Positions 1-40,111 of a stretch of DNA of 40,111 nucleotides are shown here, piece by piece (positions within the stretch are counted from its first letter, which is position 1; each line of letters begins with the position of its first letter). A program made the translations under genes and the position numbers. The notes under the pieces are model-generated. The model was not told the DNA's origin. It worked only from the letters and a program-made list of their open reading frames with translations, and searched no databases. This DNA is from Occultella glacieicola (GTDB lineage Bacteria > Actinomycetota > Actinomycetes > Actinomycetales > Beutenbergiaceae), in assembly GCF_004353825.1 (NCBI RefSeq), contig NZ_SMNA01000021.1:1-40111 (forward strand), in the 5' to 3' direction.

Positions 1-1
1 G

Positions 2-757
2 CCCTCCGGCTCCCCGGTCCCGCCGCCCCCCGGTTCCCCGGTGCCGCCACCACCCTCCGGCGCCCCGCTGCCCCCGCCGTCGGGCCCGCCGGTGCCGCCG
101 CCACCGTCCGCTCCGCCGTCACCGTCCGCTCCGCTGCCGCCGCCACGGTTGTCCGAGCGGATCCAGGGTGGTCCCGCCGAGCCGGCCCGCGCGCCCCTGC
201 CACCGGCCGCGCCGGCCAGGCCGCAGACGGCGAAGGAGCGGGCCGCGGAGAAGGCCGCCGGGGTCAAGGAGCGCCCCCAGGACTACGTGCAGGGCTTCCG
301 CTGCTCGCGTAAGCACCTCAACGACCCGCGGGTCTCGTTCTGCCGCGTGTGCGGCATCCGGATGGACCAGATGACCGGGGTGCTGGTCGAGGAGCGGCGT
401 CCGCCGCTGGGCCTGCTGGTGCTGGACGTCGGCGCCACGTTCGTCCTGGACGACAACTACGTGCTCGGCCGCAACCCCGACTCGGACCCCGCCGTCCGGG
501 AGGGCGTGCTGCGTCCGATCCGGCTCGACGACACCTCCGGTGCCCTCTCGCGGGTGCACGCCGAGATCCGACTGTCCGGTTGGGACGTCGTGCTGATCGA
601 CCGGGGTTCGGCCAACGGCACCTACGTGGCCGCCTCGGACGAGCAGTCCTGGCAGCGGCTCACGCCGAACCAGCATTTCGTGCTCACCCCGGGCACCCAC
701 GTGCGGGTGGGGCAGCGGACGTTCACGTTCGAGTCCTCGGCGGCCCGGTTCAGCTGA
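2..757 (+). CDS. FHA-domain protein with proline-rich N-terminus and zinc-ribbon-like motif (5' partial)
   Basis: The frame is open to the left edge, so the true start lies outside the window. The visible 251 residues begin with about 65 residues of Pro/Ser/Gly low-complexity linker. A Cys/His cluster follows (CSRKH...FCRVCG), resembling a small zinc ribbon. The C-terminal ~100 residues form a forkhead-associated domain with the hallmark pieces YVLGRNP, SRVHAEI and RGSANGTYV, whose conserved Arg, Ser, His and Asn contact phosphothreonine in FHA domains. The inferred role is phosphothreonine reading downstream of Ser/Thr kinases; two kinase genes lie within 6 kb. Its stop lies 24 bases from the convergent antiporter stop. 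The full domain content upstream is unknown. Confidence 0.85.
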   Translation, partial: PSGSPVPPPPGSPVPPPPSGAPLPPPSGPPVPPPPSAPPSPSAPLPPPRLSERIQGGPAEPARAPLPPAAPARPQTAKERAAEKAAGVKERPQDYVQGFRCSRKHLNDPRVSFCRVCGIRMDQMTGVLVEERRPPLGLLVLDVGATFVLDDNYVLGRNPDSDPAVREGVLRPIRLDDTSGALSRVHAEIRLSGWDVVLIDRGSANGTYVAASDEQSWQRLTPNQHFVLTPGTHVRVGQRTFTFESSAARFS

Positions 758-781
758 CGGCCGCAGGGTTGGGCGGAGCGG

Positions 782-2935
782 TCAGGGTCGCGGCGACCCC
801 GCCGGTTCCACGTCGGACGCCCCCGCCGGCCCCGGGCCGTCGGTCCCGGAGGTGACCAGCGTGCCGAGGGCCTCGGTGAGTTCCGCGTCGACGACGTCCT
901 GACCTGCCCAGACCGTCAACATCGCGGCGGGCACCCGGTCGCCTCCGCCCGCCACCGTGCCGGCACCCGTGGCCAGACCGGCGGATGCGACCCGCGCGGC
1001 CGCAGCGACGCCGTCGGCCTCGCTCCGGTCCACCACGCGGTAGGCGAGCCCGTCGGCCCGGAGCGCGGCCAGGGCGGCGCCGTAGCGCCGGGCCAGCCGG
1101 CCGCCGTCGGGAAGGTGCAGCAGGAGTTCCGCCCCCCGCGCGCGGGCGATGGCGGCGCCGGTGAGTACGGCGCCTCGGCCGTCGGCGTCCCCGCCGGCGA
1201 GGACCAGCACCGGGGCGTCGGCGGCGGCGTCCGCCTCGGGCAGGCGGACCGCGACGACACTGAACCGGTGCGTTCCCGGATCGGCCCCGTCCGCCATCCC
1301 GGGAGCATGCGCCGCGAGCCAGTCCGCGTCCACGAGCAGCACGGCGGCCTCCGCGGTCTCCGCCTGTAGGAGCAGGTCCGCCCATGGGTCGCTGCTGAAC
1401 CGGGACAGCACCGTGGCCCGGGCCCCGGTCGCGTGCACCCGGGCGGCGAGGGCGTTCAGGTCCTCCACCGTGCCTGCCATCCGGGTGAGGTCGCCGGAGA
1501 TCCCGGCACCGAGTTCCAGGGGCGCCTGCTCGCGCACCACGAGCCTGCTCAGCACCAGGGCGCCGGGCCGGCCGGTACCGAGGAGGCCGGCGGCGGCCGC
1601 CGCCATCCGGTCCGCCCGGGATGGCTCGTCCACGAGGACCAGGACCCGGTAGGACTCGTCCAGGCCGAGTGCGGCCCGCTCGGCAGCGGCGATGTCCTTG
1701 GCGATCGCGCGGTCCGGGTACACGCGGCGCAGCAGCGGCCCGGTCATCATCGTGGTCAGCACCGCCATCAGCACGAGCAGCGTGAACAGCTCGCCGTCGA
1801 GGACGCCGAGCTGCCGGCCTATCTGCAGGATCACCAGCTCGGTCAGCCCACGGGTGTTCATCAGCACGCCCAGGGCGGTCGCCTGCCGGTTCGGGACCTT
1901 CATGAGCCGCGCGGCGCCGAACGCCCCGACGAACTTGCCACCGACGGCGACGAGCATGATCAGGCCGAGCTGCCACAGGCCGGACGCGGTGATGCCGCCG
2001 ATGTCGGTGCTCAGCCCGGTGACCACGAAGAACAGCGGGAGCAGGAGCAGGACGCTGACCTGTTCGAGGCGCTCGAGGATCTCCTCGGTGAACTCCGCGG
2101 CGTCCTGGCGGGGCATGATCGCGCCGAAGATGAACGCGCCGAAGATGGCGTGGATGCCGATCATGTCGGTCACGAACGAGGAGGCGAGGACGCCGATCAG
2201 CACGATGGCGAGCAGGTCGGGCGTGAGCCGGCCGGCCCGGCGGTAGCCGCCCACGAGGCGCTTCAGCAGGGGCCGGACGATGCCGAACATGACGGCCGCG
2301 AAGGCGGCGGTGAGCACCACGATCCGGATCACGTCCGCGGGTCCGTCGCCCTGCACCACGGCCACCACGAACGCGAGCAGCGTCCAGGCCAGGATGTCGT
2401 CGACGGCGGCGCACGCGAGCGCGAGCACACCGGTGGAGGTGCGGTGCATGCCACGGTCGGTGAGGATCCGGGCCAGCACCGGGAACGCCGTGATCGACAT
2501 CGCGACGCCGAGGAACAGCGCCAGGCCGAGGAGCGGGACCTCACCCTGGTCGGTCTCGTCGTGGAACGGGTACAGCACCAGGGACAGGCCGGCGCCCAGC
2601 GCGAACGGCAGGATCACCGAGCTCAGCGAGATCGTGCCGGCGAGCTTCTCCCGGCCCCGCACCAGTTTCATGTCGAGCTCGAGGCCCACGATGAACATGA
2701 ACAGCACCAGACCGAGCTGGGCCAGCAGGTCGAGGTAGGGCAGGATCTCCGGCGGGAACAGCTTGGTGTCCAGGTCGCCCGGCAGCAGACCCAGGACGCT
2801 TGGCCCCAGTGCGATGCCGGCGATGATCTCACCGACCACCGGCGGCTGGTGGACCTTGCCGGCGAGCCGGGCGAACAGCCGCGCGACCACAATGATGACG
2901 GCGATCGCCAGGAATACGTGCGCCGCGATGTGCAT
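782..2935 (-). CDS. CPA2-family monovalent cation/proton antiporter
   Basis: A 717-residue membrane protein. About 12 hydrophobic segments fill the first ~400 residues, beginning at once with HIAAHVFLAIAVIIVVARL. Family signatures include PPVVGEIIAGIALGPSVLG near the N-terminus and NTRGLTELVIL around residue 360, typical of Kef/NapA-type Na+ or K+/H+ exchangers. The remaining ~300 residues are soluble and Ala/Asp-rich, and may be a regulatory nucleotide-binding or USP-like domain. An upstream in-frame ATG at 3022 would add 29 hydrophilic residues. I prefer 2935 because GAGGGG lies 9 bases upstream and TM1 then starts at the N-terminus. Ion specificity cannot be read from the sequence. It is divergent from the kinase gene at 3072. 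Confidence 0.88.
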   Translation of the reverse strand: MHIAAHVFLAIAVIIVVARLFARLAGKVHQPPVVGEIIAGIALGPSVLGLLPGDLDTKLFPPEILPYLDLLAQLGLVLFMFIVGLELDMKLVRGREKLAGTISLSSVILPFALGAGLSLVLYPFHDETDQGEVPLLGLALFLGVAMSITAFPVLARILTDRGMHRTSTGVLALACAAVDDILAWTLLAFVVAVVQGDGPADVIRIVVLTAAFAAVMFGIVRPLLKRLVGGYRRAGRLTPDLLAIVLIGVLASSFVTDMIGIHAIFGAFIFGAIMPRQDAAEFTEEILERLEQVSVLLLLPLFFVVTGLSTDIGGITASGLWQLGLIMLVAVGGKFVGAFGAARLMKVPNRQATALGVLMNTRGLTELVILQIGRQLGVLDGELFTLLVLMAVLTTMMTGPLLRRVYPDRAIAKDIAAAERAALGLDESYRVLVLVDEPSRADRMAAAAAGLLGTGRPGALVLSRLVVREQAPLELGAGISGDLTRMAGTVEDLNALAARVHATGARATVLSRFSSDPWADLLLQAETAEAAVLLVDADWLAAHAPGMADGADPGTHRFSVVAVRLPEADAAADAPVLVLAGGDADGRGAVLTGAAIARARGAELLLHLPDGGRLARRYGAALAALRADGLAYRVVDRSEADGVAAAARVASAGLATGAGTVAGGGDRVPAAMLTVWAGQDVVDAELTEALGTLVTSGTDGPGPAGASDVEPAGSPRP

Positions 2936-3071
2936 GCCGGTTGACCCCTCGCTGCCCGGATTGGCGTTGACGATCCCTCGTGAGGCCGGGACCCTCCCGA
3001 TAGACTTCCGCTGATCTGCCACGAATGCTATGGGGTCCGTAACCCACCGAGTCGACGTTTGGGGAAGTCAC

Positions 3072-3896
3072 ATGTCGTTGCACGATCGGTCGGTCCGAGA
3101 TGTGCCGGTCCTCGCGGACTTCGAGGTGGTGCGGCCGATCGGGGACGGCAACCACGGCCAGTTCTTCCTGGCCAGGCCGCCGGCTCGGCTGGGCATCGCG
3201 GACGAGTTCGTCGCCGTCAAGGTGTTCGCCGGGCAGGTGACCGAGGACGCCTACCGGCGTGGCGCCCGGGAGCTGCGCGCGTTCGCGACCGTGGACTCGC
3301 CCTACCTGGCGACCGTCTACGACGCGGTCCTGGACGACCGGTTCTTCTACGCGATGGAGTACTTCCCGCTCGGGTCGCTGGCGAGCCCGGCGCAGCCACT
3401 CGACCACGACCGGGTGCTGACCGTCCTCGAGCACGCCGCACTCGCCGTCGACGCGCTGCACGAAGCCGGGCTGGCCCACGGCGACGTGAAACCCGCCAAC
3501 GTGATGGTCACCGAGACCGGCGGAAAGGTGTCCGACCTCGGACTGGCCCGGGTTTTCGCGGCCGGTGCGGCGCTGACCGGGATGGCGCCGGAGACGTCCG
3601 TGGAGTTCGTCGACCCGGAGCTGCTGCTGGGTGAGCCGCCATCGCGCGCCACCGACATCTGGGGGCTGGGCGCCACCGCGCACCGGGTGCTGTCCGGCAC
3701 CGGCCTGTACGGCGACCTACCTGAGAACCAGCCGCTGCTGGCGATCCGCACGGTCCTGAAGGCCGACGGCCCGACCGTGTCCGAGCGGCTGCCGGTGGCC
3801 GAGGCCGACGTGGTCCGGCGCTGCCTGGCGCCACTGGGGGAGCGGTACGAGACGGCCGCGGAGGTCGCCGCCGCGATCGCGGTCCTGCGCGGCTGA
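3072..3896 (+). CDS. Ser/Thr protein kinase, soluble, with divergent activation motifs
   Basis: 274 residues, essentially a lone Hanks-type kinase domain with no membrane segment. Visible motifs are a glycine-rich loop (GDGNHGQFFLAR), the ATP-binding Lys in VAVKVF, a catalytic loop HGDVKPANVM and a metal-binding DLG in VSDLGLARVF. The usual HRD and DFG are thus HGD and DLG, and the APE motif reads DPE. HGD-type loops occur in less active or constitutively active kinases, so activity is plausible but not assured. The start at ATG 3072 has GGGGAAG just upstream; an in-frame ATG at 3030 is less likely. Its stop is 8 bases from the stop of the convergent kinase at 3905. Confidence 0.82.
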   Translation: MSLHDRSVRDVPVLADFEVVRPIGDGNHGQFFLARPPARLGIADEFVAVKVFAGQVTEDAYRRGARELRAFATVDSPYLATVYDAVLDDRFFYAMEYFPLGSLASPAQPLDHDRVLTVLEHAALAVDALHEAGLAHGDVKPANVMVTETGGKVSDLGLARVFAAGAALTGMAPETSVEFVDPELLLGEPPSRATDIWGLGATAHRVLSGTGLYGDLPENQPLLAIRTVLKADGPTVSERLPVAEADVVRRCLAPLGERYETAAEVAAAIAVLRG

Positions 3897-3904
3897 GTTC
3901 CCGG

Positions 3905-6340
3905 TCAGAACGGGGCGCTCAGCCACCACACCCGGCGGATGTCGAGCCGGTCGCGGTCGGGCCACCACGCGGCCACCAGGTACTCGGTGCGGTCGGGGTT
4001 GGCGAACGTGGTGTAGAGGAAGCCGGGGTCGGTCACCCCGTCCTGGCTGCCGTACTCGTTGCCGGCCGGGTCGTCCGGGGCCGAGTCGTAGAACCATTCC
4101 TGGGTGTACCAGCCCTGGTTGGTGACGCCGTCGTCGGTGAACGCGGCGAGGGCGTCCGTCGAGGTGAAGTGCATCAGGGAGTAGACCAGGCCGTTCGGCT
4201 GGGTGCAGGTGATCACGGCGTCGACGGCGTCGGGCTGGTCGAGGTGTTCGGAGGGGCCGACGGCACAGTTCGAGTCGTTCGGACCGGTCAGGTTCGGTCC
4301 CTCGGGAACCAGGTTGGGGAACGGGGTGCGCATGAAGTCGGCATCGCCCCAGCTGCCGGGGTCCGGCGGTGCCTCGGCGACGACGGGGGTGCTCTCGTCC
4401 GAGGTCTCGCCCTCGGCGCCGACGGCGCGCACGGTGTACTCCTGGCCGGTGGGGGCGTCGTCGACGTACTCGCGCGCGGTGCCCTCGTAGAGCAGGTCGC
4501 CGTCCCGGTACAGCTCGTACCCGGTGGCGTCGGTGACCGAGCTCCAGTTCACCACCGTGTCGCCGTCGTCGTTCACCGTGACGGTCACGGTCTCGGGGGC
4601 CGCGAGGGTGTCGTCATCGCCGCCGCCGCCGAAGCCGCCGTTGGCGGCGATCACGATGAGCGCGATGATGGCGACCAGGGCCACCGCGAATCCCGTGATC
4701 ATGCCGGGGTTCGGTCCGCGGCGGATCGGGACCTTGTGCGCCGCGGTGTGGATACCGGTGTTCTGGGAGGACGGCGTCGCAGGTGCGGAGAGGTAGCTCG
4801 GCATGGCACCGGTGTTCTGCCGGTTCGGGCTCACCCCGGTCGGCATCGGGCCGGTGGGCATCGACCCGGTCGGCATGCCGACGGGACTCGGGACCGGTGG
4901 GGGCATCGACGAGGTGGGGTGCGGGCCGCTGTTGCCCCCGCCGCCCTGACCGATCGGGCCAATGGTGGCGTTCGGGGACCAGCTCCGGTTGCCGGGCGCG
5001 TTGTTGGCGCGCAGGTACGCGGCCGGGGCGGCGGCCGTGACGTGCCATGGTGAGATCCGGGCCAGCCGCGGTGCGATCTGGTCCAGCACCAGCGGGTGCC
5101 GGGAGCCCTGGTGCTCGTAGGCAACCGTCCAGGTCCGGTCGCCGGCACCGACGGTGATCTCCTCGAGGTAGTCACCGGTGATCTGCCGCTCCAGCGGCAG
5201 CCGGGGTGGCAGGTCGAAGAACCGGGCCTCGTGCAACAGCGCCTCGAGTGCCGTCCGGTCGGCCATCGGCACGTTCCGGGTGTCGACCGGGCCGACCTCC
5301 TGGCTCTGCCGGCCGTCGGCGAAGTAGCGGCGCACGGTCAGGGCGAACGGTGGCCGGGGGCCGGTGTGCGCCCGGCTCGGCGTCGGGGTCGGGTGCGGGC
5401 TGCCGGGCTGCCCGCCGGGGGCCGGGGTGCGGGTCGGCTGGGCGGGCTGCAACACGGTCGCGGTGTCGGCCTGTTCCGTCAGCGACTTGAGCGCGGCCGC
5501 CGCGGCGCGGCTGAGGGCACGGCAGCTCTGGTAGCGGTCCTCGGGCTTCTTGGCCATCGCCTTGGCGACCACGGCGTCGAAGCCGGTGCCGAGCCCGGGC
5601 CGTGCCTCGGACGGCTTCGGCGGCTCCTGGGTCAGGTGCGCCGTCATCTTCGCGAACGGCGAGTCGGCGACGAACGGGACGCTGCCGGTGAGCAGTTCGT
5701 AGAGCACGCAGCCGAGCGCGTAGACGTCCACCTGGTGGCCGAGCGTGCGGGCCTCGATCTGCTCGGGGGAGGCGTACGCGAGCGTGGCGAGCATGTTGCC
5801 GGTGCCGGTGAGGTTGTTGTCCCGGTCGTCGATGGCCTTGGCGATCCCGAAGTCGGTCAGCAGGACCTGATCCGGCTCCTCCGGGTCGTCGGGGTCCAGG
5901 CCGGGTGCGAGCAGGATGTTCGCCGGCTTGACGTCCCGGTGCAGCAGGCCGGCCCGGTGCGCGAAGTCGAGGCCGTTGCCGACCTCGGTGACGATGTGCA
6001 CGACCCGTGCCGGGTCGAGGCCGCCACCGGATTCCTGTACCGCGTGGGCGGCGTCGGTGCCCTCGACGTACTGCATCGCGATCCACAGCTGACCCTCGAA
6101 CTCGCCACGGTCGTAGACGGCGACGATGTTGCGGTGGAAGAGCTGGGCGGCGAGGTCCGCCTCACGTTCGAACCGGGTACGGAAGCTCTCGTCCGAGGAC
6201 AGGGACGTACTGAGCATCTTGAGTGCGTCCCGGCGCGGCAGTCTCGGGTGCTTGGCCAGGTACACCGAGCCCATGCCGCCACGCCCGAGTTCGCGCTCGA
6301 TCGTGTAGCCAGCGAAGACCTGGCCAGGCTCGAAACCCAC
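3905..6340 (-). CDS. PknB-like transmembrane Ser/Thr kinase with extracellular Fn3-like and sensor region
   Basis: 811 residues. The kinase domain (about 12-285) is complete: GRGGMGSVYL loop, Lys41, HRDVKPAN 134-141, DFG 163-165, SPE 191-193. A Pro/Thr linker follows, then a compact domain at about 330-430 that resembles the protealysin-inhibitor emfourin fold (RRYFADGR, ALEALLHEARFFDLP, a beta-rich tail). A second Pro/Met/Gly-rich linker leads to one membrane helix at 547-566. Outside the membrane lie a fibronectin-III-like module (about 580-650) and a C-terminal domain of ~150 residues of unknown fold. The GTG start at 6340 is preceded by AGGGGATGGAGCAGG. It lies downstream of pgl but has its own promoter candidate. 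The emfourin-like assignment is tentative. Confidence 0.87.
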   Translation of the reverse strand: MGFEPGQVFAGYTIERELGRGGMGSVYLAKHPRLPRRDALKMLSTSLSSDESFRTRFEREADLAAQLFHRNIVAVYDRGEFEGQLWIAMQYVEGTDAAHAVQESGGGLDPARVVHIVTEVGNGLDFAHRAGLLHRDVKPANILLAPGLDPDDPEEPDQVLLTDFGIAKAIDDRDNNLTGTGNMLATLAYASPEQIEARTLGHQVDVYALGCVLYELLTGSVPFVADSPFAKMTAHLTQEPPKPSEARPGLGTGFDAVVAKAMAKKPEDRYQSCRALSRAAAAALKSLTEQADTATVLQPAQPTRTPAPGGQPGSPHPTPTPSRAHTGPRPPFALTVRRYFADGRQSQEVGPVDTRNVPMADRTALEALLHEARFFDLPPRLPLERQITGDYLEEITVGAGDRTWTVAYEHQGSRHPLVLDQIAPRLARISPWHVTAAAPAAYLRANNAPGNRSWSPNATIGPIGQGGGGNSGPHPTSSMPPPVPSPVGMPTGSMPTGPMPTGVSPNRQNTGAMPSYLSAPATPSSQNTGIHTAAHKVPIRRGPNPGMITGFAVALVAIIALIVIAANGGFGGGGDDDTLAAPETVTVTVNDDGDTVVNWSSVTDATGYELYRDGDLLYEGTAREYVDDAPTGQEYTVRAVGAEGETSDESTPVVAEAPPDPGSWGDADFMRTPFPNLVPEGPNLTGPNDSNCAVGPSEHLDQPDAVDAVITCTQPNGLVYSLMHFTSTDALAAFTDDGVTNQGWYTQEWFYDSAPDDPAGNEYGSQDGVTDPGFLYTTFANPDRTEYLVAAWWPDRDRLDIRRVWWLSAPF

Positions 6341-6384
6341 CCTGCTCCATCCCCTTGAACGGTCGTGCGACGAATGCCCGGCTC

Positions 6385-6413
6385 ACCCTATCGGAGAGCG
6401 GGGCGGCAGTCAG
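6385..6413 (-). promoter_or_regulatory. Promoter candidate for the PknB-like kinase
   Basis: Reading the minus strand, a -35 box CTGACT (6413-6408) and a -10 box TAGGGT (6390-6385) are separated by exactly 17 bases. This would start transcription about 40 bases upstream of the GTG at 6340. The -35 box overlaps the pgl stop codon. Inferred from consensus match and spacing only. Confidence 0.45.
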
Positions 6414-7210
6414 ACGCGCGGGGCGTCGATCCCGGCCGCCGCGGTGTCCAGGAGCCAGAGGGTCACGTCCCGCCCACGCACGGCGCCGGCCGGCGCCTCG
6501 CGCACGTCGGCGGCACCGCCGAGGGCGCGGCGGACCGCCTCGGCCTTCTCCGCGCCGGCGACCACGAGCCAGACCTGGCGGGCGCCCGCGAGTGCCTCGA
6601 ACGTCAACGAGATCCGGTCCGGTGGGGGCTTGGGCGAGTCGTGCACGGCGACGGCGGTGGTCCCGGTGGCGGCCAGCGCGGGGTGGCCGGGGAACAGCGA
6701 AGCGACGTGGGCGTCGGGGCCCATGCCGAGCAGGACCACGTCGAACGTTGGCGACCGCTCGTCGTCGGGGCCGGCGGCGGCGGCCAGCTCGGTGGCGTAC
6801 GCGGCGGCGCCGTCCTCCGCGGTCGCGGCGTCCTCGGTCGCGGCCATCGGGTGCACGTTGCGCGCCGGGATCGGCAGGTGGTCGATCAGGGCCGCACGTG
6901 CCTGGCCCTCGTTGCGCTCGGAGTCCGCGCGCGGCACGAACCGCTCGTCGCCCCACCACAGGTGCACCCCGGTCCAGTCCACGATGGCGGCCAGCGGCGA
7001 GTGCCGGGCCCGCTCGAGCAGGCGGATCCCGACGGTGCCTCCGGTGAGCGCCACGTGCACCGGGTGACGCACGGCCTGGGCGTCGAGGATCGCCAGGAGC
7101 AGCCGAGCCGCGGTCGCCTCGGCGAGCGCCGCAGCGTCGGGGTGCACGACGACGGCGCGCTCGGGTCCGTGCTGGTGGGCCGAACTGCGCACCTCCGGCT
7201 CCCGGGTCAC
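6410..7210 (-). CDS. pgl: 6-phosphogluconolactonase
   Basis: 266 residues, the usual length for DevB/Pgl-type 6-phosphogluconolactonase, which hydrolyses 6-phosphogluconolactone in the oxidative pentose phosphate pathway. Motifs seen are HVALTGGTVG near the N-terminus, WTGVHLWWGDERFVP, and DVVLLGMGPDAHVASLFPGH, which carries the family's GxGxDGHxASLFPG signature with Ala in place of the second Gly. The GTG start overlaps the opcA stop (GTGA at 7207-7210), so translation is probably coupled. The frame is open further upstream, but that part is the antisense/alternate frame of opcA and does not look like protein. Context (zwf, opcA) confirms the function. Confidence 0.93.
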   Translation of the reverse strand: MTREPEVRSSAHQHGPERAVVVHPDAAALAEATAARLLLAILDAQAVRHPVHVALTGGTVGIRLLERARHSPLAAIVDWTGVHLWWGDERFVPRADSERNEGQARAALIDHLPIPARNVHPMAATEDAATAEDGAAAYATELAAAAGPDDERSPTFDVVLLGMGPDAHVASLFPGHPALAATGTTAVAVHDSPKPPPDRISLTFEALAGARQVWLVVAGAEKAEAVRRALGGAADVREAPAGAVRGRDVTLWLLDTAAAGIDAPRV

Positions 7211-8130
7211 TCCGCGGCCACCTTCGGCAGGCCCTTGACGAGGGTGCGTGCGTAGACCTCGTCCGGGTCCAGTCGGCGCAGGTCCTCCATCAGGCAGTCG
7301 GCGATCGGGCGCTTGGCCATCGCGATCTGCTGATCGGGGCGCCCGGCCTGGGTGACGGTCACGACCGCGCTGCCCTCGGGGCGTCGCATCGAGATGGAGC
7401 TGGTCCGTCGCTCCAGGTCGAGCCCGGTGATCGCGGTGGCGCCCGGGTCGTGCTCGATCGTCACCGGAGCCTTCAGGCTCGACGCGAGCCAGGCCGCGAA
7501 CAGATGCGTGGACGGGCGGTCCTGGCTGCCCAGCACGCGCACCGACCGCACCGGCTCGAACGGCGGTTCGTCCAACGAGGCCGCGGCCAGTCCGCGCCAC
7601 AGGGTGGTGCGGGCCCAGGACAGGTCCGTGTCGCCCGGGGCGTAGGTGTCGGCCAGGCCGGCGAGTTCCTCGATCGGCGTGTCGCAGGTCCCCACGTCGC
7701 TGATCCGGCGCTGTGCCATGGCGCCGAGCGGGTCGGCGGACATGTTCTCCGGCGGGTCGTGCGGCCACCACACCACGATCGGTGCGTCCGGGAGCAGCAG
7801 CGGGACCACGAGGGTGTCCACCGTGTGGCGGGCATCGCCGAGCGGGCGCAGCAGGACGACGTCGCTCGCCCCGGCGTCGCCGCCGACCCGGATCTCGGCG
7901 TCCAGGCCCGCGGAGTCGCCGTCGTCGCCCGGGTCGACCACGATCACCCGGCACGGGTGCTCCCGGCTGGCGTCGTTGGCGGCCGCGACGGCCGCCTCCA
8001 CGGAGTCACCGGTCGCGACGATGACGAGGGTCAGCACCCGCCCGAGGGCCACGGCTCCACCCTCCTCGCGCAGCTCCACGAGCTTCGCGCCGATGGCCGA
8101 ACTGGTGGTGTTCTCGAGGCTGATGATCAT
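7207..8130 (-). CDS. opcA: Glucose-6-phosphate dehydrogenase assembly protein OpcA
   Basis: 307 residues. OpcA is an actinobacterial and cyanobacterial factor needed for assembly or activation of Zwf. The characteristic middle section is visible: DTLVVPLLLPDAPIVVWWP followed by GAMAQRRISD and DLSWARTTLWRG. ATG 8130 is chosen over the earlier in-frame GTG at 8142 because GGAGG lies 5 bases upstream and it gives an ATGA overlap with the zwf stop. It lies between zwf and pgl with overlaps on both sides, the standard actinobacterial arrangement. Confidence 0.93.
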   Translation of the reverse strand: MIISLENTTSSAIGAKLVELREEGGAVALGRVLTLVIVATGDSVEAAVAAANDASREHPCRVIVVDPGDDGDSAGLDAEIRVGGDAGASDVVLLRPLGDARHTVDTLVVPLLLPDAPIVVWWPHDPPENMSADPLGAMAQRRISDVGTCDTPIEELAGLADTYAPGDTDLSWARTTLWRGLAAASLDEPPFEPVRSVRVLGSQDRPSTHLFAAWLASSLKAPVTIEHDPGATAITGLDLERRTSSISMRRPEGSAVVTVTQAGRPDQQIAMAKRPIADCLMEDLRRLDPDEVYARTLVKGLPKVAAE

Positions 8131-9668
8131 GGTCGCCTCCACGTGCGTCCGTCGCGGGCCAGCATGGCGTCGGCCGAGGGCGGCCCCCAGGTGCCCGGGC
8201 GGTACGGCTCGGGCTTCCCGTGCTTGGTCCAGTGGTCGATGATCGGGTCGAGGATCTGCCAGGAGAGCTCGACCTCCCGCTGGCGCGGGAACAGCGGCGG
8301 GTCACCGAGGAGCATGTCCAGGATGAGCCGCTCGTAGGCCTCGGGGGAGGACTCGGTGAAGGCGTGCCCGTAGCCGAAGTCCATGGTGACGTCCCGGACC
8401 TCCATGGCGGTCCCGGGCACCTTCGAACCGAACCGGATGGTCACGCCCTCGTCGGGCTGCACCCGGATCACGATGGCGTTCTGACCGAGCTCCTGGGTCT
8501 CGTTCAGGTCGAACGGCAGGTGCGGCGCCCGCTTGAACACGATCGCGATCTCGGTGACCCGGCGGCCGAGGCGCTTGCCGGCGCGCAGGTAGAACGGCAC
8601 CCCGGCCCAGCGCCGGGTGTCGACGTCGAGGCGGATGGCGGCGTAGGTCTCGGTGATCGAGCCCGCGCTCATGCCCTGCTCCTGGAGATAGCCGACGACC
8701 TCCTCGCCGCCCTGCCAGCCCGCCTCGTACTGGCCGCGGGCGGTATGGCGGCCGATGTCGCGTGGGATGGTGACGGCGGAGAGCACCTTCTCCTTCTCGG
8801 CGCGGAGCTCGTCGGCCTCGAAGGAGACCGGCTCCTCCATGGCGGTCAACGCGAGCAGCTGCAGCAGGTGGTTCTGGATGACGTCGCGGGCCGCGCCGAT
8901 GCCGTCGTAGTAGCCGGCGCGGGAGCCGATCCCGATGTCCTCGGCCATCGTGATCTGGACGTGGTCGACGTAGTTGGCGTTCCAGATCGGTTCGAACATC
9001 TGGTTCGCGAACCGCAGCGCGAGGAGGTTCTGCACCGTCTCCTTGCCGAGGTAGTGGTCGATGCGGAACACCGACTCCGGCGGGAAGACCTCCTCCACCA
9101 CGTCGTTCAGCTCGCGGGCGCTGGTGAGGTCGTGACCGAAGGGCTTCTCCACGACGACCCGGCGCCAGGTGTCTGCGGCCGGGGTGGACAGGCCCACCTT
9201 CGCGAGTTGCTCGAGGACCAGCGGGAACTGTCCCGGCGGCACGGACAGGTAGAAGGCGTGATTGCCACCGGTGCCGCGTTCGTCGTCGAGGCGTTGCACC
9301 GTCTGCGCCAGCCGCTCGAAGGCGGAGTCGTCGGAGAACTCGCCGGACACGAACCGGAAGCCCTTGGATAACTGTTCCCAGACCCCTTCGTCGAACGGGG
9401 TCCGGGAGTGCTTCTCGATCGCATCGTGCGCGATCTTGCGGAAGTCCTGGTCCTGCCAGTCCCGCCGCGCGAACCCGGTGAGACCGAACGCGGGGGGTAG
9501 CAGCCCGCGGTTCGCCAGGTCGTAGACCGCCGGCAGCAGCTTCTTCTGCGCCAGGTCGCCGGTGACGCCGAAGATCACCAGGCCGCTGGGCCCGGCGATC
9601 TTCGGCAGCCGCCGGTCGGATGGATCACGGAGCGGGTTCTGTCCGTTCGTCACCTTCGCCGGTGCCAT
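8127..9668 (-). CDS. zwf: Glucose-6-phosphate 1-dehydrogenase
   Basis: 513 residues, full length. It oxidises glucose 6-phosphate to 6-phosphogluconolactone with NADP+, the entry step of the oxidative pentose phosphate pathway. The nucleotide-binding motif VIFGVTGDLAQKKLLPA lies at about 31-47, the active-site signature RIDHYLGKE at about 205, and FYLRAGKRL around 365. The stop overlaps opcA (ATGA). The ATG at 9668 is preceded by GAAGGG at a long spacing of about 12 bases; a GTG five codons later is an alternative start. It is 40 bases downstream of tal, so it is probably cotranscribed. Confidence 0.95.
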   Translation of the reverse strand: MAPAKVTNGQNPLRDPSDRRLPKIAGPSGLVIFGVTGDLAQKKLLPAVYDLANRGLLPPAFGLTGFARRDWQDQDFRKIAHDAIEKHSRTPFDEGVWEQLSKGFRFVSGEFSDDSAFERLAQTVQRLDDERGTGGNHAFYLSVPPGQFPLVLEQLAKVGLSTPAADTWRRVVVEKPFGHDLTSARELNDVVEEVFPPESVFRIDHYLGKETVQNLLALRFANQMFEPIWNANYVDHVQITMAEDIGIGSRAGYYDGIGAARDVIQNHLLQLLALTAMEEPVSFEADELRAEKEKVLSAVTIPRDIGRHTARGQYEAGWQGGEEVVGYLQEQGMSAGSITETYAAIRLDVDTRRWAGVPFYLRAGKRLGRRVTEIAIVFKRAPHLPFDLNETQELGQNAIVIRVQPDEGVTIRFGSKVPGTAMEVRDVTMDFGYGHAFTESSPEAYERLILDMLLGDPPLFPRQREVELSWQILDPIIDHWTKHGKPEPYRPGTWGPPSADAMLARDGRTWRRP

Positions 9669-9708
9669 CCGGTGGTACCACCCTTCGTCGCTGTCTCGCC
9701 TCGGCAGG

Positions 9709-10851
9709 TCAGGAACCGGCGGCCGCCAGCCCGTCGGTGACGTCCTTCAGCAGCTCGTCCCAGCTCTTCTCGAAGGAGGCCACGCCGGCCTCCTCCAGTC
9801 CCTCCAGGATCTTGCCGTACGGGACGCCGAGCCGCTCGAGGCTGTCCAGTATCTGGCGGGAGTCCTCGAACGTTCCGTGCACGGTGTCGGTGCCGTCGGC
9901 CCGCGAGTGGTCGGCGACCGCCTCGAGGGTCTTGCCGGGCATCGTGTTCACGACGTCGGCCACCACGAGTTCGTCGACGTACATGGTGTCCGGGTAGGCC
10001 GGGTCCTTCGTGCCGGTCGAGGCCCACAGCGGGCGCTGGGTGTGCGCACCCGCGACCGCGAGCGCCTCGAACCGGGGGGTCGAGAAGATCTCCTCGTACA
10101 CCTCGTAGGCCAGGCGCGCGTTCGCGATCGCCGCCTTGCCCCGTAGGGCCCTGGCCTCGTCGGTGCCGATCTCGTCGAGGGCCTTGTCCACCTGGGTGTC
10201 GATCCGGGACAGGAACAGCGAGGAGACCGATCGGATGGTGGACAGGTCCCTGCCGGCCTGATGCGCCAGCTCCAGGCCGTCGACGTAGGCCTGCGCGACG
10301 GCGCGGAACCGGTCCAGACTGAACACGAGCGTGACGTTGACGCTGATCCCGGCGCCGATCGCCGCGGTGATCGCCGGCAGGCCCTCGACCGTGGCGGGGA
10401 TCTTCACGTGCAGGTTGGGCCGGTCGACGGTCTCCCACAGGGTGTGCGCCGAGGCGATCGTGGCCTCGGTCTCGCGGGCCAGCCGGGGGTCGACCTCGAT
10501 GGAGACGCGGCCGTCCTGGCCGCCGGTCGCCGCGTGGATGTCGGCGAACAGGTCGCACGCGTCGCGCACGTCGGCGGTGGTCAGCTTCAGGACCGCCTCG
10601 TCGAGGGAGGCGCCGGCCGCGGCCAGCTCGCGCAGCTGCGGCTCGTAGGCGTCGCCGTTCTCGATCGACTTGGCGAAGATCGTCGGGTTCGTCGTGACAC
10701 CGACCACGGACCGGGTGTCGATCAGGTTCTTCAGGGCCCCCGACTGCAGGGCGTCACGGGACAGGTCGTCGAGCCACACGGAGACGCCGGCCGCGCTGAT
10801 CGCGGACAGGGCGTCGCTGGTGGTCCCGGGCTGCTGGGTCTGCTGGGTCAT
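9709..10851 (-). CDS. tal: Transaldolase
   Basis: 380 residues, the size of actinobacterial TalB-type transaldolases. It transfers a dihydroxyacetone unit between sedoheptulose 7-phosphate and glyceraldehyde 3-phosphate. Motifs are SVVGVTTNPTIFAKSI near residue 48 and the Schiff-base lysine Lys150 in NLHVKIPAT. The ATG start has GGGAG 8 bases upstream. It follows tkt after a 69-base gap that holds a perfect hairpin. Confidence 0.95.
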   Translation of the reverse strand: MTQQTQQPGTTSDALSAISAAGVSVWLDDLSRDALQSGALKNLIDTRSVVGVTTNPTIFAKSIENGDAYEPQLRELAAAGASLDEAVLKLTTADVRDACDLFADIHAATGGQDGRVSIEVDPRLARETEATIASAHTLWETVDRPNLHVKIPATVEGLPAITAAIGAGISVNVTLVFSLDRFRAVAQAYVDGLELAHQAGRDLSTIRSVSSLFLSRIDTQVDKALDEIGTDEARALRGKAAIANARLAYEVYEEIFSTPRFEALAVAGAHTQRPLWASTGTKDPAYPDTMYVDELVVADVVNTMPGKTLEAVADHSRADGTDTVHGTFEDSRQILDSLERLGVPYGKILEGLEEAGVASFEKSWDELLKDVTDGLAAAGS

Positions 10852-10881
10852 CAGGGGTCTCCCTCGTTGCGGTGGGTGGGC

Positions 10882-10910
10882 GCCGACGGCCGTTCGGTCC
10901 GGCCGTCGGC
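10882..10910 (-). terminator. Perfect 11-bp hairpin between tkt and tal
   Basis: The arms GCCGACGGCCG (10882-10892) and CGGCCGTCGGC (10900-10910) are exact complements around a 7-base loop. The hairpin sits just after the tkt stop on the transcribed strand. No T-run follows, so it is either a U-less actinobacterial terminator/attenuator or an mRNA-processing and stability hairpin that sets the tkt:tal ratio. Confidence 0.6.
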
Positions 10911-10920
10911 ACCCGGACGG

Positions 10921-13029
10921 TCAGGCCTTGGCCGCGGCGATCGACTCCTCGGCGGCGGCGACGGTCGCCTCGGCGGTGATGCCGAACTCGGCGAAGAGGA
11001 TCTTGTAGTCGGCGGACGCGCCATAGTGCTCCAGGGAGACCGCACGCCCGGCGTCGCCCAGGTACTTGTACCAGGACAGCGCGATGCCGGCCTCGACGCT
11101 CACCCGGGCCCGCACCGCAACCGGAAGGACGGACTCGCGGTAGTCGGCGTCCTGCTCCTCGAACCACTCCAGGCTCGGTGCCGACACCACCCGGGTGCCC
11201 ACTCCCTTGGCCTCGAGCTGCTCGCGGGCGGCCACGGCGATCTGCACCTCGGAGCCGGTCGCGATCAGGATCACGTCCGGAGTACCCGTGGAGGACTCCA
11301 GCAGCACGTACGCGCCCTTCGCGACGCCGTCGGCCCCGGCGAAGCCGTCGGTGCCCCGCGGGAAGGTCGGGACGTTCTGCCTGGTCAGGACGATGCCGGC
11401 CGGGCCGTCGCGGCGCTCCAGGACGGCCTTCCAGGCCTGCGCGGTCTCGTTGGCGTCCGCCGGGCGCACCAGGGCCAGGCCCGGGATGGCCCGAACGGCG
11501 GCGAGGTGCTCCACCGGCTGGTGGGTGGGGCCGTCCTCGCCGAGGCCGATCGAGTCGTGCGTCCACACGTAGATCGAGGGTGCCTTCATCAGCGAGGCCA
11601 GGCGGACTGCGCCGCGCATGTAGTCGCTGAACGTGAAGAACGTGCCACCGTAGGCTCGGGTCAGTCCGTCCACGGCGATGCCGTTGACGATCGCGCCCAT
11701 CGCGTGCTCGCGGATGCCGAAGTGCAGGGTGCGCCCGTACGGGTTGCCGGAGAACTCGTCGGTGGAGCGCTCGACCGGCACGAAGGACGGCTCGCCCTTC
11801 ATCGTGGTGTTGTTGGACCCGGCCAGGTCGGCGCTGCCGCCCCAGAGCTCGGGCAGCACCGGTGCCAGGGCGCTGAGCACGGCACCGGAGGCCGCGCGGG
11901 TGGCGACGTCCTTGCCCGCCTCGAACGTGGGCAGGGCGTCGGCCCAGCCGTCCGGCAGTTCACGGGCCTGGAGCCGGGCCAGCAGGGCCGCCCGCTCCGG
12001 GTTCGCCGCGGACCAGGTGGCCAGGGCCTCGTCCCACTCGGCGTGGGCCCGCGCGCCGCGTTCGGCGACCTCGCGGGTGTGCGCGAGGACCTCGGCGTCG
12101 ACGTCGAAGGACTTCTCGGGGTCGAACCCGAGGACCTCCTTGAGCGCCTTGACCTCGTCCCCGCCCAGCTTGGAGCCGTGCGCGGAGTGCGAGCCCTGCT
12201 TGCCGGGGGAGGGCCAGGCGATGATGGTGCGCAGCGCGATGAACGTCGGCCTGTCGGTGACGGTGCGGGCCTCGGCGAGTGCGGCGTTCAGGGCATCGAC
12301 GTCCTCGCGGTAGGTGCCGTCGGCCTGGGTCCAGTCCACCCGGATCGTGTGCCAGCCGTACGCGGCGTAGCGACCCACGACGTCCTCGGTGAAGGCGATG
12401 TCGGTGTCACCCTCGATCGAGATGTGGTTGTCGTCCCAGACGACCACGAGGTTGCCGAGGTTCTGGGTGCCGGCGAGCGAGGAGGCCTCACCGCTGACGC
12501 CCTCCTGCAGGTCGCCGTCCGAGGCGATCACGTACACCCGGTGGTCGAACGGGGACTCGCCGGGGGCGGCGTCCGGGTCCAGCAGGCCGCGGACGCGGCG
12601 CTGTGCCATGGCGATCCCGACGGCGGTCGCGACGCCCTGGCCGAGCGGGCCGGTGGTGGTCTCGACGCCCTTGGTGTGACCCCACTCGGGGTGGCCCGGG
12701 GTCAGCGAGCCCCAGGTGCGTAGGGCCTCGAGGTCCTCCAGTTCCAGGCCGTAGCCGGACAGGTAGAGCTGGATGTACTGCGTGATCGAGGAGTGCCCGG
12801 CGGACAGCACGAACCGGTCCCGGCCGAGCCACTCCGGGTCGCCCGGGTCGAGGGTCATCTCGTTCTGGTACAGCAGGTACGCCAGGGGCGCGAGGCTGAT
12901 CGCGGTGCCGGGGTGACCGTTGCCGACCTTCTCGACGGCGTCGGCGGCGAGGACACGGACGGTGTCGATGGCCTTGTGGTCGAGTTCGTTCCAGCCGACG
13001 GTGTCCGACTTCGGGGCTTGCGCGTTCAC
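10921..13029 (-). CDS. tkt: Transketolase
   Basis: 702 residues, the standard transketolase length. It is a TPP-dependent two-carbon transferase of the non-oxidative pentose phosphate pathway. Motifs are the N-terminal GNGHPGTAISLAPLAYLLYQ, the TPP/metal site SDGDLQEGVSGEAS, and GLGEDGPTHQPVEHLA in the pyrimidine-binding domain. I take the GTG at 13029 as start because GAAGTGAAGG lies upstream and the protein then begins shortly before the conserved WNELDHKAIDTVR. An ATG at 13137 would add 36 Arg/Pro-rich residues absent from the family. It is first in the pentose-phosphate cluster and divergent from ctaB. Confidence 0.95.
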   Translation of the reverse strand: MNAQAPKSDTVGWNELDHKAIDTVRVLAADAVEKVGNGHPGTAISLAPLAYLLYQNEMTLDPGDPEWLGRDRFVLSAGHSSITQYIQLYLSGYGLELEDLEALRTWGSLTPGHPEWGHTKGVETTTGPLGQGVATAVGIAMAQRRVRGLLDPDAAPGESPFDHRVYVIASDGDLQEGVSGEASSLAGTQNLGNLVVVWDDNHISIEGDTDIAFTEDVVGRYAAYGWHTIRVDWTQADGTYREDVDALNAALAEARTVTDRPTFIALRTIIAWPSPGKQGSHSAHGSKLGGDEVKALKEVLGFDPEKSFDVDAEVLAHTREVAERGARAHAEWDEALATWSAANPERAALLARLQARELPDGWADALPTFEAGKDVATRAASGAVLSALAPVLPELWGGSADLAGSNNTTMKGEPSFVPVERSTDEFSGNPYGRTLHFGIREHAMGAIVNGIAVDGLTRAYGGTFFTFSDYMRGAVRLASLMKAPSIYVWTHDSIGLGEDGPTHQPVEHLAAVRAIPGLALVRPADANETAQAWKAVLERRDGPAGIVLTRQNVPTFPRGTDGFAGADGVAKGAYVLLESSTGTPDVILIATGSEVQIAVAAREQLEAKGVGTRVVSAPSLEWFEEQDADYRESVLPVAVRARVSVEAGIALSWYKYLGDAGRAVSLEHYGASADYKILFAEFGITAEATVAAAEESIAAAKA

Positions 13030-13275
13030 TGAGCCTTCACTTCCTGCGTCCGCGGTGGGCGGGCGCGTACGGGGTCTGTACCGGGTTCGGGGTGTGTTCG
13101 GGGAGACGGGGCCGCGGACGGCACTCCGACGCTCCATCCGACCCTACTCATTTTCCGTCCACGGGCACGTGGTTGCCCGATATTGCCGCCACCCGGCCTA
13201 GACTGGCTCGGGCGGGCAGCGTCCCGCTCGAGCGGCGCCCTCGATCGGCGCACCAGATCCGGAGAAGTTGAGCCT
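13030..13275. promoter_or_regulatory. Divergent control region between tkt and ctaB
   Basis: The 246-base gap must hold the promoters of both the minus-strand pentose-phosphate cluster and ctaB. Candidates are TTGCCC (13173-13178) and TAGACT (13199-13204) for ctaB, with a rather long 20-base spacer. A TAGGGT on the minus strand near 13143 could serve tkt. A small inverted repeat GGGCA-6-TGCCC (13163-13178) lies between them and could be an operator. All are consensus-based guesses. Confidence 0.35.
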
Positions 13276-14250
13276 GTGGCCGAGCAGCACCCTGTGACCA
13301 TCCCAGCCGCGCCCGACGCGGTCGCACCGGCAGCGCCCGGCGACCCACGTCGACGCCCCGGCGGCGGGGTCCGGGCGAAGGTCGGCGCCTACATCGCGCT
13401 CACCAAGCCGCGGATCATCGAGCTGCTGCTGATCACGACGGTGCCGACGATGATCCTGGCGCAGGGCGGATTCCCGTCCTGGTGGCTGATCATCGCGACC
13501 CTGGTCGGTGGCACGGCCGCGGCCGGCTCGGCGAACACCCTGAACATGTACTACGACCGGGACATCGACGCGGTGATGCACCGCACGAAGAAGCGTCCAC
13601 TGGTCACGGGCGCGGTGAGTCCCACCGGCGCGCTCGTCTTCGGTATCGCACTCGGGGTGTTCTCGGTCCTCTGGCTCGGCCTGACCGTGAACTGGGTGGC
13701 CGCCGGTCTCGCGTTCGCGGCGAACCTCATGTACTCGGTCGGCTACACGATCCTGCTGAAGCGGCACACCTCGCAGAACATCGTGTGGGGCGGGGCCGCC
13801 GGCTGCATGCCGGTGCTGATCGGCTGGGCTGCGGTCACCGGGTCCCTGGACTGGGCGCCGTTCCTGCTGTTCGGGATCATCTTCTTCTGGACCCCGCCGC
13901 ACTACTGGCCGCTGTCGATGAAGTTCAAGAAGGACTACGCCGCCGCCGGGGTGCCGATGCTGCCGGTCGTGAGCGCGGACACCGGGGTGGCCCGGCAGAT
14001 GATCGGCTACGCGGTCGCGATGGTCGCCTGCTCGCTGGCGCTGATCCCGGTCGCGGACATGGGCCTGTTCTACACGGCGGCCGCGGTCGCCTCCGGTACC
14101 TGGTTCCTGGTGCTGTGCATCAACCTGTATCGCCGGGCGGTGGCCGGCACCACCCGCAAGCTGGGCGCGATGAAGGTCTTCCACGGCTCGATCACGTACC
14201 TGACCCTGGTGTTCGTGGCGCTCTCGATCGACCCGTTCCTGCCGTTCTGA
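13276..14250 (+). CDS. ctaB: Protoheme IX farnesyltransferase (heme O synthase)
   Basis: 324 residues, a UbiA-family membrane prenyltransferase that converts protoheme to heme O for cytochrome c oxidase. Seen: [20 protein letters not shown] at the start of the membrane domain, the Asp-rich substrate site [20 protein letters not shown], the second conserved loop [20 protein letters not shown], and about eight or nine hydrophobic segments. GTG 13276 is chosen because GGAGAA lies 9 bases upstream. The frame extends 31 codons further without a good start. Its position opposite tkt is the usual actinobacterial arrangement. xerD begins 4 bases after its stop. Confidence 0.94.
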
Positions 14251-14254
14251 CCCG

Positions 14255-15226
14255 ATGCCGGCCGACGAGTCCGTTCCCTACGGCGGGCAACTGCGCGAGT
14301 ACCTCGCGCACCTGGGCATCGAGCGTGGCCTCTCGGAGCACACCCTGGCCGCCTACCGGCGGGACCTGCTGCGGTACGCGGCGTTCCTGCGCGGCCTCGG
14401 GCGGGGCTCGTTCGCCGAGGTGACGGAGGCGGACGTCGGCGCCTACGTGGAGGCGCTGCGCGCCGGGTCCGACGGCGGGTCGCCCCTGTCCGCGTCGTCG
14501 ACGTCCCGGGCCGTGGTCGCCGTCCGCGGCTGGCACCGGTTCGAGGCGCTCGAGGGGCGCACCGACCACGACCCGGCCGCGGCCGTGCGCCCACCGAGCG
14601 GTGCGAAGCGGCTCCCGAAGGCGATCTCCACCGACGAGGTGGAGCGGCTCCTGCACGGTGCCTCCGCGGCCGAGGGCGTGCTCGGGCTGCGCGACCGGGC
14701 CCTGGTGGAGGTCCTCTACGGCACCGGCGCCCGGATCAGCGAGGCCGTCGGCCTGGCGGTCGACGACCTGCACCTGGACCGGACGGCACCGTCCGTCCGG
14801 CTGTTCGGCAAGGGACGCAAGGAGCGGATCGTCCCGATGGGCCGGTTCGCCGTCGAGGCCCTGGAGGCCTACCTGGTCCGGGCCCGGCCGGTGCTCGCGC
14901 AGTCCGGGCGGGGCACACCGACGGCGTTCCTGAACCAGCGCGGCAACCCGCTGTCCCGGCAGAGCGCGTGGGCGGTCCTGCAGACCGCCGCCGACCGTGG
15001 CGGAGTCACGGCGCACATCTCCCCGCACACCCTGCGCCACTCCTACGCGACCCACCTGCTGGCCGGCGGCGCCGACGTGCGGGTGGTCCAGGAACTCCTC
15101 GGCCACGCCTCGGTGACCACCACGCAGATCTACACGCTGGTCACCCCGGACACGCTGCGCGAGGTCTACGCCGCCGCCCACCCCCGCGCCCGGGCTGACC
15201 CCGGTCACGACGGAGGTCCTGCGTGA
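14255..15226 (+). CDS. xerD: Site-specific tyrosine recombinase XerD
   Basis: 323 residues. It resolves chromosome dimers at dif with XerC. The N-terminal SAM-like domain (about 10-105) contains [20 protein letters not shown]. The catalytic domain has the full tyrosine-recombinase set: Arg160 (TGARISE), Lys186 (GKGRKER), His258 and Arg261 ([12 protein letters not shown]), His284 (LLGHAS) and nucleophile Tyr293 (QIYTLVTP). The ATG lies 4 bases after ctaB, so it is probably cotranscribed. In many actinobacteria xerD is followed directly by parA-scpAB; here five minus-strand genes intervene. Confidence 0.93.
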
Positions 15227-15238
15227 TGGTGGGTCGGC

Positions 15239-16219
15239 TCAGCGCAGGGCGGTGACCCGGTGCGGCGCCTCGGGGTGGAACGGATCGGCCGTGTGGATCT
15301 CGGTGCCCGGGTGCAGCAGCGTCTCGGTCCGGTACAGCTCCTCCAGTTCGACGGCGGCCGGCCCGCCGTGCACGCCGCGCGCCTCCTCGTCGTCCGCCGC
15401 CACGAGCAGCCCGGCGACGCGGTCGATCCGGTCGAGGAAGGGGGCGAGGCCATCGACGTCCCCGGGCGGCGGACCCTCGCTCAGGATTCCCCAGATGTCC
15501 CAGAGGAGCAGTTCGTCGCGATGCCGGTGGGCCGCTTCGAAGACCACGTACTCGGCCACGAATACCGGGCCCCGCAGCGGCAGGGTCGGGTCCACACCGT
15601 AGGTGTCGGCGTCGAGCGTGCCCGCCCGGTGGGCGAGCCACACCTGCGCGGCCGTCTCGAACGGGGTGCCCAGGCCCGTCGGGATGTCGGTGACGTCGAA
15701 CTCCGCCCGGAACCCGGGCGCGTACCCCACCTCCAGCTCGGGGTCGAAGCGGACCCAGCGTCCGCCGTCGAACACCTCGACGACCACGTGGTCGTGGTGG
15801 AACCCGGCCCGGAAGTAGTCGGCGAACCCGATCCGGGTGCGGGCCGGCACGCCGTGCTCGCGCAGGACCCCGACGCTGAAAAGGGAGTGGTCCCGGCAGC
15901 AGCCCTGGAGCCGCTCGGGCAGGGCGCGGGGTGCGTTCAGCGGCAGTCCGTGCCTGGCCTGGTCGGTGGCGAGCTGGTCGGACAGCCAGCGCAGGTCGAT
16001 GTCGCCGCGGGTGGCCTCGGGCAACTGCGCCTGCTCGCCGCGGTAGTGCGCGATCAGGTTCCGCGCGGCCGCGGAGACGTCACCGATCGTCGGGGGCACC
16101 GCGCGGAGCAGTCCGGCGTGCGGGCCGGGGTCGCTGTACGCGGAGTGCCGGGCGTAGCCGGCGACGGCGTCCGGCACCTGGGTGGGTCGGCTCGCGTCGG
16201 TCCGGGGTGTGGTGGTCAT
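15239..16219 (-). CDS. Transglutaminase-like cysteine hydrolase domain protein
   Basis: 326 residues. The middle part matches the transglutaminase-like (papain-fold) superfamily: a Cys at GCCRDHSLF (Cys107/Cys108), a His in GFHHDHVVVEVF (about 142-144) and an Asp in RWVRFDP (Asp159) give the Cys-His-Asp triad in order. There is no signal peptide, so it is probably cytoplasmic. The substrate is unknown; bacterial members act as peptidases or amidases. The start overlaps the stop of the upstream MerR gene (ATGA at 16216-16219), so it is translationally coupled and almost certainly under that regulator. Confidence 0.85.
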   Translation of the reverse strand: MTTTPRTDASRPTQVPDAVAGYARHSAYSDPGPHAGLLRAVPPTIGDVSAAARNLIAHYRGEQAQLPEATRGDIDLRWLSDQLATDQARHGLPLNAPRALPERLQGCCRDHSLFSVGVLREHGVPARTRIGFADYFRAGFHHDHVVVEVFDGGRWVRFDPELEVGYAPGFRAEFDVTDIPTGLGTPFETAAQVWLAHRAGTLDADTYGVDPTLPLRGPVFVAEYVVFEAAHRHRDELLLWDIWGILSEGPPPGDVDGLAPFLDRIDRVAGLLVAADDEEARGVHGGPAAVELEELYRTETLLHPGTEIHTADPFHPEAPHRVTALR

Positions 16220-17049
16220 CTGTGGTCCTCTCGGTAGGGCAGGGCGATCTCGGCGGCGGGTGCGGTGGGGGTGTCCGGCCAGGGCACGGGGTAGATCTCG
16301 CGGGGTGGCCCCGTCGCGGCGCCGTGGGCGCGGGCCCAGCGGCCGACCGCGTCATAGGCGTGCAGGATCTGCGGGTAGGCGCACTGGGCGCGGGTGATCG
16401 TCGTGGCCGCCTCCGTACGGGCGGGTTCGAGGCGGATGACGATCGGACCGGACGGGGTCGCGATGCCCTCGAACGGCACACACACCTCGATGGGTCCGTC
16501 GCTGTCCGGGGAGACGACGCCGTGGTAGATCGCCCACCACTCATCCCCGAAGGTGGCGTCCAGGGTGGCCAGGTGGGCACGGATCCGGGTCACCGAGTCG
16601 TCCAGGGTGGCCACGAGCTCGGCCTGGAGGACGTGCGTGGTGATGGACGCCAGCAGGCGTTCCGCTGCGGGACGGGAGGCGACGTCGAACGTGGGCGAAG
16701 GAGCGCCGTCGCGCCATTGCTCGACCAGGTACTCCACGGTGCCGCGTTTGGTGGCCAGCGCGTGCTCCTGCTCGGCCCACCACGCCAGCAGGTCGTCGGT
16801 GGCGGCCGCCGGGTTCGCGGCGGCCAGGATCGCCCGGACCCGCGCGAGCGGCATGTCGAGGCGACGCAGCAGGGAGATCCGCCGGGCGGTCGGTTCCTGG
16901 TCAGGTGAGTAGTACCGGTAGCCGGTGTACGGGTCCACCGAGGCGGGCACGAGCAGTCCGGACTCGTCGTAGCCCCGCAAGGCCTTCAGGGACAGGCCGG
17001 TCCGGCGCGCGAACTCGCCGATCGTGAAGTGGTCGCGGCCTGGTGTCAT
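16216..17049 (-). CDS. MerR-family regulator with GyrI-like effector domain
   Basis: 277 residues. The N-terminal winged helix (FTIGEFARRTGLSLKALRGYDESGLL, then GYRYY) is a typical MerR DNA-binding domain, followed by the dimerisation helix. The C-terminal ~150 residues look like a GyrI/BmrR-type ligand-binding domain. No cluster of metal-binding cysteines is seen, so an organic ligand is more likely than a metal. It is followed with overlap by the transglutaminase-like gene. A MerR-type promoter lies immediately upstream and suggests autoregulation with a very short leader. Confidence 0.9.
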   Translation of the reverse strand: MTPGRDHFTIGEFARRTGLSLKALRGYDESGLLVPASVDPYTGYRYYSPDQEPTARRISLLRRLDMPLARVRAILAAANPAAATDDLLAWWAEQEHALATKRGTVEYLVEQWRDGAPSPTFDVASRPAAERLLASITTHVLQAELVATLDDSVTRIRAHLATLDATFGDEWWAIYHGVVSPDSDGPIEVCVPFEGIATPSGPIVIRLEPARTEAATTITRAQCAYPQILHAYDAVGRWARAHGAATGPPREIYPVPWPDTPTAPAAEIALPYREDHR

Positions 17050-17055
17050 GACCCC

Positions 17056-17086
17056 AGTGTTGGGCCTGCCCCAGGGGGAGGGTCAA
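17056..17086 (-). promoter_or_regulatory. MerR-type promoter with 19-bp spacer and operator dyad
   Basis: On the minus strand, TTGACC (17086-17081) and AACACT (17061-17056) are separated by exactly 19 bases, the long spacer typical of MerR-regulated promoters. Inside the spacer lies the dyad CCTCCCC-CTG-GGGCAGG, 7+3+7 with one mismatch. The predicted transcription start is within a few bases of the MerR ATG at 17049, so the mRNA would be leaderless or nearly so. Confidence 0.65.
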
Positions 17087-17138
17087 CCGACATTTCGACG
17101 ATCGGGAGGCGGGCTCACCCGCTGTCGGGAGGAGTCGC

Positions 17139-18416
17139 TCAGAAGAACGTGCGAACGAGCCCGACGGCGACGGAGTCGGGCGTGAGCCGACCGTCGACCT
17201 CGACGATGTCGCGCCACTTGTCGAACGTCGTGCACGGGTGGGAGATGCCGAGCACCACGCGGTCTCCGACCTCAGGCGTCGCCCCGAACGTCGACGCCGG
17301 CACGAAGGCGTGCTGATCGTTCACCGCCGCCACCGGCGCCGGATCGAGCGCTGCCTGGGCCGCCCTGCCGGTACGCCAGAGCTCGAGGGGGACCGGCAGC
17401 CCCTGATCGTGTCCGGCGTCGCGCCGGCCGGTGTCGAGAAGTGCCACACCGCCGTCGTGGACCGCGAGCACGGTGGCCACGAGGCGCAGCGCGGACCGGA
17501 ATCGTGGTGCGTTCGGTGGGGCGCCGTCCTGGGCCCGGCGGTAGTGCCCGTCGTCGTGGGCGATGCTCACGCCCGAGCGCACGATCACCCGGCCGTCCGC
17601 GCCGGTCAGGTCCGACAGTCCGTCGGTGACCTCGCCGAGATGGTCGCTCCCGGCGATGCTGAGGTATGCGTCCGGCCCGGCCGCGGGGAGCGCGACCTCC
17701 CGGTGCACGTGCAGCACGTGCGCGGCGAACGCGCCGATCTCGGCGCGGCTCGGATCGCCACCGATCGCACCCTCGTAGGCGGCGGAGCCCGCGAGCCGGA
17801 CGCCCGGGGTAGCCCGGATCCGGGCGGCCACGACGCCCGCCTCGTCGAGGTCCCGCACGCCGGTGCGTCCACCGGGACGGCCGATGTCCAGCAGGACCGG
17901 GAGCTCCGGTCCGGACGGATCGGCGAGGGCCGCCACGGCCGCCTCGCTGTCGACCCATGACAGGATCTCCCGGTGCGGGTCGGTGCGCAGTGCCGCCCGG
18001 GCGCGTCCGGCGCCGGCCCCGGTCGCGAGCGGGTTCGCCAGCTGGATGCGCCGCACTCCGAAGGCGAGCGCGACGTTCAGCTGCGCGAGGGTCGCGACGG
18101 TGATGCCCCAGGCGCCGGCCGCCAGCTGCCGCGACCACAGCTGAGGCGCCATGGTGGTCTTCCCGTGCGGTGCCAGCAGGTAACCGCGCTCGTCACACCA
18201 GCGCTGCAGAGCCGCGATGTTGTCGGCGACGGCGGAGGCGTCGATCGTCAGGTACGGCGTCGTGAGGGCCGCGACCGGTGCCCGGGTCGACGCCAGGGTG
18301 CTGCGAGCGAGGCCGTCGAACCCGGGTCCGAGGACCTTGCCCAACGGTTCCGCCGGTAGCCCGCCGAGTTCGGACATGTCGAGCGCCTCGGCTCGGTCGG
18401 GATCCGTCTGGCTCAC
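17139..18416 (-). CDS. D-serine dehydratase-like / D-threonine aldolase-family PLP enzyme
   Basis: 425 residues. The N-terminal alanine-racemase-like barrel carries the PLP lysine in LLAPHGKTTMAPQLW (Lys86), and the C-terminal beta domain has the metal-binding pair HxxxP-Cys in GISHPCTTFDKW plus NDQHAFV. This combination is characteristic of fold-III PLP enzymes of the DSD1/D-threonine aldolase group, often annotated as amino acid deaminase. Likely reaction: deamination or cleavage of a D-amino acid such as D-serine. The GTG at 18416 has GAGGG just upstream. It stands alone, 89 bases upstream of the MerR gene on the same strand. Confidence 0.85.
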   Translation of the reverse strand: MSQTDPDRAEALDMSELGGLPAEPLGKVLGPGFDGLARSTLASTRAPVAALTTPYLTIDASAVADNIAALQRWCDERGYLLAPHGKTTMAPQLWSRQLAAGAWGITVATLAQLNVALAFGVRRIQLANPLATGAGAGRARAALRTDPHREILSWVDSEAAVAALADPSGPELPVLLDIGRPGGRTGVRDLDEAGVVAARIRATPGVRLAGSAAYEGAIGGDPSRAEIGAFAAHVLHVHREVALPAAGPDAYLSIAGSDHLGEVTDGLSDLTGADGRVIVRSGVSIAHDDGHYRRAQDGAPPNAPRFRSALRLVATVLAVHDGGVALLDTGRRDAGHDQGLPVPLELWRTGRAAQAALDPAPVAAVNDQHAFVPASTFGATPEVGDRVVLGISHPCTTFDKWRDIVEVDGRLTPDSVAVGLVRTFF

Positions 18417-18493
18417 GCCTACCCTCGTTTCACCTGGACCTTGGTGGACTGCGTGGCCCGCCGGGATCGGTGGTCAGCGGCTGTCGGCCGGCT

Positions 18494-19051
18494 TCACACC
18501 ATCCGGTTCAGCAGCCGGTCCCGGTCGACGAACTGGTGCTTGACGACCAGCCCCACGTGCACGGTCAGGGCCACGAAGAACACGATATGCGTCGTGACGT
18601 GCGCGACCAGCCCGGTGTCGTCGTCGAGGACCGGCAGCGGTGCCGCCCACTCGTAGGGACCGATGTCCCACTCGGAGTCGGTGGCGAACAACAGGGCGAG
18701 CCCGGTGACCGGGATCGCGAACATCAGGACGTACAGGGTCCGCTCCACCACCGTCGCGACCCGCCGCTCGTGCGCGGAGAGGCCGGGCGCCCAGTCCGGC
18801 AGGCCGTGCGTTCGGCGCCACCACAACCGCAGGCAGGCGAGGGCGAGGATCGTGGCGCCGAGCACCGCGTGCGGCACGATCCACCAGTCCTCCTCGCCGC
18901 CGAAGAACAGGTCGGCGGCCCACTCGAGCAGATCGTCGAACCGGTCGATCGAGTAGCCCAGGACGAACTGCACCGCGATGGCGACCACCATCGTCCAGTG
19001 CAGCAGCTTCGCGACCGTCCCGTAGCCGGTCGCCGCGCCCGGCGAGCCCAT
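18494..19051 (-). CDS. Cytochrome b561-family membrane protein
   Basis: 185 residues with four hydrophobic helices and well-placed histidines: LLHWTM near residue 18, IVPHAVLG near 60, and VTTHIVFFVALTVHVGLV near 150-165. This fits prokaryotic cytochrome b561/CybB-type di-heme quinone-linked electron carriers. The ATG at 19051 follows GGAGGAG at about 11 bases. Its electron partner is not evident from the neighbours. Confidence 0.88.
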   Translation of the reverse strand: MGSPGAATGYGTVAKLLHWTMVVAIAVQFVLGYSIDRFDDLLEWAADLFFGGEEDWWIVPHAVLGATILALACLRLWWRRTHGLPDWAPGLSAHERRVATVVERTLYVLMFAIPVTGLALLFATDSEWDIGPYEWAAPLPVLDDDTGLVAHVTTHIVFFVALTVHVGLVVKHQFVDRDRLLNRMV

Positions 19052-19097
19052 GTCCGCACATGCTCCTCCAGGTCGGCGGGCGTTGCGAGCCGACCGT

Positions 19098-19132
19098 GCC
19101 TGCCCGCCTGCCCGCCTGCCCGCCTGCCCGCC
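19098..19132. repeat. Octanucleotide tandem repeat (GCCTGCCC)x4
   Basis: Four exact copies of GCCTGCCC (19098-19129) plus a partial fifth lie between the start of the cytochrome b561 gene and the stop of the Eis-like gene. They are in the upstream region of the b561 gene on the minus strand. The length may vary by slippage. Confidence 0.9.
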
Positions 19133-19146
19133 GGAGGGCGTGCGGC

Positions 19147-20340
19147 CTAGAAGTGGTCGCGGATGTGCACCTGGCCGGCCCCGAAGAGATGGTCGATCAC
19201 CGCGTCGACCTCCTCAGGCCCGTGCAGGTGCCCGGCCAGGCGCAGGTTCGCGCAGGACTGCACCCCCGCCCAGGCCAGGGCGAGGCCCTGCGGCGTGAAC
19301 GTGGCGACCCGCCCGGGTGCGTCCGGACCAACGGCCACCCGACGGCACTCGATCGCTCCGCCGTCGACGGTCAGGTCGTAGACGCCGTCCATGGTGCCGA
19401 GCAGGTCCCCGGACACCGCGAACCGGGCCCGCGCGGAGCCGTGCGAACGGCGGGCGGCGAACGCGCCGGCGACGTCGTCGAGCCGCAGCATGTACCCCTC
19501 GGTGACCACCTGCTTCCACGCCGCGGAGGGCAGCACCAGCCGGGCCGGGTCCGCCCCGGAGGTCTCGAGCCGGATCGTGGGGATGACGGCGGAGAACGAG
19601 CCGAGCACCCGCCACAGGGCCCGGTATCCGTCCGCGGTCAGCGCGAGCAGGTCCTCCACCTCGAGGCTGTCCGACTCGTGGGGTCCGCGGGTCCAGCTGA
19701 CGTAGCCGACGACGGCGCCGCTCGCGTCCAGCGCGAGGCTCACCCCGGTGAACGCGGCGATCACCTCCGCGTCGGTGCGCGGGAACGAGATCCCGCGGCG
19801 GCTCAGGGGGCCGCGCTGGCGTGCGGCCCAGGTGTCGTAGACGGCGCGGACGGCGGGCACGTCCGCCTCGGTGGCGCGCCGGGTGGAGATGTGCGTGCCC
19901 GGGCGTACGGCGGCCGCGGCGGCGGTGGGGACCTCGACCGTCTCCGCGGAGCCGATCAGCTCGTAGCCGAACCGGCGGTAGATCCCGGGGGCGGAGGGGA
20001 ACAGCGTCGAGATCACCTCGCCACGTTCACGGGCGCCGCGGAGCACCGGCCCGAACAACGGCTCCAGCAGGCCCCGGCCGCGGTACTCGGCCGCGACCGT
20101 GACACCCGCGATGCCGCAGGTGGGCACGGCGGCGCCGTCCCACCAGGAGGAGTACTCGCGGCCGATCACCCGGGCGGCGAGCACGTCGGCGTCGAACGCC
20201 CCCCACAGGTGCATCCCGGCCGGGTAGGCCGTCGGCTGCGGGTCGGTGAGGCCGCCGGTCGGCATGCCGAACGCCTCGGCGCCGAGACGGCGGCTGGCCG
20301 GGACGTCGGCGGGGGTCAGTTCGCGGATGGTGAAGGTCAT
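19147..20340 (-). CDS. Eis-like GNAT N-acetyltransferase
   Basis: 397 residues, matching the Eis family layout of two GNAT folds plus a C-terminal SCP2-like domain. The acetyl-CoA site reads GIAGVTVAAEYRGRGLLEPLF. It is followed by STLFPSAPGIYRRFGYE, whose Tyr corresponds to the conserved catalytic tyrosine of Eis. The protein ends in Phe, as in Eis of Mycobacterium tuberculosis, where the C-terminal carboxylate helps catalysis. Known Eis proteins multiply acetylate aminoglycosides and other amines; the substrate here is unknown. A -10 box TAGGCT (20352-20347, minus) lies 7 bases from the ATG, which suggests leaderless translation. Confidence 0.88.
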   Translation of the reverse strand: MTFTIRELTPADVPASRRLGAEAFGMPTGGLTDPQPTAYPAGMHLWGAFDADVLAARVIGREYSSWWDGAAVPTCGIAGVTVAAEYRGRGLLEPLFGPVLRGARERGEVISTLFPSAPGIYRRFGYELIGSAETVEVPTAAAAAVRPGTHISTRRATEADVPAVRAVYDTWAARQRGPLSRRGISFPRTDAEVIAAFTGVSLALDASGAVVGYVSWTRGPHESDSLEVEDLLALTADGYRALWRVLGSFSAVIPTIRLETSGADPARLVLPSAAWKQVVTEGYMLRLDDVAGAFAARRSHGSARARFAVSGDLLGTMDGVYDLTVDGGAIECRRVAVGPDAPGRVATFTPQGLALAWAGVQSCANLRLAGHLHGPEEVDAVIDHLFGAGQVHIRDHF

Positions 20341-20387
20341 CGGGCCAGCCTAGGTGGGCCCGCACCCGACTCCTGCGGCGCGCACAG

Positions 20388-20416
20388 TTGGTGTTGTCCG
20401 GTGGGGCCAGTACTTT
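20388..20416 (+). promoter_or_regulatory. Leaderless promoter of parA
   Basis: TTGGTG (20388-20393), a 17-base spacer and TACTTT (20411-20416) place the transcription start at or next to the GTG at 20423. There is no good Shine-Dalgarno sequence upstream of that GTG, which fits leaderless initiation, common in actinobacteria. Confidence 0.55.
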
Positions 20417-20422
20417 GGCGGG

Positions 20423-21268
20423 GTGAGTACCGAATCCGCCGACTCCTGGACCGAACGCGACTTCCCGGTGCCGCAGCCGTTGAACGGGCACGGTCCGGCG
20501 CGGATCATCGCGATGTGCAACCAGAAGGGCGGGGTCGGCAAGACCACCACCACGATCAACCTCGGGGCCGCGCTCGCCGAGTACGGCCGCAAGGTACTGA
20601 TCGTGGACTTCGACCCGCAGGGCGCCGCGTCCGCAGGCCTGGGCGTGGCCGCCCACGAACTCGACGACACCATCTACACCGAGCTGATGGCCGCCAAGCC
20701 GGACGTGCACCGGGTGATCCGGGAGACCGGGGTCGAGGACCTGCACCTGATCCCGGCGAACATCGACCTGTCCGCGGCCGAGGTGCAACTGGTCAACGAG
20801 GTGGCCCGGGAGCAGGCGCTCGGCCGGGTGCTGCGACCGGTCACGGACGACTACGACGTGGTCCTGATCGACTGCCAGCCCTCGCTCGGGCTGCTCACGG
20901 TGAACGCGCTGACCGCCGCGCACGGCGTGATCATCCCGCTGGAGACCGAGTTCTTCGCCCTCCGCGGGGTCGCACTGCTGGTCGAGACGATCGACAAGGT
21001 CCGGGACCGGCTGAACCCGCGCCTGCACACCGACGGCATCCTCGCGACCATGTACGACGCCCGCACGCTGCACTCGCGCGAGGTGCTGGCCCGGGTCCGG
21101 GAGGCGTTCGGGGAGACGGTCTTCGACACCGTGATCACCCGCACGGTGAAGTTCCCGGACGCCTCCGTCGCGACCGAGCCGATCACCACCTACGCCCCGA
21201 ACCACGCCGGCGCGTACAACTACCGCAAGCTCGCCCGCGAACTCATCTCCCGTGGCGACGTCGCCTGA
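20423..21268 (+). CDS. ParA/Soj-family ATPase
   Basis: 281 residues. Deviant Walker A motif CNQKGGVGKTTTTINL (Lys35-Thr41), switch I VDFDPQGAASAGLG and Walker B VVLIDCQPSLGLLTVNAL are all present. Family members are ATP-dependent dimerising segregation or positioning ATPases. No ParB partner gene is adjacent. This is the second-type ParA found next to scpAB in actinobacteria rather than the oriC-linked parAB. GTG 20423 is chosen over an upstream in-frame ATG (20354) because of the leaderless promoter. The 3' end overlaps scpA by 17 bases. Confidence 0.92.
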   Translation: MSTESADSWTERDFPVPQPLNGHGPARIIAMCNQKGGVGKTTTTINLGAALAEYGRKVLIVDFDPQGAASAGLGVAAHELDDTIYTELMAAKPDVHRVIRETGVEDLHLIPANIDLSAAEVQLVNEVAREQALGRVLRPVTDDYDVVLIDCQPSLGLLTVNALTAAHGVIIPLETEFFALRGVALLVETIDKVRDRLNPRLHTDGILATMYDARTLHSREVLARVREAFGETVFDTVITRTVKFPDASVATEPITTYAPNHAGAYNYRKLARELISRGDVA

Positions 21269-22136
21269 CGCCTCCCTCGCCGGCGACGCACCAGCCGAGG
21301 AGGCCGTGCGGCGGGCCACCTTCGAGGTGAGCCTGGAGAACTTCTCGGGACCGTTCGACGTGCTGCTCTCGCTCATCGCGAAGCACAAGATGGACGTCAC
21401 CGAGGTGGCTCTCGCCGTGGTCACCGACGACTTCATCGCGCACATCCGGGCGCAGGACGAGTGGGACCTGTCCCAGGCGAGCGAGTTCCTGGTCATCGCC
21501 GCCACCCTGCTGGACCTGAAAGCGGCCCGGCTGCTCCCGCGGGGCACCGTCGACGATGCCGAGGACCTCGAGCTGCTCGAGGCCCGGGACCTGCTCTTCG
21601 CCAGGCTGCTGCAGTACCGGGCGTTCAAGGAGGTCGCCGGGCACCTGGACACCGAATGGGTCCGGATGGGCCGGTCGTATCCGCGCAACGTGGCCCTGGA
21701 GGCGCGGTTCGCGGCCCTGTTGCCCGAACTCGTGATGCAGGTCGGCCCCGCCGAACTGGCCGCCATGGCCGCCGCGGCACTCGCCCCGAAGGCGCCGCCG
21801 CCGGGCGTGGACCTCAGCCACCTGCACAACCCCGTGGTCAGCGTCCGCGAACAGGCCGCGCACATCGTGGACCGGTTGCGCCGGTCCGGGTCGCTGTCCT
21901 TCCGGGCGCTGACCGACGACGCCGACGGCACCAACGTGGTGGTGGCGCGGTTCCTGGCGCTGCTGGAGCTGTACCGGGAGAGCGCGGTCGCGTTCGACCA
22001 GGCGGATGCCCTGGGGGAGTTGCGGGTGCGCTGGACCGGGACCGATGAGGGCGAGATCGCCGTCGAGGACGACTACGAGGACGGACCCGTGGCGGCGCAG
22101 GACGCGCCCGGTCCGGGAGAGCAGGAGCAGGCATGA
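21252..22136 (+). CDS. scpA: Segregation and condensation protein A
   Basis: 294 residues. It is the kleisin subunit of the SMC-ScpAB condensin. The N-terminal signature VSLENFSGPFDVLLSLIAKHKMDVTEVAL and SEFLVIAATLLDLKAARLLP are diagnostic, and the C-terminal winged helix lies around 195-260. It starts with GTG inside the parA 3' end and ends overlapping scpB (ATGA), so parA-scpA-scpB-rluB form one coupled transcript. Confidence 0.93.
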   Translation: MATSPDASLAGDAPAEEAVRRATFEVSLENFSGPFDVLLSLIAKHKMDVTEVALAVVTDDFIAHIRAQDEWDLSQASEFLVIAATLLDLKAARLLPRGTVDDAEDLELLEARDLLFARLLQYRAFKEVAGHLDTEWVRMGRSYPRNVALEARFAALLPELVMQVGPAELAAMAAAALAPKAPPPGVDLSHLHNPVVSVREQAAHIVDRLRRSGSLSFRALTDDADGTNVVVARFLALLELYRESAVAFDQADALGELRVRWTGTDEGEIAVEDDYEDGPVAAQDAPGPGEQEQA

Positions 22137-22846
22137 GTGAGCACCCCACGGAGCGGGTGGACGGGGTCGACGGCGCCGGGCCACCGACGCCGGAGGGTTC
22201 GCCGGAGGATGGGGCGACGGACGCAACGACAGAGGCGACCTCGCCCGCTGAAGCGTCGGCAGGGCCGACAGGGCCGAGCGTGCTGGACGCCCCGGGCGGG
22301 CTGCATGCCGCGCTCGAGGCCATCCTCATGGTCACCGAGACCCCGATCGCGGCCGCCCAGCTCGCCACCGTGCTCGCGGTGCCCGAGGCCGCCGTCGCCG
22401 GTGCGCTCGCGGACCTGGTGGCGGAGTACACCGGCGGGCCGCGCCCGCGCGGCTTCGAGCTGCGCGAGGCCGCCGGCGGGTGGCGGTTCTACTCCGCACC
22501 GGCATTCGCGGCCGCCGTGGACGCGTTCGTGCTCGACGGGCAGACGGCCCGGCTCACGCAGGCGTCGTTGGAGACCCTCGCGGTGATCGCGTACCGTCAG
22601 CCGGTGGCCCGCGGCCGGATCGCGGCCATCCGCGGTGTGAACGTGGACTCGGTGGTGCGGACCCTGCTCACCCGTGGTCTGATCGAGGAGGCGGGCACCG
22701 ACCCGGAGAGCGGTGCGATCCTGTACCGGACCAGTTCCTACTTCCTCGAGCGGCTCGGGCTCCGCTCGCTGGAGGACCTCCCGCCGCTCGCCCCCTACCT
22801 GCCCGATATCGACGCGTTCGACGACATTGACGGAGCCACCCGATGA
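22133..22846 (+). CDS. scpB: Segregation and condensation protein B
   Basis: 237 residues. It partners ScpA in the SMC complex. The first ~45 residues are an acidic, low-complexity extension, and the two winged-helix domains follow. The diagnostic stretch RLTQASLETLAVIAYRQPV continues through RGRIAAIRGVNVDSVVRTL. ATG overlaps the scpA stop, and the stop overlaps the rluB start (ATGA at 22843-22846). Confidence 0.93.
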   Translation: MSEHPTERVDGVDGAGPPTPEGSPEDGATDATTEATSPAEASAGPTGPSVLDAPGGLHAALEAILMVTETPIAAAQLATVLAVPEAAVAGALADLVAEYTGGPRPRGFELREAAGGWRFYSAPAFAAAVDAFVLDGQTARLTQASLETLAVIAYRQPVARGRIAAIRGVNVDSVVRTLLTRGLIEEAGTDPESGAILYRTSSYFLERLGLRSLEDLPPLAPYLPDIDAFDDIDGATR

Positions 22847-23619
22847 CCCCCCGATCCCCCCGCGGGAACACCCCACCCAAGGACGTCCACGACCCCGGCG
22901 GCATCCGGCTGCAGAAGGTGCTCGCCGGCGCCGGCCTGGGTTCGCGCCGGGCCTGCGAGGAGATCATCACCTCCGGCCGGGTCACGGTCGACGGCGTGCA
23001 GGTACGCGAGCTCGGCGTCCGGGTGGACCCGGCCACCGCCGTCATCCATGTGGACGGTGCCCGGGTGCAGCTCGACGACAGCGTCGTCACGATCGCCCTG
23101 AACAAGCCGGTCGGCGTGTATTCGAGCATGCGTGACGAGCAGGGCCGCCCGGACCTGGCGCAGTTCGTCGCCGACCGTACGGAGCGGCTGTTCCACGTCG
23201 GCCGGCTCGACGCCGAGACCGAGGGCCTGATCCTGCTCACGAACGACGGCGAGCTCGCGCACCGGCTCACCCACCCCTCCTACGAGGTGGCCAAGACCTA
23301 TGTGGCCGAGGTGGAGGGCCGGGTCGCACGAGGCCTCGGCCGCCGGCTCCTGGACGGCGTGGAACTCGAGGACGGCCCGGTCCGGGTCGATGCCTTCCAG
23401 GTCCTCGAGACCACGCCGGGTGCCTCGATCGTCGAGGTCGTGCTGCACGAGGGCCGCAACCACATCGTGCGGCGCCTGCTCGAGGAGGTCGGCCACCCGG
23501 TGGTCCAGCTCTCCCGGACCCGGATCGGCCCGATCCGCCTCGGCCACCTCAAGGTCGGGCGCACCCGCGTCATCGAGGGCCGCGAGCTCGGGTCCCTGAT
23601 GTCCGCGGTCGGCCTCTGA
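22843..23619 (+). CDS. rluB: 23S rRNA pseudouridine synthase, RluB-type
   Basis: 258 residues. The N-terminal S4 RNA-binding domain (RLQKVLAGAGLGSRRACEEII) is followed by the catalytic domain with the invariant Asp in FHVGRLDAETEGLILLTNDG and the C-terminal EGRNHIVRRLLEEVGHPV. It belongs to the RsuA/RluB/E/F family; the scpAB context favours RluB. Overlap with scpB indicates coupled translation. Confidence 0.92.
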   Translation: MTPRSPRGNTPPKDVHDPGGIRLQKVLAGAGLGSRRACEEIITSGRVTVDGVQVRELGVRVDPATAVIHVDGARVQLDDSVVTIALNKPVGVYSSMRDEQGRPDLAQFVADRTERLFHVGRLDAETEGLILLTNDGELAHRLTHPSYEVAKTYVAEVEGRVARGLGRRLLDGVELEDGPVRVDAFQVLETTPGASIVEVVLHEGRNHIVRRLLEEVGHPVVQLSRTRIGPIRLGHLKVGRTRVIEGRELGSLMSAVGL

Positions 23620-23635
23620 GCCGATCGGGGGACGG

Positions 23636-24673
23636 GTGGAGACCCAGGCCGCAGACACCGCCGAGTTCTACCGGCGGTTCGCCCGGACCGAGGCACACGG
23701 GTCCTCTCCCACGTACGAGGCACTGACCCTCGCGGTGGCCGACTCGACCGAGCTGCTCGGTCTCCTGCACACCCTGCCACGGGCGAAACGACAGCCGAAC
23801 CTGCTCCTCGGCGCGTTGCGCTGGTTCGGTGCGCCCGTCCAGGACCCGGCTGCGGCCCTCGCGTTCGCGCTGGACCGCGCCGACGACCTGCGTGCCTTCA
23901 TGGGCACCCACGCCACCCAGACGAACGAGGTCGCACGGTGCGCGGTGTACCTGCCCGCGCTCGCCCTCGTGCCCGGCCCGGTGGCCCTGCTCGAGCTCGG
24001 GGCGAGCGCGGGGCTGTGCCTGCTACCGGACCGGTGGGCCTACTCCTGGACCCGCCCGGACGGGAGCGTCGTGAGCCTCGGGCCAGGCGGTTCCGGTGGC
24101 GCGACGGCGCGTGCCGGCGCCGTCGTGACGGACGCCGCGCCGCTCACCGTGACCGCCCGGGTCAGCGCGAACACACCGATCCCCGCCACGATGCCCGAGG
24201 TGGTCGCCCGCCTCGGACTGGACGCGAACCCGATCGACGCGGCCGACCCCGCGCAGCGGCGCTGGCTGGAGTGCCTGATCTGGCCCGAGCACACCGACCG
24301 GGCCGCGCGGCTGCACGACGCCCTGGCGGCGGCCGCCGCCGACCCACCCCCGCTCCGGACCGGACTCTTCCCCGCGGACGCGCCGGCCGCCGTCGACCGG
24401 CTGCGCGAACTGGCCCCCGAGGCAACGGTCGTGGTGCTGCACAGCGCCGCCGTCGCCTACCTGGACGCGCGGGCGCGTGCCGAGTTCGTCGACACGATGG
24501 CGGGGCTGGACGTGCGCCGCCTCGGCCTCGAGGGCGCCGAGGTGACCGCCTCGATCGGCGTACCCGGCGTGCCCGGGACGCCCGGACGGTTCGTGCTCAG
24601 CCTCGACGACACCGTGCTCGGCACCGCCGACCCGCACGGCCGGGACCTCGACTGGCTCGCCGCCCCGGACTGA
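23636..24673 (+). CDS. DUF2332-family protein
   Basis: 345 residues. Conserved blocks of this uncharacterised family are visible: LPRAKRQPNLLLGALRWFG, THATQTNEVARCAVYLPAL and ALLELGASAGLCLLPDRW. The Gly-rich LELGASAGL segment resembles motif I of SAM-dependent methyltransferases, but no reaction is known. GTG start 16 bases after rluB, probably the same transcript. The function cannot be assigned. Confidence 0.85.
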   Translation: METQAADTAEFYRRFARTEAHGSSPTYEALTLAVADSTELLGLLHTLPRAKRQPNLLLGALRWFGAPVQDPAAALAFALDRADDLRAFMGTHATQTNEVARCAVYLPALALVPGPVALLELGASAGLCLLPDRWAYSWTRPDGSVVSLGPGGSGGATARAGAVVTDAAPLTVTARVSANTPIPATMPEVVARLGLDANPIDAADPAQRRWLECLIWPEHTDRAARLHDALAAAAADPPPLRTGLFPADAPAAVDRLRELAPEATVVVLHSAAVAYLDARARAEFVDTMAGLDVRRLGLEGAEVTASIGVPGVPGTPGRFVLSLDDTVLGTADPHGRDLDWLAAPD

Positions 24674-24699
24674 TGCGCGGCCGGGGGATCCCGCGACGG

Positions 24700-24713
24700 T
24701 AGGGTGAGCCCTC
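24700..24713 (+). promoter_or_regulatory. -10 box for leaderless tyrA
   Basis: TAGGGT (24700-24705) lies 8 bases before the GTG at 24714, so transcription should begin at or within 1-2 bases of the start codon. No convincing -35 box is seen at 17-18 bases. Confidence 0.4.
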
Positions 24714-25847
24714 GTGAGCGAGGAGCCGAGCAACGTCGCTGCGACCCGCGGTCCGGTCCGGATCGTCGGCGCCGGGCTGCTCGGCGCCAGCATCGGGCTC
24801 GGCCTGTCCGCGCTGGGGGTCCCGGTCACCCTCGCGGACGCCTCCCCGACGGCGCGGGCCCTGGCGCGGGACGTCGGTGCCGGCGCGATCGAGCACGCCG
24901 AGGACGCGGCCCCGACCCTGATCGTCGTCGCCGTGCCGCCGGACGTCACCGCGGAGATCGTGGCCGCCGAACTGCGGGCGCACCCGGGGGCCGTCGTCAC
25001 CGACGTGGCGAGCGTGAAGTCCGTGATCCTGGCCGAGGTGGCCCACCTCGCCGCGCGGGACTCGCTGGACTTGGGCCGGTACGTCGGCTCCCACCCGATG
25101 GCCGGCCGGGAGCGCTCCGGCGCCGGAGCCGCGTCGGCCGACCTGTTCGTGGGCAGGCCCTGGGTGATCACGCTGCGCGAGGGCGTCGATCCCCGGGCGC
25201 TGCTCGCGGTGCGCAACCTCGCGACGGACCTGGGCGGGGTGCCGCTGCAGATGAGCCCCGCCGAACATGACGACGCCGTCGCCCTGGTGTCCCACCTGCC
25301 GCAACTGATGGCCTCCCTCACCGCGGGCCGGCTGGTCGAGGCGCCGGAGACGGCACTCGGGCTCGCCGGGCAGGGCCTGCGGGACGTCACCCGGGTCGCG
25401 GCCAGTGACCCGCGCCTGTGGTCGGCAATCCTGACCGGCAACGCCGCCGCCGTGAGCACGCACCTGCGTGGCGTCCGGGACGACCTGGACGGGCTCCTCG
25501 GCGCCCTCGACCGGGCCGCCGTCGACGGGCCGCTCGCACTCGGCGCGATCGCCGGGATGGCCGGAGTGATCTCGGCCGGCAACGACGGAGTGGCACGGAT
25601 CCCGGGCAAGCACGGTGGTCGGCGCAAGCGGTACACCGAGGTGACGGTCCTGGTCCCGGACGAGCCGGGCGAGCTCGGCCGGCTGTTCACCGAGATCGGC
25701 GAGATCGGTGTCAACATCGAGGACTTCCAGATGGAACATGCGACCAGACAGAGAGTGGGGATGGCGATCGTGTCGGTGATCCCGGCGTCGGCTCAGACGC
25801 TCGAGACGTCGTTGGAGGAGCGGGGCTGGCGCGTGGTGGCACAGTGA
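24714..25847 (+). CDS. tyrA: Prephenate dehydrogenase with C-terminal ACT domain
   Basis: 377 residues. It converts prephenate to 4-hydroxyphenylpyruvate in tyrosine synthesis. The Rossmann motif VRIVGAGLLGASIGLGLSALG lies at about 15-35, the catalytic His in RYVGSHPMAGRERSG, and VALVSHLPQLMASL follows. The C-terminal ~70 residues (YTEVTVLVPDEPGELGRLF) are an ACT domain, suggesting feedback control by an amino acid, probably tyrosine. The stop overlaps the cmk start (GTGA). Confidence 0.93.
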   Translation: MSEEPSNVAATRGPVRIVGAGLLGASIGLGLSALGVPVTLADASPTARALARDVGAGAIEHAEDAAPTLIVVAVPPDVTAEIVAAELRAHPGAVVTDVASVKSVILAEVAHLAARDSLDLGRYVGSHPMAGRERSGAGAASADLFVGRPWVITLREGVDPRALLAVRNLATDLGGVPLQMSPAEHDDAVALVSHLPQLMASLTAGRLVEAPETALGLAGQGLRDVTRVAASDPRLWSAILTGNAAAVSTHLRGVRDDLDGLLGALDRAAVDGPLALGAIAGMAGVISAGNDGVARIPGKHGGRRKRYTEVTVLVPDEPGELGRLFTEIGEIGVNIEDFQMEHATRQRVGMAIVSVIPASAQTLETSLEERGWRVVAQ

Positions 25848-26563
25848 CCGCACTGGTGGTGGCGATCGACGGACCGTCCGGCACCGGCAAGTCCACGATC
25901 AGCCGGCGGGTCGCAGCCGACTTCGGCCTCGCCTACCTCGACACCGGGGCCATGTACCGGGCCGCTGCCTGGTGGTGCGTGCGCGAGGGCATCGACCTCG
26001 CGGACACCGCCGCCGTCGCCGCGCAGGTGCGCGAGCTACCCCTCGAGATCGGGACCGACCCCCGGGAGCCGAGTTTCGCCGTCGGCGGGGAGGACGTGAG
26101 CGTCGTGATCCGCAGCACCGAGATCTCCACCCTGGTCAGCGCCGTCGCCACGAACCTGGACGTGCGTGCGGAGCTCCAGGACCGGCAGCGCGCCGCGATC
26201 GCGGCCGAGCGCGGGCCTGGCGGCTTCTCCGGGGGCCGCGGCATCGTGGCCGAGGGACGCGACATCACCACCGTGGTGGCCCCCGAGGCGCAGGTGCGGA
26301 TCCTGCTGCTCGCGGACGAGACGGCCCGGCTGGCCCGCCGCGCCAAGGAACTGCACGGCACCGTGGACGACGCGGCGCTGGAGGCCACCCGGGACCAGGT
26401 GGTGCGACGCGACGCCGACGACTCGACCGTCTCGAACTTCACCACCGCCGCTGACGGTGTCATCACCGTCGACACCTCCGCGATGACCCTCGAGGAGTCC
26501 GTGGACACCGTGCGCACCCTCGTGTCCCGGGCGTTGGCCACGAATGAGGAGGAGGCCCGATGA
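25844..26563 (+). CDS. cmk: Cytidylate kinase
   Basis: 239 residues, normal for the family; phosphorylates CMP and dCMP. The P-loop is IDGPSGTGKST (about 9-18), followed by YLDTGAMYRAAA, and RGIVAEGRDITTVVAPEA and RDADDSTV are characteristic of Cmk. The GTG start overlaps the tyrA stop, and the stop overlaps the acyltransferase start (ATGA at 26560). The order cmk-(plsC)-der is standard in actinobacteria. Confidence 0.95.
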   Translation: MTALVVAIDGPSGTGKSTISRRVAADFGLAYLDTGAMYRAAAWWCVREGIDLADTAAVAAQVRELPLEIGTDPREPSFAVGGEDVSVVIRSTEISTLVSAVATNLDVRAELQDRQRAAIAAERGPGGFSGGRGIVAEGRDITTVVAPEAQVRILLLADETARLARRAKELHGTVDDAALEATRDQVVRRDADDSTVSNFTTAADGVITVDTSAMTLEESVDTVRTLVSRALATNEEEAR

Positions 26564-27294
26564 CGGAGGACAAGGACACGACCCCGAAGGCCGGGCCCAG
26601 ACCGGCCGGTTCGCCCGGGCAGACCGTCACCCCGGACGACATCCGGCGGTGGGGCCCGGTGTGGTCGCGCCGGGTGGGGTGGCTGCTCGCGCACGTGTTC
26701 TGGAACACGAAGGTCATCGGCGCCGAGAACGTTCCTCGGACCGGTCGGCTGCTGATCGCCGCGAACCACACCGGCATCATCGACGGGCCGCTCCTGCACG
26801 GTGTCATCCCGCGCAGCTCGCACATCATCATCAAGGAGGAGATGTTCTCCGGGATCATCGGCTTCCTGATGCGCGGCGCGGGTCAGATCCCGGTGGACCG
26901 CAGGAACGGCCGCGCGGCGCTGCAGACCGCGCTGGCGATGCTCAAGGAGGACCGGCTGGTCGGGGTGTTCCCCGAGGGCACCCGCGGCCGCGGGGACGTC
27001 AAGGAGACCAAGGCCGGGATCGCCTGGCTCGCGGTGCACTCCGGCGCGCAGGTGGTCCCGGCCGCCATCCTCGGCACCCGGCCCACTGGTCGCAAGCCCG
27101 GCCACATCCCGTTCTTCCGGTCCAGGCTGCACGTGGTGTTCGGGGAGCCGTTCACGGCCGCGGACCCGGCCACCGGCAAGGGCCGCAAGGCCGTCGCCGA
27201 GGCGATGGGGACCATCCAGACCCGGATGAGCGAGCATGTGCACGCGGCGTCCGACCGGACCGGCGTGGAACTGCCCGGCAGCACCGAGATCTGA
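26560..27294 (+). CDS. plsC: 1-acyl-sn-glycerol-3-phosphate acyltransferase (PlsC-type)
   Basis: 244 residues. It has the acyltransferase HX4D motif NHTGIIDGPLL and the second motif GVFPEGTRGRG, with GQIPVDRRNGR between them. It is likely to acylate lysophosphatidic acid in phospholipid synthesis at the membrane. The N-terminal ~30 residues are polar. ATG overlaps the cmk stop. Confidence 0.88.
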   Translation: MTEDKDTTPKAGPRPAGSPGQTVTPDDIRRWGPVWSRRVGWLLAHVFWNTKVIGAENVPRTGRLLIAANHTGIIDGPLLHGVIPRSSHIIIKEEMFSGIIGFLMRGAGQIPVDRRNGRAALQTALAMLKEDRLVGVFPEGTRGRGDVKETKAGIAWLAVHSGAQVVPAAILGTRPTGRKPGHIPFFRSRLHVVFGEPFTAADPATGKGRKAVAEAMGTIQTRMSEHVHAASDRTGVELPGSTEI

Positions 27295-27310
27295 CCCCGC
27301 ACGCCCCGGA

Positions 27311-27366
27311 GCCGCATCCGGAGCTCGTGGTGACCCTGCGTGCGGCTCGCGGGTTCCGGATGCGGC
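27311..27366 (+). repeat. 12-bp perfect inverted repeat downstream of plsC
   Basis: GCCGCATCCGGA (27311-27322) and TCCGGATGCGGC (27355-27366) are exact complements across 32 bases. It lies between the plsC stop and the next start. With no T-run and a long loop it is a poor classical terminator; it could be a protein-binding dyad or an mRNA structure. Confidence 0.6.
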
Positions 27367-27439
27367 CGAGCGCCCGGGGGCGCACGCTGGTGAAGGTCGC
27401 CTGCGCACACCGGCGGCCATCACCACAGAGGGAGCGACC

Positions 27440-27712
27440 ATGCCTGGCAAGAAGAGCCCAGGACCCAGCGTGAAGGACAAGGAGCTCTACGAGAAGCTCC
27501 GCGACGAGGGCAACTCGAAGGAGAAGTCCGCCCGGATCGCGAACGAGGCGGCCGGCTCGTCCCGTTCGAAGGTCGGCAAGCGCGGCGGCAGGGCCGAGGA
27601 CTACGAGGAGCGGACCGTCGGCGAGCTGCGCGAGCGGGCCCGCGAGATCGGCATCGAGGGCCGCTCGAAGATGAAGAAGTCCGAACTCATCGACGCCCTG
27701 CGCAACCACTGA
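27440..27712 (+). CDS. Small Rho_N-domain (DUF7218-like) protein
   Basis: 90 residues, strongly charged. The N-terminal half carries the family-like segment KDKELYEKLRDEGNSKEKSA, then ARIANEAAGSSRSKVGKRGG. The C-terminal 35 residues (TVGELRERAREIGIEGRS, MKKSELIDALR) match the Rho termination factor N-terminal (SAP-like) helix-extended-loop-helix, a nucleic-acid-binding module. ATG has GAGGGAG 6 bases upstream; longer reading upstream is not supported. Function unknown; nucleic-acid binding is inferred. Confidence 0.82.
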   Translation: MPGKKSPGPSVKDKELYEKLRDEGNSKEKSARIANEAAGSSRSKVGKRGGRAEDYEERTVGELRERAREIGIEGRSKMKKSELIDALRNH

Positions 27713-27714
27713 CA

Positions 27715-27737
27715 CGCCCCGTTAGGTCATCGGGGCG
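27715..27737 (+). terminator. GC hairpin between the Rho_N gene and der
   Basis: CGCCCCG (27715-27721) pairs perfectly with CGGGGCG (27731-27737) across 9 bases, starting 2 bases after the stop codon. No T-run follows. Probably a weak or U-less terminator. Confidence 0.45.
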
Positions 27738-27757
27738 AGAGCGGGAACAATAGGCGG

Positions 27758-29308
27758 GTGAACTCCGAGCAGAACGACCCGTCCGCCCCTGCCGTCGACG
27801 TGCCCGTCGACGCCCTCGACGAGGCCGCGGCCGACGAGCGGGACGAACGCTACGACGTCGCCGACAGCTCCGACGACGTCCAGCGCGCCGAGGCACTGCG
27901 CGCCGGCCTGTCCGAGTACGAGTTGGACGAGGCCGACCTGTCCCTGCTCCAGCAGGGCGAGGGCGACGGCGTCGGCTCCGGTGCGGAGGGGCCGCTGCCG
28001 GTGCTCGCGGTCATCGGGCGCCCGAACGTGGGCAAGTCGACCCTGGTGAACCGGATCCTCGGGCGTCGGGAGGCCGTGGTCCAGGACACACCGGGCGTCA
28101 CCCGGGACCGGGTCAGTTACCCGGCCGAGTGGGCGGGCCGGAACTTCACCCTGGTGGACACCGGCGGCTGGGAGCGGGACGTCAAGGGCCTCGCCTCCCG
28201 GGTCGCCGACCAGGCCGAGATCGCGATCGCGCTCGCGGACGCGGTGCTGTTCGTTGTCGACGCCACGGTCGGTCCGACGGACACTGACTCCTACGTCGTG
28301 AACCTGCTCCGCCGCGCGAACAAGCCCACCATCCTGGTCGCGAACAAGGTGGACGACCAGCGCGGCGAGGCGGACGCGGCAATGCTGTGGTCGCTGGGCC
28401 TCGGGGAGCCGTTCGCGGTCTCCGCGCTGCACGGACGCGGCTCGGGCGACCTGCTGGACGCGGCCCTGGCGCTGCTGCCCGAGGTCTCCACGGTCGGCAC
28501 CCGGATCCCGGAGGGCGGTCCGCGCCGGGTGGCCCTGGTCGGTCGCCCGAACGTGGGCAAGTCCTCGCTGCTGAACTCGATCACCCGCTCGGACCGGGTG
28601 GTCGTGGACAGCGTCGCCGGGACCACCCGCGACCCCGTCGACGAGCTGGTCACGCTGGGGGAGCGGGCCTGGTGGTTCGTGGACACGGCCGGTATCCGGC
28701 GCCGCGTGCACCAGACCTCCGGGGCGGACTTCTACGCCTCCCTGCGCACCCAGAGCGCGCTGGAGAAGGCGGAGGTCGCCGTCGTCCTCATCGACGCGAG
28801 CACGCCGATGACCGAACAGGACGTGCGCGTGGTCCAGCAGGTCATCGACGCCGGCCGGGCCCTCGTGATCGCCTACAACAAGTGGGACCTGATGGACGAA
28901 GACCGACGACCGTTCCTCGAGCGCGAGATCGAGCAGCAGCTGGTCCAGGTGCCGTGGGCGCCCCGGGTGAACTTCTCAGCGAAGACCCGCTGGCACGTGG
29001 ACCGGCTCACCCGGGCCCTGGACACGGCCCTCGCGTCCTGGGACACCCGGATCCCGACCGGGAGGCTGAACGCGTTCCTCGGCGAGCTGACCGCGGCCCA
29101 TCCGCACCCGGTCCGTGGGGGCAAGCAGCCCCGGATCCTGTTCGCGACCCAGGCGAGCACCCGCCCGCCGCGGTTCGTGGTGTTCGCCACCGGATTCCTC
29201 GACCCCGCCTACCGTCGGTTCATCGAGCGCCGGCTCCGGGAGACGTTCGGGTTCGAGGGCACCCCGATCGAGATCAGCGTGCGGGTCCGCGAGAAGCGGA
29301 AGCGGTAG
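27758..29308 (+). CDS. der: GTPase Der (EngA), double-G-domain ribosome assembly factor
   Basis: 516 residues. Two tandem GTPase domains are seen: G1 motifs [12 protein letters not shown] and [13 protein letters not shown]3 DTGG and DTAG, G4 NKVD and NKWD. The C-terminal KH-like domain ends in [12 protein letters not shown]. Der is needed for 50S subunit maturation. The first ~75 residues are an acidic actinobacterial extension. The GTG start has no good ribosome site; an ACAATA box (27747-27752) just upstream suggests a leaderless start. Confidence 0.95.
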
Positions 29309-29333
29309 GCCGACGGCGGAGGTCGCCCTCGGC
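29309..29333 (+). terminator. Hairpin terminator after der
   Basis: GCCGACGGCG (29309-29318) and CGCCCTCGGC (29324-29333) form a 10-bp stem with one mismatch and a 5-base loop, starting at the base after the der stop codon. No T-run follows, as is common in GC-rich genomes. Confidence 0.55.
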
Positions 29334-29375
29334 GGGTCGGCTGCCGGTCGCAGTGGGCTGCTCGGGCGCAGCCTG

Positions 29376-29603
29376 GTCACCGCCACGCCCACCAGGCACG
29401 GCGCCGCCGGCGTGGGGGTGGCCGTGATGCGGTCGCTGGCGGTCGGGTTGCTGCCGCCGAAGGTACGGGCCGTGCCGGTGGTCGACCCGGCACCGACCCG
29501 CCGCATCGGCGTGGCGGTCAAGGAGTCGGCGTCCCATCACCCGGCCGCGGTCCGGGTCGTGGAACTGCTCCGGGAGCAGGCGGGCGCGCTCACGCCCGTC
29601 TGA
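29376..29603 (+). pseudogene. LysR-family regulator remnant (C-terminal fragment)
   Basis: The frame contains GAAGVGVAVMRSLAVGLLPP, KVRAVPVVDPAPTRRIGVAV, and SASHHPAAVRVVELLREQA before a TGA at 29601. This looks like the last ~70 residues of a LysR substrate-binding domain (the AAGLGVALLP...VVPVADP...RRIGVAV...HPAVRRVVELLR pattern). No helix-turn-helix portion lies upstream: the frame runs into der. It is probably a decayed gene fragment. It fills most of the 357-base gap between der and the TspO-like gene. Confidence 0.6.
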
Positions 29604-29665
29604 CGGGCGTCGGCGGTCGGCTCGCCGGCTTGCGCTCGTGGCCGCCCGGGCTGAGCCTTGAGACC

Positions 29666-30139
29666 ATGCGCGCCCGCACTCTGCTTGCCACGTCGCTCGC
29701 CACTGCCACCACTGCCGTTGCCGGATCGGTGGCGACGGACCCGGACGGTGACTGGTTCCGATCGCTGGACCTGCCCGACTTCTATCCGCCGAAGGCGACG
29801 TTCCCGATCGTCTGGACCGCCCTGTACGCCGACCTTGCGGTGGCCGGCGCCGCGGCGATCGACGCCTGCACCGACCCTGCCGAGCGGACAGCGCTGCAAC
29901 GCTCTCTCGCCGTGAACCTCGTCCTGAACGGAGCCTGGAGTTGGCTGTTCTGGCGGTCCCGCCGGCCCTGGCTGGCGACCGTCGAGTGCCTCGTCCTCAC
30001 CGGCCACTCGGCCCTGCTCGTCCGCCGGATCCGTCGGGCGAATCCGGGCGCGGCCCGCGCGCTCGTGCCGTATCCGTTGTGGTGCGCTTTCGCGACCGTC
30101 CTGAACGCAAGCATCGCCGGTCGCAACCCGCACGACTGA
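29666..30139 (+). CDS. TspO/MBR-family membrane protein
   Basis: 157 residues with about five hydrophobic segments, the usual TspO size. Family-like motifs are LPDFYPPKATFPIVWTALY (cf. PPxxxFxxVWTxLY) and NLVLNGAWSWLFWRSRRPW (cf. NxxWSxLFF). TspO proteins bind porphyrins and have been linked to oxidative stress and tetrapyrrole handling. ATG 29666 gives a normal N-terminus; an in-frame TTG at 29630 is less likely. Convergent with the LacI gene, 21 bases between stops. Confidence 0.82.
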   Translation: MRARTLLATSLATATTAVAGSVATDPDGDWFRSLDLPDFYPPKATFPIVWTALYADLAVAGAAAIDACTDPAERTALQRSLAVNLVLNGAWSWLFWRSRRPWLATVECLVLTGHSALLVRRIRRANPGAARALVPYPLWCAFATVLNASIAGRNPHD

Positions 30140-30160
30140 GCGAACGGCCGCCGTCGGGCC

Positions 30161-31168
30161 TCAGGTCGAGGCGCGCACCAGCAGGTGGTGCGCCACCCGG
30201 GCGCGGACGCCCTGGAGCGGCACCTCGCCGTCGTACATGCCCAGGGCCATCCCGACGGCGGACTCGGCCACCGCGTTCATGTCCACCGCCAGGGTGGTCA
30301 GTTCGGGCGAGACGAACCGGCCCAGGTTCAGCCCGTCGCAGCCGGCCAGGCGCACCCGGCCGGGCACGTCCACGCCGGCCTCGTGCAGCGCCTTCAGGGC
30401 CCCGCAGGCGACGATGTCGTTGAACGTCATGATCGCGTCCACGTCCGGGTGGGCGGCCAGCAGCGCGTTCCCGCCGGCCACCCCGGAACTGAGTGACTTC
30501 GACGCGGCGGTCACGGTCGGGACCCGCACGCCGCGGTCCGCCATCGCGGTCAGGAACGACTGGCCGCGGGCGGACGGGAACCCGGGCAGGCCCACATCCA
30601 GCAGCACCGGGCGCTGCGAACCGCGCTCGAGCAGGTGGTCGGCCAGGTCGCCCATGGCGTCGTCCACCTCCATCTCGACGCCGCCGCCGTAGGTGTACTC
30701 GCCCATGTCGATCCGCACGAACGGCACCCCGGCGAGGACCTCCTGCGCCTGGGTGTCGGTCAGCGCCGGATATCCGATCACGACGTCCGCCTGCTTCGCG
30801 AGGTCGGCGATCAGCGAGTACTGGTCCGCGGCCTTCGCGGTCTGGGCCAGGATCACGTTCCAGCCGCGGTCCCGGGCGCTGGAAACCACCGCCGACGCCA
30901 GTTGCGGGTAGTACGGGTTCATCAGGTCGTCGACCACGAGCCCGACGGTGCGCTGGGTGTGGCCGACCAGGCCGCGCCCGAAACGTGAGGGGCGGTAGGC
31001 GAGTTCCTTCGCGGCGGCCAGGACCCGCTCCTTGGTGGCCACCTTGATCCCGGGCATGTCGTTCATCGCCCGGGTCACGGTCTGCCGGGACACCCCGGCT
31101 GCCTCGGCCACGTCGATGATCGTGGCCGGGCGCGACCCGGGACCCGCGCCCCCGGCCCTCGGGGTCAC
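30161..31168 (-). CDS. LacI-family transcriptional regulator
   Basis: 335 residues. The N-terminal helix-turn-helix reads ATIIDVAEAAGVSRQTVTRAMN, followed by hinge-helix sequence, then a periplasmic-binding-protein-like sugar domain (TVGLVVDDLMNPYYPQLAS ... IMTFNDIVACGALKALHEAG). The GTG start overlaps the stop of the fusion enzyme gene (GTGA 31165-31168), so the regulator is cotranscribed with its probable target and likely controls it through the operator at 33221. The ligand is probably a carbohydrate or cyclitol, inferred from the enzyme. The frame is open far upstream, but that part is shadow of the enzyme gene. Confidence 0.92.
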   Translation of the reverse strand: MTPRAGGAGPGSRPATIIDVAEAAGVSRQTVTRAMNDMPGIKVATKERVLAAAKELAYRPSRFGRGLVGHTQRTVGLVVDDLMNPYYPQLASAVVSSARDRGWNVILAQTAKAADQYSLIADLAKQADVVIGYPALTDTQAQEVLAGVPFVRIDMGEYTYGGGVEMEVDDAMGDLADHLLERGSQRPVLLDVGLPGFPSARGQSFLTAMADRGVRVPTVTAASKSLSSGVAGGNALLAAHPDVDAIMTFNDIVACGALKALHEAGVDVPGRVRLAGCDGLNLGRFVSPELTTLAVDMNAVAESAVGMALGMYDGEVPLQGVRARVAHHLLVRAST

Positions 31169-33147
31169 GGGGCGTCCGCGCGCAGGTCCAGGTAGTCCAC
31201 CTGCCCCGGGGTCAGCTCGACCGCCAGCGACTCCAGCGACGACCGGGTCTCCGCGATGGTGCGCGGCCCGATCAGCGGGAACGTCGGGAACGGCTGGTGC
31301 AGCACGAAGGCAAGCGCGACCGCGGTCGGGTGCACGCCGAACTCCTGCGCGAGTTCGCGCGCCCGGCGGAGCCGCTCGAAGTTCGCGTCGCTGTAGTAGC
31401 AGCGCACGAGTTCGGTGTCGGAGCGGTCGTCCGGGTCGGCGCGGGCGAAGAACCCGCGGGCCTGGGAGGACCACGGCAGCAGCGGTGTCCCGGTGCGGGT
31501 CAGCCACTCCTTCGACTCCGGGTCGGTGGCGTGCCGGCAGCCGACCCAGGGCACGTCGTAGGCCTCGGCGAGACCGAAGTGGTTGCTCAGCACCCCGAAG
31601 CCCTGTCGCCCGTTCGCCGCCGCGTAGGCGTTCGCCTCCTCGAAGCGTTCGATGGTCCAGTTGGAGCCGCCGAACACGCCGATCCGGCCGGCGCGGGCGT
31701 GCTCGTCGAGGACGTCCACGAACTCCCCGACCGGGATGTCCGGGTTGTCCCGGTGCATCATGTAGACGTCCGCGCCCTCGATGCCGAGCCGCTCCAGCGA
31801 CGTCAGCAGCTGGCTGCTCAGGGCCTCGGGGTTGCAGTTCGGGGTGTGCGCACCCTTGGCGATCACGACCACGTCCTCCCGGACCCCACGGGTGGCGAGC
31901 CAGCGCCCGAGCAGGGTCTCCATCCGGCCGCCGCCGTACCCGAAGGCGGTGTCGAAGGCGTTCCCGCCGGCCTGCGCGAAGTGGTCGAACATCGCGGCAG
32001 CGTGGGGGAGGGTCCGCTGGTTGTCGCAGCCCATCACCACCCGGGAGATGTCCTTGTCCACGCCCGGGATGCGGCCGTAGCGCATCTGCTCCCGGGCGAA
32101 CGTCAGCGGCTGCCCGGAGACCGTGGGGATCTGCGCCTCGTCGCGCTCGAACGGGTAGGCCAGGCCGATCTGCGCGCGCCACGCGTCCAGGACCACGGCG
32201 TTGCCGAGGGAGTCCGCGTGGCTCATCCCGGCGACCTCGCCGGTCCCGGTCGCCTCCGCGAGGGCGTCGGCCTCGAGGGCGTACGGGGAGTACCCGTCGA
32301 ACCTCTCGGTGACCGGCTCCTGCCCGACGACGGCGAGCGTCAGGACATTGTCGTCCGCGATCGTCCAGGGGTTCACCAGGTGGATGTACCCGGCCGAGCC
32401 GTACACGGTGAGCGAGACGTCGGCGAGTCGCACGCCGGTCCGCACGGACGCCGTCGTCCCGTTCGCGAAACCCAGGTCCGCGACCGCCCAGGTGTCGACC
32501 CCGTTCTCGACGGTGCCCGCGGCCCGGACCTCGACCGGGTCCGCGAACCCGGCCCCGGTGGCCGCGCCGACGATCGCCCGGGCGTAGGAGACCGGGTAGG
32601 CGCCGACGTCGAGGATGCCGCCGCCGGCCAGGTCCTCGTCGAAGAGCCGGCCCTCGGTGGCGCCGGTGGCGAACGCGAAGGCCGCGTCCACGTGCCGGAG
32701 GTCGCCGATGGCGCCGTCGGCGACGAGTTCGAGGAGTCGGAGCGTCTGCGGGTGGAACCGGTACATGAACGCCTCGAGGAGGACCTTCCCGCTGGTCCGG
32801 GCTGCGTCGACCATGGCCATCGCCTGGGCGTGGTTCGGGGCCAGCGGCTTCTCACTGAGGACGTGCTTGCCGGCGGTCAGGGCGGCGATCGCCAGTTGCG
32901 CGTGCGTGGTGTGCACGGTGGCGATGTAGACGGCGTCGACCTCGGGGTCGGCGAGGATCTGCGTATAGGTGCCCGTGCGCAGCGAGCCGTGGCGCTCGGC
33001 GAACTCGTCGGCGAAGGCCCGGGCCCGGCCGGCGTCGGAGCTGGCGACGGCGACGAGCGTGCCGTGGGCGCTCGCCGAGAGTTGCGTGGCGAAGCGACGG
33101 GCGATGCGGCCGGGACCGAGCACGGCCCAGCGGAGCGGGGAGGTCAT
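31165..33147 (-). CDS. Gfo/Idh/MocA dehydrogenase - aldo/keto reductase fusion
   Basis: 660 residues, two enzymes in one frame. Residues ~1-330 are a Gfo/Idh/MocA oxidoreductase: Rossmann RWAVLGPGRIARRF and the Lys signature LSEKPLAPNHAQA. Residues ~340-655 are an aldo/keto reductase with its tetrad in order: Asp and Tyr in AFDTAFGYGGG, Lys in VIAKGAH, His in YMMHRDN. Both halves keep their key residues, so both may be active, probably on successive steps of a sugar or polyol pathway. ATG 33147 has GAAGGTG about 8 bases upstream. There is no sign of a sequencing frameshift at the junction; the sequence is continuous. Confidence 0.9.
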   Translation of the reverse strand: MTSPLRWAVLGPGRIARRFATQLSASAHGTLVAVASSDAGRARAFADEFAERHGSLRTGTYTQILADPEVDAVYIATVHTTHAQLAIAALTAGKHVLSEKPLAPNHAQAMAMVDAARTSGKVLLEAFMYRFHPQTLRLLELVADGAIGDLRHVDAAFAFATGATEGRLFDEDLAGGGILDVGAYPVSYARAIVGAATGAGFADPVEVRAAGTVENGVDTWAVADLGFANGTTASVRTGVRLADVSLTVYGSAGYIHLVNPWTIADDNVLTLAVVGQEPVTERFDGYSPYALEADALAEATGTGEVAGMSHADSLGNAVVLDAWRAQIGLAYPFERDEAQIPTVSGQPLTFAREQMRYGRIPGVDKDISRVVMGCDNQRTLPHAAAMFDHFAQAGGNAFDTAFGYGGGRMETLLGRWLATRGVREDVVVIAKGAHTPNCNPEALSSQLLTSLERLGIEGADVYMMHRDNPDIPVGEFVDVLDEHARAGRIGVFGGSNWTIERFEEANAYAAANGRQGFGVLSNHFGLAEAYDVPWVGCRHATDPESKEWLTRTGTPLLPWSSQARGFFARADPDDRSDTELVRCYYSDANFERLRRARELAQEFGVHPTAVALAFVLHQPFPTFPLIGPRTIAETRSSLESLAVELTPGQVDYLDLRADAP

Positions 33148-33220
33148 GGAGTTGTCACCTTCGAGACTCGGGTGCAGCGGTTCGGGGCGGCCGATCACCC
33201 TCGGGAGTGCCGACGGTGGC

Positions 33221-33260
33221 CGTGAACGTTCACGCTACGGGTTGTCCGGCCTCGGGACAA
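33221..33260 (-). promoter_or_regulatory. LacI-regulated promoter and operator of the fusion-enzyme operon
   Basis: On the minus strand, TTGTCC (33260-33255), a 17-base spacer and TAGCGT (33237-33232) form a good promoter. A perfect 14-bp palindrome CGTGAACGTTCACG (33221-33234), with the central CG typical of LacI-family operators, overlaps the -10 box and the predicted start. The arrangement predicts direct repression by the LacI protein encoded second in the same operon. Confidence 0.72.
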
Positions 33261-33287
33261 GGGCTTCGGTGTGGTCGGCTGTCGCGA

Positions 33288-34022
33288 TCAGTCGTCGGTC
33301 CCGAAGCCGAGCCCGATCACCTCGAACGTGGTGCCGTAGCGGGTGCCGGTGGCCTCGCCGCCGGAGGTGGCGATTCCGGTGAGGAACTCCTCCGGGTCGA
33401 AATGCCAGGACAGTCCGTCGATGTAGGCCTTGTGCTCCTTCAGGGAGGCGAGACCGGCGTCGAACGTCTCGGTGGTGTCGACGCCGTGGGTGGCGTCGGG
33501 CGAGCCGGCGACCCAGACCTGCCGGACCCCGCTCCATGGTTCGAGGCCGTCACCGAGCTGGTCGTGGAACACCCACCGGTTGCCGGCGTCCCGGACCGCG
33601 TCGAGGGTGGCCCGGCCGGTCGCGATGTGGTCCGCCTGGTTCAGGCCGCCGCCCGGGAAGGACTCCGCGAAGTTGATGGTGATGACGATCTCCGGACGAT
33701 GCTCGCGCACGACCTTCGTGATCGCCCGCCGCAGGTCGACGCCGTACTCGAGCACGCCGTCGGGCAGGCGCAGGAACTCGACGGTGTCCACGCCCACGGC
33801 CCGCGCGGAGGCGACCTCCTCCGCCTCGCGGAGCGGGCCGGCCTCGTCCGGGTGGATGGCGTCGATGCCGGCCTCGCCCGAGGTGACCATGCAGTAGACG
33901 ATCTCCTTGCCCTGGCCGGTCCAGCGGGCGATCGCGGCGGCGGTGCCGAACTCCATGTCGTCCGGGTGGGCGACGACGGCGAGGGCCTTCGACCAGTCCT
34001 CACCGATCGGGGGTAGCGTCAT
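33288..34022 (-). CDS. PIG-L family deacetylase (LmbE-like)
   Basis: 244 residues. The zinc-site motif VVAHPDDMEFG is near residue 20 and the later His in NQADHIATGRA completes the usual Zn ligands. Family members deacetylate N-acetylglucosamine conjugates, including MshB and Bca in mycothiol metabolism. The specific substrate here is unknown; this need not be MshB. The start overlaps the stop of the upstream gene (ATGA 34019-34022). Its stop lies 28 bases upstream of the next operon's promoter. Confidence 0.87.
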   Translation of the reverse strand: MTLPPIGEDWSKALAVVAHPDDMEFGTAAAIARWTGQGKEIVYCMVTSGEAGIDAIHPDEAGPLREAEEVASARAVGVDTVEFLRLPDGVLEYGVDLRRAITKVVREHRPEIVITINFAESFPGGGLNQADHIATGRATLDAVRDAGNRWVFHDQLGDGLEPWSGVRQVWVAGSPDATHGVDTTETFDAGLASLKEHKAYIDGLSWHFDPEEFLTGIATSGGEATGTRYGTTFEVIGLGFGTDD

Positions 34023-34963
34023 CGGGGCTCCAGGGTGTGGGGGTCGGGTCTGGCGGTGTGGCTCGCGGCGTCCGAGGGTGGCACGGGGTGGCGCATCGGC
34101 TCGGCGGAGGTGAGCCAGCGCAGCCCCGCGGTGCCGAGCCGCCCGCCGAGCACGGCGGTGGTGCGGTCGCGCCGGGGGTGGTCCGGCACCCGCAGCGGTT
34201 CGCGCGCCCAGCGTGGCAGCGTGGCGACGGCGGCCCGTCCGAGGAGCCAATACGCGGGCTTGATCGGGCGCGGCAGGGGAGCGTGCCGGAGCAGGAACTC
34301 GGCCACGTCGGCGGCCGCGGGGGTGCCCTGCAACTCGGGCCGGAACGCCTCGATCGCGGCGCTAAGCTCGGCGCGGGTGTTCGGCACCGACTCGGCGCCG
34401 AGCCGGATCGCGACCTCACCGGCCTGCCGGACGTACTCGTCGTACTGGGCGGGCGTGAGCTTCTCGCGGCCGAAGTGCTCGTGGGCGACCAGGAAGGACT
34501 CGATCTCGGCGACGTGCACCCAGGTGATCAGGTGCGGGTCGTCCGCCCGGTAGGGGCGCCCGTCCGGCGCGGTGCCGTGCACGCGCTTGTGCACCGCCCG
34601 TACGATCCGGATCGCCCGCTCGGCGTGCTCGATCGTGCCGTAGGTGGTCTCCGAGATGTAGGTGGCCGTGCGCGCGAGCCGGCCCCAGGTGTTCTCGCGG
34701 TAGTCGGAGTGCTCCTCGACGGCCGCCATCGCGAGCGGGTGCAGCGCCTGCAACAGCAGCGCGCGCATCCCACCGATGTACATCGAGGCGTCCCCGTGCA
34801 CCACGCGGACCGGCGACCCCTTCGCGAACCACCGCGGGCCCGGCGTGGCATGGATGCGCGCCGTCTGCTCGGTGCCGTCCGGCCCGGCGACCTTCTCCAG
34901 GAGGGAGCGGCTGAGCCGGTTCCGCAGTTCTGTGATCTGTCCCACGGATCCAGTCTGCATCAT
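34019..34963 (-). CDS. MpaB/DUF2236-family oxygenase-like protein
   Basis: 314 residues. Blocks typical of the oxygenase MpaB (DUF2236) family are present: GDASMYIGGMRALLLQALHP, MAAVEEHSDYRENTWGRLARTATYI, and ITWVHVAEIESFLVAHEHFG. The conserved His residues lie in a mostly helical protein. Related fungal and latex-clearing proteins bind heme, but the bacterial function is not established. Two ATGs lie side by side (34963, 34960). Translationally coupled to the PIG-L gene. Confidence 0.85.
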   Translation of the reverse strand: MMQTGSVGQITELRNRLSRSLLEKVAGPDGTEQTARIHATPGPRWFAKGSPVRVVHGDASMYIGGMRALLLQALHPLAMAAVEEHSDYRENTWGRLARTATYISETTYGTIEHAERAIRIVRAVHKRVHGTAPDGRPYRADDPHLITWVHVAEIESFLVAHEHFGREKLTPAQYDEYVRQAGEVAIRLGAESVPNTRAELSAAIEAFRPELQGTPAAADVAEFLLRHAPLPRPIKPAYWLLGRAAVATLPRWAREPLRVPDHPRRDRTTAVLGGRLGTAGLRWLTSAEPMRHPVPPSDAASHTARPDPHTLEPR

Positions 34964-34982
34964 GGATCCGACACGTGGCGGA

Positions 34983-35012
34983 TTCGGTTCGACGCCGCGG
35001 CTGCGGTAGTCT
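34983..35012 (+). promoter_or_regulatory. Promoter of tRNA-Pro
   Basis: TTCGGT (34983-34988), an 18-base spacer and TAGTCT (35007-35012) lie 26 bases upstream of the mature tRNA 5' end. Confidence 0.45.
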
Positions 35013-35038
35013 CATCCAGGCCCGTTTACGCGGGTCGG

Positions 35039-35112
35039 CGGGCTGTGGCGCAGCTTGGTAGCGCACCTGACTGGGGGTCAGGGGGTCGCAGGTTCAAATC
35101 CTGTCAGCCCGA
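35039..35112 (+). tRNA. tRNA-Pro (anticodon GGG)
   Basis: A full cloverleaf can be drawn: acceptor CGGGCTG pairs with CAGCCCG, D-arm GCGC/GCGC, anticodon stem CCTGA/TCAGG with loop CTGGGGG (anticodon GGG at 35073-35075), and T-arm with GGTTCAAATCC. The discriminator is A (35112). CCA is not fully encoded (ACCG follows). It marks the left border of the island that follows. Confidence 0.95.
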
Positions 35113-35119
35113 CCGAGAG

Positions 35120-35152
35120 GTCCCGGAAACTCAAGGGTTTCCGGGACTTTTT
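35120..35152 (+). terminator. Intrinsic terminator of tRNA-Pro
   Basis: GTCCCGGAAAC (35120-35130) pairs perfectly with GTTTCCGGGAC (35137-35147) across a 6-base loop, followed directly by TTTTT. A textbook intrinsic terminator. Confidence 0.9.
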
Positions 35153-35187
35153 CTGTAGGTGGATGTGATCCGGTCATCGAAAACCCA

Positions 35188-35682
35188 TCACTTTGACGCC
35201 CTCGCGGCCCGCTCGGGCCGCCGCGCTCCGGTGGACGTCTCGTCTTGCCGGTTGCTCCCGGTTCGTGGGTGGGAGCGGTCGATGCCCTCGGTGCTGGATA
35301 TCAGACGCGCGCCGGATGCGCGGATTGCCTGAGTGATCGCAACGTCGTCTGCCCGCGATCGTGCTAGGCGGTCGAGCTTGTGCACGATGACGTAGTCGAC
35401 CTGATGTTCCCTCAGGTACGCGAGCATCTGTTGGAGTCCCGGGCAGTTGGTGTTGCGCCCCGACTGGCCGCGGTCCACGAACTCGGCCGCCACGAGCGCC
35501 CCCAACCCGTATGCTTGACGTTGGTTCGCGTCTCGCTGGGCCGGGATGGAGAAGCCGTCTCGTGCACCTCCGCGATCTGCCTGACGAGCAGTAGAGACGC
35601 GGATATACGAAACCGCCGACCTCAGCGGGGACGGGTCAAGGACAGAAGTGGCAGCTTGAAGGAGATCGCGGGCTTTGTTCAT
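35188..35682 (-). pseudogene. Truncated serine recombinase (resolvase/invertase catalytic domain only)
   Basis: 164 residues. The N-terminal resolvase domain is clear: SYIRVSTARQ with the nucleophile Ser, GFSIPAQRDANQ, VAAEFVDRGQSGRNT, and VIVHKLDRLARSRADDVAI. After SSTEGID the sequence leaves the family and ends within 35 residues. The recombinase and zinc-ribbon domains of large serine recombinases, or the HTH of small ones, are missing. There is no ribosome site before the ATG at 35682. It is probably the remnant of an integrase that brought in the island, or a mini-gene with no activity. Confidence 0.75.
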
Positions 35683-35952
35683 TCAGCCAACAGTGGCCGA
35701 CGTGCCGGACGACATGAGATCGACACCGGTACCAGATGTCCGCGGAATCCAGCGGGTTGCGCGTACCGCCGCATCCTGTCCGTCTTGAAGAAGGAAGTCG
35801 GGGGCCGCCGGTTTCTGCACCTGGCGAGCAACGGAGACGCTGCGGCTCGGTTCTCTCCGGGCTTTCCAGCAGACTGTATTGAAATGTATCTTGTAGTGTC
35901 GGCTGGCAGACGGTGTGTCTTGGTGAATTGGCTGCGCGGATAGGGATTTGTT
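35683..35952. other. Intergenic region upstream of the hamA-like gene
   Basis: 270 bases between the recombinase remnant and the nuclease gene, with noticeably lower GC toward 35870-35950. It must hold the promoter of the nuclease-helicase operon, but I see no convincing -35/-10 pair. A plus-strand open frame through it shows no recognisable protein. Confidence 0.4.
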
Positions 35953-36765
35953 GTGCTGGAGCTAGAGCTCGATTTCGAGGCCCTCGGGGAGGTCTTCTCG
36001 ACGACCCAGAGTGCGCCGTTTGCGGTGATCGAGATTGAGGTGGAGCAGGCTGCGACGTTCGCGGATCGTCTGGGCGTTCCGGTGCGGCGGTGCTACATCT
36101 CTGATCCGAGTCTGCAGGCCCGAATCGCGGAGACGTCGGTGTCTGCTCGCACGATCGTTGGGTCGAAGCTTCCAGGTCGTGGATCGACGATGGCGGGTGA
36201 CTTCGGTGAGATCCTTACGGCGCTGTTCCATGCTGCGAGCGAGCATCCCGGGGTCGTTCTGGACCCGAAGAAGTGGCGGTTGAAACAGGATCGCACGAAG
36301 CCTGCTCCCGGTTCTGATGTGGTGCAGATGATCCTTCCGCAGTGGCCAGCGGCGTCGGCAGATGATCGGATCATCTGTGCTGAGGTGAAGACGAAGTCCA
36401 CCAGCGGTACGTCGACGCCCATCGCCAGTGCGATCGCGGACTCGGAGAAGGACAGCTCACGACGGTTCGTGAAGACGCTGAACTGGCTCAAAGAACGAGC
36501 GATCGACACGGGGCTGTCAACTATCTCGATCGAGCAGCTGGACAGATTCATCCACCCTGTAGACCACCCGGAGGCGACACGGGAGTTCCGCGCGGTGGCA
36601 GTTATCTGCGCGAGCCTGGTCGCCGACGAGTTGATCGGTGTGGTCCCCCCTCCTCCTAGCGAGCGGGCGTTGATCGTGATCTCGGTCCCTGACTTGAAGG
36701 AGACCTACGAGCGGGTCTTCGACGCCGCGCTGTTGACCGCAGAAGACGTCGAGGATGTCGCGTGA
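35953..36765 (+). CDS. hamA: HamA-like (DUF1837-type) PD-(D/E)XK nuclease, Hachiman defence
   Basis: 270 residues. A PD-(D/E)XK core can be read in order: Glu86 in GDFGEILTALF, Lys/Arg-rich KKWRLKQDRTK, Asp122 in PAPGSDVVQM, and Glu144-x-Lys146 in ICAEVKTKS. This GEIL...GSDxV...ExK layout is that of HamA, the effector nuclease of Hachiman. The N-terminal 75 residues are a separate small domain. GTG 35953 is the first possible start after an in-frame TAG at 35941. The stop overlaps the helicase start (GTGA), so the two are coupled. Other nuclease-helicase pairs such as AbpAB are related and cannot be excluded. Codon usage is less GC-rich than in core genes. Confidence 0.72.
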   Translation: MLELELDFEALGEVFSTTQSAPFAVIEIEVEQAATFADRLGVPVRRCYISDPSLQARIAETSVSARTIVGSKLPGRGSTMAGDFGEILTALFHAASEHPGVVLDPKKWRLKQDRTKPAPGSDVVQMILPQWPAASADDRIICAEVKTKSTSGTSTPIASAIADSEKDSSRRFVKTLNWLKERAIDTGLSTISIEQLDRFIHPVDHPEATREFRAVAVICASLVADELIGVVPPPPSERALIVISVPDLKETYERVFDAALLTAEDVEDVA

Positions 36766-39728
36766 GAGAAAACTTGGGTCGGTGGATCGCAGATGCGGAG
36801 ACACAGCAGACGATTGTGGACTTCCGGTTGTCGGCCCACCTGGGACAACTTGAATACCTCGACAATCGCACGACGGACCTGTACTACTCTCTGGTCGGCG
36901 AGCTGTTCGACATGGTGCGTGCCGGGGGCGGGGAGCCGCTGGATTGGGCATCGCTCGGTCGTGCACTTGAGACGGTGAGCCGGGATCTGCGGGACGGTGC
37001 TCGTGCGGATGCGTTGTTCTTTGCGGCGGTTGCGTTCTATCAGGGCGGCTATCCTGCCTCGGCGGTGATGACGATGCGACTCGCCGATCCGCAGTTCTGG
37101 GAGGTCGATGCCCAGCGGGCGGCGTACGAGCTCCTCACTCGGTCTGCGAATCCTGTTTCTTTCTCGACGCAGGTGCTGGTCGACGCGGTCCGAGCCGGGA
37201 ACACGAGCATTGTCGACGAGGTGGTTGTCGCCGCGCAGGAGGAAGCGGGTCGCGCGCTGGATGTTGGTCCTGACGAGTGGGTCGCCCATCGCCTGTATGC
37301 GGTTCTGGTTGAGCGCTTCCAACGCACGAACCTTCGCGCGGTTCTCCCCGACGGGGCGACGCGGCGGTGGGATCCTCTGGTGGAGTCGTTCCTAGACCGC
37401 ACGCAGCCGGTGTGGGACTTCTTCCCGTCGCAGATGGAAGCCATCGATGCGGGACTGCTGACGAGTTCTGAGTCCTACTCATTGCAGATGCCGACGGGAG
37501 CAGGCAAGACCGCGCTGACAGAGACGCTCATCTTCGACCATCTGAGCCGCTTCCCAGAGAGCAAGGCGGTGCTGTTGGTTCCGTACCGGGCGTTGGCCCG
37601 TGAGCTGCGCGGCAGTGTCGGCCGGCACCTGACGGCAATGGGGTTACGGTCGCGGACGGTGTACGGCGGAACGGTTCCGGGGATCGAGGAGAGCGACGAT
37701 CTGGAAGAGGTCCGCGTCATCATCGCCACGCCGGAAGCCTTGACGGGGCTCGTCGGCGCTCACCCGGAATTGCTGTCGGAGATCTCGCTGGTCGTCTGTG
37801 ATGAAGGGCACCTTCTCGACAGCGAGTCTCGCGGAGTGGGGCTGGAGCTGCTGCTGGCACGGCTGAAGGCGCGAACCCCGGCCCCGCGGATCGTGTTCGT
37901 GTCAGCGATCGTCCCCAACGTGGAAGAGATCAACACTTGGCTGGGCGGCTCCGACGGTACGGTGGTGCGCAGTGAGTATCGGCCAGCGGTGGCGGAGTTC
38001 GCGGTGCTGCGCCCTTCTGGTTCGGGTCGACAACGCAAGGTCGGACTGGAGCTGCACGAGCCGTCCACCTCGTTACCGTCGCACACATTGCCGGAGTTCC
38101 TGGGCCTGGAGGATTTTCAGTTCACGAACCCGTCGACGGGGCGGCTGAACACCTACGACTACGGTTCCACGAAGACCTTGGCGGTGGCCACAGCACGGAA
38201 GGCGCTGACGTTGGGTCCGGTTGCTGTGTTCGCGACGGAGAAGGGCGGCAACCGGGGCGTTCTGGGCCTTGCCAACGAGCTCCTCAAGCAGATCGCAGCA
38301 GGTCTCGACCTGCCGAAGCCGATGGCTTATGTGACGGACGACGCGGCCGTCGAATCAGCGGTGGCGTATCTGACCGGAGAGTTCGGCGACGACTGGGTGG
38401 GAACGCGGGCACTCCGCGAGGGCGCGATCATTCACCACGGCGACGTGCCACAGGAGACCCGCGAGGTTCTCGAGGAGCTGGTTTCGGACCGGCGTATACC
38501 TATGGTGTTGTGCACGAGCACGTTGGCGGAGGGCGTGAATCTGCCGTTGCGGACGATGGTTCTCTACTCCGTGAAGCGCAGCTCCGACGGAAGCGCACCC
38601 GAGGCAATGCTCGCCCGCGACATCAAGAATCTGGTCGGTCGAGCAGGGCGGGCGGGAAGCTCGACACGCGGGCTGGTGGTCTGCGCGAACCCCGATGACT
38701 GGGCGGTCGTCAGCCCTGTCGCAGAAGGACAGCCCGGTGAACCGGTTGCGGGAGCGTTGATCACCTTGGTACAGAGGTTGGAAGGCGCGCTCGCGCGCCA
38801 GCAACTGCAACTCACCAATCGGGTGCTGGAAGCGAGCCCAGTGCTGTTCTCCCTCGTCGACGGGGTTGATGCGGCGCTAATCGAGCTGATTCGAGACGAG
38901 CTGGGTGCGGAGCAGTTCGTCAGCATCGCCGAAACGCTCGCCGCGGAGACCTTCGCTGCGGCACGGGCCACGGAGCAGGAACGGCAGATGCTGTTCAGTG
39001 TGTTCGAGCTCCGCGCGCAACGCCTTGTCGAGATGCGGGCGTCCGGGCGCCTCTCGCTGGCGCAGGAGACGTCGGCACGACCTCGTCTGGTCGACGCAGT
39101 GCTCGATGGGCTCCTGCCCCGGTATACGGACTGGGAGAGCATTGAGTCACCACTGAACCCTAACCTGGTGCGCCTCGTTGTCGACTGGGCACTCGAGCAG
39201 CCCGGGTTCACCCGGGAAGCGGAGACCGTGTACCGGCGGACGGACGTAACCGACCTCGCTGCATCCCTGTCTGAGCTACTGCTGGCCTGGCTAGAGGGGC
39301 TGCCGTTCACAGCGCTCGCAGCACGCGCAGGAGTCAGCATTGACATGCTGCTGCGCATCCACGCCAAGCTTGTCTTGTTCGACTTGGTGACCCTGGTAGA
39401 GCAAGCAGTGGCCATCCTCCAGCAGCACCTGACGTCGGAGGGCGTCGCTCTCGCCCCAGCGGTCACCTCGTTCCCCGACTTCCTGCGGTTCGGTGTCTCC
39501 ACCGCGGCTGCTCGTGAACTGATGGCCAAGGGTGTCCGACACCGGGCCGCTGCAGTGAAACTTGGCGCGCACTCGGCGATGAGCTCGCCCGGGAACCTCC
39601 TTTCGCTTTCAACCCCGTGGACGATCGCCCGGGACCTTCTCGCGGACACTGACACATGGCTTCCTCGCCTGGGTGATCTGGTCTACCAGCGCACCGTTGC
39701 GGACGTGGCAATCAGGAGGCTCATCTAG
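36762..39728 (+). CDS. hamB: HamB-like Ski2-type superfamily 2 helicase, Hachiman defence
   Basis: 988 residues. Helicase motifs in order: Walker A PTGAGKT 244-250, Ia VPYRALARE, Ib ATPEAL 322-327, DEGH 347-350, SAI 381-383, IV-like HHGDVP near 558, V CTSTLAEGVNLP 584-595, VI NLVGRAGRAG 623-632. Motifs V and VI are Ski2-like, as in HamB. About 220 helical residues precede the motor and ~340 follow it, with no recognised catalytic domain. In Hachiman, HamB is a DNA-damage-sensing helicase that holds HamA in check and releases its nuclease. GTG start within the hamA stop. Confidence 0.78.
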   Translation: MRENLGRWIADAETQQTIVDFRLSAHLGQLEYLDNRTTDLYYSLVGELFDMVRAGGGEPLDWASLGRALETVSRDLRDGARADALFFAAVAFYQGGYPASAVMTMRLADPQFWEVDAQRAAYELLTRSANPVSFSTQVLVDAVRAGNTSIVDEVVVAAQEEAGRALDVGPDEWVAHRLYAVLVERFQRTNLRAVLPDGATRRWDPLVESFLDRTQPVWDFFPSQMEAIDAGLLTSSESYSLQMPTGAGKTALTETLIFDHLSRFPESKAVLLVPYRALARELRGSVGRHLTAMGLRSRTVYGGTVPGIEESDDLEEVRVIIATPEALTGLVGAHPELLSEISLVVCDEGHLLDSESRGVGLELLLARLKARTPAPRIVFVSAIVPNVEEINTWLGGSDGTVVRSEYRPAVAEFAVLRPSGSGRQRKVGLELHEPSTSLPSHTLPEFLGLEDFQFTNPSTGRLNTYDYGSTKTLAVATARKALTLGPVAVFATEKGGNRGVLGLANELLKQIAAGLDLPKPMAYVTDDAAVESAVAYLTGEFGDDWVGTRALREGAIIHHGDVPQETREVLEELVSDRRIPMVLCTSTLAEGVNLPLRTMVLYSVKRSSDGSAPEAMLARDIKNLVGRAGRAGSSTRGLVVCANPDDWAVVSPVAEGQPGEPVAGALITLVQRLEGALARQQLQLTNRVLEASPVLFSLVDGVDAALIELIRDELGAEQFVSIAETLAAETFAAARATEQERQMLFSVFELRAQRLVEMRASGRLSLAQETSARPRLVDAVLDGLLPRYTDWESIESPLNPNLVRLVVDWALEQPGFTREAETVYRRTDVTDLAASLSELLLAWLEGLPFTALAARAGVSIDMLLRIHAKLVLFDLVTLVEQAVAILQQHLTSEGVALAPAVTSFPDFLRFGVSTAAARELMAKGVRHRAAAVKLGAHSAMSSPGNLLSLSTPWTIARDLLADTDTWLPRLGDLVYQRTVADVAIRRLI

Positions 39729-39884
39729 CGGTACTTCTTTCGGAGCTGAAACCCTCCGTCTAGCAACTGTATGGACGCGCACGTGCTCTGAAGCCAACCT
39801 GCTTCTGGAATGATGGCCGTGACTGCTCCGGCCACCAGCTGATCTTTCTCGGAGCGTCGCGATACGTCTGGGCGTCGCCTCAAT

Positions 39885-39999
<115 letters not shown>

Positions 40000-40012
<13 letters not shown>

Positions 40013-40111
40013 TGACAGTTCCTAGTCACGCCGCCAGGGCGACGTTGTTGGTCATGATGGTCTCGAATTCGATAGGCGTCAATCGACCGAGCCGGGCCTG
40101 GCGGCGTCGAC
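40000..40111 (-). mobile_element. IS3-family insertion sequence, one end (runs off window)
   Basis: The terminal part of an IS3-family element, recognised by the OrfB C-terminus at 40026-40111. The element's end must lie between the methyltransferase remnant and the transposase stop, roughly 39995-40013; TGCTGCACGAGAAGG or TGACAGTTCC is a possible terminus. The exact boundary needs the other inverted repeat, which is outside the window. Confidence 0.55.
40026..40111 (-). CDS. IS3-family transposase OrfB, C-terminus (partial)
   Basis: The minus-strand frame entering from the right edge reads RRRQARLGRLTPIEFETI, then MTNNVALAA and TGA at 40028-40026. The (R)RxHxxLGxLTPxEFE pattern is the standard end of IS3-family DDE transposases (OrfB, integrase core). 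Here Gln stands where relatives usually have His. Only the last ~28 residues lie in the window. Confidence 0.8.
   Translation of the reverse strand, partial: RRRQARLGRLTPIEFETIMTNNVALAA

Follow-up and report, generated by a model that had tools for sequence, protein, structure and literature searches.

Hachiman, which pairs a nuclease (HamA) with a helicase (HamB), is an already known system. In the sections of Tuck et al. 2024 (PMC12278908) drawn on here, HamB of the E. coli system is described as sensing free 3' DNA ends, its ATPase as turning on HamA, and activated HamA as clearing all cellular DNA; a C-terminal OB-like barrel is reported for HamB of E. coli ECOR31, without being known to define the family. 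The same sections assign to AbpA an added N-terminal nuclease and a catalytically inactive HamA-like part. In the protease-HamA systems (HamMAB), as outlined in the portion of PMC12799240 considered here, a protease is fused to HamA, an MBL-fold nuclease lies upstream, and the HamA motif is lost. The word Hachiman is absent from the passages considered here of the main text of a paper on the arsenal of Actinobacteria (PMC10482375), and no literature on Hachiman with Microbacterium was found in the open-access PMC collection searched.

We analyzed a window of 40,111 nucleotides from Occultella glacieicola (contig NZ_SMNA01000021.1, positions 1 to 40,111). Very probably, its hamA and hamB genes constitute a complete anti-phage system (Hachiman, HamA1/HamB1 kind) that is the cargo of a small integrative island at tRNA-Pro, acquired by recent horizontal transfer, and that works by a mechanism like that of the E. 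coli system. This assessment is based on the gene order and overlap, the intact motifs, the predicted folds including the N-terminal bundle, the purifying selection, and the island borders. From the E. coli system studied before, we infer that the two proteins form a complex, respond to a trigger, degrade DNA and defend against phage. The HamA1/HamB1 kind is called type I.

The hamA and hamB genes and their products

The gene hamA (35953..36765, plus strand) starts with GTG and encodes a putative effector nuclease of the PD-(D/E)XK type with 270 residues, among them E86, D122, E144 and K146; hamB (36762..39728, plus strand), also with a GTG start, encodes a putative Ski2/Hel308-like sensor helicase of 988 residues, and the two reading frames overlap by 4 bp at the hamA stop (GTGA). 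The original prediction, made from the letters alone, had given the same positions for both frames, their overlap and the four nuclease residues, and the Hachiman identity and nuclease-helicase roles that it proposed agree with profiles, predicted structures and relatives. HamA matches the PADLOC HamA1 profile PDLC00160 at 5e-91 with 302.6 bits over profile positions 2-260 of 264, as against 89.4 bits for the runner-up, and the only Pfam family matched in the protein is HamA (DUF1837; 38.5 bits, cut-off 25). A PDB search with the single HamA sequence gave no match; a profile of 35 HamA sequences, searched at E up to 1, retrieved two chains only, both HamA, and aligned position 144 with E138 of 8vx9_A. 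The predicted structure has the HamA fold and resembles E. coli HamA.

HamB matches the HamB1 profile PDLC00194 at E 0 with 1022.6 bits over positions 1-993 of 995, as against 241.8 bits for the runner-up; PDC-M23B, with 169.7 bits, was rejected because HamB1 scores so much higher. Pfam recognizes DEAD and Helicase_C domains, and a PDB search with the single sequence lists SLH1 and ASCC3 ahead of the HamB chain 8vx9_B (7.7e-33). In the model, residues 3-211 are helical and correspond to the N-terminal helical bundle. Among the 50 matches listed in a structure search, three start at residue 1, all of them HamB, and three at 59-60, while the others begin at residue 181 or later. The N-terminal domain of HamA and the C-terminal region of HamB, which had been called unrecognizable by eye, become comparable at the level of predicted folds, where they resemble the equivalent regions of the two E. 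coli proteins.

Purifying selection appears to act on both genes. Against three Microbacterium homologs (L004-L006), dN/dS is 0.13-0.18 for HamA and 0.11-0.16 for HamB, at synonymous distances of 0.84-1.38 that are near or at saturation; against the close relative from Microbacterium algeriense (L002), the ratios are 0.42 for HamA and 0.32 for HamB, based on few changes (9 and 30, respectively).

By analogy with E. coli, HamB would scan DNA while its N-terminal helical bundle binds HamA and holds it inactive. The helicase would be engaged by a free 3' end, or by another sign of damaged or phage DNA; ATP hydrolysis would then render HamA active, and degradation of phage and host DNA would abort the infection.

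Relatives of the pair

A scan of genome contigs for relatives yielded 37 loci. HamB sequence is present at 35 of these, in some only as pieces (L003, L032, L033, L024); L035 and L038 possess none, and their HamA is partial too. The exact 4-bp frame overlap recurs at 18 of the 37 loci. The HamA alignment comprises 34 loci and the window (L033, L035 and L038 omitted as partial), the HamB alignment 31 loci and the window (L003, L024, L032, L033, L035 and L038 omitted). E86, D122, E144 and K146 do not vary in any of the 35 HamA sequences, and K249 and the DEGH motif (D347-E348-G349-H350) are identical in all 32 HamB sequences. At E up to 0.001, PDLC00160 matches 35/35 HamA and PDLC00194 32/32 HamB, which denotes a match and not the best profile for each member. 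The aligned relatives belong to Actinomycetota, Pseudomonadota and Planctomycetota, together with one Nitrospinota metagenome-assembled genome (MAG).

A tree computed from 32 concatenated HamA-HamB rows by a quick method, with SH-aLRT support only and a midpoint root, places the window pair as sister to that of M. algeriense. Both fall in a starred seven-row branch, every labelled member of which belongs to Microbacteriaceae. Of the nine labelled Actinomycetota rows, eight lie in a wider starred branch together with the window; the remaining one, the MAG L015, sits among Ectothiorhodospiraceae and Halomonadaceae, and Pseudomonadota require four changes on the tree. Hence, given the phyla represented in the tree and the profile matches, the HamA1/HamB1 family is not confined to Actinomycetota.

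The HamB model has no strands beyond residue 641, and 8vx9_B is unaligned past 1093. A tentative and rather doubtful reading is that the PDLC00160/PDLC00194 family may form a compact cross-phylum Hachiman branch. Its HamB would then lack the C-terminal barrel, by loss or from the outset, and its way of sensing or holding DNA may differ from that of the E. coli system. Such a compact HamB could conveniently serve to probe whether the barrel is needed. The same shortness relative to E. coli HamB, the far lower scores of the next-best PADLOC profiles, which set the family well apart from other Hachiman groups, and the clustering of eight of the nine labelled actinobacterial rows with the window are what speak for a distinct actinobacterial subtype, which the original prediction had raised as a possibility, with its own mechanism. 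We consider this very unlikely, because one profile pair covers the actinobacterial members as well as those from Pseudomonadota, Planctomycetota and the Nitrospinota MAG, an actinobacterial MAG groups with Pseudomonadota families, and the catalytic and helicase motifs are unaltered. Nor is the first description of the pair as divergent supported; it closely matches a profile pair of the 2023 PADLOC set.

No third conserved partner gene emerged: clustering the ORFs of at least 100 aa that flank the 37 loci, of which some lie on short contigs, yielded no neighbor family that occurs in more than five. Nine hand-picked neighbors within several kilobases at five of the 37 loci are of the kind that is usual for a mobile defense system. 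L006 has an AbiH protein and an AAA ATPase near HamAB; TrwC relaxases or an integrase lie close to the pair in L006 and L007; and in L008 (Pseudoclavibacter, 14051-17429) the pair is near a TOPRIM ATPase of the OLD-like kind, beyond which follows a tRNA-Pro (GGG). This tRNA is 95% identical to that of the window over 81 bp, and a second attachment repeat is absent from the L008 stretch examined. In Azohydromonas lata (L022:7709-10849), the frame reads from an NAD-dependent DNA ligase (LigA domains to BRCT) into HamA with no stop; HamAB stands here at the 3' end of ligA, either as a fusion or as an insertion. A plasmid origin was rejected, as 2 of 72,556 plasmid records contain a HamA relative (best 47.5%), and so was a phage origin, with no match among 50,697 phage records and one distant relative (40%) in viral contigs.

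The tRNA-Pro island

The island begins at a tRNA-Pro (GGG) gene (35039..35114, plus strand; ARAGORN), the putative integration site; the last 35 bp at its 3' end (35079-35113) serve as the left attachment repeat. The repeat recurs in the same genome on contig C20 (G000:C20:475188-475222) with 97% identity over 35 bp, 32 bp of them exact; this copy is identical to the tRNA end of M. algeriense and lies precisely at the point where the homology with the island of M. algeriense stops. The GC content is 72.5% over about 25-35 kb but drops to 63.5% across 35114-39993. In two of the three congeners examined (G002 and G003), a continuous alignment over the joined flanks reveals an empty site. In the third (L066, G001:C68:107000-112200), the tRNA-Pro site holds a different insert of about 4.5 kb, flanked by two repeat copies.

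Window positions 35273-39993 are 98.45% identical to M. algeriense at the DNA level over 4722 bp, and the remainder of the island on C20 97.5% over 3581 bp, including the gene of a 1008-aa helicase, whereas window 28123-29304, on the chromosome to the left, reaches only 72%. These contrasting identities, and the presence of HamA in only one of 24 genomes of the family, namely that of the window, point to a recent horizontal transfer of the island. With a near-identical copy, both repeats and empty sites visible, the locus offers a well-documented case of Hachiman probably moving from one actinobacterial genus to another with a small tRNA-Pro island. A second attachment repeat is absent from the M. 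algeriense locus within the 20.8 kb examined, allowing up to 4 mismatches; beyond L002 position 17611, other sequence occupies the place where the Occultella genome has its right repeat. The 1008-aa protein (L048:5447-8473 and L002:14362-17388), a ResIII/DEAD helicase, has weak matches only to named defense helicases and distant long relatives on plasmids (26-28% among the matches listed).

Next to the tRNA lies the N-terminal remnant of a serine recombinase (35188..35682, minus strand; Pfam Resolvase, E 5.6e-24), whose M. algeriense counterpart has 525 aa with Resolvase and Recombinase domains. Homology breaks at 35273-35276, within this remnant, and L002 6171-9321, which encodes a tyrosine integrase and the greater part of the serine recombinase, is missing from the window. 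Because the window retains only the start of the recombinase, a deletion here seems likelier than an insertion in M. algeriense, and the window copy can probably not move by itself. At the other end, an insertion sequence starts 264 bp past hamB; its first 119 bp (39993..40111, no strand assigned) reach the contig end. Comparison of the window end with the C20 end and the uninterrupted M. algeriense copy defines 14-bp inverted ends and a CAG target duplication (39990-39992). Contigs C13, C1 and C20 all terminate inside this element. On the minus strand, 40030-40111 reads as a transposase-like peptide, presumably the C-terminus of an IS3-type transposase, which would assign the element to the IS3 family.

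The insertion sequence cuts off an ORF (39609..39944, minus strand) that may encode the beginning of a type III DNA methyltransferase. The uninterrupted M. algeriense counterpart matches a type III methyltransferase profile at E 0.0042 over 34 residues; neither version matches a Pfam family at E up to 1, the window piece matches no PADLOC family, and the remnant has no type III match in NCBIfam and, at E 0.01, none among plasmids. Within this ORF, a short GACCTT tandem repeat (39890-39940) translates to a VK run that is one unit shorter in M. algeriense. The island context originally described is supported by profiles and relatives, and so are the tRNA, the broken recombinase and the insertion sequence as neighbors; the methyltransferase remnant is supported only weakly.

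Loss of the integrase and of most of the recombinase, and an insertion sequence so close to hamB, could also suggest that the island is dying and the Hachiman pair a decayed remnant that no longer works. This is highly improbable, as the losses observed concern mobility genes, both hamA and hamB are full length with every motif present, and dN/dS is below 1 for both genes in all comparisons.

Comparison with known systems

We return to a complete HamA1/HamB1 system as the preferred reading. The window pair resembles AbpAB in combining a HamA-like domain with a Ski2-like helicase, but an AbpAB-type variant, relying on an added N-terminal nuclease beside a dead HamA site, is scarcely credible, since the 270-aa HamA has no added N-terminal domain, its D-ExK motif is intact and invariant, and PADLOC ranks HamA1/HamB1 first. 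A protease-HamA fusion was likewise rejected on length and intact motif; in contrast to HamMAB, the profiled upstream ORF is the opposite-strand recombinase remnant.

In structural alignment with E. coli ECOR31 HamAB (PDB 8vx9, 8vxa, 8vxy; Tuck et al. 2024, PMC12278908), HamA is 14% and HamB 17% identical, and the 1174-residue chain 8vx9_B has no counterpart in the window HamB past 1093. The M. algeriense G1 island shares the tRNA-Pro site and the downstream 1008-aa helicase gene, but it possesses the tyrosine integrase and the 525-aa serine recombinase that the window copy lacks, and has no insertion sequence at the corresponding site. The PADLOC profiles PDLC00160 and PDLC00194, matched nearly end to end, show no difference from the window pair, which is a further member of the Hachiman system and leaves the picture of how Hachiman works unchanged.
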